Shown: one piece after another, positions 1 to 64,000 of the stretch
Numbering within the stretch: position 1 is the stretch's first letter
Layout of the letters: every line of letters starts with the position of its first letter
Assembly (NCBI GenBank): GCA_003242085.1
Contig: QBML01000011.1
Location: 62,001 to 126,000 of the forward strand
Origin: Pseudanabaena frigida
Lineage (GTDB): Bacteria; Cyanobacteriota; Cyanobacteriia; Pseudanabaenales; Pseudanabaenaceae
Length of the DNA stretch: 64,000 nucleotides
Direction of reading: 5' to 3'
Notes under the pieces: model-generated
Told to the model about the DNA's origin: nothing
Databases searched by the model: none
The model's input: the letters and a program-made list of their open reading frames with translations, nothing else
Made by a program: the position numbers and the translations under genes

Positions 1-279
1 TGGAATGCTATGGGTTAAAGGGTTTTCTTTTAATATGGTACATATTTCATAGCCATCAATATCAGGCATTAAAATATCAAGCAATATTATGTCAGGCGAT
101 TGTTTGTCGATAAAATCTAAAGCTTCTATACCACTTATAACTTGTTTGACTTGATAACCCTTGTTGGCTAACATTAGTGACAAAACTTTAAGATTACTAA
201 TGTTATCGTCAACTAATAGGATTAGGTAATTGCCCGAATCCTTCTCTTCTTTAGCGTGATGTAGTTCTTGACTATGCAT
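1..279 (-). CDS. Response regulator receiver-domain protein (N-terminal part, runs off window edge)
   Basis: Reverse-strand translation from ATG at 279: MHSQELHHAKEEKDSGNYLILLVDDNISNLKVLSLMLANKGYQVKQVISGIEALDFIDKQSPDIILLDILMPDIDGYEICTILKENPLTHSIP; REC motifs VDD, LLDILMPDIDG. Confidence 0.85.
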   Translation of the reverse strand, partial: MHSQELHHAKEEKDSGNYLILLVDDNISNLKVLSLMLANKGYQVKQVISGIEALDFIDKQSPDIILLDILMPDIDGYEICTILKENPLTHSIP

Positions 280-559
280 TGCATAAAAAAGTATTTTTTG
301 AATGTTACTCTCTTTTTGTTGGGATTGTCAATTATTTTTCTTGTTAGGTATTATTATCATTAGATCTTGTTAGAGGTTTTAATATAATTTTAATTAATTA
401 ATCTGCTTTATAAAAGCTCGTAGTTAACGTGACAATATTTTGTTTCTTATAGTTGTTAGATGTACATCTAGTTTGTGATATTTTAATTGCTTTAGCTATT
501 GTCGGTTTTGGCTTTCTATTGCTATAGATGCTCTTTAATGCAATCTTCTGTTAATATTT

Positions 560-1189
560 ATGGAATCGCCGCAACAAATTTTGGAGTTTCTAGATCGCCG
601 TTTTGCTGCGATTGAGATGCCTTGTTTGAGAAATATGAATGTTGATTATATTTTCTCAAGGCTAATTGCTTTTCTCGATGATAGTCGTTGGATGATCTTG
701 TTTAACTCGATTACTTGGTGTCCTGCAGGTGAAGGGCTGACGACGTTGGTGGAATGTGTTGGCAATTGTGTAAATGGTAGGCAGGGAATTGACAACGATC
801 GCTATTTTATTACTGGTCAAATTCGATATGACGAACTACTCAATCTCTACAATGTGAGCGTTCGCGGTCAAGCTATTCCTATTTCCGAATTAGATATTAT
901 TCCTCACCCTGATTTATTTACTGAGCATGAAATTGCCATAGCGATCGCGCTTTTAGAAAACTACCGCGAAGATTTACTTGCTTCTAACAATGAATATCAA
1001 GTCTTTCTTCCAGAAGGACTAACTGAAGTGTTGCGGCTAAATGAATGGCATCATCCAGATTGGAATTGCCCACCGAGCCAGACGGAGAGCTTCCCTTTGA
1101 TTGCAGAGGTTCTATTTACGGGCAACTCCGCTCTATACAAACCACCAGCAAGTCCCAATACTAATTGGCGATTTTGGTTTCCCAAGTAG
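560..1189 (+). CDS. Hypothetical protein
   Basis: 209-aa ORF with cyanobacterial codon usage; no family recognised. Confidence 0.6.
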   Translation: MESPQQILEFLDRRFAAIEMPCLRNMNVDYIFSRLIAFLDDSRWMILFNSITWCPAGEGLTTLVECVGNCVNGRQGIDNDRYFITGQIRYDELLNLYNVSVRGQAIPISELDIIPHPDLFTEHEIAIAIALLENYREDLLASNNEYQVFLPEGLTEVLRLNEWHHPDWNCPPSQTESFPLIAEVLFTGNSALYKPPASPNTNWRFWFPK

Positions 1190-1193
1190 GGAT

Positions 1194-2195
1194 TCAGAGT
1201 TTGCCAAATTGCCATTGAGTTACTTGCAATCTAGATTCTCGTCCAGTTATATTCCAATCTCGATAGTCTCCGTAGGTCGTGATAGTTAGTTTTGAACTAT
1301 TGGCTTGATTCGTGAAACTCATGAGGCAATAGCCATCACCACTGCATACTTCTAATTCAGGGATTTCACCGCAGATCGGAGCTTTGCCGCCAACATTGTT
1401 CTTGCAGTTCGGATTGCTTGTAGGTAGCCAATTATTTTTTAGTAAGGCACTTCGTAAATCTGCGTAAGCCATTTGCTTCGTCAAAATTGCTGCTACAGAG
1501 GCTTCGCTGCTATCGATCTGCGATCGCAAAGATGGTTGAGATTGTAGTTTTTGGGTCAGATTCCAGCATCCATTGCGATGCTCAAAAATGTAAGCATTCG
1601 GTTCTCCATAGGTTTTAACAAGGGTTTCTTCTAGATCTTTATCAGTTCCTGCATATCGATATTGGGCTTTAATGTAATCCACTCGAAATGTCTTTTCATT
1701 AACTTTCTGGATGTCTATCTTCAGTCTGGTGTAAGGGCTATTATCAACTTGTGAAGGAACTAGTTGTACCCATTTATAGTCTCTGAGGTCAATGCTGAAT
1801 TCATCATTTTTTCTACTCATGACCTCTAAGAGCTTACTTGGATCTTGGTAATCTCTAACTTGTACATATGGTGAAGTATAGATATAGCGTATGTCATTGC
1901 CTGGATTATCTTTACCGCGCACAAATTGCTCAAAAAAGCTTTTATACTCTTCTGTCGCGCATGATTGTGGAAGAGCCGCATTGATTTGGGTGTCAACTTT
2001 TACCTCTTTAGCGCGATCGGGACTCAGATTGCTCTGACCTATAGGCGGTTTGCTAGTAGCGCGATCGTTGCTGCCTGATGAAACTGCGGTTGATTCCTTT
2101 ACTATTTTGTTATCGTCTAAAGCCTTAGTAGAAGACATACCGCAGGCTTGGAGCATTAACACGAGAGCTACGATCGCAGTTTTTCTGTAGCGCAT
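1194..2195 (-). CDS. Hypothetical lipoprotein
   Basis: 333-aa ORF with lipobox-like N-terminus (VLMLQACG). Confidence 0.7.
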   Translation of the reverse strand: MRYRKTAIVALVLMLQACGMSSTKALDDNKIVKESTAVSSGSNDRATSKPPIGQSNLSPDRAKEVKVDTQINAALPQSCATEEYKSFFEQFVRGKDNPGNDIRYIYTSPYVQVRDYQDPSKLLEVMSRKNDEFSIDLRDYKWVQLVPSQVDNSPYTRLKIDIQKVNEKTFRVDYIKAQYRYAGTDKDLEETLVKTYGEPNAYIFEHRNGCWNLTQKLQSQPSLRSQIDSSEASVAAILTKQMAYADLRSALLKNNWLPTSNPNCKNNVGGKAPICGEIPELEVCSGDGYCLMSFTNQANSSKLTITTYGDYRDWNITGRESRLQVTQWQFGKL

Positions 2196-2516
2196 ACAGA
2201 CTTTTTCTCAGCTATAAAATTACATACATCCCAATAGTCGAAAAATCGGCAATTCTGTTCCATATTGCTCGTAAAAAATGTTTTGTTAAGCAATATGGTC
2301 GTTATAACAGAAAAGTTTAAAGCAGTAAGATTTGCGTTGTTATTTGTGAAACAGATTAACTTACTGTTTCGTCACGATAGAGACATCTATGCATATAGTC
2401 ACTTAGGTTGACATAAAATCCTAAAAATCCATTAGTGACGATTTTCGGCGCTAATTGTCTCTAGAGTTTTATGTCCTGTAATTGAGGTTTTGTCGTTCTA
2501 GATTTACATAAATTTT

Positions 2517-3563
2517 ATGAGCCGATTAGCAAACTTCAAAACTATCAGATATTGGATTGTCTCTATTATTAGTCTATGTATAGTTTTGGTTGGACTGATG
2601 GGATGTCAAGCCCAAGTCTCCGATGCTCAGTTAGATCAATGGTATAAAGAAGCGATCGCTGAGAACTCGCGCCTCACTGAAACCTACGGCTCCAACTTAA
2701 CTGATAATTGGATCGTTAGAGTCCAAGGGCAAGTTCAGAAACCAATCACCCTCAATTGGAAAGAAATCGAAGCTCTTGCTGACACTAAATTCAACAGTAT
2801 CAATGCTCATCTGGGCGATCTCACTACCCCACATGAGTTTCAGGGTATTTCTGTTCAAAAGTTACTAGAAAAAGCGATCGTCAACTCTGGCGTTGAGGAT
2901 CTGACAATTGTTGCTGCGGATGCTTACTACGCCACGATTACTCTCAAAGATATATATCGCAATCAAGGATTATTGACAATTTTAGAAGCTGGTAAACCAA
3001 TTCGCCGCAATGAAGGTGGACCAATCCATCTAGCATATTTTAGAGACGCTCAATTGCCTCAAGAAGAAATCAAAAAACAACGCTGGGTGCATTATGTAAC
3101 GCACTTAGTTGTAGGAACAGAACCTTTACGGTTGAAAGTTGAAAAAGAGACTATAGAACTTGCCGACTTAGAGAAACTTCCAACCCACAGGATAACGATG
3201 CTAGTTGGATACAAGATTGGCTGGAAATACGAACCTGTTGACCTGATTGGGGTCAAACTACGAGATATTCTCCGCAGCCAAAATGTGGTTATACCTAATG
3301 AATCGGTTGTGAGGGTGCGTCGTAAGTCTATGGATGACCTCGATCCGCAAAAATCTGTAAAGATTCCCGCAAACTTAATTAATGATTGTGACGTAATGCT
3401 GGCGTACAAGTGGGGGACAGATGCTCAAAGTATCCCTGCTAGCAAGGGTGGACCGATAACCCTTGCCTATGGTAACAACTGCCCTAGTGATGCCGTCAAG
3501 AATCTAGCTTGGCTGCCCTTTGTCGAATCTATATCAGTCGAGTCTGCGGAAACAAAGCTATGA
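2517..3563 (+). CDS. Molybdopterin-dependent oxidoreductase (sulfite-oxidase-like) domain lipoprotein
   Basis: Lipobox (LVGLMGCQ) then oxidoreductase molybdopterin-binding-like sequence (WIVRVQGQVQKPITLNWKEIEAL, GGPIHLAYF, GGPITLAYG). Confidence 0.7.
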   Translation: MSRLANFKTIRYWIVSIISLCIVLVGLMGCQAQVSDAQLDQWYKEAIAENSRLTETYGSNLTDNWIVRVQGQVQKPITLNWKEIEALADTKFNSINAHLGDLTTPHEFQGISVQKLLEKAIVNSGVEDLTIVAADAYYATITLKDIYRNQGLLTILEAGKPIRRNEGGPIHLAYFRDAQLPQEEIKKQRWVHYVTHLVVGTEPLRLKVEKETIELADLEKLPTHRITMLVGYKIGWKYEPVDLIGVKLRDILRSQNVVIPNESVVRVRRKSMDDLDPQKSVKIPANLINDCDVMLAYKWGTDAQSIPASKGGPITLAYGNNCPSDAVKNLAWLPFVESISVESAETKL

Positions 3564-5116
3564 AACTTACGGCATCCAAACCCAAATTTTGGCAGTTCCA
3601 GCAACGCGCCAAAAAAAGCTTAGGACAGAAAAAGTTAATTCTATTTCGTTCGATTCAGACGCGGATGATTACAGCAATTACTTTGCTAATCTTGCTAGTC
3701 GTCACAGCGATAATTTGGTTATGGGCAACCAATGAGACGGAATTCTATCGACAGCAAAAAATTCAACAAGTAGAATCTTTTGCTGCTGCCTTTGGTCAAA
3801 CTCTCCAGTTAGAGTTAGGAGATAGGAATTGGGCGAATATGCGGACGAAGATGAATTTGATCATGCAAAGCAATGAGGATTTTGTTTACGTCATTGTCAG
3901 CGATCGCCGTGAAAATCATCAAATTGTTTCCGCCGCACCAGCAGAAATTGCAGGACAGTTTATGCCCGACCTAGTCCCAGTTTCTGTGAGTAAAGCCGCA
4001 GTTCACTACGGACAAGTAAACTTCATAACTAGCCTCAAGGCAAGAATTGCTGAAACATATTTGCTACGTGATATCGATTTCCCCCCAAATATATTACGAG
4101 CGAAAAGAGGAGAGAGAATCATTGAGGCGGCGATCGATATTCCTGATAACTACAAGCTTGAGGCAGTCAATGGAACATTTCGGGTGGGAATTACTTTGCG
4201 GAAAATGGACGATCAAATTGTCAATGCAGTTACTAAGACCTTGGCAGTGGGAGCGATCGCTTTATTCTTAGGCATTATCGCCGCTTATTATTTGTCTTGG
4301 ATCTTGAGTCAACCAATTTTGCGATTACGTGAAAGTGCCTCGCGTCTTGCGTCTGGAGAGCTAGATCACCGCGTGACGATCCTTAGCCAAGATGAACTAG
4401 GGGCATTGGGCAGATCGTTTAACGATATGTCGGATTCATTACAAGCTTCTTTTGGAAAGCTCCAAAAAACCTTAGACTCCTTTGAGAGATTTGTCCCCGA
4501 AAAATTTTTACAGGTGATTGCGCCACGAGGCATTGAAAACATTGCCGTCGGTGAATATGCCAAGCACAATATCACAATTCTTTTTTCAGATATTCGTGGA
4601 TATACGGCGCTATCGGAATCTCAAACTCCTGAAGAAACATTCAAGTTTCTAAATGAATATATTGCCTATGTCGGCGATGCGATCGATGAATATGGCGGCT
4701 TTATTGACAAATACATCGGTGATGCAGTGATGGCGCTATTTGATGAAAATCATACAGATAGTGCTTTAAAAGCAGCGATCGCCATGCAGTTGGCGCTCAA
4801 AAAGTTCAATCAAAAGCGAGAACAATTAGGTTTGAGAACTATCGCTAGTGGGATTGGAATTCATCGAGGTGAAGTGGTAATGGGAACTGTTGGATTCACT
4901 TCCCGTATTGATTCAACGGTGATTGGTGATGCCGTAAATGTGTCGTCGCGGGTTGAGGGTTTAACTAAGAATTATAACTGTGAAATTTTGATCACTGATG
5001 CAGTTGTGTCAGCCTTAGAACATCCAGAGGATTTTAATTTGGATATAGTTGACGAATCTGTGAAAGTGAAAGGCAAAGAAATGGCGATTAAGTTGTATCG
5101 ACTAAACTTTGATTAA
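3560..5116 (+). CDS. Membrane-anchored adenylate/guanylate cyclase with HAMP domain
   Basis: TM helices, HAMP (SQPILRLRESASRLASGELDHRV), class III cyclase core (ITILFSDIRGYTALSE, GDAVMALFD, GDAVNVSSRVEGL). ATG at 3560 overlaps the upstream stop (ATGA), preferred over the track start at 3509. Confidence 0.9.
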   Translation: MKLTASKPKFWQFQQRAKKSLGQKKLILFRSIQTRMITAITLLILLVVTAIIWLWATNETEFYRQQKIQQVESFAAAFGQTLQLELGDRNWANMRTKMNLIMQSNEDFVYVIVSDRRENHQIVSAAPAEIAGQFMPDLVPVSVSKAAVHYGQVNFITSLKARIAETYLLRDIDFPPNILRAKRGERIIEAAIDIPDNYKLEAVNGTFRVGITLRKMDDQIVNAVTKTLAVGAIALFLGIIAAYYLSWILSQPILRLRESASRLASGELDHRVTILSQDELGALGRSFNDMSDSLQASFGKLQKTLDSFERFVPEKFLQVIAPRGIENIAVGEYAKHNITILFSDIRGYTALSESQTPEETFKFLNEYIAYVGDAIDEYGGFIDKYIGDAVMALFDENHTDSALKAAIAMQLALKKFNQKREQLGLRTIASGIGIHRGEVVMGTVGFTSRIDSTVIGDAVNVSSRVEGLTKNYNCEILITDAVVSALEHPEDFNLDIVDESVKVKGKEMAIKLYRLNFD

Positions 5117-5658
5117 TTCAGCCTATTTCTCCACTTGGCTAGTTTATCTTTAGTAGCGCTATCTATACGATTGCCAAGAAGATTGTTAGTATTTGCCTTT
5201 TGATTTTTTTGGCGACTTTGCACCGATCGCAGAGTTGCTTCCACTTCCTGTTCTAATGCTGTTGCCGATAGCCACTCAGCCCCAAACCCGACTGCGGTAA
5301 GCTGCTGAGCGCGATCGGAAGTGACGACAATAATGCGTTTTAAATGTCTCAGAGGATCGCGTCGGTATTTTCCACATTGACGCTCGATATAAGTATCCGC
5401 AGTTTCGTTATGATCGGTGAAATATAATCTCAGGTTTTTGGTAATCTTTTCGGCTTTTGCGGGGGTTGCTTGTACATAAGCATCAAATACTAATGTTGTC
5501 TTATAGCCGTGATAAGCGCTGAAGTTGACCATCGTCTCGGTTAAATGCGATCGCGCAATGTCAAACCCTTGCAGATCTCTCATTTCCTGCAAATGTCGCC
5601 ACAGCCCAATCACGTTATATGCGTCCACCAACATAACTGGTGGATGTTCCGAAGACAT
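5113..5658 (-). CDS. NYN-domain (YacP-like) ribonuclease family protein
   Basis: LVDAYNVIG, TADTYIERQ, IIVVTSDRAQQ motifs. Confidence 0.8.
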   Translation of the reverse strand: MSSEHPPVMLVDAYNVIGLWRHLQEMRDLQGFDIARSHLTETMVNFSAYHGYKTTLVFDAYVQATPAKAEKITKNLRLYFTDHNETADTYIERQCGKYRRDPLRHLKRIIVVTSDRAQQLTAVGFGAEWLSATALEQEVEATLRSVQSRQKNQKANTNNLLGNRIDSATKDKLAKWRNRLN

Positions 5659-5757
5659 AGTATTAGACCGCTAGTTAGAATTACTTATTTCAATTCTGAC
5701 ATTAGACTTTACAAATGTTGCATTTGTCTCGGATCAAATATCACATTAAATATCACA

Positions 5758-5870
5758 TATAGCAGTAGCCAGTTATGTTAGGACATCCCAAATAAATAGA
5801 GGCGGTGCGAAGCGCCGCCTCTATTTATTTGGGTTTTGAGAAAGCGCAAAGCGCTGTATAGCATTCCTAA
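5758..5870. repeat. MITE-like inverted-repeat element with palindromic core 5787-5833 (degenerate right end)
   Basis: TATAGCAGTAGCCAGTTATGTTAGGACA then perfect hairpin CCCAAATAAATAGAGGCGG..CCGCCTCTATTTATTTGGG. Confidence 0.6.
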
Positions 5871-5881
5871 ACAATACATGG

Positions 5882-5934
5882 GGCTTCGGCTTCGCTCAGC
5901 TAACAGTCAGCGTTGGCTGAGCGAAGCTGAAGCC
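5882..5934. repeat. Palindrome GGCTTCGGCTTCGCTCAGC..GCTGAGCGAAGCTGAAGCC
   Basis: 19-nt arms, one mismatch. Confidence 0.7.
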
Positions 5935-5983
5935 TGTACTTTTTCCATACATGAATTAGTTGCTATAGACTGCATTCAGATCT

Positions 5984-6024
5984 AAAAGATGAGGTGCGGC
6001 GCAAAGCGCCGCACCTCATCTTTT
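5984..6024. repeat. Palindrome AAAAGATGAGGTGCGGCGC..GCGCCGCACCTCATCTTTT
   Basis: Perfect hairpin. Confidence 0.75.
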
Positions 6025-6233
6025 GGGTTCTAAAATGGCTACTGCCATATCATTAGCAAATTTGACATTTTTTTTAAATTATGGGGTAATTTTAAAAATA
6101 ATCTCGGCACAATTCGCCTAATAACTCCATAATTATGCAAATTTTGCAGAATTAGACTGTGATAGAGCCTAGTTATTTTTGCTGAGATTTACAACTAAGA
6201 AGTTAGAGGAATTTTTAAATCAAGGAGAATTTT

Positions 6234-6731
6234 ATGACCATAGAAAGCCTTCTAACACTCTATAAAATACCCGTTCTTTTATTAATATTTTTATCTCCTT
6301 GGATTGCCTACTACATTTGCTTAGTTGTTCCGGGGACTAAAGAGGAACCCTACGTATTAAGTGTAAATTTGAGCGTATCTGCATTTGTAGCCATTGTATT
6401 TGCAGGCTACATAGCCTATGCCAGCAATACTGGAGGCTGGGGGAAATTAGGAAAAGAAGCGGATATTTTGTTGCTTTTATCTGCCCCTTATCATGTCATC
6501 TGCTCGATTATTCTTGCAAAAAAACGAATACCGCTTAGTCGGATTCCAGCCTTTAAATTTATCCAAGGCTTGATGTTAATGTCCCTAGTATTCATGTTTT
6601 TATCGTGGATTTCTAGCAGGATTCATTTATATTTCTTCTCATATTTGCCTTTCAACTCATTCTTAATAATTTTGGCAATAGTTCTCTTAATAGGTTATGT
6701 AGGATATACCAAAGTCTTTGGAGAAGATTAG
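6234..6731 (+). CDS. Hypothetical multi-pass membrane protein
   Basis: 165-aa ORF with several hydrophobic segments; AAGGAGAA Shine-Dalgarno-like sequence upstream. Confidence 0.65.
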   Translation: MTIESLLTLYKIPVLLLIFLSPWIAYYICLVVPGTKEEPYVLSVNLSVSAFVAIVFAGYIAYASNTGGWGKLGKEADILLLLSAPYHVICSIILAKKRIPLSRIPAFKFIQGLMLMSLVFMFLSWISSRIHLYFFSYLPFNSFLIILAIVLLIGYVGYTKVFGED

Positions 6732-6847
6732 TATGACTAAGCCATATGGTAGATTCCTAGTCTTTAAGAATTGACAGAAGACAGAACAATAACTTTAAAA
6801 AATAGTTTTTTAAGTTATAGAAAATTCGCCGAACTCATATTCATGTC

Positions 6848-6955
6848 AGTACAAATATCTGGTTGAAGATCGGGATTCGAACTAGACTAAATTTGATGAT
6901 TAAGAGATCGTACAAATGTTGCGTTTTTTATTGAATATTTTTAGTACAAATATCT
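6848..6955 (+). promoter_or_regulatory. Three (A/C)GTACAAAT repeats upstream of recA, candidate LexA-like sites
   Basis: AGTACAAATATCT at 6848-6860 and 6943-6955, CGTACAAATGTTGC at 6909-6922; partial match to reported cyanobacterial LexA consensus RGTACNNNDGTWCB. Confidence 0.3.
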
Positions 6956-7073
6956 AAATGCAAGTAAATACAAGGCGATCGCTTAAATTTCATTATAAAT
7001 TTAACACCTCAAATGCAGAAGCTTAGTGTCATAATGAGGCAGACTTACTAAACGAACTAAACCTCGAACGGCA

Positions 7074-8213
7074 ATGGCGAAAAATTCTTCTGCAACGGCA
7101 AATAGTCAAGTTGATAAGACTGCTGCGATCGCCCAAGCGACCAAATCTAGCATCAGCCCTGAGAAAAAGAAGGCGCTTGATGCAATCATGCAAAAAATCG
7201 AGAAGGATCACGGCAAAGGCTCGATTATGCGTTTGGGTGATGCCACTAATATGCGCGTTGAGACCATTCCTAGTGGCGCATTACCCCTCGATCTCGCCCT
7301 TGGTGGTGGATTACCTAAAGGACGAGTGATCGAAGTTTACGGGCCAGAAAGCTCTGGTAAAACTACTTTAGTCCTACACGCGATCGCGGAAGTACAAAAG
7401 CGTGGCGGTGTAGCTGCATTCGTTGATGCTGAACACGCACTAGATCCTACCTACGCTGCAAGCGTGGGCGTTGATATTAATAACTTGCTAATTTCCCAGC
7501 CCGACTCAGGGGAAATGGCGCTGGAAATCGTCGATAACCTCGTGCGATCGATGGCAGTGGATATTATCGCGATCGACTCAGTTGCGGCACTCGTCCCTCG
7601 TGCAGAAATCGAAGGCGAAATGGGAGCATCCCATGTTGGTTTACAAGCGAGATTGATGAGTCAGGCTCTGCGTAAAATTACAGCTAATGTCGGCAGATCT
7701 AATTGCATTGTTATTTTCTTAAACCAATTGCGTCAAAAAATTGGCGTATCCTACGGTAGTCCTGAGACAACTACAGGTGGAACCGCACTGAAGTTTTATG
7801 CTTCGGTACGTCTAGACATTCGTCGTATCCAAACTCTAAAAAAAGGTACAGAAGAATATGGAATTCGTGCCAAGGTCAAAGTTGCCAAAAACAAAGTTGC
7901 CCCACCTTTCCGAATTGCTGAATTTGACATTATCTTCGGTAAGGGTATTTCTACTGTCGGATGCCTTGTCGATCTTGCAGAAGAAATGAGTATCATTGTC
8001 CGTAAGGGTGCTTGGTATAGTTACCAAGGCGACAACATTGGACAAGGAAGGGATAACACGATCAAGTATATGGAAGACAAGCCAGAATTTGCTCAAGATG
8101 TAGAAAGACAAGTCCGAGAAAAACTCTCCGCAGGTGTAGCAGTTTCAGCAACCAAAGTCGTGCCTGAAGAAATTGAGCCTGAAGATGATGATGTCCCACC
8201 AGAAGATTTCTAG
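7074..8213 (+). CDS. recA: Recombinase RecA
   Basis: Canonical Rec[51 protein letters not shown]. Confidence 0.98.
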
Positions 8214-8234
8214 AAAAGCAGCGTAAGCTTTCCT

Positions 8235-8286
8235 TTTTTAATCATAAAAAAAGCTTGCATTGCAAGCTTTTTTTATGATTAAAAAA
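8235..8286. terminator. Bidirectional intrinsic terminator between convergent recA and ftn2
   Basis: TTTTTTAATCATAAAAAAAGCTTGCATTGCAAGCTTTTTTTATGATTAAAAAA. Confidence 0.8.
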
Positions 8287-8291
8287 TATGA

Positions 8292-10454
8292 TTAGAAAAC
8301 TAACATTTCGCGAATTAGCCATCTGTTATCTTTTTTCACCAAATCATATTCAACTGTATAGTTAGAATCCTCTTTTGAGGCTCCGCGATCTAGCTCGCCA
8401 TTGTTAAAGAAATTGCGTGACTCTGAAATTTTCGCAACTACCTTAGCTTTACTATCACCGTCAGGAATAACTTTATCAACTTCACTAGATTTTATTTGAT
8501 ACTGCAAATAGGAGTTGCCAGCTTTAAGATCCTTTGCCCTTCCTTTCCAATCACTCAATGCAGGCTCATCTAAAATTTCTTCTAAGAGATTATCTTCGTA
8601 GGTTTTGCCGAGTGCCTTTGACTTAGTTGACTGCCATGTTTCAATCACTTTAGTAGCAGTCTCTTTATTTAAGGGGCCAGCTTGAGCAGTTGCTACAGAG
8701 CTAGTTGTAACTTTAGTTGCTTCTATCAAGGAGGCGATCGGCTTCTCTAAAGGCACAAATGCCTCCGAGCGTGAAGAACCAATTAACGATCGAAAAGCCC
8801 AGACAACTAGCCATAGAGATGCACCAATTGAGGCGATCGCTACAGCGATTACAATTACTAAACGACCTAAATTAAATTTGCGTTTTGGCTGTGATGAATG
8901 AACTGGCGTATGAGCATGTCGTTTGACTTCTTTAACAGCTTCATTAATACCCTTTGCGGAAGTTCTTGTAGGTGGAACATTGCTGGGGCGGCGAGATTTT
9001 GGCAAATCTCGTGAAGCATTGATATTGCTACTGGACTGAGAATAGGAGGATGGACGTTCGAGAACTGGAACTGTAGAGCGCTGAAACCGATTTGGGGTCT
9101 CAGGTGCATAGGTAGACAGTCTCGGTTCGTTGCTGGCGCTGTTTTCAAAATCGCCCTTAACTGGTGAAAAATCGTCTAGAGATGTACTCAAACCTAAGCG
9201 ATCGCCACCTACAGGTGAAGTCCAGTCTGATGACAGCGAACCAGTATTGGGGAGCTCTTCTAAATACGATTGCACTTGCTCATCGGCAAAGTAATCCTTG
9301 AGAGATACGATTTGACTCATCAGATCGCGAAAATGTGGGTATACCTCTTCTTGCAACCAACGTTCGCTATAGAGACATAATCCTGGGAGCAAATCAGGTG
9401 CACCTTCAGAATTTTGACGAATGAATGCTATCTGATCTTCTTCAGAACTATTATCGATCGCCGCACTTGCTTCTTCGGTTTGTCCCAACAATAGAGCACA
9501 GACGGCTTTTTCCAGATAAATATCTTGCTTCGCACTGAGCTTAACCAGCAATCCCTTAGCACGACGAATCAGCGCAGGTTGGCGCTGCGAAAAACCACGG
9601 GCAATTAAAGCGTATACGGCTAAATAAGTAGCAACTGAAGATGGTCGCCGCGCTTCTTCTTCAAACAAAGTTTGCTGCTCGATCGCGGTCATATAGCTAC
9701 GCAATTGCTGAATAAATCGCAAAAAGTCGTCAATACCGAGGCTGGAATAGTCATTACCCGAGCCATCAATGCCGCGCCGCGCATCGAGCATTTCTTGCAA
9801 AAGTGCCATGCCTTTGCGATGCTCGTTGGTATGATTGTCAGGAGATGCTAACAATTCCAGAATGCGATAGGGACGGAGGCGAAATAGATCGGCTTGAATT
9901 TCACTGCGAATGCTGAGAAACAAACCTTCACGTAGTAGGATTTCTTGGGCTGATTCTAAAGCCGAGGCTGCCGATTCATATTGTCCTTGTTTCCAATATT
10001 CGCGACCAATATCTAGGAAGGATAGAGATACCGAGAGCAGTAGATCGGGATCGTGGGGCGAGATTCTTGCCGACTGGTGCTCGGCTTCTTCGGGGTCGTA
10101 ATAGGGTTTGGCTAGGGATAGAACTTTCTCGGATTCGCCGAGCTCGTACAAAATCAGTAATAGCCCTGCAAAGTCTTTTTCGTCAGCTTCAATTTGGGCA
10201 GGTAATGTGGCAACTGGGCGATCGCTAACTGGCTCATCCAAGTTACTAGCGGCAGTTGCAACACTAGGACGCTCGCGTTCAACTAAAATTTCATAAGCCT
10301 TATCGATAATCCGCTTGCGAGAGGCGATCGCTGCATCAGAATATTCGCGCCTTGGCATAGAGAGCAGGCGATCGCGATGGGCTTGATGTATCTTTTCTGG
10401 CACTGACAGATGTGTCAGACCAAGAATGCGGTAACAGTCTAGGGGAACTCTCAC
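8292..10454 (-). CDS. ftn2: Cell division protein Ftn2/ZipN (ARC6 homologue), J-domain-like N-terminus, TM, C-terminal IMS/DUF4101 domain
   Basis: N-terminal MRVPLDCYRILGLTHLSVPEKIHQAHRDR; single TM; C-terminal YTVEYDLVKKDNRWLI. Confidence 0.88.
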   Translation of the reverse strand: MRVPLDCYRILGLTHLSVPEKIHQAHRDRLLSMPRREYSDAAIASRKRIIDKAYEILVERERPSVATAASNLDEPVSDRPVATLPAQIEADEKDFAGLLLILYELGESEKVLSLAKPYYDPEEAEHQSARISPHDPDLLLSVSLSFLDIGREYWKQGQYESAASALESAQEILLREGLFLSIRSEIQADLFRLRPYRILELLASPDNHTNEHRKGMALLQEMLDARRGIDGSGNDYSSLGIDDFLRFIQQLRSYMTAIEQQTLFEEEARRPSSVATYLAVYALIARGFSQRQPALIRRAKGLLVKLSAKQDIYLEKAVCALLLGQTEEASAAIDNSSEEDQIAFIRQNSEGAPDLLPGLCLYSERWLQEEVYPHFRDLMSQIVSLKDYFADEQVQSYLEELPNTGSLSSDWTSPVGGDRLGLSTSLDDFSPVKGDFENSASNEPRLSTYAPETPNRFQRSTVPVLERPSSYSQSSSNINASRDLPKSRRPSNVPPTRTSAKGINEAVKEVKRHAHTPVHSSQPKRKFNLGRLVIVIAVAIASIGASLWLVVWAFRSLIGSSRSEAFVPLEKPIASLIEATKVTTSSVATAQAGPLNKETATKVIETWQSTKSKALGKTYEDNLLEEILDEPALSDWKGRAKDLKAGNSYLQYQIKSSEVDKVIPDGDSKAKVVAKISESRNFFNNGELDRGASKEDSNYTVEYDLVKKDNRWLIREMLVF

Positions 10455-10754
10455 TTTGCTTTTCTACCCAAAACTTCAATTGGAAATGCCGATCTGAACG
10501 CCGATAATGCCAACCTGTTTGCCTCTCAAAAAAGATGCTCCGTACCTAAAGTACAAATCTTTGCTTCAATGTACCTAAAAATTTGAGCACATTGAACGCC
10601 CGAATTATACACTAAGATAATTAACTTGGTGAGAATACCTAAATAAAACCAATAAATTTTATTTATAAAAGTTTTTTATAGCCTTCATCTTAGTTAATCA
10701 AATATCTTAGATGCAATGCTTTGCAGGACTTCTAAACATTTAGATTTTATATTT

Positions 10755-10843
10755 TATAGCAATGCAAGGTTGGCTTAGGACATATACCCAAATAAATGAA
10801 GACGACGCGAAGCGCCGCCTTCATTTATTTGGGTATTGCAATA
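10755..10843. repeat. MITE-like inverted-repeat element (core hairpin 10785-10835)
   Basis: TATAGCAATGCAAG..TTAGGACATATACCCAAATAAATGAAG..hairpin..GGGTATTGCAATA. Confidence 0.65.
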
Positions 10844-10869
10844 AATAAACCGATCTGGCGATCGCATTA

Positions 10870-12123
10870 CTAAGAATCAAGAGCGATCGCTTTATCAATT
10901 GCTAGTTTCTCATTTAGGCGTATTTGATAAGCATGTAACTCTTTAGGTTTGATGCCGCTAATAATGCAAAAACTATCAGCATCAATCCCACGGGCTAACA
11001 TTTCAATACACCATGTATGTCGAGCTTGGTTGATCGTTAGCGGAGAACCATCGAGATTGCGATAGGGCTGTGTCCAGCGTTCCCAAATTTGCTCGATCTC
11101 TTCTAAAGATAGTGGTTTGCAATCGCCGCTGACGAACATAGTCTCAATATCGTCATTTTTTCGATCTTTCAGATCGTTCTTCAGATCGTTTTTGCGATTT
11201 TTGAGATAGACACTGAGAGGATTATTGGTTGCTGAGCCATAGCGATGACCGAGAATTTTTTGATTGATCGGCACCGATCTTGTATTACCAGTAGCGTCTT
11301 TAGTGCTTAAAATTCCGTGATTTGACTGAATTTGATAATCTTTTAAGCGTAGTCGTGTAATATCGATTGCTGAAATCCCTGCCCCAAATAGTAAATAAGC
11401 GATCGCATAGTCCTTGGCACCACATTTTTTTGCTTGCAAAAGAATTTCGCGAACAGTCTCCGCAGGGATATCGATAATTGGTTGGGCTTGAGTCAGCGGA
11501 CTAACATCTTGGACAAACATATCAACGAGAGTACTTATAAACTCATCGCGATCGCTCCAGATCGCTTGGACATCACTTGTTAAGGTGATCACGGCATAGC
11601 CCAAGATGCACGTATTTAACAAGTTAGCCAATTTGATGGGTGGCAAAGAATATTGCAATCGCGAATTTACCAACACATCATGGATCGCTGTCGCGATTGT
11701 TTGATTGACTTGATTAATTCCTTGGGCAAGCGCTTGACGGCTTTCTAGCGGATATTGTCCCGCTTCGCCAACCAGCGATCGCATCAATTCAGGGACACTT
11801 TCGAGTGCCCGTAAAGAACTCTGGATGTAATATTTCAGAAATCTGCGTAGATCGCTCTGGGTAGACATATCAGACACCATGAATGACTCTCCCACTTGAG
11901 CCAACACCAAATATTTTTGCAGACATTCCTGCAATACCGCTAACAATAAACCATGTTTATTGCCAAAATGTCGAAATAATGTTACTTCATTGACCTGTGC
12001 GAAGTCCGCAATTTGGCGTGTGGTTGTCTCGGTGATTCCTTTGCTAGCAAACAACTCTAGGGCTGTGTTGACAATACGCTGACGAGTAGGAATTCGAGAT
12101 ACAGACATGAGAGCATGTACCAT
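10870..12123 (-). CDS. TetR/AcrR-family regulator with C-terminal tyrosine-recombinase-like domain
   Basis: TetR HTH (RQRIVNTALELFASKGITETTTRQIADFAQVNEVTLFRHFGNKHGLL) plus integrase-like C-terminus (YAIAYLLFGAGISAIDITRLRLKDY, LTINQARHTWCIEMLARGIDADSFCIISGIKPKELHAY). Start at ATG 12123 or 12106-12108 is preferred over TTG 12138, which lies in an operator-like palindrome. Confidence 0.8.
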   Translation of the reverse strand: MVHALMSVSRIPTRQRIVNTALELFASKGITETTTRQIADFAQVNEVTLFRHFGNKHGLLLAVLQECLQKYLVLAQVGESFMVSDMSTQSDLRRFLKYYIQSSLRALESVPELMRSLVGEAGQYPLESRQALAQGINQVNQTIATAIHDVLVNSRLQYSLPPIKLANLLNTCILGYAVITLTSDVQAIWSDRDEFISTLVDMFVQDVSPLTQAQPIIDIPAETVREILLQAKKCGAKDYAIAYLLFGAGISAIDITRLRLKDYQIQSNHGILSTKDATGNTRSVPINQKILGHRYGSATNNPLSVYLKNRKNDLKNDLKDRKNDDIETMFVSGDCKPLSLEEIEQIWERWTQPYRNLDGSPLTINQARHTWCIEMLARGIDADSFCIISGIKPKELHAYQIRLNEKLAIDKAIALDS

Positions 12124-12133
12124 TGAGATGATT

Positions 12134-12201
12134 TGCAAGTGCTACTTGCATTATTGCTTAAAAAACAGTTAGACTTAACATAACTGTAAGTGATACTTGC
12201 A
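12134..12201. promoter_or_regulatory. Two operator-like near-palindromes TGCAAGTGCTACTTGCA (12134-12150) and TGTAAGTGATACTTGCA (12185-12201)
   Basis: 17-bp sites with 7-nt arms, 51 bp centre to centre, in the TetR/desC divergent gap. Confidence 0.7.
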
Positions 12202-12231
12202 TCTCCTCACCACCCCTTAAGTTGTTATTTC

Positions 12232-13098
12232 ATGACCGCCACTACTGAAGCCATCTCAAAAGAAAAAAATCTGAACTGGACAAATGTTGCCTTCTTCAGT
12301 GCTTTTCATCTCGCTGCCCTCGCTGCGCCTTTTTACTTCTCATGGCAAGCTGTAATTCTTACAGTTTTCTTGCATTGGTTATTTGGCAGTATTGGCATCA
12401 CCTTAGGATATCACCGATTACTCAGCCATCGTAGCTTTCAAGTGCCTCAGTGGTTGGAATACATTATTGCCACAATTGGTGCCTTAGCCCTGCAAGGTGG
12501 TCCAGTATTTTGGGTGGGCGGACATCGTCAGCATCACGGTTTTACAGAAGATAATCAGAAAGATCCCTACTCGGCAAACAAGGGTTTTTGGTGGAGCCAC
12601 ATGATGTGGATCATGTACTCTAAGCCCGAGCATTTTCAGCGCTCCAACTACTGTAAGTTTGCACCCGATCTTGCCAACGATCCTTACTACAAGTTTTTAG
12701 ATGTTTACTTCCTACTATTGCAAGTGCCACTCGCAATATTACTTTATGTAATTGGCGAAACTGCATTCTCTGGTCTGGGGATGTCTTTCTTGGTTTACGG
12801 TATGGCAGTTCGCTCCGTAGCTCTTTGGCATAGTACTTGGTTGATTAACTCGGCTTGCCACAAATGGGGTTACAAGAATTTTGCTGAGACTCCCGATCAT
12901 TCTACAAACCTTTGGTGGGCAGCAATTTTGACCTATGGTGAAGGCTGGCACAACAATCACCACGCTTTTCCGAAGTCGGCACGTTCTGGCTTGAAATGGT
13001 GGGAAATCGATCCAACTTGGGGAGTGATCAATTTACTTCAGTCTCTTGGCTTAGCAAAGAAGGTTTACTTGGCTGAACCTTGGCAGCCCAGCAAGTAA
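12232..13098 (+). CDS. desC: Acyl-lipid/acyl-CoA delta-9 desaturase
   Basis: His boxes HRLLSHR, HRQHH, HNNHH. Start at 12232 (MTATTEAISKEKN) preferred over GTG 12190, which overlaps the palindrome. Confidence 0.93.
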   Translation: MTATTEAISKEKNLNWTNVAFFSAFHLAALAAPFYFSWQAVILTVFLHWLFGSIGITLGYHRLLSHRSFQVPQWLEYIIATIGALALQGGPVFWVGGHRQHHGFTEDNQKDPYSANKGFWWSHMMWIMYSKPEHFQRSNYCKFAPDLANDPYYKFLDVYFLLLQVPLAILLYVIGETAFSGLGMSFLVYGMAVRSVALWHSTWLINSACHKWGYKNFAETPDHSTNLWWAAILTYGEGWHNNHHAFPKSARSGLKWWEIDPTWGVINLLQSLGLAKKVYLAEPWQPSK

Positions 13099-13101
13099 GC
13101 G

Positions 13102-13148
13102 ATCGAAAAAGAAAAAAGGGCGCTTTGCGCCCTTTTTTCTTTTTCGAT
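13102..13148. terminator. Hairpin terminator after desC
   Basis: ATCGAAAAAGAAAAAAGGGCGC TTTG CGCCCTTTTTTCTTTTTCGAT. Confidence 0.75.
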
Positions 13149-13216
13149 TATGTGTAGCAAAAATGGATACATTGACGGGATCGGCAATGTGTCAGCCTGT
13201 CTGGATAGATTAGTAA

Positions 13217-13714
13217 ATGCGGGAAATCAAGCATATGGATAATCGCCACATTCGCTTTAGCGATCGCCACGAAGAAGTCGATTTAGAACAGTTGCAAGGA
13301 TTATTGCGAATTGGGGCATTTTGGGCAAAGGATCGAACCTTGGCAGGATTAGCGATCGCCATTTCTAACTCCAAACCAGTTGTGACTGTGTGGGATGGCG
13401 ATCGATTGATTGGACATGCACGCGCTACTAGTGATGGCATTTACCGAGCCACAATCTGGGATGTCGTGATCGATCCAGACTATCGAGGCGCAGGTTTAGG
13501 TCGGAAGTTAGTACAAACAGTACTAGCCCATCCCAATGTTTGCGATGTCGAACGCGTTTATTTAATGACTACTCACCAGCAAAAGTTTTACGAACAGATT
13601 GGCTTTGAGCAAAATTCTTCAAACACATTAATTTTATTCAATAGTGAATTTAATCGCGATCGCCAACTTAAGACTTCTGAGCTCACTCAATCAACAATTC
13701 CCTCATCAAATTAG
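13217..13714 (+). CDS. GNAT family N-acetyltransferase
   Basis: IWDVVIDPDYRGAGLGRKLVQTVL acetyl-CoA-binding motif. Confidence 0.88.
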   Translation: MREIKHMDNRHIRFSDRHEEVDLEQLQGLLRIGAFWAKDRTLAGLAIAISNSKPVVTVWDGDRLIGHARATSDGIYRATIWDVVIDPDYRGAGLGRKLVQTVLAHPNVCDVERVYLMTTHQQKFYEQIGFEQNSSNTLILFNSEFNRDRQLKTSELTQSTIPSSN

Positions 13715-13925
13715 AGATTAAAACCAAGCTAGAATTGACTGTATTCCAATATCCTTCTTTTTTCTTCTGGTTTTTAAATTTTTTAAATATTGAGAAAGTG
13801 ATTATGAGATGCTGACAATAGTATTTGGAAATACTTTCAAACACTTAAACATATGTAAATATGTACGATAAGTAAGTGAAATATATATTTCTTTCTCTCT
13901 ATCCAATTTTGTTTGGTGGGAGTCC

Positions 13926-14597
13926 ATGGTAGAAACATCATATCAAGGTCAAAAACGCACAAGAAGCGATTTTGAGCGCCAACTGCACCGCCTAGAGCAA
14001 GACTCTCTGAGAATGGGGGCTCTTGTTGAAAACTCATTTCTCCTAGCTCATGCAGCTCTATTTGAAAGAGACCTTGAGTCAGCTACTCGTATTGATGCCC
14101 AAGACAGACAAGTCGATCTGATTTATCGCCAAATTGAAATGGATTGCATTAACTTAATCGCCTTACAATCTCCTGTTGCTCGCGATCTCAGATTATTAAG
14201 TGCGTTGATGCAATTAATTCGTGATATTGAAAGAATTGGCGACTATGCCGAAAATCTTGGGGAAATTGCTATTAAACTTTTCCCGTATCCCCCATCACCT
14301 TATCTTGGTGAATTACAGGTTATGTCTAATCGTTGTCGAGCCATGCTTGCTATGAGCTTAGAAGCGCTAGCTAATCTTGACGAAAATATTGGCTTACAAA
14401 TCAAAGCTAAAGATGATGCAGTGGACGATGATTACAAACAGATCTATAAATTACTGACTTCACAACGTCTATTTGGTGAAGCAATGGAGCCTGTAATGCT
14501 TATGGTATTGGCAATTCATCATTTGGAGCGTATGGCAGATCACGCAACTAATGTTGGTTTACGAGTTGCCTATATTGTTACTGGTAAGCTTGGCTAA
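13926..14597 (+). CDS. phoU: Phosphate signalling complex protein PhoU
   Basis: PhoU repeats (DLRLLSALMQLIRDIERIGDYAENL, IHHLERMADHATNVG). Confidence 0.93.
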   Translation: MVETSYQGQKRTRSDFERQLHRLEQDSLRMGALVENSFLLAHAALFERDLESATRIDAQDRQVDLIYRQIEMDCINLIALQSPVARDLRLLSALMQLIRDIERIGDYAENLGEIAIKLFPYPPSPYLGELQVMSNRCRAMLAMSLEALANLDENIGLQIKAKDDAVDDDYKQIYKLLTSQRLFGEAMEPVMLMVLAIHHLERMADHATNVGLRVAYIVTGKLG

Positions 14598-14600
14598 GCA

Positions 14601-14712
14601 TAGCAACGCAAGAGATAGCTAGGACAAATCAAACCCCAAATAAATAGAGGCGGCGCTTTGCGCCGCCTCTATTTATTTGGGGTTTATGTTCTAAGCAAAA
14701 CTTGCATTGCTA
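14601..14712. repeat. MITE-like inverted-repeat element, TIR TAGCAACGCAAG/CTTGCATTGCTA, core hairpin 14631-14685
   Basis: Outer 12-bp inverted repeat with one mismatch and a perfect inner hairpin. Confidence 0.8.
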
Positions 14713-14827
14713 TATAGTTTTAAAAATAATCTGGGCTTAAGTAATCGTATAGCGCTATAGCAGGGTAATCTAAGGTAAGTGCTTTAAAGCACATTGGAAT
14801 TTATGTGGGAAAGTTTTAAGGATTGAA

Positions 14828-15661
14828 ATGAAGTCATATTTGGCGGCTGCCGTACAAATGACCAGTGTCTCGGATGTAGACAAAAATCTTGCTCAAGCAG
14901 AAGATTTGATCCAACTGGCAGTGAATCGAGGTGCAGAATTAGTTTGTCTACCTGAAAACTTTTCGTTTTTAGGCGACGAGAGTGAAAAGACAAAACTTTC
15001 TACGGAAATTTCAGAAAAGAGCGAAAAATTCCTGATCAAGATTGCTCAACGCTATCAAATTCTGTTACTCGGAGGTGGTTTTCCTGTACCAGTACCTACT
15101 CCCAGTAATTCATCGGCAATCAAGATGTATAACACAGCTTTGTTGATTGGCCGTGAAGGTGAAGAGCTAGCTCGCTACCAAAAAATGCATCTATTTGATG
15201 TAAATCTTCCCGATGGTAATACCTATCACGAGTCGGCAACCATTTTGGCAGGATCAGAGGCTCCACCTGTATACCATTCTGAAAAGTATGGAAATTTAGG
15301 CTTGTCAGTTTGCTATGACGTAAGATTCCCTGAGTTATATCGGCATTTGTCCCAAAATGGCGCAAATGTTTTGTTTGTTCCCGCAGCCTTTACCGCCTTT
15401 ACAGGTAAAGATCATTGGCAAGTTTTACTGCAAGCTAGAGCGATTGAAAATACTAGCTATGTGATCGCGCCTGCCCAAGTAGGAATGCATACACCGCGCC
15501 GTCAGTCCCATGGTCATGCCATGATCGTCGATCCTTGGGGGATTGTCCTCGCTGATGCAGGCGATCGCACAGGCGTGGCGATCGCTGAAATCCAACCATC
15601 ACGCATCGATCAAATTCGCCGCCAGATGCCTTGTCTGCAACATCGCACTTTTTCTTGCTAA
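14828..15661 (+). CDS. Carbon-nitrogen hydrolase (Nit1/omega-amidase-like)
   Basis: CLPENF, KMHLFDV, SVCYDVRFPELYR give the Glu-Lys-Cys triad. Confidence 0.92.
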   Translation: MKSYLAAAVQMTSVSDVDKNLAQAEDLIQLAVNRGAELVCLPENFSFLGDESEKTKLSTEISEKSEKFLIKIAQRYQILLLGGGFPVPVPTPSNSSAIKMYNTALLIGREGEELARYQKMHLFDVNLPDGNTYHESATILAGSEAPPVYHSEKYGNLGLSVCYDVRFPELYRHLSQNGANVLFVPAAFTAFTGKDHWQVLLQARAIENTSYVIAPAQVGMHTPRRQSHGHAMIVDPWGIVLADAGDRTGVAIAEIQPSRIDQIRRQMPCLQHRTFSC

Positions 15662-15663
15662 AA

Positions 15664-15710
15664 CTCAAAAAGAAGAAGGGGGCGCTTAGCGTCCCCTTCT
15701 TCTTTTTGAG
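15664..15710. terminator. Hairpin terminator
   Basis: CTCAAAAAGAAGAAGGGGGCGCTTAGCGTCCCCTTCTTCTTTTTGAG. Confidence 0.7.
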
Positions 15711-15780
15711 CTTATAATTTGATAATCAACAGATCGCATCTTTTCTTGGTTTTTTAAGTTCCTTTCTAGCACGAGCAGTT

Positions 15781-16956
15781 ATGCAATCCTTTCCTGTGCT
15801 TGGTAATACGATACGTCCCCTCCAACATCGAGATTTGGAGTTTATCCAAAGATTTGCTTCACCTAGCGATCTTGCCCAAATTGCAGTCAGTGACCTTAGC
15901 GGTTGTCGCAGTCGTCAAAAAATTAGTTTGCATCAGTTAGCTAGTTGGTTGCCTGCTCCAGTTCAAACCCTACTCAAGCCTTACGTACGGGCCTATGTTT
16001 CTGAATTCAACGGCATCATTCAAGGTTTTATAAGAGTTTCGCCTTTTAACAACAACAGCAGCACTTGGCAGATCGATCGCGTTGTTGTCTTACCTGAAGC
16101 CCAAAATGGACAGCACAATGTCGGCACACAACTGATCCGCTATTGCTTAGAGTCCTGTTTGGAAGCGCGGACATGGGTATTACAAGTTGACATCAATCAA
16201 AAGGATACGATCGCCCTTTACCGTCAAAACGGATTTCAACCCCTTGCTCAATTTACTGACTGGGAAATTGGTACTGAGCGTCTGAATGAACTAGCTCAGC
16301 ATTCTCCAGATCTACCAAATTTAATGCCCGTCAGTAATGCTGATGCTAGCTTGCTCTATCAACTTGATACAGCCGCAATGCCTCCGCAAATTCGCCAAGT
16401 TTACGACCTGAATATCGATGATTTTCGGACAAAGACAGTTGATAAGCTCGTTAACCACGGATCGTTGCTGATCAATCATTTACAAGATGTATCAGGCTAC
16501 GTCTACGAACCACAGCGTAAAGCTGCAATTGGCTACTTTTACTTGCTATTACAGCGTCCTACGGTCAATCAGCCAGACGAAAAGCTAGTTCATCATTGTC
16601 AGCTTACAGTTCATCCTGCTTACACTTGGCTCTATCCAGAACTGACTTCACAAATTGCTCGGATTGTGATTAAACAATCTCCTGAGAAATCTCCTAATAC
16701 GATCAGTTTGCAGCTATCATCCGCAGACTACCAACCCGAACGCGAAGATTATTTAGAAGGTATTCAGGCTCACCGTCAAGGCCATTCTTTACTGATGGCA
16801 CGATCTGTATGGCACAAAATTCGCGAGACTAAGCCTGTCCTTGATGGCTTACAACTTTCGCGGATGTTGTCCAGTTTGCAACCCAATCAAAAGCCGATCC
16901 CAGGCAGAATTGAGACGCTGAATCAACATCAACATACTGATGAATCACTTCAGTAA
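15781..16956 (+). CDS. GNAT family N-acetyltransferase
   Basis: IDRVVVLPEAQNGQHNVGTQLIRYCLES..LYRQNGFQPLAQF. Confidence 0.7.
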   Translation: MQSFPVLGNTIRPLQHRDLEFIQRFASPSDLAQIAVSDLSGCRSRQKISLHQLASWLPAPVQTLLKPYVRAYVSEFNGIIQGFIRVSPFNNNSSTWQIDRVVVLPEAQNGQHNVGTQLIRYCLESCLEARTWVLQVDINQKDTIALYRQNGFQPLAQFTDWEIGTERLNELAQHSPDLPNLMPVSNADASLLYQLDTAAMPPQIRQVYDLNIDDFRTKTVDKLVNHGSLLINHLQDVSGYVYEPQRKAAIGYFYLLLQRPTVNQPDEKLVHHCQLTVHPAYTWLYPELTSQIARIVIKQSPEKSPNTISLQLSSADYQPEREDYLEGIQAHRQGHSLLMARSVWHKIRETKPVLDGLQLSRMLSSLQPNQKPIPGRIETLNQHQHTDESLQ

Positions 16957-17164
16957 TTGCTTTATATTGAGGAGCAATCCTTAGGTTTTGATTGACTGTA
17001 ATATTCAAAACCAAAAGATTGTTTTTGATAATGAGAATTGCGCTACTAAATTATGGTTAAGCAACCTAATTTTGGTTTAATTTATACAAAATCCCGATCC
17101 ACAAGATCGCTAGGATTAGATACTGGACATTTAGGCATTGGATGCACCTTTAAAAAGCTTGACT

Positions 17165-19753
17165 ATGAAAATTCTCAAAATCCAGACATTACGTGGTTCA
17201 AACTATTGGAGTATTCAACGACATCAACTTGTAGTTGTGCGCTTAGATTTGGAGGATTTTCAATTACAGCGTGCTAGCTTTTATCAAAACCTATGCAAAG
17301 TGTTGCCTAGCTTAGCGGGTAACGATCTAGCTCAACGCACGGATATTAGTGATGCAGACTTCTTAGCTGAGGTTATTAAAGATATTGCGATCGCCCTGCA
17401 AGGCTATATCGGGATGAAGGTGGATTTTGGAGCAATCAGACCCACCGTTGAGCATAATATTTATCAAGTTGTATTTGAATATCAGACTGAGCAAGCTGGT
17501 CGTTATGCTGCAAGAGCGGCTGTGCGGATTTGCACTAGTATTTTGGCTACAGGAACCTATGCCACTACTGAACTGCAAGAAGATCTCAAGGATTTAAGAG
17601 ATATTCGTCTTGATGGACAGCTAGGTCCAAGTACTGAGTCAATCGTTGCCGAAGCTAAAGCTCAAAAGATTCCTTGGTTAGAACTTGGTAGCCGCGCCAT
17701 GATTCAGCTTGGGTATGGCGTGCATCAGAGCCGTATTCAAGCAACTTTATCAAACAAAACAGGCATTCTAGCCGTGGAGCTAGCTTGCGATAAGGAGGGG
17801 ACAAAGCAAATTTTACGAGATTCAGGCGTACCAGTACCGAGGGGAACAACAATCCGATCGCCGAAATATTTGGAAGATGCAATTACTGAAGTTGGCGGCT
17901 TCCCAATTGTGATTAAGCCTTTAAATGGTAATCACGGACGTGGGATCACCATTGATGTGAGAACTGTCAAAGAGGCGATCGCCGCCTTTGATATGGCACA
18001 AGAAGTATCTGAAGAAGTAATTATTGAAAGATTTCATACTGGGCGAGATCACCGCGTACTAGTAATCAATGGCAAATTTGTTGCTGTTGCCGAGCGCGTT
18101 CCTGCAAATGTCACCGCCGATGGAGTATCCACGATTTCGCAGCTAATTGAAATTACCAACCAAGATCCGCGCCGAGGCGATGGTCATGACAATGTGTTGA
18201 CTCGCATCGAAATCGATCGCACCAGCATTGATATCTTAGCCAGACAAGGATATACCCTAGACTCAGTACCGCCGAAAGGACAAATCTGCTATCTCAAGGC
18301 AACTGCAAACTTAAGTACTGGTGGTGTATCAGTCGATCGTACTGATGAGATTCACCCTGAAAATATCTGGTTGGCCGAGCGAGTTGCCAGAATTATTGGT
18401 CTGGATATTGCGGGTATTGATGTTGTTACTGAAGATATCTCCTTACCTGTGCGCCAAACTGATGGTGCGATCGTTGAGGTAAATGCTGCTCCTGGATTCA
18501 GAATGCACACTGCTCCAAGTATCGGCACTCCCCGCAATGTCGCCGCACCTGTAATCGACATGCTATTCCCGCCAGGATCGCCCACCCGCGTGCCAATTGT
18601 GGCAATTACGGGGACAAATGGCAAAACCACAACTACTCGCCTCATCGCTCACATTTTTAAGCAGACAGGTAAAAGAGTTGGCTACACCACCACTGACGGT
18701 ATTTATATCGGCGAATGTTTAGTTGAGAAAGGAGACACTACGGGCCCCTATAGCGCTCAGGTAATTCTGCGCGATCCTACTGTTGAAGTTGCCATTTTAG
18801 AGACTGCAAGAGGCGGTATTTTGCGATCGGGCTTGGGTTTTGATGGTAGTGATGTGGGTGTGGTGATGAACGTGCAAGCCGATCACCTTGGTATTGGCGA
18901 CATTGACACAATTGAAGATTTAGCTCGACTTAAGAGTGTAGTTGTTAGAACAACCTTACCCAGCGGCTATGCAGTCCTCAATGCTGACGATCCTCTAGTG
19001 GTAGCAATGGCACAAGAGGTTGAAGCGCAAGTTGCCTATTTCAGCATGAATCCTGATAGTCCTCTGATTAAGTCACACGTCGAACAAGGTGGACTAGCAG
19101 CAGTCTATGAAGACGGCTATTTAACTATTTTGAAAAGCGATTGGAAACTGCGAATAGAAGAGGCAGTTAATGTGCCTGTGACTCTTGGTGGTCGGGCTGC
19201 GTTTAATATTCAAAATGCTCTAGCGGCGAGTCTGGCGGCTTTCTCTCAAGATGTGCAGATCGAGCAAATTCGCCAAGGTTTAGCGACCTTCGTGGCTTCT
19301 AGCGCACAAACCCCAGGTCGGATGAATTTGTTTGATTTGGGCAAGTATCACGCGCTGGTTGATTATGCTCACAATCCTGCGGGATTTAAGGCGATCGCTG
19401 ATTTTATCCAGAAATGGGAAGGCGAAGCGATCGGCGTGATTGGTGCACCTGGCGATCGCCGCGATGAGGATATCATCGAGCTAGGACAATTGGCAGCAAA
19501 TATGTTTAGTCGTGTTTTTATCAAAGAGGATAAAGATTTACGCGGACGTGCCCCTCGCGTCGTTGCCGACCTATTGCGTCAGGGCATTGAAGAGGTAAAT
19601 AGCAATATTCCTTGCATTACAATTCTTGATGAAGCAGAAGCACTCACAGCCGCCTTGGATATTGCCCCTCAAAGTAGTTTAGTTGTGGTATTTCCTGACA
19701 AAGTGGATCTCGCTATTGGTATCATTGAATCGCGAAAGTCCAAAATGTCGTAA
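17165..19753 (+). CDS. cphA: Cyanophycin synthetase
   Basis: N-terminal MKILKIQTLRGSNYWSIQRHQLVVVRLDLEDF; ATP-grasp plus Mur-ligase-like region (VAITGTNGKTTTTRLIAHI, LVDYAHNPAGF). Confidence 0.97.
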   Translation: MKILKIQTLRGSNYWSIQRHQLVVVRLDLEDFQLQRASFYQNLCKVLPSLAGNDLAQRTDISDADFLAEVIKDIAIALQGYIGMKVDFGAIRPTVEHNIYQVVFEYQTEQAGRYAARAAVRICTSILATGTYATTELQEDLKDLRDIRLDGQLGPSTESIVAEAKAQKIPWLELGSRAMIQLGYGVHQSRIQATLSNKTGILAVELACDKEGTKQILRDSGVPVPRGTTIRSPKYLEDAITEVGGFPIVIKPLNGNHGRGITIDVRTVKEAIAAFDMAQEVSEEVIIERFHTGRDHRVLVINGKFVAVAERVPANVTADGVSTISQLIEITNQDPRRGDGHDNVLTRIEIDRTSIDILARQGYTLDSVPPKGQICYLKATANLSTGGVSVDRTDEIHPENIWLAERVARIIGLDIAGIDVVTEDISLPVRQTDGAIVEVNAAPGFRMHTAPSIGTPRNVAAPVIDMLFPPGSPTRVPIVAITGTNGKTTTTRLIAHIFKQTGKRVGYTTTDGIYIGECLVEKGDTTGPYSAQVILRDPTVEVAILETARGGILRSGLGFDGSDVGVVMNVQADHLGIGDIDTIEDLARLKSVVVRTTLPSGYAVLNADDPLVVAMAQEVEAQVAYFSMNPDSPLIKSHVEQGGLAAVYEDGYLTILKSDWKLRIEEAVNVPVTLGGRAAFNIQNALAASLAAFSQDVQIEQIRQGLATFVASSAQTPGRMNLFDLGKYHALVDYAHNPAGFKAIADFIQKWEGEAIGVIGAPGDRRDEDIIELGQLAANMFSRVFIKEDKDLRGRAPRVVADLLRQGIEEVNSNIPCITILDEAEALTAALDIAPQSSLVVVFPDKVDLAIGIIESRKSKMS

Positions 19754-19762
19754 AGTCCGCCT

Positions 19763-20740
19763 ATGCCGCGTGTAATTTGCCTTGGCGAAGTCTTAATCGA
19801 TCGAATTGCTGAAGATATTGGCGTATCTGATGACCAAGTTAGTTCTTGGCATTCATATCTTGGCGGAGCCCCAGCTAATGTTGCCTGTGGGCTAGCAAAA
19901 TTAGGAACCCCTGTAAGTCTAATCAGTTCTGTGGGGCAAGATGCCACTGGAGCTGATTTACTCAAGCAGTTGGGGGCAGCAGGTGTGGAAACCTCAGGCG
20001 TGCAAGTGCACCCTGAAGCTACCACGCGGGAAATATACGTAAATCGTGATGCTCAAGGCGATCGCAGTTTTCGTCGTTTTAATGGCGATGAGAAGACTGT
20101 ATTTGCAGACACCTTGATGTCTGCCGAGCATTTACCCGAACATTTATTTACCGATGCCAAATTTTTGGTGTTAGGTACATTGGGTTTAGCTAGTCCCCAG
20201 ACCTCTAGGGCGATCGGGCGAGCACTGAAGCTTGCCGAGCAGCATTTTGTGCGGGTTGTGGTCGATATCAATTGGCGAGCGATGTTCTGGAAAAATCCCG
20301 AACAAATACTTCATCTATTACCTGTTTTGATTAAATATGTAGATTTTGTCAAAATGACCGAAGAAGAAGCCAAACTGTTATTCCGATTAACTAGTCCCGC
20401 CGCGATCGCCCAAGCTTATAACCACCTTGAAGGCATCATTATTACTAATGGTGATAAAGGGTGCCGCTATTATTTAGGAGAGCGGCAGGGCAAACAGTCA
20501 GCTTTTCCTGTGTATTCAACCGATACAACTGGTGCGGGGGATGCATTTTTGGCAGCATTTATTCATAAGATTTATCACCGTCCGCTTACAAATTTGCTCG
20601 ATGCTCAGTTTGCTGAAAGCGCGATCGCCTATTCTTGTGCCGCAGGTGCTTTGTCTACATTAAATGTCGGGGCGATCTCTGGGCAACCAAGCGATCGGCA
20701 AATACGCGAATTTCTAGCTATGCGCGAGGCAAAACATTAG
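19763..20740 (+). CDS. PfkB-family carbohydrate kinase (fructokinase-like)
   Basis: GGAPANVACGLAKLG, DTTGAGDAFLAAF. Confidence 0.93.
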   Translation: MPRVICLGEVLIDRIAEDIGVSDDQVSSWHSYLGGAPANVACGLAKLGTPVSLISSVGQDATGADLLKQLGAAGVETSGVQVHPEATTREIYVNRDAQGDRSFRRFNGDEKTVFADTLMSAEHLPEHLFTDAKFLVLGTLGLASPQTSRAIGRALKLAEQHFVRVVVDINWRAMFWKNPEQILHLLPVLIKYVDFVKMTEEEAKLLFRLTSPAAIAQAYNHLEGIIITNGDKGCRYYLGERQGKQSAFPVYSTDTTGAGDAFLAAFIHKIYHRPLTNLLDAQFAESAIAYSCAAGALSTLNVGAISGQPSDRQIREFLAMREAKH

Positions 20741-20743
20741 CAA

Positions 20744-21052
20744 ATGCATTCTCTATCTTTTCCCACATGGATAATTCATATCTCAAGTGTCATAGAGTGG
20801 ACTTTAGCTATTTGGCTCATTTGGACATATAACAAGCAGTATCCACATCGTGGCTGGGGCGGCTTAGCATGGGCGATGTTTCCTGCTTTAGTTAGTGCCA
20901 TGTGTGCTGTAACTTGGCACTTTTTTGATAACGCAGCTTCGTTGGAATGGTTGGTCACTGTTCAAGCAGCATTGACTTTGATTGGCAATTGCACCTTAGC
21001 GATCGCCGCTTATTTTATTTGGAAAATATCGCGATCTCATTCCCAAGTCTAA
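20744..21052 (+). CDS. DUF2499 (Ycf49-like) membrane protein
   Basis: WIIHISSVIEWTLAIWLIWTY..MFPALVSAMCAVTWHFFDN. Confidence 0.75.
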   Translation: MHSLSFPTWIIHISSVIEWTLAIWLIWTYNKQYPHRGWGGLAWAMFPALVSAMCAVTWHFFDNAASLEWLVTVQAALTLIGNCTLAIAAYFIWKISRSHSQV

Positions 21053-21105
21053 TTCTTTAAATTTGTAAAAAAGCTAGCTGCCAAGAGCTAATTGTCAAAA
21101 TCTAT

Positions 21106-21387
21106 ATGTCCAAAGAAGCCTTGTTCGGATTATCTCTATTCCCTTATCTTGCCTTTCTCTGGTTTGCCACTAAATCGGGTCAATTTCCCAAGCTGGGACT
21201 TTGGGGCTTTTATGGCACATTAGTTTTTGTAGCGATTACGATTCCTGCTGGACTTTATGCCCAGTCACAATATGGTGAAGCTCTGGCAAATGTGGATTGG
21301 TTGCATGGCAGCGCTGAGTCATTTTTAACCATGACTAATATTTTGCTAGTCTTAGGCTTCAAAAATGCGATTAAGCCGAAAGTATAA
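21106..21387 (+). CDS. DUF3593 membrane protein
   Basis: LSLFPYLAFLWFATKSGQFPKLGLWGFYGTLVFV..DWLHGSAESFLTMTNILLVLGF. Confidence 0.75.
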   Translation: MSKEALFGLSLFPYLAFLWFATKSGQFPKLGLWGFYGTLVFVAITIPAGLYAQSQYGEALANVDWLHGSAESFLTMTNILLVLGFKNAIKPKV

Positions 21388-21479
21388 GGAATAAGGTGGA
21401 AGTAAAGCACTACCTTATACTTGGCAATATAATGAAAATTATGCAGATACCATCGATAAACTGCTAATGCGAGGAATCT

Positions 21480-21851
21480 ATGAACAGACATTATCAATAC
21501 ATTTCTCAATTTTCCATGATGGCAATCGTGGCGATCGCTAGCACTACCATCAGCCCTGCTTCGGCACAATCAAATCAGCCCCGCAAAGGTGATGCAGATC
21601 GATTAAGACCTGCTCAGGGGCAACCGATTTCGCCTACAAATACCGATCAGTTTTCGTTAGGCCGAGATTTGCGAAGTTCTAATCTCAAAATTCAAAATAT
21701 CAATCTTGATGTTGAGGGTATCCAGCCAGTTATCCCTGGTAATTACAACGCTTCTCCGCAGAAAGTTAACCGCTCTGGGACTTTTAGCAGCGATCCTCTT
21801 AATGCCGTCCAGATCTTCCAAGAGTCTGGCTCCGCTCGTCGTGAAAAATAG
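21480..21851 (+). CDS. Hypothetical secreted protein
   Basis: Signal peptide ending near SPASAQS; 123 aa. Confidence 0.6.
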   Translation: MNRHYQYISQFSMMAIVAIASTTISPASAQSNQPRKGDADRLRPAQGQPISPTNTDQFSLGRDLRSSNLKIQNINLDVEGIQPVIPGNYNASPQKVNRSGTFSSDPLNAVQIFQESGSARREK

Positions 21852-21886
21852 AATAGAGAGTTAGCGCTTAGCGCTAACTCTCTATT
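21851..21886. terminator. Bidirectional hairpin terminator between convergent genes
   Basis: AATAGAGAGTTAGCGCTTAGCGCTAACTCTCTATT. Confidence 0.7.
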
Positions 21887-22899
21887 AGTAGATGTGCTGT
21901 AGCTAAGCCGCAAGCTCTCTTAATTGGTAAAGCGGCGGCTAAAGCAAAAGCTGCTTTTCTGGCGATCGCCCCATCAATGGTCGTTGTCACTACTACATCT
22001 AAACCTGATTCCAAGGCGAACGCTGCTGCACGATATGCGGTGATAATTCCGCCTAGAGCCATTGGTTTGAGAATGATAATATCGGCGGCTTGAGTATTGA
22101 TTACTTGTTGTAATTGCGCGAGATTATTTACCGATTCATCGGCAGCAACTAAGATCGGTTGCGATCGCCGAATTTTTGCCATGCCCTCCAAATCTAAAGC
22201 AGTGACGGGTTGCTCGACATATTCAATTTGGAGAAATTCTAGTTTTTCTAAATTGGCGATCGCTTCATTTACTGACCATGATTGATTGGCATCAATACGA
22301 ATTTGGATATCGTTACCAACTTGCGATCGTACTGCTTGGACTCTTTTAAAATCTGCTTCAAAACTGCTAGTTCCTACTTTGATTTTGAGACAGCGAAAAC
22401 CTTGTTGGATATATTCTTTTGCTCTTGCTGCTGCTTGTTCTGGAGCAATTGCTCCAATCACGGTATTAACGGCTATTTGATCGCGCACTTTTCCAGAAGA
22501 GAGATTTGCTAATAATTGAGAAATTGATATCCCTTGATTTTGTGATAGTAAATCCAGTAATGCTAGTTCAATTCCATGTTTAGTAGCAGGTGAGTGGTTA
22601 TATTCTGAAAGTAGTTTATCTATGTCATTCAGATTTTCAATTTTGGCATTGATTAGCGATCGCTGAGCTTCTTTAAGAAGCATTTCAGTTTCAATAAGGG
22701 ATTCCATCCCAAACCCATCAAGGGGTGCGGATTCACCTAAGCCAATACGCCAAGTTCCATTATGAAGTTGACGATCGCTAATCTCAATCACAAACCCTTT
22801 ACGATGGGAAAGTATGCCTAACGCTGTTGGAAATGGTTCGCGAAAAGCAAGTTGATAAGGTTGATATTTAATAGATTGAATAGTAAAAGTCATAGCCAA
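21874..22899 (-). CDS. Enolase-superfamily enzyme (dipeptide epimerase or o-succinylbenzoate synthase-like)
   Basis: LKIKVG, IRIDANQSW, EYVEQP, VAADESV motifs of the MR/MLE superfamily; substrate not assignable here. Confidence 0.82.
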   Translation of the reverse strand: MAMTFTIQSIKYQPYQLAFREPFPTALGILSHRKGFVIEISDRQLHNGTWRIGLGESAPLDGFGMESLIETEMLLKEAQRSLINAKIENLNDIDKLLSEYNHSPATKHGIELALLDLLSQNQGISISQLLANLSSGKVRDQIAVNTVIGAIAPEQAAARAKEYIQQGFRCLKIKVGTSSFEADFKRVQAVRSQVGNDIQIRIDANQSWSVNEAIANLEKLEFLQIEYVEQPVTALDLEGMAKIRRSQPILVAADESVNNLAQLQQVINTQAADIIILKPMALGGIITAYRAAAFALESGLDVVVTTTIDGAIARKAAFALAAALPIKRACGLATAHLLIES

Positions 22900-22937
22900 A
22901 ACAAATCAAAAGTTATAAGAATGTCAGTTTGAAGCAA

Positions 22938-23043
22938 ATATAGCAGTAGCCAGTTATGTTAGGACAAAAGCAAAACCCAGAAGTGAGTTGCGGCGCAAAG
23001 CGCCGCAACTCACTTCTGGGTTTTATGTCTTAACTTACTTGGC
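22938..23043. repeat. MITE-like inverted-repeat element, core hairpin 22972-23024
   Basis: TATAGCAGTAGCCAGTTATGTTAGGACAAAA..AAAACCCAGAAGTGAGTTGCGGCGC..GCGCCGCAACTCACTTCTGGGTTTT..ATGTCTTAACTTACTTGGC. Confidence 0.7.
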
Positions 23044-23084
23044 AAGAATTCTATTAGCAACAAGTAGCTAATAGAATTCTTGCC
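23041..23084. repeat. Hairpin GGCAAGAATTCTATTAGC..GCTAATAGAATTCTTGCC
   Basis: 18-bp perfect arms. Confidence 0.75.
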
Positions 23085-23349
23085 AACATCGGAAATGCCT
23101 TGATCGACTTAAATATGCCCATATAGAGCGCGGCTGCCAAGGCGTAATATTAGATCTAAATACTCGTCGCCATGAAAACTACAGCGCTTTGTGTCAAAAC
23201 CAAATCAAGAGATTTTTGAAGACGTTGCTTTGCAACACTGTTAAACAATCTCCTATGGTTCGTTTGATCGAGAATTCCTGTAGAAGCTGCGATCGCTCTA
23301 AAACAATAAAAAAGTATCCTCTCGTAAGGATACTTGAAATTAATCATCC

Positions 23350-23390
23350 AAAACAGAAGAGAGGGCGCTCAGCGCCCTCTCTTCTGTTTT
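23350..23390. terminator. Hairpin terminator at the clpP3 stop codon
   Basis: AAAACAGAAGAGAGGGCGCTCAGCGCCCTCTCTTCTGTTTT. Confidence 0.7.
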
Positions 23391-23982
23391 ATTGTGGCGA
23401 ATCGAGTACGCGATCGATCAGTCCATACTCAAGAGCTTCTTGAGAAGACATGTAATAATCGCGGTTCATATCTCGCTCAATCTTTTCTAATGGCTGTCCA
23501 GTCCGCTTGGCATACTCTTCATTTAGCTTGTGGCGAATCCGAATAATTTCTCTTGCCTCAATCTCAATATCAGAAGCTTGCCCTCTTGTCCCACCCGATG
23601 GCTGGTGAATCATGATCCGTGCATTTGGCAGAGCATAACGCTTACCTTTAGCACCAGCCATCAGTAGATACGAACCCATCGAAGCCGCCAATCCGACACA
23701 AATCGTAGTCACATCGGACTTGATATGTTGCATTGTGTCAAAGATTGCAAGTCCCGCCGAGACCGAGCCACCAGGGGAATTGATATACATGTAGATATCT
23801 TTGGTTTGATCTTCTGAGTCGAAGTACAGCATACGGGCAATCATTGAGTTTGCCATACCATCTGTAACTTCGCCACTCATAAACATAATGCGCTCCAGTG
23901 ACAAACGCTCATAGATGTTAATCCACTGCGTATATGAGTCGCCAGGATAGCGATAGGGAACTCTAGGAACACCAATAGGCAT
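23389..23982 (-). CDS. clpP: ATP-dependent Clp protease proteolytic subunit (active; ClpP3-like)
   Basis: Catalytic Ser (GLAASMGSY) and His (MIHQPSGG) present. Confidence 0.95.
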
Positions 23983-24026
23983 AGGTTTAATTTAGGGATT
24001 AGGAATTATGAATTACAAATTGCGAA

Positions 24027-24061
24027 TTACGAATTACGAATTGATAATTCGTAATTCGTAA
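24027..24061. repeat. Palindrome TTACGAATTACGAATT-GAT-AATTCGTAATTCGTAA between clpR and clpP3
   Basis: Near-perfect palindrome abutting the clpR stop; near-identical copy at 44746-44780. Confidence 0.8.
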
Positions 24062-24763
24062 CTAAACAAGTGCAGGAACTGCCTTAGGCAAGTCTTTTGT
24101 ACTTTCGAGGACGCGATCGATGATGCCGTATTCTTTGGCTTGCTCAGGAGTCATGTAAAACATCCGATCCATATCTTTAGTAAGGACTTCGGGTGACTTT
24201 CCTGTTGTCCGTGACAAGATTCTTAGCATTGCCTCGCGGTTAGTCAAGACTTCCTTTGCCTGAATTTGCAAATCAGAAGCTTGTCCTCTGGTTTGGCGAC
24301 GAGCTTGGTGCAGGACAATTGTGGCATTGGGTAAACTAGCACGGAAGCCTTTGGTTCCACTGGCGAGGATCATCGCTGCTGTTCCCATCGCTTGTCCGAG
24401 ACAAATGGTATGAACAGGAGGCTTGATATAGTTGAGTGTGTCACAAATGGCAAAAGCCTCGGTCTCAAAGCCGATCGCATCGCCAGTGTACCAAGATGTC
24501 CCCGTGGAGTTGATATACATGAAGATCGGTTTTTCAGGATCTTCATATTGCAAATATAAAAGTTGGGCGATGAGCAATTCTGTGACATCGACACCAAGCT
24601 GCTGTTTGTATTCGTCGGGAGATACAAGAGGCAACCCAAAGTAAATAATCCGCTCTTTTAGCAGTAGCGAAGGTAAGTCAGGCGGCGGTGTGCGTCCGTA
24701 TGACGAATCCCCTGAGTAGGCGGCTTGTGCGGCTTGGGGAACAGAGCGAGAAGGTCGATCCAT
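24062..24763 (-). CDS. clpR: ClpR, catalytically inactive Clp subunit
   Basis: ClpP homologue with the catalytic Ser region replaced (CLGQAMGTAAM) and VLHQARRQTRGQASD; upstream of clpP3 in the same operon. Confidence 0.9.
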   Translation of the reverse strand: MDRPSRSVPQAAQAAYSGDSSYGRTPPPDLPSLLLKERIIYFGLPLVSPDEYKQQLGVDVTELLIAQLLYLQYEDPEKPIFMYINSTGTSWYTGDAIGFETEAFAICDTLNYIKPPVHTICLGQAMGTAAMILASGTKGFRASLPNATIVLHQARRQTRGQASDLQIQAKEVLTNREAMLRILSRTTGKSPEVLTKDMDRMFYMTPEQAKEYGIIDRVLESTKDLPKAVPALV

Positions 24764-25154
24764 GTTTATTCGTGTTAATGACACTAACACTGTTAGCTTA
24801 TCACAGCGATCGCAGTGGGATCGCTGTGATAAGCCAAGATTGAGGTAGGGTTAGCCGTCTATGGCTGATGACTGGTGCGATCGCTTTAATGGCGGATTTT
24901 AGTAAAGGCTCTATCCTTTATTTTTTGCCTATATTTACGAGGGAAACTGTTTTTTTGCTAAATTTTCCACCTTGTATTGCTATATCTAGTCGCTCTACAA
25001 AACTTTGCGGTTAACATATTAGCAAATGATCGTTATTTCAATTCTCAGTAAATTAATAGCGATCGCCTCCCGTTAAACTAATCGAAGCTCAATTTATATC
25101 AACAAAATACTTGGATATCACAATATTGTGATTTAATGTAATAGGGTTATTGTA

Positions 25155-25556
25155 GTGACAGATGTGCCAAAAGCACAAGTTATATTCTATCAAGATGAAG
25201 TTGGTACTGCTCCAGTTTTAGAGTGGTTGAAAGTTCTGCTCAAGCAAGACCGCAAAGGTTATGCAAACTGTGTGGCTAGAATTCAGCAGCTTGCGAGTAC
25301 AGGTTATGAACTACGCCGCCCAGCAGCAGATTATCTGCGTGATGGAATCTATGAACTTCGGGCTAAGCACATTCATGTTCAGTATCGCATCCTGTACTTT
25401 TTTGATGGTCAAAATATCGCAATTCTTGCTCATGCCATTACTAAAGATACCGATCAAGTACCGATCGCTGATATTGATAGGGCGATTAGGCGCAAGTGTC
25501 TATTTGAGAAGAATCCAAGTATCCATACTTATAAAGAGGATTTAGATAATGGCTAA
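25155..25556 (+). CDS. higB: Type II toxin, RelE/HigB (Gp49-like) family
   Basis: LRDGIYELRAKHIHVQYRILYFFDGQNIAILAHAITKDTDQVP; overlaps an HTH antitoxin gene by 8 nt. Confidence 0.88.
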   Translation: MTDVPKAQVIFYQDEVGTAPVLEWLKVLLKQDRKGYANCVARIQQLASTGYELRRPAADYLRDGIYELRAKHIHVQYRILYFFDGQNIAILAHAITKDTDQVPIADIDRAIRRKCLFEKNPSIHTYKEDLDNG

Positions 25557-25848
25557 GACTAGTAATGCACTTAAAATCATTGATAGTTTGACGGGTGATG
25601 ATTCTGAAATGGAGAATCTGATTAGGGAAGCTTCGCTTAATGCGATCGTGGCTCAACTTATCTATGAAGCAAGAACTGCTAGAGGTTTGACGCAGAAACA
25701 ACTTGCCGCTCGCGTTGGTACTAAACAATCGGCGATCGCTAGGCTTGAGGATGCTGATTATGATGGGCATTCGCTATCAATGTTACAAAAAATCGCTGGC
25801 GCTCTCAATCAGAAAGTTGAAATTAAGTTTTCAGCGATTGCGTCTTGA
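25549..25848 (+). CDS. higA: HigA-type XRE antitoxin
   Basis: HTH: ARTARGLTQKQLAARVGTKQSAIARLEDADYDGHSLSMLQKIAGAL. Confidence 0.9.
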   Translation: MAKTSNALKIIDSLTGDDSEMENLIREASLNAIVAQLIYEARTARGLTQKQLAARVGTKQSAIARLEDADYDGHSLSMLQKIAGALNQKVEIKFSAIAS

Positions 25849-26036
25849 TACGATTTTGGCGTAGTCACTGTTTTAGTTTTCAGGAAAATTAGGGCGATCT
25901 CTAGTAATTACGGGAAATAAGCTTGGTATTAGAGAAGTCTTCCTGATTGACGTGTTTGCAATTAAATTATAAAATTTGTGAACTGAAATTTCAAATCGCC
26001 AAATACTCGCATATTATTAAGTAAAAAAGGTTTTAA

Positions 26037-28205
26037 ATGAAAATAGGTATCAAAAAAATTATTAGAGAGAACATATTTACCGATGATTTCAGGGATTTAT
26101 CGATAAATAATGAAATATTATTTGATTCAAAGAAATTTGTTGTTATATATGGTCCCAATGGTACAGGAAAAACCAGTCTAGCACTTGTATTGAATCAGGA
26201 TAAACAAGCCGAATACACCATTCAAATTAACGGCAACACACACACTGAGAGAGATTCAAAGGTATTTCATGTTATAAACGACCAAAATGGTCGGAACATA
26301 ATTCAGGGTAGCACGGAAGATTTTATTCTTGGTGATAACATAAAAAGAGAATACGAACTTAAAAGGCAGATTGAAGAAGGATTTAAGAATCTTTTCGACT
26401 CATTAGTAACAGAATTAAAATCCAAATATCAAATTAAGACTAAGACTCATGATTTTGAGGAGTTAGTAACGGACGATAAACTAAAAGGATATATTTCAGA
26501 TATTGCTAATTCAAGATCAAAAGGTAAAACTATTGATCGAGATGATTTTCTAAATCATATTAGTAGTCTTGAAGAAATTGAAATCCCACCAATTACGGAA
26601 GAAAAACTAGCATTATTTATCAGTGACTATAGTAAAAATAATGAATCAATTATTAAGAGTTTCTGTGCAGAAGTTGATTTATCTTTATTTACAACAGAAG
26701 AAAATATTGAAAAAATAGAAGAAAGTGATGATGCAATTCGCATTCTCAAAAAGTACCAACACTCAAATGAATGTATCGTTTGTGAAACACAAATTGAAAC
26801 ACTAGTGCTTATTGAGAAAAAAGCTGCACAAAAAAGGCATTTCATTGAAAATTTAACTGAACACGCAAAAAAAATCATCGAAAAAATTATTCAAAAAAAT
26901 AATGATAATGATGATTTGTTCAGAATCAATTCATGTTTGAAAGAAGCGTTAAAAAATTGTGCAGTTGAAAGAGTAAGAGAGGTATATGAAGAAATCAAGA
27001 ACTATAAGAAAGCATATGGAATATTACTCACCAACTTATTTGTTAATAAAGTAAAAGAAAGCAATCTCAATGCCATTTTTGAGGAATACAATAATCTTGT
27101 ACAAGAAAGACCAAGATTCGCTGATGAAGACATTATCTTTATTGAGAAGTTTCTGAATGATTGTCTCGACAAAAGAATCTCGTTAGAAAGGGATGAAAAT
27201 GAAAATTTGAAATTACTTTTTGGAGGCAGAGAATTTCTAAATGAGAAACGCGAATCTTTAATGTTAAGTAATGGCGAACAAAACTTTCTTTCTCTTGCAT
27301 TTGAGTTATTGAAAGCCAAAAAAGTTTCTGAAGACTTTATCATTCTTGATGATCCAATTTCTAGCTTTGATTCAATATATAAAAACAAAATTGCATATTC
27401 TATCCTGCGAATTCTTGATTCAAAAAAGACTATAGTTCTCACACATAATACTGATTTAATAAACCTCTTAGAACACCAACACAAGAATTGTTTCAATTTA
27501 TATTTTTTAAACAATACAAGTAGTGAAGAAAATGGTTTTATTTTTATTAATGAACACGATCAAAAAGTCATGTTGTATCTACATAAATTTATCAACTTGT
27601 TGAGAGGTGATATCAGAGGATATATTGTAAATGAGAGTGCATTTCTAATTGCAATTGTGCCTTTTATGCGTGGTTACTGTCAAATGATTGGAAATACTAT
27701 ACTAAAGAATGAACTGACAAAACTTATGCATGGATATAATAATAACACTGTTAATATTGCAAGTATATACAATGATCTGTTTGAAACAGATGTAATTGAG
27801 AATGATTATAGTATCTCAGCAATGGATATTATTTCCTATGACGTAGATAGTGCCGAAACAATCTTAAAAGTTGATAGGTTCCCTTTGCTCAATAAAACAT
27901 TAATGCACACCTTAACATATCTATTTTTAAGGCTTTCAGTAGAAAGGAAACTTGTAGATAAATTCCCAATAAATACTAATAGGTGCCAAATGTTAACCGA
28001 TATTATTGATGCAGCATTTCCAAGAGACGCAAATAATCTCTCTGCCACGGAAAATCGTGTATTCTTTCTTTCCAGAAAAACGCTACTCAATGAATTCAAT
28101 CATTTTGAAATAGATATGAATATTTTTCAGCCAGCTATTGATATTACTAATAAAAATCTAAAAAAAGAAAAAGATGAGATACTGGAAAAGCTGAACAATT
28201 TGTAG
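26037..28205 (+). CDS. SMC/Rad50-like AAA ATPase (AAA_13/RloC-like) with CxxC in the coiled-coil region
   Basis: Walker A GPNGTGKTSL, CxxC (NECIVCET), signature LSNGEQNFLSLAF, Walker B DFIILDDPISSFDS, HTHNTD, C-terminal SRKTLLNEFNHFE. Confidence 0.8.
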   Translation: MKIGIKKIIRENIFTDDFRDLSINNEILFDSKKFVVIYGPNGTGKTSLALVLNQDKQAEYTIQINGNTHTERDSKVFHVINDQNGRNIIQGSTEDFILGDNIKREYELKRQIEEGFKNLFDSLVTELKSKYQIKTKTHDFEELVTDDKLKGYISDIANSRSKGKTIDRDDFLNHISSLEEIEIPPITEEKLALFISDYSKNNESIIKSFCAEVDLSLFTTEENIEKIEESDDAIRILKKYQHSNECIVCETQIETLVLIEKKAAQKRHFIENLTEHAKKIIEKIIQKNNDNDDLFRINSCLKEALKNCAVERVREVYEEIKNYKKAYGILLTNLFVNKVKESNLNAIFEEYNNLVQERPRFADEDIIFIEKFLNDCLDKRISLERDENENLKLLFGGREFLNEKRESLMLSNGEQNFLSLAFELLKAKKVSEDFIILDDPISSFDSIYKNKIAYSILRILDSKKTIVLTHNTDLINLLEHQHKNCFNLYFLNNTSSEENGFIFINEHDQKVMLYLHKFINLLRGDIRGYIVNESAFLIAIVPFMRGYCQMIGNTILKNELTKLMHGYNNNTVNIASIYNDLFETDVIENDYSISAMDIISYDVDSAETILKVDRFPLLNKTLMHTLTYLFLRLSVERKLVDKFPINTNRCQMLTDIIDAAFPRDANNLSATENRVFFLSRKTLLNEFNHFEIDMNIFQPAIDITNKNLKKEKDEILEKLNNL

Positions 28206-28288
28206 CACTTATCCTGATTTTCGAGAAATTAGCCTTAACGATTGAACGTACTTGTATTTTGGACGAGACAGCGATCGCCCTAGTCAAA

Positions 28289-28687
28289 CTACCAAACAAT
28301 CCTAACCAAATTCGCAGTACAAATATTCTGATCGCAACTCAGAAGAGCTACCCGATTTCCCTGCCCCTCTACCATCAAAGCCGTTGATACAATCTGGCGA
28401 TCGTGCATCTCATTGATAGAAGTGAAGTTGATACTTTTCTCAATCACATCAGAATCTAGTGGATAAATAGAGACTCGTTTATCTTGCTTCACTACCTTTA
28501 ACAAAGCCTCAACAGAAGAAATCGAAGTTTTGCCACGGCTCACAATCCATACCGCCTCCGCCAAAGCGATCGCAGGTAAAATCAATTCACTACTTGAATC
28601 CGAAAGAATTTCTTTAGCAGTCAGCCCTAAACGAGCATTACCTTCCAAAAACCAGATTAAAGCATGGGTATCAAGAATATATTTCAT
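28289..28687 (-). CDS. vapC: PIN-domain toxin (VapC-like)
   Basis: MKYILDTHALIWFLEGN..INEMHDRQIVSTAL; PIN acidic residues. Start placed at ATG 28687. Confidence 0.85.
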   Translation of the reverse strand: MKYILDTHALIWFLEGNARLGLTAKEILSDSSSELILPAIALAEAVWIVSRGKTSISSVEALLKVVKQDKRVSIYPLDSDVIEKSINFTSINEMHDRQIVSTALMVEGQGNRVALLSCDQNICTANLVRIVW

Positions 28688-28697
28688 ATTGCTAGAA

Positions 28698-28931
28698 TCA
28701 AGCCCAACCAAGAGCGTCGTCAATATCACCATTAAACTCAGCATCCCTAAAATCAGCTTCAGTCGATTGTTGAGAACCTGAAAACATCCCAAACGACATA
28801 AACTGACTAGCGCGACTAACTGGCTCAGGCTTAAAAAAAGTCACAAAAACTTGGCTCTCCGTAATGTCTAGAGGGATTTCCGCTAACTCGATCTTACCGT
28901 TCCGATATATTCCTTGAACTGTCTGTAGCAT
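28698..28931 (-). CDS. Cognate antitoxin (DUF104/AF2212-like)
   Basis: MLQTVQGIYRNGKIELAEIPLDITESQVFVTFF; directly upstream of the PIN gene. Confidence 0.7.
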   Translation of the reverse strand: MLQTVQGIYRNGKIELAEIPLDITESQVFVTFFKPEPVSRASQFMSFGMFSGSQQSTEADFRDAEFNGDIDDALGWA

Positions 28932-29127
28932 AATCGTTTGCGCTAGATAATTTAAGCGATCGCCAATCAATTTTGGCACTACAACATTTTAGCCAATATT
29001 TGCAGCGATTTGTGACATCGTGGGATTAGAGGCGATCGCACAGTCACAAATGAAATGTGAAAGTAAATCGCTATAAACTGGATGGTCACTTTCGGATAGT
29101 TAATCGAACCATAAAAGCTGCTATTTC

Positions 29128-29445
29128 TTACTCTGAGGCATTCCAGCGAAGTGCGAGTTTGTATAGAGGAGTTAGAGCCTTAGTTAGTTCCTTTCCGCGA
29201 TCTGTCAATCCGTAGGTAACTTTTGGTGGAATCGTTGGCTCATAGTGTCGAAAAATAATTCCCATTGATTCCATCATTCTCAATCTTTCAGTCAAAACTT
29301 TAGTTGAAATATCTCCAATCTTCCGTCGAAGTTCTCCAAAACGTAGAGAACCATGCTTGTGAAGGAACCAAAGGATATAAGTTGTCCAAGTTCCAGAGAT
29401 CTGATTTAGAAGACTTTCCATCGAACAAGACTCTGATTTTGTCAT
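29128..29445 (-). CDS. HxlR-family transcriptional regulator
   Basis: ISGTWTTYILWFLHKHGSLRFGELRRKIGDISTKVLTERLRMMESMGII. Confidence 0.92.
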   Translation of the reverse strand: MTKSESCSMESLLNQISGTWTTYILWFLHKHGSLRFGELRRKIGDISTKVLTERLRMMESMGIIFRHYEPTIPPKVTYGLTDRGKELTKALTPLYKLALRWNASE

Positions 29446-29658
29446 GGCAGTTTCAGTTGGGTTGCTTGGTTACCAGATGGTTTCTACTTTACTTTAGGAA
29501 CTTACTACTTTATCGTTTATAGTGGTTTTCAGGTGAGTATGCACTCATTTGAAAATAAAAAATCAATCTTAGTCAAGCTTTTTTGATTTCATGATGCCTA
29601 CGGAAAAATGAGACTAAGAAACGATCCAGTTTAAATTTTATGGGAGTAAAGCCGCATC

Positions 29659-30396
29659 GTGCTTGATTTAATTGGAAAAGTTGCGCTAGTTACAGGCGCA
29701 TCGCGAGGCATCGGTGCGGCTGTTGCTCAACAGTTAGCTGAGCGTGGAGCCGACCTCGTCATTAACTACCGCAGCAAAGCGCACCGTGCTGAAGAAATTG
29801 CCGCGAATATTCTCGCCACTGGTCGCCGTGCGATTCTCGCACAGGCTGATATTACCAATGAGGTGGAAGTTGGCGAGATGATGCAGAACATCAGTAATAA
29901 CTTTAAAAAATTAGACCTACTAGTACTTAATGCCAGTGGGGGGATGGAAAAAGATAAGTCTTCTGACTATGCGATGTCTCTCAACCTTACAGCTCAAGAG
30001 AGATTGGCAGATCTGGCAACCCCCTTAATGAAAGATGGTGGGCGCATTGTATTTGTAACCAGTCACTTGGCTCATTTCTATGGACAAAAGCCTGTAACTG
30101 CAATATATGAAACCGTTGCGGCAAGTAAATTTGCTGGAGAAAAATCACTACGCGATCGCATTCCACAACTGACAGACAAGGGAATTAGTCTTGTGGTCGT
30201 TAGCGGCGACTTAATCGAAGGTACGATTACTCCCAAACTGATGGAACGCGCAAACCGAGGATTTATCAATGAACGGCGCGAACAGGCAGGCTCCTTACCA
30301 ACTGTTGCCGATTTTGCCAAGGCGATCGCTGATGCCTGCGTAGATTCTCGTCTCAGTAGCGGTGAAACTGTGTTTGTCGGAAATACAGAATGGTAG
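29659..30396 (+). CDS. SDR-family oxidoreductase
   Basis: VALVTGASRGIGAAVAQQLAERGADLVINYRS; divergent from HxlR. Confidence 0.92.
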   Translation: MLDLIGKVALVTGASRGIGAAVAQQLAERGADLVINYRSKAHRAEEIAANILATGRRAILAQADITNEVEVGEMMQNISNNFKKLDLLVLNASGGMEKDKSSDYAMSLNLTAQERLADLATPLMKDGGRIVFVTSHLAHFYGQKPVTAIYETVAASKFAGEKSLRDRIPQLTDKGISLVVVSGDLIEGTITPKLMERANRGFINERREQAGSLPTVADFAKAIADACVDSRLSSGETVFVGNTEW

Positions 30397-30404
30397 CCTT
30401 GTGC

Positions 30405-31778
30405 CTACAGTTCCTGTCGAGGTTGCGGAATTTGAATTGTGAAAGTTGTTCCCACCCCAACTTCACTATCAACTGTAACGGTGCCTTGATGCAAATCTAG
30501 GCATCGCTTAACTAGAGTTAAACCCAGCCCTGTGCCGATAATGCTCCTAACATTTGCGCCACGGTTGAATGGTTCAAATATAGTAACTTGTTCCTCTGGA
30601 GAAATACCCATACCTCGATCCTTAACTTGAAAGGTAATCATATCGATTTTGCCATCAAGGATAAAGTCGATATTTTCACCTACAGGTGCGTACTTAATCG
30701 CATTTGATAGCAAATTACTCAAGGCTGAATAGATCAATGCTTCGTCTAACCAACCATGGGTGCGATCGCCTAGATCGATTAGCCTAATTACATGCTGCTG
30801 CTGATCGCTCAACTGCATATCTTCCACTAAGTTCAAACAAAAAGATTGCAATTCTAACCAACTCGGTTGATATTCTAATTTTCCTGCATCAGCACGGGCA
30901 ATGGTTAGGACATCTGCAAACATCTGCTTCATCGTTTTGGCTGAAGACTCAATGCGAGTCAAACTGCGTAATCGCGATCGCTCAATTTGATTGGACAAAC
31001 TATCTTTGAGCAACTGTGCCGATCCTAAAATTACGCTTAGCGGAGTCCGAAACTCATGGGAAACTAAAGCAAGAAATTCTAATTTGAGTTCGCTTAATTC
31101 TTTCTCTTGAGCCAACTTTTGCTGCATTCGTTCTGCTTTTTGACGCTTTAACAATTGTTGATACAGAATGATGTACACACTCAAAAAAATTGTAAAACTA
31201 ATCAATGTGCCAAAACTTTCAATCGCGAGACGATACTGCATATTATTGCTAGATCGAGCGATCCACATTTCTAAGTCTCTTTGTTCCTCGGCTTTGAGCA
31301 TGATGAATACTTGCCGTAGAGCTTCGCGATTCTTTCTACTCGCGATTACTAGTGGATGATTTGCCGATAGTTGACTAGGATTAAGTCGAAATAGAGTGTT
31401 TGAGGTCTGAAATAGTTTTTGTCGCCGATCGATTAGCGATCGCAGTTGTTGAAAGTGTTCATTTTGAGGGGCTTGGCTGCTCAAAGACCGATCGAGATCG
31501 TCAAGGATTTTTACTAAATTGGCGATCGCCAGATCGTAACGATCTAACTCAAATTGTGTCCCAAAAAGTAAATAGCCACGCCGACCTGACTCTGCTTCAT
31601 TGAGAGTTGCTTGAATGTCGGCAAGATGCTCTAAGGTAGAATAGGTTCTTTTAATACGCTCTGTACTTCTAATTAGTTGAATTGCATTTTGGTAGGAAAT
31701 CCAACTCATCGATCCCATCACTAAAAGAGCAGCACACAAGCCTCCAGCAATTAGTTTTCGTTCTAAGTTCCATTTCAT
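30405..31778 (-). CDS. Sensor histidine kinase with CHASE3-like extracellular domain
   Basis: Two TM; LALVSHEFRTPLSVILGSAQ H-box; GTGLGLTLVKRCLDLHQGTVTVDS. Confidence 0.93.
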   Translation of the reverse strand: MKWNLERKLIAGGLCAALLVMGSMSWISYQNAIQLIRSTERIKRTYSTLEHLADIQATLNEAESGRRGYLLFGTQFELDRYDLAIANLVKILDDLDRSLSSQAPQNEHFQQLRSLIDRRQKLFQTSNTLFRLNPSQLSANHPLVIASRKNREALRQVFIMLKAEEQRDLEMWIARSSNNMQYRLAIESFGTLISFTIFLSVYIILYQQLLKRQKAERMQQKLAQEKELSELKLEFLALVSHEFRTPLSVILGSAQLLKDSLSNQIERSRLRSLTRIESSAKTMKQMFADVLTIARADAGKLEYQPSWLELQSFCLNLVEDMQLSDQQQHVIRLIDLGDRTHGWLDEALIYSALSNLLSNAIKYAPVGENIDFILDGKIDMITFQVKDRGMGISPEEQVTIFEPFNRGANVRSIIGTGLGLTLVKRCLDLHQGTVTVDSEVGVGTTFTIQIPQPRQEL

Positions 31779-31781
31779 AAC

Positions 31782-32468
31782 ATGAGAATATTGGTAGTTG
31801 AAGATGATGTCCAGTTAGCCGATATGCTTACTGAAGCTCTGACCAATCAACAATTTATAGTTGATGTTGCTAATGATGGTGAGATGGCATGGCATTACCT
31901 GAAAACATTAGAATATGGGCTTGTAATTTTGGATGTGACTTTGCCAAAAATTAATGGCTTACGCCTATGTCATAATTTGCGCGAAAGTAATTTAGACGAT
32001 AATGCGAATACTCCAGTGTTAATGCTAACGGCGCGGGATACGATCGCCGACAAAATTTTGGGACTAGATGCAGGAGCCGATGTCTATATGGTCAAGCCCT
32101 TTGATATGGGAGAACTAATGGCACAGGTGAGAGCGCTGATACGACGTGGTGGCAAGAGCAACAGTGCAATGTTGTCTTGGGGAGCTTTGTCTCTCAATAG
32201 TAGTACCTACGAAGTTACCTATGATGGCGAACCATTATCTCTGACTCCTAAGGAGTATCAACTATTAGAATTACTAGTTTCCAATGGTCGTCGAGTCCTC
32301 AGTCGTCCAGGGATTATTGAGCGTTTATGGCCACTGAATGAGCCGCCTAGCGAGGAAGCCGTCAAGTCACATATTCGCAGTCTCCGCCAAAAATTTAGAC
32401 TAATCGATGCACCCGACGATCTCATTGAAACAGTACATGGCTTAGGTTACAGACTGAAGCAATTTTAA
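31782..32468 (+). CDS. OmpR-family response regulator
   Basis: MRILVVEDDVQLADML..LDVTLPKINGL..C-terminal winged helix. Confidence 0.95.
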   Translation: MRILVVEDDVQLADMLTEALTNQQFIVDVANDGEMAWHYLKTLEYGLVILDVTLPKINGLRLCHNLRESNLDDNANTPVLMLTARDTIADKILGLDAGADVYMVKPFDMGELMAQVRALIRRGGKSNSAMLSWGALSLNSSTYEVTYDGEPLSLTPKEYQLLELLVSNGRRVLSRPGIIERLWPLNEPPSEEAVKSHIRSLRQKFRLIDAPDDLIETVHGLGYRLKQF

Positions 32469-32563
32469 TTCCCCCCGATTTCCCCCCGACTACTCCCCAA
32501 AATTTGTCGTGATGATTACCCATAATGCTTTAGTTAATAGTATTTGCTAAAACCTACTTTGTA

Positions 32564-33418
32564 ATGAACGTTCCTAATCAATTTCTCTTGATTACTGATT
32601 TAGACAACACGCTTGTAGGTGATGATATTGCTACAAAGAAGTTAAATCAATATCTTTGCTCCCATCGGCAAAATTTTGTAGTAGTTTACGCGACTGGGCG
32701 ATCCTACAGTTCAGCAAAACAGTTAATGATTGATCGGGAGCTAATTGAGCCGAACTATTGGATTACGGGGGTTGGTACAGAGATATATTATCAAGACCGT
32801 TTAGATTTTTATTGGGCAAATAAAATTAGTGCCGACTGGCAAAGAGAATCAATTGAGTCCTTTGTTACTAGCCGATTTCCCCAACTCAAACTCCAAGTAA
32901 AGGAAGAGCAAAATCCTTGGAAATTAAGTTTTGATTTGTTAGGCTCAGTTACTGAGTCAATCTCGCAATTGCAGGCGGTAGGTAAAATCAATCGTGGATA
33001 TGTTGAATGCCTAGCTAATGTACATTCTGTGACCCTAACAACCAGCGATCACCCTAAAAATGGCACTATCGATCAACTAGTTAATGGTTTACAAGCCATG
33101 AAATTAAAGGCTCAAGTAATTTTTAGCAGTAATGTCGATGTTGATATTTTGCCTATAAATGCTAACAAGGGAAATGCTGTGCAATATATTCAACATCAGT
33201 TAGGGATTACCGCAGATAGAACTTTAGTATGTGGTGACTCGGGTAATGATATTAGTATGTTTCAACAGCCTGTATTTGGGGTAATTGTTAACAATGCTCA
33301 GCTTGAGTTAATTGAATGGTATCAAGCCCATGCTGATAAGAATCACTATTTTGCTAAAAATGCTTATGCCAACGGCATTTTAGAGGCATTACAAAGGTTT
33401 AATTTTGTCTTGGAATAA
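32564..33418 (+). CDS. HAD hydrolase, sucrose-phosphate phosphatase-like
   Basis: LLITDLDNTLVGDD, YATGRSYSSAKQL, VCGDSGNDISMF. Confidence 0.85.
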   Translation: MNVPNQFLLITDLDNTLVGDDIATKKLNQYLCSHRQNFVVVYATGRSYSSAKQLMIDRELIEPNYWITGVGTEIYYQDRLDFYWANKISADWQRESIESFVTSRFPQLKLQVKEEQNPWKLSFDLLGSVTESISQLQAVGKINRGYVECLANVHSVTLTTSDHPKNGTIDQLVNGLQAMKLKAQVIFSSNVDVDILPINANKGNAVQYIQHQLGITADRTLVCGDSGNDISMFQQPVFGVIVNNAQLELIEWYQAHADKNHYFAKNAYANGILEALQRFNFVLE

Positions 33419-33432
33419 CACCTTCATTAAGT

Positions 33433-33467
33433 TAAGGAAAGGCGGTGCTTTGTGCCGCCTTTCCTTA
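33433..33467. terminator. Hairpin after phosphatase gene
   Basis: TAAGGAAAGGCGGTGCTTTGTGCCGCCTTTCCTTA. Confidence 0.65.
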
Positions 33468-33495
33468 CATGGGTTTAACCTTGCATTGATATATT

Positions 33496-34056
33496 TTAGA
33501 AATTTTTTGTAGCACTTTTCAAAATTGCCACTGTGTTTTTGTGGTTGCCATCCCATGCCCACATAATTGCTGTCCAGCCATTGCGATCCTGAGCATTGAG
33601 TCGCGCACCTGAGGCAATCAGCGATCGCACGATTTCGCTATAACCTTGACCCGCTGCCCACATTAGTGGTGTCCATCCATACTTGTTGCGTGTATTGGGA
33701 TTTGCACCCGCCGCCAATAAGACCCTCACAAGATCGGCATTACCATTCATTGCTGCCCATAACAGCGGTGTCCAGCCATATTCATCACGGACATTAACAT
33801 CGATCGCTTGAGAAAGTAGCGATCGCACGCTTTCAACTTTTCCATTCTGAGCAGCAGTTAATAATTGAGAATTTGGATTTTGTTTAGCCTCTTCTTGCTT
33901 AATTTGTTTGATTGGTTTAACGCTTTGTGTTGCAGGACTTTGCGGTAACTCGCTGGCATCAACACCTGTATAGACATTGGTGCTAATGCAGAGTACTAAA
34001 CTACAAACCAACACAAAACTCGTGCTTCTCAAAAAAGAATTCATAGACTTATCCAC
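33496..34056 (-). CDS. Secreted ankyrin-repeat protein
   Basis: Three ankyrin repeats (DEYGWTPLLWAAMNGNADLVRVLLAAGANPN). Confidence 0.92.
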   Translation of the reverse strand: MDKSMNSFLRSTSFVLVCSLVLCISTNVYTGVDASELPQSPATQSVKPIKQIKQEEAKQNPNSQLLTAAQNGKVESVRSLLSQAIDVNVRDEYGWTPLLWAAMNGNADLVRVLLAAGANPNTRNKYGWTPLMWAAGQGYSEIVRSLIASGARLNAQDRNGWTAIMWAWDGNHKNTVAILKSATKNF

Positions 34057-34083
34057 AATGCAACTAATACATTTGGCAAGATC

Positions 34084-34192
34084 GCTATAACCAAGAGAGT
34101 TAAGCCCAGACCTAGAAGAGAATCACGGCGCTACTCTCTTCTGAGCTTGGAGTTTGTCCAAACATAACTGGCTACTGCTATAAATGCCGAAT
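34084..34192. repeat. Degenerate, reverse-oriented MITE-like element
   Basis: Right end GTCCAAACATAACTGGCTACTGCTATA is the reverse complement of the TATAGCAGTAGCCAGTTATGTTAGGAC end seen at 5758 and 22938. Confidence 0.55.
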
Positions 34193-34340
34193 AGTTGATA
34201 AGAGTCTATGGATTTGGCTGGCGATCGGCTAGCGCAATTCTGCGGAGGTTTGTAAAAATCTAAGCTTTACTTCATCGTAAATCACCATAAAGTGCCTGAT
34301 AATAGTCTTTTTATTGATTTTTTAATTTCAATTACAAACG

Positions 34341-35807
34341 ATGAATAACCAAGTGGATATCGCAAACATAGATGCAATGCCGCCGAAGTTGCCACTACTC
34401 CAGATGTTTCGGATCGGCTTATTTCAGATGGGCTTAGGGATTATGTCTCTGCTGATCGCAGGGCTACTAAATCGCCTCATGATTAATGAACTGATAATTC
34501 CTGCTACCCTTGCCGCAGGTTTTATTGCGATGCCACTGTTTGTCTCACCTACGCGAGTATGGTTTGGTCAGACCTCCGATGCCAAAACAATATTTGGAAC
34601 CCATCGCTCAGGCTATGTCTGGGTTGGGGCTGTGGTATTTGCGCTAGCAGCCTTTTTGACTACTCAGGTTATGTGGCAATTAGGGCGCAGTGTTCATGAG
34701 GTGGGCTGGAATGGAATCACCTATGCATGGGCAATCTTTCTTGGTGTGATGTTCGCCATTTATGGAATGGCAATTAGTTTTAGTTCCACTCCCTTTGCAG
34801 CATTGTTAGTGGATATCTCTGACGAAGAGGAACGATCTAAATTAGTTGGTATAGTCTGGTCAATGTTAATGGTGGGAATTGTGATTGGGGCGATCGCTGT
34901 TTCCAAACTCTTACCCTGCACAGGTGCACCACCCAGTGAGGTGTCAATTTATGCCAATGGCGATCGCCTCGCACAATTACAGAAAGCGATTAATTCTGTA
35001 TTTACCATTATTCCTATAGCTGTGGTTGGTTTATCTTTCTTGGCTACCTATGGTATTGAACAAAAATATTCACGTTATAAGTTACGTGTCGCTCAAAACA
35101 ATATTCTCAATGCAACTACATCCGAAGAGAACCTAAGTCTTGGCAGAGCTTTACGGGTATTAACTGCTAGCAAACAAACTGGTCTATTCTTCTCATTTTT
35201 ACTAATGATGACTATTGGTATTTTCATGCAAGATGCCATTATGGAACCCTTTGGTGGTGCAGTATTTGGTATGAGCATTTGTGCAACCACGCAACTTAAT
35301 GCTGCTTTTGGAACGGGTACATTAATTGGTTTAAGTTCTTCAGGATTTTTAATTATTCCTCGCCTCGGCAAGGAAAATTCCACTAAATTAGGATGTTACC
35401 TAGTTGCAGCTAGTTGTGCTTTGTTGCTGATTTCAGGGCTTATCCAAAAAACTGTTGCCTTGCAAGTTGCACTAGCTCTATTTGGATTTGCATCGGGGAT
35501 TACGACTTCAGGTGCTTTGAGCCTCATGCTCGATCTAACTGCTGCTGAAACCGCAGGGACATTTATCGGAGCTTGGGGATTATCTCAGGCGATCGCTAGA
35601 GGGATAGCCACGCTCTTTGGTGGCATTGTGCTTGATGTTGGCAAGAAAATCTTCAGCAATTCCACTTATGCTTATAGTTTTGTATTTGTCTGCGAAGCTG
35701 CCGTTATGATTATTGCGGTAAGTCTACTTAGTCGGGTGAATGTGCAAGAATTTCGGACTGATGCAAAACAGGCGATCGCCGCTGTCTTCTCTAACGAAAT
35801 CGACTAA
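34341..35807 (+). CDS. BCD/PucC-family MFS transporter
   Basis: PLLQMFRIGLFQMGLGIMSLLIAGLLNRLMINEL..FVSPTRVWFGQTSDAKTIFGTHRSGYVWVG; ~12 TM. Confidence 0.85.
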   Translation: MNNQVDIANIDAMPPKLPLLQMFRIGLFQMGLGIMSLLIAGLLNRLMINELIIPATLAAGFIAMPLFVSPTRVWFGQTSDAKTIFGTHRSGYVWVGAVVFALAAFLTTQVMWQLGRSVHEVGWNGITYAWAIFLGVMFAIYGMAISFSSTPFAALLVDISDEEERSKLVGIVWSMLMVGIVIGAIAVSKLLPCTGAPPSEVSIYANGDRLAQLQKAINSVFTIIPIAVVGLSFLATYGIEQKYSRYKLRVAQNNILNATTSEENLSLGRALRVLTASKQTGLFFSFLLMMTIGIFMQDAIMEPFGGAVFGMSICATTQLNAAFGTGTLIGLSSSGFLIIPRLGKENSTKLGCYLVAASCALLLISGLIQKTVALQVALALFGFASGITTSGALSLMLDLTAAETAGTFIGAWGLSQAIARGIATLFGGIVLDVGKKIFSNSTYAYSFVFVCEAAVMIIAVSLLSRVNVQEFRTDAKQAIAAVFSNEID

Positions 35808-35862
35808 GTAAATACAATTTTCTACTTTCTGATAATGTTCATTATGAATACTCCCTAGATCT

Positions 35863-36405
35863 ATGGAACAAATCTTTCTCTTCCTTGATATTGATGGCGT
35901 AGTTAACACAAGCATCAACGCAGATTCACAATTTCTTGGTACATATCAAGACAAAGACCTCCGAGGCTCCCCATCACCTTTAGTCAATCCACTACTCAAG
36001 GCGATAGATCGAGCAGAGCATATCAAACCTTTCTGGATATCTTCGGGCTGGCGGGAACACTCAAATATTTGGAATCGCTGGGCTGGCATTACCCCTTGGA
36101 CTGTTGGCTATCCCATCACCTTTGCTAAAATAAACTATGTAATTAGTAGGTATAGGAAACAATTAGAACTTGATGAAATCGACGATAGTAAAACTATTGC
36201 TGTTATCTATCATTCTGGAAATAATCCTAAAATTGTATGGATTGAAGATGGTTTCTCTCAATCTGCGATCGCATGGGCGGCATTAGATCGACGAGTAAAT
36301 CTCATCAGTACTATTCATCCTTCCGATCCTTTACTTTTAGGAATTCAAGCATGGAACATAGAATCCATCTTAGAATCTCTAAACATTGAGCTAGAGACAC
36401 TTTAA
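35863..36405 (+). CDS. HAD-domain protein
   Basis: FLFLDIDGVVNTS, SSGWREHSN. Confidence 0.75.
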   Translation: MEQIFLFLDIDGVVNTSINADSQFLGTYQDKDLRGSPSPLVNPLLKAIDRAEHIKPFWISSGWREHSNIWNRWAGITPWTVGYPITFAKINYVISRYRKQLELDEIDDSKTIAVIYHSGNNPKIVWIEDGFSQSAIAWAALDRRVNLISTIHPSDPLLLGIQAWNIESILESLNIELETL

Positions 36406-36428
36406 GTCTATGTCGCCAGTCGATAAAG

Positions 36429-36448
36429 CAAGGGGCTTAAGCCCCTTG
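36429..36448. repeat. Palindrome CAAGGGGCTTAAGCCCCTTG (second copy at 49485-49506)
   Basis: Perfect 20-bp palindrome. Confidence 0.8.
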
Positions 36449-36463
36449 TCTAGTTTAAGTTTC

Positions 36464-37237
36464 TCAGCCACCAAATCCTCCTAAAGAATTAAAGTTAGCT
36501 GCACTCTGACTCACACGCATTGCTGACTGCGAGAATACCTGAAAAGCCTTCCGAATTTCGCCATCGCTATTAGCAGGTGTGAGAATCCATTCATCGCGAA
36601 TTCCCATTTCCTTGAATACTTTTCGAAAATCCGTAGAGTTATCGTCAATTCCCATCGCGGCGATTATATGATTTTCCATTCTTAGTAAATCCTTAGCGAT
36701 CGCTGCCACATCCTTAGCGCCATGACGTACCGAACCGCAATCATCACCATCGGTAATAATCAATGTCACCGTCCGCACTGGCACGCCATTATCCGAAAAT
36801 TCCTGAGATTTCGCCAAGACGGTTCCCAATAGTACTACTGTCTGATCGTAGAGGGGTGTACCTTTATTCGGATAGTAGTTTTTGGTATCCATACGAATTG
36901 CCTGCGCGATCGGGCAGTAGGGATAGAGAATCGTGCCATTGAGATAGCGATTATGAATAAGGATGTTATCTTGCTGTTGCGAAGATGTGAGAGCGTCAAT
37001 TACGGAGTTATGTCCGCCCCGCACAGCCTGAGCATTACCCGCATATTGAATTGAGCCAGAGTCATCGGGCATAATCGTCACAAGTACGACTTCGCTGGAC
37101 ATCACGTCATCAACATGTATGCCAAGTCCTGCTTGGATTTGTGCACCTAAGTCATAAACAGTAAGTGCTTGCAAAGATTCATTGGAAAGGCTTCCATCAT
37201 CTAAAGCAGATTGAAATAGATCGTTAATGTTAGTCAT
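36464..37237 (-). CDS. vWA (MIDAS) domain protein, TerY/YegL-like
   Basis: DDSGSI (DxSxS), NKGTPLYDQTVVLL, LIITDGDDCGS. Confidence 0.7.
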   Translation of the reverse strand: MTNINDLFQSALDDGSLSNESLQALTVYDLGAQIQAGLGIHVDDVMSSEVVLVTIMPDDSGSIQYAGNAQAVRGGHNSVIDALTSSQQQDNILIHNRYLNGTILYPYCPIAQAIRMDTKNYYPNKGTPLYDQTVVLLGTVLAKSQEFSDNGVPVRTVTLIITDGDDCGSVRHGAKDVAAIAKDLLRMENHIIAAMGIDDNSTDFRKVFKEMGIRDEWILTPANSDGEIRKAFQVFSQSAMRVSQSAANFNSLGGFGG

Positions 37238-37277
37238 TTTATTTAGTGATTAGTGATTGGTAATTGATGATTGATCT

Positions 37278-37457
37278 GTAGGGGTTTAGCATTTGCGTCA
37301 CAATTTTGAACACGCCACGGAAACCTCGATTCGCAAATGCTAAACCCTCTGAGCTCACAGATAAATTGTCCCTGCGTTGTGAGATGTTTGACAAAGCATT
37401 CCCAAATCAAAACGATCTAAAAATTTATAAATTGTGGCGGGAATGCTTTGCCCCTAT
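37278..37457. repeat. Composite inverted-repeat element (outer TAGGGG/CCCCTA; two inner hairpins)
   Basis: GGGTTTAGCATTTGCG 37282-37297 vs CGCAAATGCTAAACCC 37332-37347; CAAAGCATTCCC 37392-37403 vs GGGAATGCTTTG 37439-37450. Confidence 0.65.
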
Positions 37458-37615
37458 GTCGATAACAACCGTTCAAGGAAGTTTTTCTTTGGTTGAATAG
37501 ATTCTAGGTAATCTCTGAGCAGGCGTTCAATCAATTCTGAACTGGTGGTATTTTCTTTCGCAAGGATTGCTACTAGATATTTCTCTGTTTCATAGTCAAG
37601 ATTGATACTCATCAT
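37454..37615 (-). CDS. Small ribbon-helix-helix-like protein (orphan antitoxin-like), 53 aa
   Basis: Read from sequence, below ORF-track cutoff: MMSINLDYETEKYLVAILAKENTTSSELIERLLRDYLESIQPKKNFLERLLST*. Confidence 0.55.
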   Translation of the reverse strand: MMSINLDYETEKYLVAILAKENTTSSELIERLLRDYLESIQPKKNFLERLLST

Positions 37616-37678
37616 AGGATTGACCTCCAAAAACTAAATTTACTGAGAGTTGTAATGCGCGAAACGCATTACAACTTG

Positions 37679-38731
37679 TTAAGCAAGGTTAAGATCTGCC
37701 CAAGATTCCATTGCGTCAGTGGATTTCACCAAATGCATACCTGCATCCGCGAAGCGTTGAAACGCAGCATCCGCTTGATCGGTGTAGTCCACAATATTGG
37801 GAACGACTACAGGTGAAGTGCAATCTTCGAGCAGATAGACTTTCTTCGCGAGTTTAGGATCGTGAATAAGGATTTCACTAAGCAGATCTTGGATTGTCCA
37901 TGCTACGCAATGGCTCTTAGCTTGTCCTGCAATAATTACGGCATCAAATTCTAATAACCTTTGCAAAAAGCGCGTATTCTTTTGCGCGATCGGTCTGCCG
38001 TCGGCTCCGTCCATTACTTCAGGACGCAATACGGAATAGTTCTCAGTGAGAGGATTACCACCTTTAATCTCAAAGTTAGTCTGACTATGCCTTGCAATAT
38101 TATGGAAAAACATTGCTTCCTCAACCGCCGAAACTAGAGCGTGACCGATGCCGCCAAGCATGGAGTGATAAGCCCAAACCGTAAGCGGAAACTTGCCTTC
38201 ATCACTGAGTTTCTGCACATAATGCAAGGCGTGGCGCTGGATTGCCATGTAGTTACCTTTGGCGAGGCTATAGGCGATCGCAGGATTTACTTTCCACTTA
38301 CCTTGCTGTACATCTTCTAGGGTAATTGATGTGGCATTTGGAATGGGATGTTCGCCTGTATCATTCACCCAAAAGATTGGATGGAAGATTTGCATAGCAG
38401 TATGAGTGTCCATCGTGGGGGCAATTTCGCTGATGTGGTGCAAATTGCGATAGATGAATTCGCACAAGCGCACATTATCCTCGATCGCACCAGTACCAGA
38501 TCGACCACCGACAAATAGCTCATGATCGGGAATACAAAAGGTATTCTGCACATCGATCGCCATCAGACAAATTTTCTTACGATCCTTTGCGGCAGGTACG
38601 ATACCATGTTGTTTCGCCCACGCTTCAGCTTGGTTAGCGCGATCTTGATAGGGAACACGCCATACTGAACCAGCTTTTTGGCGATCAAAGAAAGCAGGAA
38701 TAGGAAGTTGCGTAACAATTTGAGTAGTCAT
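37679..38731 (-). CDS. Isochorismatase/nicotinamidase-family cysteine hydrolase
   Basis: [48 protein letters not shown] (catalytic Cys region). Confidence 0.85.
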
Positions 38732-38755
38732 GGTTAGAGTTCTCCAGTTTTAAAA

Positions 38756-39352
38756 TTATTGAAAAGAGAGAGAAAGAATACCTAGTATTTTGTCGATATT
38801 GCTGAGTTGATACTCAGTTAAATCAATCTCTACAAGGCGATCACTTAGGCGTAAAAACTTCCAATCGTTGCCTGTAGTTGCCGCCCCGTAAATTACAGAA
38901 ATATCATTCTCATGTTGTTGATTAAAGAGTTTTGCTGCCCACATTTCCGCAATACATTGTCCTAAAGCTCCATTAATATTTTCCTTCTTTGCTTCAACTA
39001 CAATCACTACAGGCGCTTTGAGCATTAGTTGTGAAGGCGATCGGCTTAATAAGAAGTCACAAACACCATTTAATCCAGAATCACGATCAATGTTTAACTC
39101 CACACCTGAAAATAAACTGGCTTTGTCTAAGTATTTTTTGCGAACTTCTACTAAAATTGGCGCAATAATTAATTCTGACCGCGCTTTTTCGGTATTCATC
39201 GCCAGCGCTAGAGGGACAAATTCTTTAAGAAGTTGGTTTAGGAATTCACTAGATTCTGCTATGGGAGAATCGTTTAGTAAATTAGCACTTTCACCAATCG
39301 TGAGGTCAAAGGCTGTCTGAACTGATTCTAAAGTAAATTCGCTATATGACAT
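38756..39352 (-). CDS. Hypothetical protein with PD-(D/E)XK-like motif
   Basis: GVCDFLLS..APVVIVVEAKKE. Confidence 0.55.
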   Translation of the reverse strand: MSYSEFTLESVQTAFDLTIGESANLLNDSPIAESSEFLNQLLKEFVPLALAMNTEKARSELIIAPILVEVRKKYLDKASLFSGVELNIDRDSGLNGVCDFLLSRSPSQLMLKAPVVIVVEAKKENINGALGQCIAEMWAAKLFNQQHENDISVIYGAATTGNDWKFLRLSDRLVEIDLTEYQLSNIDKILGILSLSFQ

Positions 39353-39433
39353 CGTGTATCACCTATTATGTTATGAAGTAATTTGTTTGTTACACTAGCT
39401 ATGTACTTAGCACGACTTTAAAAAATAAATTTG

Positions 39434-40336
39434 TTAAAGACTATCACCTAAGTAATCTGCAACGATGATTCGCTTGGGATAGGAATCTCGGTAAAAATTA
39501 TCGTCATAGTAGACAAAATTATCTTCACGCCAGACAAAATTTTCGTTGCGATCTCTTGACTTCAATTCTTCTTGAATTGTGGAGGTGTTAAATCGGTAAT
39601 TAGGAGGCATTAATGTTAAATCATGTTCAATTGCCAAGGATAGGCAATCTGGCAGATTTTCATAATAAGCATCAACATTGTCAAAACCCCATGAGAGGCA
39701 TGGAGTATCAGTTATTTTTTTAGCATTTTTATAAAAACGAAGTAACGAAGGACATTGAACTAAACATCGCCAAGGTTTTGTATTATCAAATTTATGTAAA
39801 TAATCAAATGTCCTTTTCCCTCGTTGATCAAGCGCTTCTTTAACATTCTCTAACGGAGTAACAGTGCAGCCAAGTTGCTCAAACTGCTTAGGCTTCTTGT
39901 CGTCTGGTGGCAAATTACAATGCCAATATGGATTTAAATCAGTATTTTTAGAATAGTTGTAGAAACAATAAAGAGGAATTGCTCCACATTTTCGGGCATA
40001 TTTTTCTAAAATGTGGATCTGACGTTCTGATTCTACTTTATGACCAAGAGATTTATAGTGAATGAATTTTTTATCAATCTTTTTTGCTTGAACGGCATAA
40101 CGAAGATAGCCTATACTGCTATTCCCAATCCACCACTCCCAGTCAGTACCTTGATTTTTTTCATCATACTTAGCTGCTTTTATAACTTTGACTCCTGAAT
40201 ATTGAGACATAGCAATTTCCAGAAGATTTAGATCTGTTATTGTTTCTTCGCCCTGAGAAATTTTAAATTCCTCTGAATAGAGAATACGATGCCAAGTATA
40301 GGATGCTAGTTTCTCAAATAACTTTACTGAGTTCAT
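39434..40336 (-). CDS. Hypothetical protein (DUF6615-like; possible nuclease fold)
   Basis: GTDWEWWIGNSSIGYLRYAVQAKKIDKK. Confidence 0.55.
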   Translation of the reverse strand: MNSVKLFEKLASYTWHRILYSEEFKISQGEETITDLNLLEIAMSQYSGVKVIKAAKYDEKNQGTDWEWWIGNSSIGYLRYAVQAKKIDKKFIHYKSLGHKVESERQIHILEKYARKCGAIPLYCFYNYSKNTDLNPYWHCNLPPDDKKPKQFEQLGCTVTPLENVKEALDQRGKRTFDYLHKFDNTKPWRCLVQCPSLLRFYKNAKKITDTPCLSWGFDNVDAYYENLPDCLSLAIEHDLTLMPPNYRFNTSTIQEELKSRDRNENFVWREDNFVYYDDNFYRDSYPKRIIVADYLGDSL

Positions 40337-40391
40337 GTTTAGAAATTCTCCTGTTTACAGAAATCACTGTTGAAGTAGTCTTAGATTTATT

Positions 40392-42248
40392 CTAAGCTAA
40401 TTTTAACTGCAAAATTTTCTGTGAGTGAATCACATAGATACCTTGTGAGTTAATGATTAGAGAACAGCCACTATCAACATAGGGTTCGGTTTCGGGGAAG
40501 GTTTTCGTAATCATAATTTGTCCATTTAGTGCCTCAACTCTAGCAATACCTTCGTCAGTGGGAACGAATAGCCAATTAGCGATCGCACTGCCTCCATGAA
40601 TATTCGTCAACCATGCAAGATCGCCTTTTTGAACAGCGAGAGTTGCCACTAACTCACCATTTGGACGCAATATAGAAACTCGATGGATGATTTTGCCTTG
40701 TTCTTGGGTGGCGGTGAAGAACCAGCAGATGTCATTGCTAAAGACGCAATTTGCATCAATTAGTTCTCCTTGAATTGGAGGAATTTGAACGCGATCGCAG
40801 ATGCCAGACCGCTTAGCATCAAAGGTAAAGGCGACACTAAGACTGCCAGCTCGATAGAATCCAAAACCGAAGTTTTCACCAATCCAGAATTGAGTTTGTC
40901 CTTCGAGGATGTCACCGATGTATTCATTGCCTAGCTTGCCATCGCGTAATAATTGACCTCGATCGATCCAATAGCGAGAAAAGGAATTAGCTCGAATCAG
41001 AGCGGCGGCGATCGCTTGCGTTTGACCTTGAGAGATCGTAATTGCTTTGCCCTGTTTGGCAACGATTGTGGACTTACCAAAGATTGCGAATTGAATATTA
41101 GCATCAAGTTCTCCTGACAATAAAACTGCGTTGTCTTCGCGTTTAAATTCATGGTTAGCGTGATAGAGATAATTGAGAGAATTATTTTGCAAAGCGACCT
41201 GAAGAATTACGCCTTCGGTTTGGAATATATGGATACCCTGACACTTGCTCTCACTCCCTGTCCCTCTTCCAGAGCTAGAGGGGAGAATTGCGATTAAAGG
41301 CGTACAGATTGGGCAAGTATTCCTTAAATGCTCAATTCCACATTGTTGACACTTTTTCCATTGCATTGATGTAAGAAGTGAATGAGGGAAAATTCCGCGC
41401 CAATCTTTTTCAAAACAATTATGGAAATGGTCTAACAAATCATCGGATAAAACTTTGTAAGGAATTGCGGGTTTGGGATAACGGACATCGGGATTAAATA
41501 TCGTAATCCTTTGGAGTGGTCTAGCACTGTGGGGAATCATTGCTGTTTGCGATTTGGGCTTGTATACGCCGCCGTAGGGATCGACATAGAGGAGGCTCTG
41601 CATCAGCATCACCGTGAAAGCGTACCAATCGGAATCAGGGTTGTGAGGACTGGTTAAAATCGGCTGATTAGCGTTGCGATCGCACAAGATTGGATCGACA
41701 AATCGCGCTGTAAACACCTGACAGGGAAACTGTCCAAATTGAAAGGAATCCGCATCAATGAGATTTACTTGATTTTGAGAAACCAATAAATTCAGGTCGT
41801 TAAAATCACCAATCGTGACATTCGCTTGATGGATTTTCAGAACTGTCTCATGCAAATCGTGAAATAAGCTAGTGACAAGGTGCTGAGAAATGCCGTTTGT
41901 GTTGCGATAATTGCGATCGCTATATTTCAATAGAGGTATCGTATTTTGCAAAAATGGCATTGCATAGCCTAGTATTGCGCCCTGTTTATCAGTAGCAAGA
42001 ATTTCAGGCTTAATCACCTTCACTGGCAGATTTTGGGGAAAAGCAGGTAGTTTTTGTTGATGGATCGCTAATCTCGATTTTGCAGCTTGTTGCTCTTGTG
42101 GAAGTAACTGATAATCAGGATGATCGACGGTTTTAAATAATTTGAGAACTTTGCCATTCTTTAAGTCATAGATATCTGCTTCGCCTCCCTTACCGATCGC
42201 ATTTTTGGGATTAACTTTAATTCGCTTCTGATTGAGATAAACTTCCAT
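40392..42248 (-). CDS. YegI/TerY-P-like protein kinase with zinc ribbon and C-terminal beta-propeller-like region
   Basis: AIGKGGEADIYDLKNGKVLKLFK; TIGDFNDLNLLVSQNQVNLIDADSFQF; zinc ribbon CQQCGIEHLRNTCPIC. Start at ATG 42248 (MEVYLNQKRIKVNPKN). Confidence 0.8.
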   Translation of the reverse strand: MEVYLNQKRIKVNPKNAIGKGGEADIYDLKNGKVLKLFKTVDHPDYQLLPQEQQAAKSRLAIHQQKLPAFPQNLPVKVIKPEILATDKQGAILGYAMPFLQNTIPLLKYSDRNYRNTNGISQHLVTSLFHDLHETVLKIHQANVTIGDFNDLNLLVSQNQVNLIDADSFQFGQFPCQVFTARFVDPILCDRNANQPILTSPHNPDSDWYAFTVMLMQSLLYVDPYGGVYKPKSQTAMIPHSARPLQRITIFNPDVRYPKPAIPYKVLSDDLLDHFHNCFEKDWRGIFPHSLLTSMQWKKCQQCGIEHLRNTCPICTPLIAILPSSSGRGTGSESKCQGIHIFQTEGVILQVALQNNSLNYLYHANHEFKREDNAVLLSGELDANIQFAIFGKSTIVAKQGKAITISQGQTQAIAAALIRANSFSRYWIDRGQLLRDGKLGNEYIGDILEGQTQFWIGENFGFGFYRAGSLSVAFTFDAKRSGICDRVQIPPIQGELIDANCVFSNDICWFFTATQEQGKIIHRVSILRPNGELVATLAVQKGDLAWLTNIHGGSAIANWLFVPTDEGIARVEALNGQIMITKTFPETEPYVDSGCSLIINSQGIYVIHSQKILQLKLA

Positions 42249-42274
42249 TTTAGAACACCAATTCTCTAGGGGGA

Positions 42275-43057
42275 TTAGGGAGATATGGGAAGTGCAAATT
42301 TTGTCATAAATTCTTCTACAACTTGGCGAACTCTTGGTGTGAGGTAAGTAAAGACTTTTTCGGCGATCGCTTTTGGTAAGCCACCATAATAAGCTTCGGC
42401 TATGCCTCCTGTAATACAAGCTAGTGTATCGCTATCGCCTCCTAAAGAAATTGCATTCCGTATTGCATCTTCAAAATCAGTTGATTCTAGAAATGCGGTG
42501 ATAGCCTGTGGAACAGTTCCTTGGCAAGACACATCAAATTTATAAGTTGGACGAATATCATCCAAGGATCGGCTCAAATCATAACCAAATGACTTGATAA
42601 TCTCTGCTTTAATCTGCTCTTTGCTCTGACCCTGACGAGCCATGAAGACTGCAACTGCTGTTGCTTGCGCGCCTTTAATTCCTTCAGAATGATTATGTGT
42701 AACTTCCGCCGAGCGCTTTGCTTCGAGTAGAACTAAACCTAAATCTTCGTAGGCAAAGCCGATTGGACTAACTCGCATTGCTGAGCCATTTCCCCAGCTA
42801 TTGTAAGGTTGCAGATCGTCAGATTGCATCCATTCTATAAAACGTCCACCATAACCTCTATTAGGATAACGCCGAGCATAGGTTTTAATATATTCGGCAT
42901 AGTTACCTTGATGCATTAAGCAATCTGCTACCGCCACAGTTAACACCGTGTCATCAGTAAATCGGCATCCTTCACTAAAAAGAGGGAAGTCTTTGGATCG
43001 GTGATTGGAGACTTCATAAATCGAACCGATTATATCGCCAGCGATCGCGCCTAACAT
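42275..43057 (-). CDS. ADP-ribosylglycohydrolase family protein
   Basis: MLGAIAGDIIGSIYE, RFTDDTVLTVAVADCL, SLGGDSDTLACITGGIAEA. Confidence 0.95.
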   Translation of the reverse strand: MLGAIAGDIIGSIYEVSNHRSKDFPLFSEGCRFTDDTVLTVAVADCLMHQGNYAEYIKTYARRYPNRGYGGRFIEWMQSDDLQPYNSWGNGSAMRVSPIGFAYEDLGLVLLEAKRSAEVTHNHSEGIKGAQATAVAVFMARQGQSKEQIKAEIIKSFGYDLSRSLDDIRPTYKFDVSCQGTVPQAITAFLESTDFEDAIRNAISLGGDSDTLACITGGIAEAYYGGLPKAIAEKVFTYLTPRVRQVVEEFMTKFALPISP

Positions 43058-43830
43058 AATCCATACCTCTCTCTAAATTCTTCCACAACTTTACGCATAT
43101 CAGCATCTAGATAGCTCAAGGCTTTGTCGGCGATATCTTTCGGTACGCCACCATAAAAAGCTTCAGCTATGCCACCTGTAATACAGGTCAGCGTATCACT
43201 ATCACCACCAAGGGAAATCCCATTACGAATTGCATCTTCAAAACTATTTGATTCGAGAAAAGCGATGATTGCTTCAGGAACAGTTTCTTGACAGGATTCG
43301 TTAAATACATAAACATGGCGAATCTCATCTACAGTTCTATCTAAGTCATAGCCAAAAGATTTCGCGATCGCTGCTTTTATTTGCTCTTTACTCTGACCTT
43401 TACGTGCCATATAAATCGCCACAGCTGTTGCTTGCGCTCCCTTAATTCCTTCAGGGTGATTATGGGTAACTTCTGCCGATAGCTTAGATTCTGCAACAAC
43501 CGATTTTAGGTCATCATAGGCAAAGCCAACAGCACTAACCCGCATTGCGGAACCATTACCCCAGCTATTGTACGGCTCCATACTTTCAGAATGAATCCAC
43601 TGAGTAAATCTTCCACCATAGCTTCCTTTGACCTGTGGATATTGACGCGCATATTGTTTGATATATTCTCCATAGCTACTATTTCTCATTAAGCAATCAG
43701 CGACTGCGACTGTTAATACTGTGTCGTCTGTATAATTGCATCCTTCACTAAAAAGAGGGAAGTCTTTCGAGCGATGGTTGTTAAACTCATAAATGGAACC
43801 AACGATATCGCCAACAATCGCACCTAACAT
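43051..43830 (-). CDS. ADP-ribosylglycohydrolase family protein (tandem paralogue)
   Basis: MLGAIVGDIVGSIYE, YTDDTVLTVAVADCL, SLGGDSDTLTCITGGIAEA; overlaps the next gene by 7 nt. Confidence 0.95.
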   Translation of the reverse strand: MLGAIVGDIVGSIYEFNNHRSKDFPLFSEGCNYTDDTVLTVAVADCLMRNSSYGEYIKQYARQYPQVKGSYGGRFTQWIHSESMEPYNSWGNGSAMRVSAVGFAYDDLKSVVAESKLSAEVTHNHPEGIKGAQATAVAIYMARKGQSKEQIKAAIAKSFGYDLDRTVDEIRHVYVFNESCQETVPEAIIAFLESNSFEDAIRNGISLGGDSDTLTCITGGIAEAFYGGVPKDIADKALSYLDADMRKVVEEFRERYGLC

Positions 43831-43835
43831 AATTA

Positions 43836-44663
43836 TTACCTCTTTTTTCTAATTGCTACTAAAGTTGTGTCGTCAGATAAAACACCCGATTGCTTAATTA
43901 GCTCTCTTTGATTCCAATCAGGTTTGACATCTTCTCGATTGAGCATTGCTAGCTTACGACGTATGGCATCGGGATTTTTGAAATAGCGATCTTCTTCCCA
44001 AAATTGATTGATGTTTTCAACTTTTACTAAATCATCAATTCCATCTGTAGCAATCAGAATTGATTCTAATTCTAACGTTGGTAGGCAATCGCGGATCGCA
44101 AAACTCACAAACTCAGGACGATACAAACCATAGGCTAAATAGGGAGGTGCGTTATCGGGATAGGTGGGAATTTGATTGAGTTTTCCATTCATAGCGATTG
44201 TTCCATCTCCCATTGAGAAAGTGACAGTTTCACTTGGTGTTATCAGCACACCCACGATTGTAAACAATAGATAATCATTGACAAATTCCATCGCAAATTC
44301 CAGATCTCCCTGTGCGATCGCTACAAAGCCTTTCAACTTCTGTAATAAGTTTGTTTGAACGATATTCCAGAAATCTTGATTGCCAATCGCTAGGTCTTGA
44401 TTAAGTAGATCGGCGATCGTCTCAATCACCATTCGCGCACCAAGTTTTGCTCCAACTTCGCTATGGTTACCGCTGCCACAGCCATCGCAGACTACTGCTG
44501 CCATAAATTGCGATCGTCTAACGACTCGAAAGGCATCCTGATTATTTTTGTTAGCAAGAACGTGATTGCGACCAATAATCGAACCACTGGCATAATTAAA
44601 CCGATCGTATAGATCGGAAATTTGCAGCGATCTCAAATTAGAAAGTTCATCTTGTTCTTGCAT
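43836..44663 (-). CDS. PP2C-type serine/threonine phosphatase
   Basis: NKNNQDAFRVV, AAVVCDGCGSGNHSEVGA, ILIATDGIDDLV, SDDTTLVAIRK. Confidence 0.88.
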   Translation of the reverse strand: MQEQDELSNLRSLQISDLYDRFNYASGSIIGRNHVLANKNNQDAFRVVRRSQFMAAVVCDGCGSGNHSEVGAKLGARMVIETIADLLNQDLAIGNQDFWNIVQTNLLQKLKGFVAIAQGDLEFAMEFVNDYLLFTIVGVLITPSETVTFSMGDGTIAMNGKLNQIPTYPDNAPPYLAYGLYRPEFVSFAIRDCLPTLELESILIATDGIDDLVKVENINQFWEEDRYFKNPDAIRRKLAMLNREDVKPDWNQRELIKQSGVLSDDTTLVAIRKKR

Positions 44664-44669
44664 GACGAT

Positions 44670-44716
44670 ATAGTGTATTAACTACACAAACTAATATAGT
44701 GTTATTTTTACACTAT
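44670..44716. promoter_or_regulatory. Two tandem 21-bp operator-like sites between PP2C and the NrtR-like regulator
   Basis: ATAGTGTATTAACTACACAAA (44670-44690) and ATAGTGTTATTTTTACACTAT (44696-44716); same left arm and 7-7-7 layout. Confidence 0.65.
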
Positions 44717-44745
44717 GTCAAGTACGATCAGAAAAAATTTACGAA

Positions 44746-44780
44746 TTACGAATTACGAGTTGATAATTCGTAATTCGTAA
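44746..44780. repeat. Palindrome TTACGAATTACGAGTTGATAATTCGTAATTCGTAA
   Basis: Near-identical to 24027-24061. Confidence 0.8.
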
Positions 44781-44809
44781 TTTGCAATTATCAATTACCC
44801 AATCTCCAA

Positions 44810-45499
44810 ATGCACACCTACGAATACCCCCGACCTGCGCTCACAGTTGACTGCATCGTATTTGGACTAGATGCTCAACAAGAACTAAAAGTTATGCTGA
44901 TTCAGCGAGATATTCCTCCATTTCAAGGTCAATGGGCGATTCCAGGCGGATTTGTACGAATTGATGAAACCCTTGAGGCGGCAGCTTTACGCGAACTTCG
45001 AGAGGAAACAGGAATTTATGACGTTTATTTAGAGCAACTATATACATTTGGTGATTTGGCTCGCGATCCCCGCGATCGCACTGTCACTGTTGCCTACTAT
45101 GCCTTAATTAACCTAGTTGAGCAAAAAATCAAAGCCTCAACCGATGCGCGAGATGCTAGCTGGTTTCCGCTATCAAAGATCCCGAAATTAGCCTTCGATC
45201 ATGACAAGATTTTAAAAACTGCGATCGCCAGATTGCGCGGAAAAATCCGTTATGAGCCAATTGGTTTTGAGCTATTAGCGACCAAATTTACACTTTCACA
45301 ACTGCAAAAGCTCTACGAAACCGTATTAGACCATCCGCTTGATAAACGTAATTTCCGCAAAAAAATATTAAGTATGGAATTATTGATCGATTCGGGAGAA
45401 GTCGAGCAAGGTGTATCACATCGAGCTGCCAAACTTTATCAGTTTGATGAGTCCAAATACTTACAACTAAAACAAAATGGGTTTAATTTTGAAATCTAA
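44810..45499 (+). CDS. nrtR: NrtR-like Nudix-domain transcriptional regulator
   Basis: Nudix-like [26 protein letters not shown] plus C-terminal winged helix ([28 protein letters not shown]). Confidence 0.85.
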
Positions 45500-45624
45500 A
45501 CCTGCAATTCACAAGTATTGCCGAGCAACACATAATATTTGCAGACAACCAAGAAGATTTTGTTGAAAGTGCTGTAAAGTAACACTTTCAATAAAAGTGC
45601 TCACTCTTATTTCAGTGCAAATAG

Positions 45625-45659
45625 CTGCATACGATCGCTAATTTAGCGATCGTATGCAG
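45625..45659. repeat. Palindrome CTGCATACGATCGCTAATTTAGCGATCGTATGCAG
   Basis: Perfect palindromic hairpin containing HIP1-like cores. Confidence 0.75.
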
Positions 45660-45725
45660 AGTATTACCGTTACGATGTATAGATGGTATTTATCTGCTTA
45701 CTAGCCCACCTCTAAGACAAACTCT

Positions 45726-46436
45726 ATGTATAAAAGGGAATTTAAGCTTCCAAGTCAATATATAAACAATTTCTACGATGGTTCAATTTACGATCTTGTT
45801 TTTCTCGACTTAGAATGGTGTCGCGATTTTCATAAAGATGGATTAGTACAAAAAATTTTTGGATACACACTTACGCGCATTTTAGAAGATAGTAATGAAC
45901 AGTACATAAAAATTCAATTTATCGAATCAAGTACGCAAGAGAAGAAAATAATTCAAGACATATTAAATGATTTGCAAAGCTTACAAGGTAAATATTTCGT
46001 TGGTTATGGTCTATCAACGAGCGATATGTTCTGCTTACGTCAAAGAATAGATGCTTTAGATTTTATTCCTAAAGTCGAAAGTATTAGAATTCTTGATTTA
46101 CAGAGAACAAGTCAGCGCACTGATTTAAATCAAGGCTTAAATAATCTATTTGCATATTTAGGGATTCCTATCTATAAAAGAATTAAGGGATACTACGTGT
46201 TTCGGAACGGTATTAAGGTATTAAGAAAAGAAAAAGGTTATGAAACGATTCTTAATGAGATTTATGAATATTGTTTAGAAGATGCTGAAAACTATTTTCA
46301 TATAATTAGTAATTGGCAGACTCAATTCCCTTTAGTCGATCGCAATAAACACCAAACAATTAATCTAAAAATCGATCCGCGATCGGAGCAAAGGATCAAG
46401 TCTAGACAAGGTGGTGCATTGCAAAGACCTTCTTAG
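45726..46436 (+). CDS. Predicted DEDDy-type 3'-5' exonuclease (RNase H-like fold)
   Basis: FLDLEW (ExoI), YFVGYGLSTSDMFCL (ExoII), YCLEDAENYF (YxxxD, ExoIII). Confidence 0.6.
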   Translation: MYKREFKLPSQYINNFYDGSIYDLVFLDLEWCRDFHKDGLVQKIFGYTLTRILEDSNEQYIKIQFIESSTQEKKIIQDILNDLQSLQGKYFVGYGLSTSDMFCLRQRIDALDFIPKVESIRILDLQRTSQRTDLNQGLNNLFAYLGIPIYKRIKGYYVFRNGIKVLRKEKGYETILNEIYEYCLEDAENYFHIISNWQTQFPLVDRNKHQTINLKIDPRSEQRIKSRQGGALQRPS

Positions 46437-46453
46437 GGAAAAACAAGTATAAC

Positions 46454-46617
46454 GAGTTTCATTTTGCCGTAGGCAAAATGAAACTCAAAACCCTTACTCT
46501 GATTGTTTTTTGTTTTGCAAATGAGTACACACTCATTTGCAAAACGCTATAACTCTAATAGGACTTAATAAGGAAGAGATTTTTGATGGCGCGGCTTCGC
46601 CGCGCCATCAAAAATCT
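46454..46617. repeat. Cluster of three unrelated perfect palindromes (46454-46486, 46512-46545, 46577-46617)
   Basis: GAGTTTCATTTTGCC../GTTTTGCAAATGAGT../AGATTTTTGATGGCGCGGC.. each followed by its reverse complement. Confidence 0.8.
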
Positions 46618-46630
46618 AAATTGAAGAACC

Positions 46631-47608
46631 CTAATTGGCAGAAAACCCCGTTAAAGCTTCCCGAGCAAAATCCCAAAATAGAACTGACTCTGACTGAAAT
46701 TCTCTACCTGATGCGTACCCCTGTAAAATTATTTGTTGATTGTCTTGAACTTCTCCAACTACTGCACATGCTAAACTTTGAGCCTGAAATAGGCTCTGTA
46801 CTGCTTCCACCTTGTCAGGACGAACGCTCAATAGGAATCCATAACTAGGAAAAGAAATCAGCCATCGCTCTAGATCGATATTCTCAGGACAAGGAATATT
46901 ATCTAAATTCAAAATTGCACCACAGTTAGAAGTCTCCATGAACATCAATAATGTACCGATAATCCCACCCATACTGATATCTTTAGCAGCATCACATAGT
47001 TCTGATTTTGCTAGGTAAGGCAAAATTGATAAATTCTCTCGTAGTTGAATCGGATTGGCAGTAGTAGCAGCATTCCAAAATGGATAATCGGGATGAAATT
47101 TACCACGCATATCGATCGCTACTAGTAACAGATCATTGGGCTGAGCATTGAAACTGGTGAGCAAATTTTGAGCGCGTCCAAGGATGGCTACAGATAGAGC
47201 ATTATAGATACTACGACAGTTTGTATGACCGCCCACAATTGGAACTTGATACGCGATCGCGGCGGCTTTCATACCTGCTAAAAGTTCTTGAATTGAGTCT
47301 GGAGAGCGACTCCAGAGCGTATCGACGATCGCGATCGGATAGCCACCCATCGAATAAATATCACTGACATTGACCATTACCGAACACCAACCCGCAAACC
47401 AAGGATCGGTTTCAATTAGTTGCGGTAGCATTCCTTCGGCAGCTAGTAACAAGTAACCATCGCGATCGGGAATCGCTGCACAGTCATCACCTAAGAGAAT
47501 ATTATCCGTATTCCATCGATCGCCTAGTCCTCTTGCCGCAATCTGGATATCCTGCTTATGCAAGATGCCCATAGATTGCCTGAGTTTAGCTGCAAGGTCA
47601 GCGAGCAT
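46631..47608 (-). CDS. Sll0787-family AIR synthase-like protein
   Basis: LGDDCAAIPDRDGYLLLAAEGMLPQLIETDPWFAGWCSVMVNVSDIYSMGGYPIAIVD. Confidence 0.88.
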   Translation of the reverse strand: MLADLAAKLRQSMGILHKQDIQIAARGLGDRWNTDNILLGDDCAAIPDRDGYLLLAAEGMLPQLIETDPWFAGWCSVMVNVSDIYSMGGYPIAIVDTLWSRSPDSIQELLAGMKAAAIAYQVPIVGGHTNCRSIYNALSVAILGRAQNLLTSFNAQPNDLLLVAIDMRGKFHPDYPFWNAATTANPIQLRENLSILPYLAKSELCDAAKDISMGGIIGTLLMFMETSNCGAILNLDNIPCPENIDLERWLISFPSYGFLLSVRPDKVEAVQSLFQAQSLACAVVGEVQDNQQIILQGYASGREFQSESVLFWDFAREALTGFSAN

Positions 47609-48118
47609 TTAGGAAGCCTCGCAGATTTGTGGTAAGAATGTGGGACGAACTTCATCGCTGGGGGGATAAAAATTGAGATCGGCTTCCATAAAATGATGTG
47701 GACGATCGCAGATGGTCATTTCTTTCAGAGATGCCCAATGTAGGCGTTGGAAAAACCGCACATTTTGGATTTGGACTGTGGCTAAGAAGCGATCGCATCC
47801 CCATGTATTCGCAGTAGTGACAGCTTTATAAATCAAGCCCTTCCCAATCTGCCAACCCCGTCGATAGTCTTTATGGGTTCCTAATCTACCGCCGTACCAG
47901 ATTCCTTTCTCGGTTTCGTAAATTCTGACCACGCCTACGACTCGATCGGTCTCTGTCTCGATCGCCACAATCGGATAGGCGATCACATCAATATCATCGA
48001 CATCATTCTCTTCAAATACATACTGCTCCTCTACAAAAATTGCTTTTCGTAAATCAAAGTATGCATCGATTTCCTGACGAGTGGAGGCTAGTTTGAAAAT
48101 GTAAGAAGGAGTAGTCAT
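47609..48118 (-). CDS. MSMEG_0567/Sll0786-family GNAT acetyltransferase
   Basis: GNAT fold, position in Nit1C cluster; start at ATG 48118 (MTTPSYIFKLAS). Confidence 0.85.
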   Translation of the reverse strand: MTTPSYIFKLASTRQEIDAYFDLRKAIFVEEQYVFEENDVDDIDVIAYPIVAIETETDRVVGVVRIYETEKGIWYGGRLGTHKDYRRGWQIGKGLIYKAVTTANTWGCDRFLATVQIQNVRFFQRLHWASLKEMTICDRPHHFMEADLNFYPPSDEVRPTFLPQICEAS

Positions 48119-48211
48119 TATGATTATTTCTATTTTGCAAATTTTCTTGTTCCCTTCTACCGATAGGCTAACGTGTACACACAAATTATCAGCTATATCG
48201 TTACTTGCTAA

Positions 48212-48287
48212 AGATCCCCCTCAATCCCCCTTAAAAAGGGGGAAGAATATAATTCTCCCTCCTTTTTAAGGGGGGCTGGGGGGATCT
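48212..48287. repeat. Imperfect inverted repeat AGATCCCCCTCAATCCCCCTTAAAAAGGGGGA..TCCCTCCTTTTTAAGGGGGGCTGGGGGGATCT
   Basis: ~32-nt arms; resembles a type common in cyanobacterial intergenic regions. Confidence 0.75.
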
Positions 48288-48358
48288 ACACTCTAAAACG
48301 TAGACAGAAATTGCATATACACAGCATCTACCGATAGGAGAGGTGATATGGGATAGTG

Positions 48359-49444
48359 TTATTCAAAGAGAGAAAGCGCTGAACATGCTCCACACTTTGC
48401 ACATCCAGCTTTAATATCTGCTGAGGACATATGCGATCGCTTCAGCAAAGCTCCTACTTGCTCATAAACAGCAAACATAAACTCAGTTGTTGGTGCGGGA
48501 TGATTGGCGAGAGGCGTACCGCTAATTGGCACAAAGGGAACGACAAAAGGATAGACTCCGATTTTGATTAGGCGATCGCAAGTTTCGACCAATGTTTCTA
48601 AACTATCGCCTAGACCAGCTAATAGATATGTACTGACCTGCCCCCAGCCAAATACTTTCACGGCTGCTGCGAACGCCTCGAAATAATATTCAAGCGGAAC
48701 ACTAGCTTTGCCAGCCATGATTTTGGCACGAACTTGGGGATCGGCGGCTTCGAGATGCATTCCTAAAGTATCAACACCAGCATTTTTCATGCGCTCGAAC
48801 CAGATAAAATCATCGGGCGGTTCGCATTGGGCTTGGATTGGAATATCTACTTTCGCTTTGATCGCCTTAGCGCATTCTGTTAAATACGCAGCACCGCGAT
48901 CGCTAGTATTTGGCGTTCCTGTCGTCATCACCATATTTTTTACGCCATCAAGACTTACTGCTGCCTCAACGACTTCGGCAAGTTGAGCAGGAGTTTTGCG
49001 AGCGATCGTTCGACCCGCTTCTAGAGATTGTCCGATCGCACAAAATTGACAAGAAGTGTCGGTATTGTTATAGCGCATACAGGTTTGTAAAACCGTTGTC
49101 GCGAGGACATCATGGCTGTGCAATAGAGCGATTTTCCAATAGGGGATGCCATCGCTAGTGGTGAGTTCGTAAAACTGAGGAGATTTAGGAAAAGAAATTG
49201 GCGCGATCGCTTGTTCTTCTAATTCCAAAATCATCTCTTCCATACCCTGATTCATATTTACAGAATAGGGAGACTGCGCTGCCGAACTATTGAAAACTGG
49301 AACCATTACCGTCGTTCCATCTATGGCGATCGCCTTGTGATCGGAGGGACCAGCACCGCCTTTACGGGCGTTTGCACCAATTTGGCGATCGACTAGTTGC
49401 AAACCCTTAGTCTGTAATTCGGTAATTAATTGCTGTTTATTCAT
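48359..49444 (-). CDS. MSMEG_0568-family radical SAM protein
   Basis: CMRYNNTDTSCQFCAIG cysteine cluster; Nit1C context. Confidence 0.9.
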   Translation of the reverse strand: MNKQQLITELQTKGLQLVDRQIGANARKGGAGPSDHKAIAIDGTTVMVPVFNSSAAQSPYSVNMNQGMEEMILELEEQAIAPISFPKSPQFYELTTSDGIPYWKIALLHSHDVLATTVLQTCMRYNNTDTSCQFCAIGQSLEAGRTIARKTPAQLAEVVEAAVSLDGVKNMVMTTGTPNTSDRGAAYLTECAKAIKAKVDIPIQAQCEPPDDFIWFERMKNAGVDTLGMHLEAADPQVRAKIMAGKASVPLEYYFEAFAAAVKVFGWGQVSTYLLAGLGDSLETLVETCDRLIKIGVYPFVVPFVPISGTPLANHPAPTTEFMFAVYEQVGALLKRSHMSSADIKAGCAKCGACSALSLFE

Positions 49445-49506
49445 TAAGGATGATGCTCCCATCGAGACTTTTGATCGGGTGCAGACAAGGGGCTTAAGCC
49501 CCTTGT

Positions 49507-50508
49507 TTATGGCTGAGAATCTGCGTAATCTTTTAATCTGTATTCAAACAGAGGCGCAATCATTTCCTTATCTCCATTTTTTATCTGAAATCCTGAAAAT
49601 GGCTCAGCATTCAGATGTGCTTGCAATAGATCGGGACGGGCATAATGTCCAACGGAATCCATCATCCGCTTGCGCTTGGTAATCAGTGAGAAATCTAAAT
49701 CAGCGATTGCCATACCTTCACCATCAGTGATCGGCGGACATAGATGATTTCCTTCTGGCCCAATAATTGCTGTGTTGCAGCCACCACTCAACGCCTTTTG
49801 CAGCTTCTCATCACTAGTGATTTGACTCACCTGTTCTGCTGACAGCCAACCTGTGGAGTTGATCACAAAGCAGCCAGACTCCAGCGCATGATGTCGAATT
49901 GTGACTTCAATTTGGTCAGCGAAAATCTGACCGACTAGAGAACCAGGAAATTGAGCGCAATGGATTTGTTCGTGTTGTGACATCAACGCAAATCTAGCGA
50001 GAGGATTGTAATGTTCCCAACAAGCAAGAGCGCCAACCTTCCCAACCGCAGTATCTACTACCTTCAAACCAGCACCGTCACCCTGTCCCCAGACCATACG
50101 CTCGTGGTAAGTGGGGGTGATTTTGCGACGCTTTAGCAATAGCGAACCATCAGCGTCGAAAATCAATTGCGTATTATAGAGAGAACCACCGTCCCGCTCA
50201 TTTACACCTAATATCACAACGATGCTGTGCGATCGCGCTGCTTGGCTGACAGCTTCAGTAACAGGGCTAGGAACAACAACAGCTTCTTCATAAAGTCGCA
50301 TGTGTTCTTTTCCCATTAGTACTGGTGGCTGCACGAAGGAAAAGTAGGGATAGTAAGGAACGAAAGTCTCAGGAAAGACAACGATCTGAGCGCCTTCTTT
50401 TGCAGCTTTCGCGATCGCTTGCAATACTTTCTCGGTCGTACCATCGCGGCTGAACAAAACAGGACTAATTTGGATAGCAGCCGCTCTAACTTTGCGTGAG
50501 TAATCCAC
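49507..50508 (-). CDS. Nit6803-type nitrilase
   Basis: [47 protein letters not shown] triad regions. Confidence 0.95.
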
Positions 50509-50522
50509 GATTTATTAAGTTC

Positions 50523-51005
50523 CTAAAGAGTCCAAGTATCTAAAATAAAGGCGTTATCCTTACGGTGCAAAAGAATGATATCTAAAACATCAAGAGGACT
50601 GATGGGACGAATACCGGGAATGAGGGAAGGTTCGCCATGTCCATAAAGAGCTTGTAGCGCAAAGCGACAGGCATATACTTTGCCACCTTCAGACATAAAC
50701 TTCGAGATTTGATCGTTAAAATTTTGATGACCGGGGAAAGCAGCATCACCTAATTTAGGAAAGCCACGCTGTACGCCTAGAGTCACACCAGGACCATAGA
50801 GCAAAATCGAAGTCTCAAAACCTTTCCGAAGTAAGCGGGTGGCTTGCAAGAGGTTTACAAAACCGATTGAACCTTCAAAAGCGACAGTATGGAATGTGAC
50901 AAGGGCTTTCTCCCCTGGTTCGGCTTTGACATCCTCAAATACTTTCTCTTCATAATTGACAAAGAAATCGCCAGTCTGATGAGCGGGAGTAGTTACTTCA
51001 GGCAT
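50523..51005 (-). CDS. MSMEG_0572/Sll0783-family nitrogen-starvation response protein (DsrE-like)
   Basis: [29 protein letters not shown]; Nit1C context. Confidence 0.88.
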
Positions 51006-51099
51006 TATTTTTCCTCAAAAAGCTGAATGGAATTGTACTGTCGATAAATCTCTGTGAGCTAAAGGCTAATAGCTTTAAGCTGAACTTAAAGCCAGATTA

Positions 51100-51136
51100 C
51101 GTGCTAGACAAGCTTCTATTTTGTATCTCTGGTTAC
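51100..51136 (-). promoter_or_regulatory. NtcA-type promoter for 51005 gene: GTAACCAGAGATAC-N23-TAATCT
   Basis: GTA-N8-TAC box at 51123-51136 and -10-like TAN3T downstream on the minus strand. Confidence 0.75.
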
Positions 51137-51232
51137 GAAAAAGAGAACTCTATCTTTATCAATAGGAATGCGATCGTCAGCTTTCAAAAAACTATCAAAT
51201 TGCGATCGCCCACCTATCTAAATCAATAGGTG

Positions 51233-52513
51233 TCACGAACCTAGGAGGAACTCATTAACTACAGTCCAATCGCTCACATGGGCAACCTTGCGTCGAGCCA
51301 TGATGTAATCAGCGAGGTAAGTCGCATCTCTAGCAATTCCCGAAAATCTGCCTGAACCCCATGTGTAGAGCCAAGGTAGACCCAAGAAATAAAGTCCTTT
51401 GACTTCAGTTACACCGCGATCGTGCCCTGGGTAGCCCTTACCATCAAAGACAGGAATCTCGATCCAACTAAAATCTGATTTAAATCCAGTACACCAGATG
51501 ACGGTACTGATGTTTGCCTCAGCCAAATCCAGATCGGTAATATCCATCTCTGGTTGCCAAACAGGTTGATATGGTGGTTCTATCGGTGCTTCGATCTGAT
51601 TTTTGGCAATGAAGTTATCAATAGTTTTCTTAATGCTTTCAGAAACAGCATCCGCACCATCCAGATTTTGTCGGAGGTCGCTAAAAAATTCCAACTTATT
51701 GCTAGCGATATTTTTCAATCTGCCATGTAGTTGCATTCCTTCTAGAGCAAAGCGGCGCAAATCAATTTCTCGTCCACCATCGCGTCCAGTCAGATAATGA
51801 TTAGCTTTAGCTCTCACTTTCTCTTTTTGCGGATGTTGATCAATCGATAAATCGTAATATCCCATCAGATCCAGCCATTCCACAGCGTCCTTCCCACGAT
51901 AGCGACGTGGCGATCGCGGTGCACTGCCGACGCATAAATGAACTTTACGTCCTGCCAGATGCAAATCTTCAGCAATTTGACAGCCAGATTGCCCTGTGCC
52001 GATCACTAGAACTGCACCATCGGGTAAAGATTCAGGATTTTTGTATTTGGAGGAATGAACTTGCAAAATACGTTCTGGTAAGCGCTCGGCAATCTGAGGA
52101 ATCTTTGGCTGATGATAAGCACCTGAGGCAACCACTACCTGCTCAGCAGTGTAGTCGCCGATGGTTGTCTGCACTTCAAACAGACCGCGATCGCCTCTTC
52201 TCAAATTAAGCACTTCCACACCTTCCTGAATCGGTGGATTAAAGGATCGGGCGTAACTTTCAATATATTGAACTATTTCATCTTTTTTGATAAAACCTTC
52301 TGGCTCTTTCCCTTGATAATGATATCCAGGAAGCTGACATTGCCAATTGGGAGTTACCAAGCAAAAGGAGTCCCAACGTTGCGATCGCCATGCATTAGCG
52401 ATCTGATTTTTCTCAAAAATAATATGATCTAACCCTCTTTCCTTTAGGCAATAGCTTATGGATAGACCTGCCTGACCACCGCCAACAATTACAACGGGAT
52501 AGTGATTTGTCAT
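51233..52513 (-). CDS. MSMEG_0569-family flavin-dependent oxidoreductase
   Basis: VVIVGGGQAGLSISYCLKERG, VLVIGTGQSGCQIAEDL (two Rossmann motifs). Confidence 0.9.
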   Translation of the reverse strand: MTNHYPVVIVGGGQAGLSISYCLKERGLDHIIFEKNQIANAWRSQRWDSFCLVTPNWQCQLPGYHYQGKEPEGFIKKDEIVQYIESYARSFNPPIQEGVEVLNLRRGDRGLFEVQTTIGDYTAEQVVVASGAYHQPKIPQIAERLPERILQVHSSKYKNPESLPDGAVLVIGTGQSGCQIAEDLHLAGRKVHLCVGSAPRSPRRYRGKDAVEWLDLMGYYDLSIDQHPQKEKVRAKANHYLTGRDGGREIDLRRFALEGMQLHGRLKNIASNKLEFFSDLRQNLDGADAVSESIKKTIDNFIAKNQIEAPIEPPYQPVWQPEMDITDLDLAEANISTVIWCTGFKSDFSWIEIPVFDGKGYPGHDRGVTEVKGLYFLGLPWLYTWGSGRFSGIARDATYLADYIMARRKVAHVSDWTVVNEFLLGS

Positions 52514-52554
52514 TGGCTAATTTCTTCTTTATTGCTTAGAATGATTTGAGATTA

Positions 52555-52591
52555 AGTGCTAGCCAAACTGTAATTTTGTATTCCTAACTAC
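52555..52591 (-). promoter_or_regulatory. NtcA-type promoter for 52513 gene: GTAGTTAGGAATAC-N23-TAATCT
   Basis: GTA-N8-TAC at 52578-52591; same 23-nt spacing, same -10 and near-identical flanks as the 51100 promoter. Confidence 0.75.
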
Positions 52592-52696
52592 GAAACTTCT
52601 AAGTCTAGTGATAACGCTAGGGATGGAAGATATATCCATGATTTTGAGGCGATCGCTGTTCGCACTTCTAACTAAATCAATAGTGTAAAAAGTATC

Positions 52697-52793
52697 TATA
52701 GCAATATATAAAACCCAAAGGATGAGTGTCAGCGTGAAGTGCCGCCACTCATCCTTTGGGTTTTATGTCCTAGATATCTCTTGCGTTGCTATA
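52697..52793. repeat. MITE-like element, core hairpin 52710-52764
   Basis: AAAACCCAAAGGATGAGTG..CACTCATCCTTTGGGTTTT then ATGTCCTAGATATCTCTTGCGTTGCTATA right end; truncated left end. Confidence 0.75.
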
Positions 52794-52947
52794 AATCTAA
52801 AATCTAAAGATGGCGAAAAGTGCAGTCTTTAGATTTTAGGTTTCCTGTGGTGATAACCGAGACAGCAAATCTCCTCTACTTTTCTATACCTAAACAGGCT
52901 AGGATACATATATACACAGTAAGTAATGCGATCATCAGGAACTAACA

Positions 52948-53247
52948 ATGGTAGAACGTCCTATCAAAAAAGCAGACCGTCAGCCAAGCTCAGAAGCTAT
53001 CGAAAGCACACCCAGCGCTAAACGGTCTGATGACTCCGACAAAAAACGTTCTACCCGTAGCGGCGGCAAAGACAAAAGAGATAAAAGAGGCTCCCGCGAC
53101 GAAGAAGTAAAGCAACCTGTAAATCTCGCTTTAGTGAGAGGACCCAAGCCTACTAAACCTCAGCCGATTGTTGAAGAAGTTATTGCTGAAGTATCTGAAG
53201 AAATTGCACCTGAAGAAGTTGCATCTGAAGAAGCAACCGAAGCATAA
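52948..53247 (+). CDS. Small, highly charged, low-complexity hypothetical protein
   Basis: 99 aa, Lys/Arg/Asp/Glu rich, E-V/A repeats at C-terminus. Confidence 0.55.
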   Translation: MVERPIKKADRQPSSEAIESTPSAKRSDDSDKKRSTRSGGKDKRDKRGSRDEEVKQPVNLALVRGPKPTKPQPIVEEVIAEVSEEIAPEEVASEEATEA

Positions 53248-53263
53248 GGACTTCGTTGTAAAG

Positions 53264-53320
53264 TAAGGAACCGATTTTTGATGGCGCGGCTTCGCCGCGC
53301 CATCAAAAATCGGTTCCTTA
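53264..53320. repeat. Palindrome TAAGGAACCGATTTTTGATGGCGCGGC..GCCGCGCCATCAAAAATCGGTTCCTTA
   Basis: Perfect ~27-bp arms; shares TTTTTGATGGCGCGGC with 46577-46617. Confidence 0.85.
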
Positions 53321-53341
53321 TTAAATTGCATAACCCTAATT

Positions 53342-53376
53342 AAAATAAAGGAGGCGCTTTGCGCCTCCTTTATTTT
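53342..53376. terminator. Hairpin terminator
   Basis: AAAATAAAGGAGGCGCTTTGCGCCTCCTTTATTTT. Confidence 0.7.
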
Positions 53377-54227
53377 GTTGAGCGTGTTAGTAAGCCTTGA
53401 CTGGGACTAAAAACCAACGCCAATAAAAACAAAGCTAGAACCGCTAAGACGATCGCAGGGCCTGAAGGCAAATTTAGATAATAACTGGCATATAAGCCGA
53501 TCGCACTTGCCAAAACCCCTAAACCAGATCCCACAAAAATCATCTGGTGCAATTCCTTGACTAATAAGTAGGCAGTAATCGCGGGACCAACTAATAGGGA
53601 TACCACCAGCACCACGCCCATAGTCTGCATACTGGCAATAATCGTCAAAGTCACCCCTGCCATCAATGCTAAATAGATCGAGTTAACGGGCAGTCCCAAC
53701 GCTTGTGCCCCAATCCGATCGAAGGTGTAAAACAGTAATTGCTTATAAAACATGGCGATCGCGGTTAACACGATCGCCGTAATTATCCCTGCTCGGATCG
53801 TATCGGTTTGGGAAACGCTAAGAATATCGCCAAATAAAAAGCCATGCAGATCGATTTTGATTTTCAGCAACGAAATTAGCAAAATGCCGATCGCAAAGAA
53901 ACTAGAAGAGGTTAGCGCCATCGCCGCATCGACTTTGACGCGAGTTTGCGATCGCAACCATGCAATCAAAAAGGCGCTACCAATACCCGATACAAATGCG
54001 CCGATCGCCACATCAATGCGCAAAAAAAAGGCGATCGCCATCCCCGGCATCACCGTATGGGTCATCACATCTCCCAACAAAGCCATGCGTTGCACGATCA
54101 AAAAGCAGCCGATCGCGGGACAAATAATTCCCGCTAAACCACCTGCAATCAAGGCATTTCGCATAAATTCTAAAGCAAGTGGCTCAGTGATCCATTGCCA
54201 GATGGGAAATTGGGTAAGGTTTATCAT
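53370..54227 (-). CDS. Metal ABC transporter permease (ZnuB-like)
   Basis: ABC-3 family: MRNALIAGGLAGIICPAIGCFLIVQRMALLGDVMTHTVMPGMAIAFF. Confidence 0.92.
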   Translation of the reverse strand: MINLTQFPIWQWITEPLALEFMRNALIAGGLAGIICPAIGCFLIVQRMALLGDVMTHTVMPGMAIAFFLRIDVAIGAFVSGIGSAFLIAWLRSQTRVKVDAAMALTSSSFFAIGILLISLLKIKIDLHGFLFGDILSVSQTDTIRAGIITAIVLTAIAMFYKQLLFYTFDRIGAQALGLPVNSIYLALMAGVTLTIIASMQTMGVVLVVSLLVGPAITAYLLVKELHQMIFVGSGLGVLASAIGLYASYYLNLPSGPAIVLAVLALFLLALVFSPSQGLLTRSTK

Positions 54228-54255
54228 ACCTAATATTTTATAAACTTATTGTCTT

Positions 54256-54374
54256 TGTATCGCAATGTAAGTTTTGCGTAGGACATAAAACCCAAATAAA
54301 TAGAGGCGGTGCTTTTCACCGCCTCTATTTATTTGGGTTTTGATTTGTCCTAGATATCTCTTTCATTGTTATAA
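54256..54374. repeat. MITE-like element, core hairpin 54287-54341
   Basis: CGCAATGTAAG..GTAGGACATAAAACCCAAATAAATAGAGGCGG..CCGCCTCTATTTATTTGGGTTTT..TTGTCCTAGATATCTCTTTCATTGTTATA. Confidence 0.8.
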
Positions 54375-54461
54375 AAATTGTTGTTTTCAGTGCCTACGAC
54401 GCTGAAAACAACAAAATCGTTTTCATAATGAGAATTACTGTGACTGATTACATCGCTTTTT

Positions 54462-56273
54462 CTAATCGCCGTTCAATTGCAAAATTGCCATAAACGCTGC
54501 TTGCGGAACTTCTACAGTACCAATTGACTTCATGCGTTTCTTGCCTTTCTTTTGCTTCTCCAATAGCTTCTTCTTCCGTGAAATATCGCCACCATAGCAT
54601 TTGCTGAGAACATTCTTTCTCAATGCCGAAATATTCTCCCGCGCCAAAATTTTAGAACCGATCGCCGCTTGAATGGGAATTTGAAACTGTTGGCGTGGAA
54701 TTAGCTCTCTCAGCTTAGATACCAATGCCCGACCGACATTGTAAGACTTGTCGCGATGAACAATACAAGCCAAAGCATCAACTGGCTCTTCATTTACCAA
54801 GATATCAACTAACACCAAGTCATTAGGACGATAGCCAATAACTTGATATTCCATACTGGCATAACCCTTAGTTCGTGATTTCATCTGATCGAAGAAATCA
54901 GTTACCATTTCTGCTAATGGAAGTTCATAGATTAGAGTTGCACGTTCAGTGGTGATATATTTTGTATCAACAAATACGCCACGTCTTGCCACACATAGCT
55001 CCATCAAAGTACCAATATAGGATTGAGGAGTCATAATCTCTAACTTGACATAGGGTTCCTCAATCTCTTTTCTTGAATTTGGTGGTGGTAATTCACTGGG
55101 ATTATCGATCATTAAGATCTCATCGGTATTTGTTGTGACTCGATAAATTACCGATGGTGCAGTCACAATTAGATCGAGGTTATATTCACGTTCGAGTCTT
55201 TCCTGCACGATTTCCATGTGTAGCATTCCCAAAAATCCACAACGAAAACCGAATCCCATCGCATTTGATGTTTCAGGTTCATAATTTAGAGCAGCATCGT
55301 TAAGTTTGAGCTTCGTTAAAGCTTCACGTAATTCCTCGAACTGATCTGCGTCAGTGGGGAACATACCGCAGAAGACCATTGGTTTGGCTTCTTCATAGCC
55401 AGGAAAAGGTTCTGGAGCCGAGTCGATCGCTGAAGTAATCGTGTCTCCAACCCGCGCATGGGCAACCATCTTGATCGCTGCCGCCAGATAACCCACCTCA
55501 CCCGCATGTAATTCATCAACTTGGATTTGTCCAGGGGCAAGGACACCTAGCTCATCGATTACATATTCTTGACCCGAAGCCATGAATTTAACGCGATCGC
55601 CTTTTTTGACCGTGCCATCCATTACCCGAAAATAGACGATCACCCCGCGATAGGCATCGTAATAACTATCAAAAATTAAAGCCCTTAGAGGTTGATCGAC
55701 CGTATCCTTTGGTGCAGGTACTTGCAATACGATCGCCTCAAGGATCTCCCGAATCCCGACACCCATTTTCGCCGATGCCCGAATTGCGTCCGAGCAGTCT
55801 AAGCCGATTAACTGCTCAATTTCATTGGCAATGCGTTCGGGATCTGCACCAGGTAAATCGATTTTATTTAGTACGGGGACAATCTCTAGATCATTGGCTA
55901 ATGCTAAATAGACATTAGCGAGAGTTTGCGCTTCTACACCCTGTGATGCGTCCACCACGAGCAAAGCCCCTTCACAAGCCGCCAAACTACGAGATACCTC
56001 ATAGGAAAAATCCACATGTCCAGGAGTATCGATCAAATTGATCGTGTATTCTTCACCATTGAGCGCTTTGTAGTTCATCCTTGCTGCTTGCAGCTTAATC
56101 GTGATTCCCCGCTCTCGCTCCAAATCCATATTGTCGAGAAATTGCGCTTTCATATCTCGATCCGCAACCGTGCCTGTAAATTGCAGCAAGCGATCGGCAA
56201 GCGTGGACTTACCATGATCGATATGGGCAATGATTGAAAAGTTACGAATGCGAGAGACGGGTACGTTGGTCAT
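54462..56273 (-). CDS. lepA: Elongation factor 4 (LepA)
   Basis: [21 protein letters not shown]; full-length LepA. Confidence 0.98.
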
Positions 56274-56810
56274 AGTTCAAAACATTATGGGGCAAAACAT
56301 GGTGTGCAAAAGACTGCGAAACTATTCGATCCTACCTTAAAGTAAAGTAGTGTAAAGAACTGTAAGCTTGCTAATCATCTAAATATAGAAATCCTAAATC
56401 ATTTATAAAGAAAACCAAGGAGCTTCAGCCTCTTAATTATGAGCTTGAAGTTCTCACGATTCATTTAGGATTGCCATACACAAAAAATTATTTTTAAATT
56501 AGTATTTAAAGTGTTTTTTAGAGTTAACGTACAAGAGCTAGTAAACTGAATGAGATTTTGCCAAAGTTTGCGAGTTAAGTTCGCTGACTTCTCATATTAC
56601 TAGTTGTATGAGTAATAATAGCTATAGTAGTTTCATTTAAAATTGAAACATACTCGCTAGCCTGCTCATCAGGGATAGCTACGCGCTTCTAAGATTAACT
56701 ATGGTCAATGTAATTCAGTCAATGTAATTCAACCTAGCAAAAGATAGGAAGCAACTTCTATGTAAATTCAATTTCATCGTGTACAACAGTTACGCAGGGC
56801 AGAGTAAGCA

Positions 56811-59800
56811 ATGAGTATAAGCAATCGAGTTCGACTTTATGAACTTTCACGAGAGCTAGACCTTGACACCAAAGATGTCATCGCGGTGTGTGAGGAATTA
56901 AATATAGTTGTCAAAAGTCATAGTAGTACGATTACAGAATCAGAGGCGGAAATGGTGCGAGCCAAAGCCCCTCAACATTATCCTAAAACTGCCGACCTAA
57001 AAGCTCCTGATAAGAAAGCTGGGGTGGCGACAAAGACCAAAGAATCTGAAGCTCGTATTGCTAAGCAGCAAATCCTTGCCGTCAGTAAGCCAACTATTCG
57101 GCTCACCTCTCCACCTGTCTCTGCTAATGTAGGAGCTATAGCTCCAAACAATCCACCAAATGCGACGATCTCTGAGCCTAGCTCAGAACCCTCTGCTAAA
57201 ACTGCTGTTGTTAATCCTCCCTCGCCCATGCCCTCTGCTTCCTCATTAGTTAAGCCTCCCAGTCGTCCTTCTATCCTAGATGGCGAAATTCCCAAGATCG
57301 AAACCACCCCTGCGCCCAAAATTGAATTGACCTCAGAAACAGCATTGACCTCACCTGTAAATCCCCAAGCGATCAAAGAAACTCAAACAGTTTCGCAATC
57401 AGAGCCTAAGGCAGAATTAATTGTGCCCACAGTTCCACCCCAATCATCTAGTAAGGCTACCGTGCCTAATTCTGCGAAAGTTGGCGGCGAGGCGATGAAT
57501 GTTTCGGTCGGCTCACCTGCAAACGTGAATGCTCCTAAAGAACAAGCACCACGCAAAGAGTCCCCCAAAGCAGATCGTTCACTATTGGAAAAAGCAGAGC
57601 GTCCGCTTGTACCAAAGCAATCTTTGGTAAGCGTATCACCTCCACAAGTCAAGTTAAACAAGCCTGTTGCTCCAGAACGTCCTAAGCCTGCTGTTACAGT
57701 CTCTCCAAAACAACCTGTCGCGCCTAAAGCCCCAGCAGAAAAACCCTCAGACGAGTCAAGAGTAAACGCTAGAGCCAATCAGAGTAAATCTGAACAGGTA
57801 AAAGGGGAGCAGCCAAAAAGCGATCTCAAAGTTGGTAATGATGTTGCTGGTAATAGTCCTGCCGCAACTCCGAAAAATGAAGTTGTCAAGACAAACAAGC
57901 CTGAAAGACCAAAGCTGAATAAGCCTGTCGAACAACCCACGGTGCCTGCTGGCGGCAGACCACAAAGTCGTGGTCCCAAACTAGTTAAAGATTCGGTACT
58001 GATTGAGCGGGGGATCACAGCTCCAACCGAACCACCGCACAATTTGCGTCCGCCGATGCCCACCCTGATGCGTGCGCCTGAGAAGCCCGTAATTGCTGAT
58101 AAGAGCGGCAAGAAACCTGAAGTTGCGGGGGGATTCAATCCTAATTTGCCTGAGCTTTTAGAAAAACCAACCCTGCCTAATAAGGCTAGTAAGCGTAAGG
58201 GTAAATCTAAAGAAGAAGAAGAAAAGGATTTACTGGAACTTAAAGAAAAGAACCGCCTGAATAAGCCTAAGCGCTATTTGCGTGACTTTGATGATGAAGA
58301 TGATGATGCTGCTGACCTTGAAGCTGCTGCTGAGCTAGCTCAGATCAGTCTGTCTTTGGCACGTCCTACAGCACGTCCTAAAGCAGCAACTGTGCCATCG
58401 AAGCCAACTATGGCTGCCGATATCAAGCCAACACAGCCCAAGAAAAAATCAGCACCAAGTCGCGATCGCCGTCATCAGCAAGTCGAAGTCATTCCCGAAA
58501 AACCAACCTCAGTCGAAATTACTGAGGGCATGACCGTTGCCGTACTAGCTAATCGTTTGGCACTTTCGGAGACAGAGGTGATTCGCACCCTGTTTATGAA
58601 AGGCATCATGGCAAATATCAACCAAACATTGGATGTGGGCACATCCAAGATGGTGGCGGCTGAGCTAGGTTATGAAGTCCATGCCCCTGAGATTATTGAG
58701 CTTGCGGTCAAGACCGAGATGATCGAATCTGGTGACCTTGATAAGCTACAACGTCGTCCTCCAGTTGTGACGATCATGGGTCACGTTGACCATGGTAAGA
58801 CCACATTGCTTGATGCAATTCGGAAGAGTAAGGTTGCTCAAGGCGAAGCGGGTGGTATTACTCAGCATATCGGTGCATACCACGTTGATGTTGAACATAA
58901 CGGACAAAAACAACAGATTGTCTTCCTTGACACTCCCGGTCACGAAGCCTTTACCGCCATGCGAGCGCGTGGTACTAAGGTTACTGACATTGCTGTACTT
59001 GTAGTTGCTGCCGATGATGGTGTCCAGCCACAAACCATTGAAGCAATCAGCCATGCTCGCGCAGCGAAAGTGCCAATTGTTGTTGCTATTAATAAGGTTG
59101 ACAAGGTTGAAGCTCAGCCCGATCGCATCCGCCAAGAGTTAACAGAATACTCACTGGTTGCTGAAGAATGGGGCGGCGACACCATCATGGTTCCCGTTAG
59201 TGCAATTCGCCGCGAAAATCTTGATACCTTGCTAGAAATGATCTTGCTGGTTGCTGAAGTCGAAGATTTACAGGCGAACCCCAACCGTACTGCTAAGGGT
59301 ACGGTCATCGAAGCTCACCTTGATAAGGCGAAGGGGCCAGTTGCCACATTGCTTGTCCAAAATGGTACATTGCGTGTTGGCGATATCTTCGTTGCTGGTG
59401 CTGCCTTTGGTAAAGTTCGAGCGATGGTGGACGATCGCGGCGCTCGTGTCGGTCAGGCTTCACCATCCTTTGCGGTGGAAGTCCTCGGTCTGGGAGATGT
59501 CCCTGCGGCAGGTGATGAGTTTGAAGTCTATCTTGACGAAAAACTTGCCCGTGCGATCGCCGACCAGCGAACGATGGATCAACGTCAAACTCGATTGGTA
59601 CAGGCGATGGCTTCCCGTCGTGTCACCCTTGGTACTTTGTCCGAGAAGGTCAAGGAAGGGGATCTCAAGGAACTCAATATTATTCTCAAGGCGGACGTAC
59701 AAGGTTCTCTCGAAGCAATTCTTGGAGCTTTGGCTCAACTGCCTCAGCGCGAAGTCCAATTGCGTATTCTCTTATCGGCTCCTGGTGAAATCACCGAAAA

Positions 59801-60284
59801 CGATATCAGTTTGGCGGCAGCTAGCTCGGCTGTAGTCTTGGGCTTTAATACGACGATGGCTCCAGGGGCTAGACAGGCTGCTGATGAGATGGGTGTTGAC
59901 TTCCGCGATTACAACGTCATCTATAAGCTCTTGGAAGATATCCAAGATGCGATGGAAGGCTTGCTGGATCCTGAAATGATTGAGGAATACCTTGGTCAGG
60001 CTGAGGTTCGTGCCATCTTTACGATTGGTAAGGGTGCTGTGGCTGGTTGTTATGTCCAGAATGGTAAGTTGCTCCGTAACTGCAATGTCCGCGTCAAACG
60101 TGGCAATGAAGTTGTGCATTCTGCCGTGCTGGAATCTCTCAGAAGGGTCAAGGATGATGCTAAAGAAGTCGCCTCTGGTTTTGAGTGCGGTGTCTCACTA
60201 GCGAAGTTCTCGACATGGAAAGAGGGCGATATTATCGAAGCCTTCCGCATGGTCACTAAGCGTCGTACGCTAGCTACTTCGTAG
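56811..60284 (+). CDS. infB: Translation initiation factor IF-2 with long Pro/Lys/Ala-rich N-terminal extension
   Basis: [41 protein letters not shown]. Confidence 0.98.
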
Positions 60285-60289
60285 CAGAA

Positions 60290-60328
60290 CCAATAAAAAA
60301 GCGTCCCTAGGGGCGCTTTTTTATTGGT
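60290..60328. terminator. Terminator after infB
   Basis: CCAATAAAAAAGCGTCCCTAGGGGCGCTTTTTTATTGG. Confidence 0.85.
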
Positions 60329-60351
60329 TTGAAAATATTTTCAGGTAAAAG

Positions 60352-61227
60352 TTATTGATTGAGACCTAATTCTCCCCTCAAATACTTCTGAATTATAGGT
60401 TGAGCTTCACCAATGACTTCATTAATTAGGTTTACATGAGATGGATTATATCGATCAAATGAATAAAATCCTATCGGAGAAACGCCCAAAAAGTTTTCTA
60501 AGACTTCTTTTAACTCTTGACCTTCCACTTTTCCATGAGCAGCAAAATTTCTAGTATTTCTAAATTTTTTCTCAAGTCCTTTGTTAGTAAATAATTCCTT
60601 TAAACGGTTTTCCGATGTTTTATTGATATATTCATACAGAGAATATAAAGTAACAAAGTGTAGAACTGGATCGCTATTTAGATTCTCAAGACTTAAAAAT
60701 CTATCAAAGTATTCATCGATATTATCTTTTTGGATTTCTAAGACTTCACAAACTTTTTGCAGAGGTATATTTCTGGGAAACCCAAGAAATGACATTTCAC
60801 ACCCTATTTCACATATTGTTGCAGCAGGTTGAAATATCTTATTTCCCGTTTCACAATCTAACACTTCAATATCGTAAATATTAGATTGATGACGATTTCT
60901 TTCGAATGGTGTATATCTACGCTGATTTTATAAATCCATGAAAGCAAATTGCAACCGATTTAAAGATTTAATGACTACTTTTAATGACTTTTGCTTGAAA
61001 GCATCAATATTAATTTCTTCTTGATAATGTTCAGTTTTATAAAAAAATGCATCAAGTTTTCCTTCCTCTCGAAGTCTTACTGAAATCTGGAAATCATTAA
61101 TCTCAAAGAGTTTTACAAGCCCTTCATTATCCAGTAACGCATCCTTTATATAAAGTTCTCGCAAAATTGAATCAGGAGGTAATCCGTAAGAAAGAATGTA
61201 GCAATACTTCTTTTTGGAGGCTAGCAT
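60352..61227 (-). pseudogene. HEPN-like protein interrupted by one in-frame TAA (track ORFs 60928-61227 and 60352-60864)
   Basis: Both ORFs are in one frame; only stop is TAA at 60928-60930, with open sequence NQRRYTPFERNRHQSNIYDIE linking the halves. HEPN-like R-x4-H in KFRNTRNFAAHGK. Confidence 0.6.
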
Positions 61228-61515
61228 TTTAAAATAAATGATTATTTTTAGATGTTAATACTATTGTTATTTTAGACGCGTTTATACTGAAACAAACAAA
61301 AAATGTTAGCCGCTAATATTTTGCAATGAATATTCTAGAAGGTTAATATCATGTATAAATTCATAAATTGAGATGGGCGATCGCAATGGCTACTTATCTC
61401 AAAGTTTACGATCTGTGTTGCTCAAATTGCATCACAGCTAATGCTCACAACTATATGAACAATACACTACCTATTAACTAGCGATCACCATTGAAGAAAG
61501 CTCTTAATAAATAAT

Positions 61516-61752
61516 ATGACTATCACCGTCACCATCCCCGAAGCCAGTCAACAATTTTCTCAACTAATGGGACAAGTCCTGCTTGGCGAAGAAATCATCA
61601 TCTGTGAAAACGGCATAGCAGTAGCCACAATCACACCTAGCAAAAAGAAACGTCAACCTCGCTTAGCAGGACAAGACAAGGGCAAAATTTTTATCGCTCC
61701 CGACTTTAATGCTCCATTACCCGATGAAATTCTTGCTGAATTTCTAGGCTAA
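61516..61752 (+). CDS. Phd/YefM-type antitoxin
   Basis: MTITVTIPEASQQFSQLMGQVLLGEEIIICENGIAVATITP. Confidence 0.88.
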   Translation: MTITVTIPEASQQFSQLMGQVLLGEEIIICENGIAVATITPSKKKRQPRLAGQDKGKIFIAPDFNAPLPDEILAEFLG

Positions 61753-61757
61753 TAGGC

Positions 61758-62144
61758 ATGAAGATATTACTTGATACCCATACCTTTCTTTGGTGGGTTG
61801 CTGATGATCCACAAATATCTGTCAATGCCAAAGACATCATTAGCGATCCAAATAACGAAATTTACTTTAGCGTTGTCAGTGCTTGGGAAATTATTATCAA
61901 AGTTGGTACTGGAAAACTTTCTCTATCTGAACCACCAGAAATCTATATTCCCAGTCGTATTGCCTCTAATCAGTTTGAGATCCTCCCCGTCCAGATGTCT
62001 CACATTTTAAGAATTAACAGTTTACCTAACTTCCATAAAGATCCATTCGATCGCCTATTGATTGCCCAAAGTTTAGTTGAAGACTTATCGCTGATAACAG
62101 TAGATGGTGCGATCTCACAGTATCCCATCAAAACTATCTGGTGA
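61758..62144 (+). CDS. vapC: PIN-domain toxin (VapC-like)
   Basis: MKILLDTHTFLWWVADDPQIS..HKDPFDRLLIAQSL. Confidence 0.92.
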   Translation: MKILLDTHTFLWWVADDPQISVNAKDIISDPNNEIYFSVVSAWEIIIKVGTGKLSLSEPPEIYIPSRIASNQFEILPVQMSHILRINSLPNFHKDPFDRLLIAQSLVEDLSLITVDGAISQYPIKTIW

Positions 62145-62183
62145 TTTATCAACGTTTAGAAATAGGCAATTATATTTTTTAGA

Positions 62184-62242
62184 CGATCGCTTGCAATTTC
62201 ATTTCCAAATTAAATATTTCAGCGAAGGTTTGCGCGATCGCC
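62184..62242. repeat. Fragment copy of lipB 3' end (copy A)
   Basis: CGATCGCTTGCAATTTCATTTCCAAATTAAATATTTCAGCGAAGGTTTGCGCGATCGCC, nearly identical to 62997-63055 and 63137-63195. Confidence 0.85.
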
Positions 62243-62306
62243 TTAGTTATAATTAACGAGTGATACTTGGCGATCGCAGAAGCGTTGGTAACAAGAGGCT
62301 AAAGCA

Positions 62307-62633
62307 ATGACTTTAAAAGAATTACAACCCCAGTTACTTGCTCTTTCCTCGGTAGAAAAAGCCCAAGCAATTCAATTTTTACTTCAAAATCTTAGCTATA
62401 ACTTACAAGGGATCGAAAAAACGGCGGGCGTATGTGGTGGTGATGCTTGTATTCGTAGCACGCGCATTCCCGTATGGCTCCTAGTCAGTTATCGCCAGCA
62501 AGGAACGAGCGACGCAAAAATCTTAGACGCATATCCTTCTTTAACAGCGATCGATTTAGCCAATGCGTGGATGTATGCGGAATCCCATCCCGAAGAAATT
62601 GAAATAGCTATTCGTAGAAATGAGGAAGATTAG
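62307..62633 (+). CDS. DUF433-family antitoxin
   Basis: GVCGGDACIRSTRIPVWLLVSYRQQGTSDAKILDAYPSLTAIDLANAWMYAESHPEEIE. Confidence 0.88.
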   Translation: MTLKELQPQLLALSSVEKAQAIQFLLQNLSYNLQGIEKTAGVCGGDACIRSTRIPVWLLVSYRQQGTSDAKILDAYPSLTAIDLANAWMYAESHPEEIEIAIRRNEED

Positions 62634-62636
62634 CGA

Positions 62637-62975
62637 ATGGCTCGATTTTATGCTGATGAACAGTTTCCATTGCCTGTTGTGAGAATTTTGAGAAGCTTAG
62701 GACATAATATTTTAACTGTCCAAGAGGCAAACAAAGCTGAACAGAAAATTCCTGACAATGAGGTTCTAGCTTATGCCATCAGTTTAGATCGTGCTGTCCT
62801 CACCCTTAATCGTCATGATTTTATTCGCTTACACAAACAAAATCCACAGCATCAAGGCATCGTTATTTGTAAAAGCAATTCTGACTGGGAGCAAATCGCG
62901 CAAAGAATCCATGAAACAGTTACAGCTTTTGCATCTCTTTCAGGACAGCTTGTAAGGGTTAATCGACAAAAATAA
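62637..62975 (+). CDS. DUF5615 PIN-like toxin
   Basis: MARFYADEQFPLPVVRILRSLGHNILTVQEAN..LDRAVLTLNRHDFIRLH. Confidence 0.88.
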   Translation: MARFYADEQFPLPVVRILRSLGHNILTVQEANKAEQKIPDNEVLAYAISLDRAVLTLNRHDFIRLHKQNPQHQGIVICKSNSDWEQIAQRIHETVTAFASLSGQLVRVNRQK

Positions 62976-63247
62976 CAAACAAATTTCTCTGTCATGCGAT
63001 CGCTTGCAATTTTATTTCCAAATCAAATATTTCAGCGAAGGTTTGCGCGATCGCCGCTTGCACTTTTACAAAATCAATATTAGGAGCGAACTGATTCAGA
63101 TTACATAAAAAATAACAAACAAATTTCTCTGTCATGCGATTGCTTGCAATTTTATTTCCAAATCAAATATTTCAGCGAAGGTTTGCGCGATCGCCTCTTG
63201 CACTTTTACAAACTCAATATCTGGGACAAACTGATTAAGATTACATA
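62968..63247. repeat. 140-bp imperfect tandem duplication of lipB 3' end (copies B and C)
   Basis: 62968-63107 and 63108-63247 align at constant 140-nt offset. Confidence 0.9.
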
Positions 63248-63812
63248 CTTGGCAATCAGTAATTCCACAGGGAACAATGCGATCGAAGCCTGATAAGCCC
63301 ATATTTACGTTAAGCGCAAAGCCATGCATCGTAATCCATTGGCTTACTTTGATTCCAACTTGAGCAATTTTTTGATTCTGACCAGCATTATCGATCCAAA
63401 CGCCTGTTAATCCTTGAATGCGCTTTGAAAGAACATTAAATTTAGCTAGAACTTGAATAATTACTTCTTCGAGTTGCCTCAAATACCAATGCAGATCGTG
63501 CTGGTGGCGATCGAGATTAAGAATTGGATAGGCGACTAACTGCCCGATCGCATGGTGCGTAACTTCACCACCTCGCTCAATGCGATGACACTCAATATTA
63601 GGATCGTCGGGACTGAATTTGAGAAACTCTAAACTAGATCCCTGACCGAGCGTATACACAGTAGGATGTTCGACCAGTATTAACACATCAGGTAAATTTA
63701 TCCCCTCACGTCTTGCCTGTTTGCGCTCCTCCACAAGATCCTTTTGCCATTGCCATGCAGTTAGATATGGAATCGGGCGATCGCTTTGGTAGAGCAAACA
63801 AGTTCGGTGCAT
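63132..63812 (-). CDS. lipB: Octanoyltransferase LipB
   Basis: [58 protein letters not shown]. Confidence 0.96.
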
Positions 63813-63899
63813 ATCAAAATCCTAAGTAACCTAAAGAAAAAAGCACCTGAAAGGTGATTTTTTCTTTAAGTATAGGGCTTACACAGCGATCGCTATACG

Positions 63900-64000
63900 T
63901 TAGAACGGAAATCTAGGTAAGCTGGGAATTGGAATACTCGGTGTAGGAATACTAGGGAGCGAAATTGGGAAATTCACACCTGGGAATAGTCCGTCAAACA
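63900..64000 (-). CDS. C-terminal fragment of a protein with Pro/Ile-rich tail
   Basis: Reverse-strand FDGLFPGVNFPISLPSIPTPSIPIPSLPRFPF* at window edge. Confidence 0.35.
   Translation of the reverse strand, partial: FDGLFPGVNFPISLPSIPTPSIPIPSLPRFPF

Follow-up and report, generated by a model that had tools for sequence, protein, structure and literature searches.

A cyanobacterial TetR-type regulator fused to a tyrosine-recombinase-like domain that appears catalytically dead, encoded beside a fatty-acid desaturase

TetR-family proteins that regulate fatty-acid desaturases have been described from other bacteria. DesT from Pseudomonas aeruginosa sets the ratio of unsaturated to saturated fatty acids, palmitic acid and coenzyme A are given as its ligand, and the DesT marker motif has been reported from Pseudomonadaceae only (PMC13176608). 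In mycobacteria, MadR is an acyl-CoA responsive TetR-family repressor of the desaturases desA1 and desA2 (PMC8872791). The targets of MadR are not adjacent to madR, its operator is TCTGTGxxxxxxxGT, and the protein is a plain TetR dimer (PMC8872791). The window analysed here, a stretch of 64,000 nucleotides from Pseudanabaena frigida, contains a gene whose product joins a TetR regulator to a domain with the fold of tyrosine recombinases, next to a divergent desaturase gene. No published description of a TetR/dead-recombinase fusion was found in literature searches, with subscription papers mostly outside their coverage.

The fusion protein and its distribution

The reading frame of the fusion occupies positions 10870-12123 of the window on the minus strand and specifies a 417-aa product from an ATG at 12123. 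Met6 (12108) is a possible alternative start, since the orthologues from other genera start near this residue. The helix-turn-helix, residues 17-63 (11935-12075, minus strand), matches Pfam TetR_N with E=3e-13 and 49.6 bits against a cutoff of 24. All 53 of the 53 aligned orthologues match this family, and the stretch V44-L61 (VNEVTLFRHFGNKHGLLL) is near-invariant among them. It is followed by the TetR C-terminal dimer/ligand helical domain, approximately residues 70-205 (11509-11916, minus strand). In the full-length model this region is all-helical and the N-terminal half matches TetR structures in Foldseek, in agreement with the sequence-only reading, which had described a TetR helix-turn-helix plus a helical domain; Pfam TetR_C matches are weak and occur in some of the 53 orthologues only. 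The pTM of the full-length model is 0.56, a modest inter-domain confidence that makes the relative placement of the two halves unreliable. The best NCBIfam name match is PsrA, but it comes from the helix-turn-helix half only and is far under the PsrA cutoff. The orthologue on a plasmid of Gloeothece citriformis PCC 7424 is annotated publicly just as a 'TetR/AcrR family transcriptional regulator', and as the public record carries this name alone the extra domain is easily missed.

The extra domain comprises residues 218-417 (10873-11472, minus strand). Residues 221-383 match Pfam Phage_integrase with E=2e-8 and 34.7 bits against a cutoff of 27.1, and 49 of the 53 orthologues match this family individually. 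An AlphaFold model of the C-terminal domain, built with 33 aligned domains, has a pLDDT of 91.5 and a pTM of 0.89. When this model was compared with the PDB by Foldseek the top match was XerA (E=1.5e-8, TMq 0.64), followed by XerH, integron integrase, Tn1549 Int, Cre, and lambda Int; the 50 matches listed are tyrosine recombinases exclusively. A profile search of PDB sequences gave the archaeal XerC-like protein 4a8e (E=4.7e-11). A tyrosine-integrase catalytic domain had been proposed on the basis of two peptides, both of which are present, and the structure prediction suggested as a check returned a recombinase fold and not another one. The N-terminal core-binding domain of tyrosine recombinases is absent, residues 1-205 being TetR.

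The active site has been largely lost. The catalytic positions were assigned from the alignment to 4a8e, and the residues found there in the window protein are S251, K275, N365, R368, I391, and Y399. The Arg-I site is S251 (GAGLR has become GAGIS), N365 and R368 stand at the His/Arg-II positions, I391 at His-III, and Y399 is the Tyr; these are the altered positions and the terminal Tyr that had been guessed by eye. Of the six catalytic residues R, K, H, R, H/W, and Y, the window protein therefore keeps K275, R368, and Y399 at best, and three is also the maximum kept by any of 170 distinct domains. At Arg-I, 137 of these 170 domains have Ser or Thr and 7 have Arg; at the His of HxxR, none of the listed residue classes is His. 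For the second Arg the count is 99 Gln and 51 Arg; 51 domains have Trp at the third His/Trp position, and 146 retain the Tyr. It is very hard to doubt, from these alignments and models, that the C-terminal domain is a recombinase fold without catalysis. The domain has acquired its own conserved features. A near-invariant, family-specific loop, GxRYGSxTxNPL, is located at residues 292-303, and the newly invariant residues include R282, N287, G296, N301, P302, W347, Q366, T370, W371, L415, and D416. The mean pI of the domain is 7.7, which is near neutral. Charge was considered as an argument for or against DNA binding and set aside as uninformative, the other recombinase domains of the same genome spanning pI 5.7 to 10.4.

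A search of IMG/VR for a viral source of the domain found no relative, and among 39 genomes the only relative elsewhere was one weak match, to a Xer-like gene. Several irregular frames were observed. The window's own genome has a 530-aa frame with two tandem tyrosine-recombinase domains (loci L239/L242, contig C12, approximately 33891-35429), the first of which seems to be without Arg-I and HxxR. In genome G027 (contig C3, 2527478-2527639) a separate frame of 132 aa shares 56% identity with the final 54 residues of the domain, and the fusion locus of that genome, L030, has a single operator. The fusion at L151 (genome G045) carries an insertion of approximately 44 aa, its recombinase-like domain lies in two pieces (3207-2851 and 2718-2476), and it has one good operator. 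The orthologue from Cylindrospermum sp. NIES-4074 (L056, 4001-5215) has one in-frame stop codon.

The sequence-only reading had asked whether the architecture recurs in other cyanobacteria, and the fusion is widespread. It was found in all 26 of 26 Pseudanabaena genomes searched (76-100% identity) and, at 40-92% identity, in a set of 79 loci, drawn from genomes either named or binned, that includes Nostoc, Fischerella, Scytonema, Rivularia, Leptolyngbya, and Xenococcus. When the class Cyanobacteriia was sampled evenly, the TetR part was present in 197 of 389 genomes (E<1e-38), the matches listed being mostly frames of about 390-530 aa, i.e. fusions. A full-length fusion was present in about 41 of 387 genomes of a phylum sample; the class and phylum searches used different samples and different thresholds. 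An assembly artefact is ruled out by the presence of the fusion in many genomes. Between Pseudanabaena species dN/dS is 0.05-0.12 for the recombinase-like domain and 0.01-0.035 for the TetR half, figures that are rough because synonymous sites are near saturation, and the pattern of substitution indicates that the domain is under purifying selection.

The divergent desaturase and the candidate operators

The conserved divergent partner is a DesC-like fatty-acid desaturase (12232-13098, plus strand). The listed open reading frame begins at GTG 12190, within operator B (see below), and ATG 12232 agrees with the orthologues. Its histidine boxes, HRLLSHRSF, GHRQHH, HSTWLINSACH, and GEGWHNNHHA, closely resemble the boxes published for Delta9 DesC enzymes of cyanobacteria (PMC4390868). 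The same desaturase family adjoins the regulator head to head in all 79 of the 79 loci first examined. Apart from the desaturase there is little common to the loci beyond Pseudanabaena, and the other neighbours vary between genera. The regulator-desaturase pair together with both operators is also found on the 29-kb plasmid of Gloeothece citriformis PCC 7424. The best indication of what the regulator does is its conserved partner gene, and judging from this arrangement the regulator almost certainly controls the adjacent desaturase. A second desaturase of the same family is encoded in the window's genome, and the pattern search found no operator-like site near it. Two other genes, recA (7074-8213, plus strand) and a DnaJ/ARC6-like cell-division gene named by eye from its sequence (8292-10454, minus strand), are the regulator's neighbours in most Pseudanabaena, and neither is found there in other genera.

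The region between the regulator and the desaturase has two copies of a 17-bp palindrome, TGCAAGTNNNACTTGCA, that flank the desaturase -10 box. Operator A (12134-12150) is the perfect palindrome TGCAAGTGCTACTTGCA and overlaps the desaturase -35; operator B (12185-12201) is TGTAAGTGATACTTGCA and is located at the expected start of desaturase transcription. Both were recognized by sequence conservation. These palindromes, found at the desaturase promoter beside the regulator's own gene, are candidate operators of the regulator. At least two sites are present in 167 of 169 fusion loci, usually spaced 46-53 bp apart and most commonly 46-48 or 51-53 bp, and matches to the operator pattern in the window number 9 where 0.97 are expected.

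The putative desaturase promoter (12146-12175, plus strand) consists of a -35 TTGCAT (12146-12151), 18 bp, and a -10 TAGACT (12170-12175). A stricter sigma-70 consensus scan of the window found no promoter; its assignment rests on comparison. Site A ends in TTGCA toward the desaturase, and a -35 hexamer TTGCAN followed after 17 or 18 bp by a -10 was found in 126 loci. For operator B, the majority of loci show an overlap with the expected transcription start. The -10 motif is aimed solely at the desaturase in 93 inter-operator segments and solely the opposite way in 10, chance matches being expected with so short a motif. The -10 region is the most strongly conserved inter-operator sequence, and loci whose orthologue lacks the domain have it upstream of the desaturase as well. 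In one rearranged genome (L150) the regulator and the desaturase are in tandem, and both operators are upstream of the desaturase and not of the regulator, which indicates that the sites follow the desaturase.

Across 25 Pseudanabaena genomes no additional recurrent operator was found, save a partial site inside the desaturase gene. A wider regulon was dropped as a reading, as the operators recur just at the regulator-desaturase region of these genomes. The site inside the gene is a third operator-like palindrome, TGCAAGTGCCACTCGCA (12719-12735), at the codons for LQVPLA, and several other genomes have similar sites at this position. This palindrome was rejected as an operator: the peptide LQVPLA mostly accounts for it, leaving a mild excess (17% of 181 loci at p<0.05).

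Orthologues without the recombinase-like domain

Some orthologues consist of the TetR part only, and they retain the desaturase partner; the TetR part alone can thus serve the same gene. The number of operators in these loci varies. Each of six genomes in one genus of family f5 has a single operator, and so does G031, from the window's own family. Another f5 genome, G476, has one good and one weak operator. G057 has two operators, and G545 is like G057, although its gene is near a contig end. The two sites in G057 and the second, weak site in G476 show that a locus can have two operators without the domain. The tree implies about three domain changes within the family. In G031 and G057 the domain seems to have been lost, and its absence from the f5 group may be either the ancestral state or a loss. 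With three phylogenetically independent contrasts only, too few to carry a statistical link, the comparison of operator number with the domain gave a median sign-test p of 0.5. Loci without the domain have a single operator in some cases but not in all, a pattern that fits coupling of two operators through the domain and is no proof of it.

Proposed mechanism and rival explanations

Taken together, the regulator is probably a dedicated local TetR-type repressor of the divergent desaturase and of its own gene, with a dead recombinase domain that may couple dimers on two operators. A TetR dimer would bind the 17-bp palindrome TGCAAGTNNNACTTGCA. With operator A occupied at the desaturase -35 and operator B at the start site, RNA polymerase would be kept off the intervening -10, and a fatty-acyl or membrane-linked signal sensed by the TetR helical domain may release the repressor. 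The recombinase-like domain, no longer cutting DNA, would link the dimers on both operators into a higher-order complex. Domains of the tyrosine-recombinase fold normally associate across two DNA sites, and the coupling role is proposed because this association is taken as retained.

How well do the parts of this mechanism stand against other readings? The positions of operator A at the -35 and of operator B at the start site form a repressor layout, and repression of the desaturase is, on this evidence, likely. Activation of the desaturase is improbable. It would be in keeping with operator A at the -35 region, and a TetR-like activator of lipid genes is known in FasR of mycobacteria (PMC7382501), but in the majority of loci operator B lies over the expected start site, a position suited to repression. 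That the recombinase-like domain couples the two operators is a tentative proposal, somewhat short of an even chance. The retention of the partner without the domain and the single operators in two TetR-only lineages, the six-genome genus and G031, were counted in favour of coupling. Against it, promoter geometry alone might account for a spacing of 46-53 bp, and spacings of 46-47 and 51 bp do not share one helical phase. A more ambitious version, possible though rather doubtful, makes the dead domain a built-in assembly module that holds TetR dimers on two operators in a recombinase-like complex around the promoter, so that a synapsis fold would serve cooperative desaturase repression across much of Cyanobacteriia.

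Other roles for the domain have to be considered alongside coupling. It may be a second DNA-binding module that grips DNA beside or between the operators without cutting and so adds specificity; the fold is a DNA-binding one and the basic residues K308, R310, K311, and R282 are near-invariant. This is unlikely, as the best conserved inter-operator stretch is the -10 region, which is kept also where the domain is missing, and the domain is near neutral, though charge decides little. A role as a sensor or partner-binding module for lipid, protein, or temperature, independent of operator number, would agree with the near-invariant loop, the invariant C-terminal LD, and the G057 lineage, in which the domain was lost and two operators were kept. 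No ligand-binding relative was found, however, the listed Foldseek matches all being recombinases, and a sensor likewise has perhaps one chance in a few. The domain could also be a passive passenger, retained by chance after a read-through fusion and functionless. It evolves faster than the TetR part, at the dN/dS values given above, and has seemingly been lost at least twice, but those values are far below 1, many residues are invariant class-wide, and about 170 distinct sequences are intact, so that this reading is very improbable. Least credible of all is an active recombinase that inverts or excises the promoter segment between the palindromes. The Tyr is kept in most domains and two palindromic sites do flank the promoter, but most other catalytic residues are gone in nearly all members, the -10 points to the desaturase alone in the great majority of oriented segments, and the -35/-10 spacing holds in the 126 loci. 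The core site of a recombinase would also have to be longer than a 7-bp arm and a 3-bp centre allow.

The suggestion that the fold was repurposed for regulation has thus been strengthened for the protein as a whole, by the invariant partner, the conserved operators over the partner's promoter, and purifying selection, while what the domain itself contributes we infer. It appears that the fold of a mobile-DNA enzyme has been retained for gene control and not for recombination. Desaturase levels in cyanobacteria bear on cold and light tolerance, and the locus offers a concrete regulator, operator, and target that are testable in many strains.

Among the described systems, DesT is like the fusion in being a TetR-family regulator with control of a desaturase, as proposed here, and we know of no recombinase domain in DesT. 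By function, the predicted operators at the desaturase promoter would place the fusion with regulators of the DesT/MadR type. MadR differs in its non-adjacent targets, its other operator, and its plain TetR dimer. The Xer-type tyrosine recombinases (XerA 5hxy, XerH 5jjv, and 4a8e) have a catalytic-domain fold like that of residues 218-417, but the fusion has no core-binding domain, has lost catalytic residues, is joined to TetR, and has a loop of approximately 10 aa inserted after the third strand. Eukaryotic Crypton-derived proteins are domesticated inactive recombinases that keep the tyrosine-recombinase fold without recombination. The fusion differs from them in being bacterial, in its attachment to a putative TetR repressor, and in having a defined adjacent target, and it provides a conserved bacterial example of a recombinase fold retained by selection without its chemistry.
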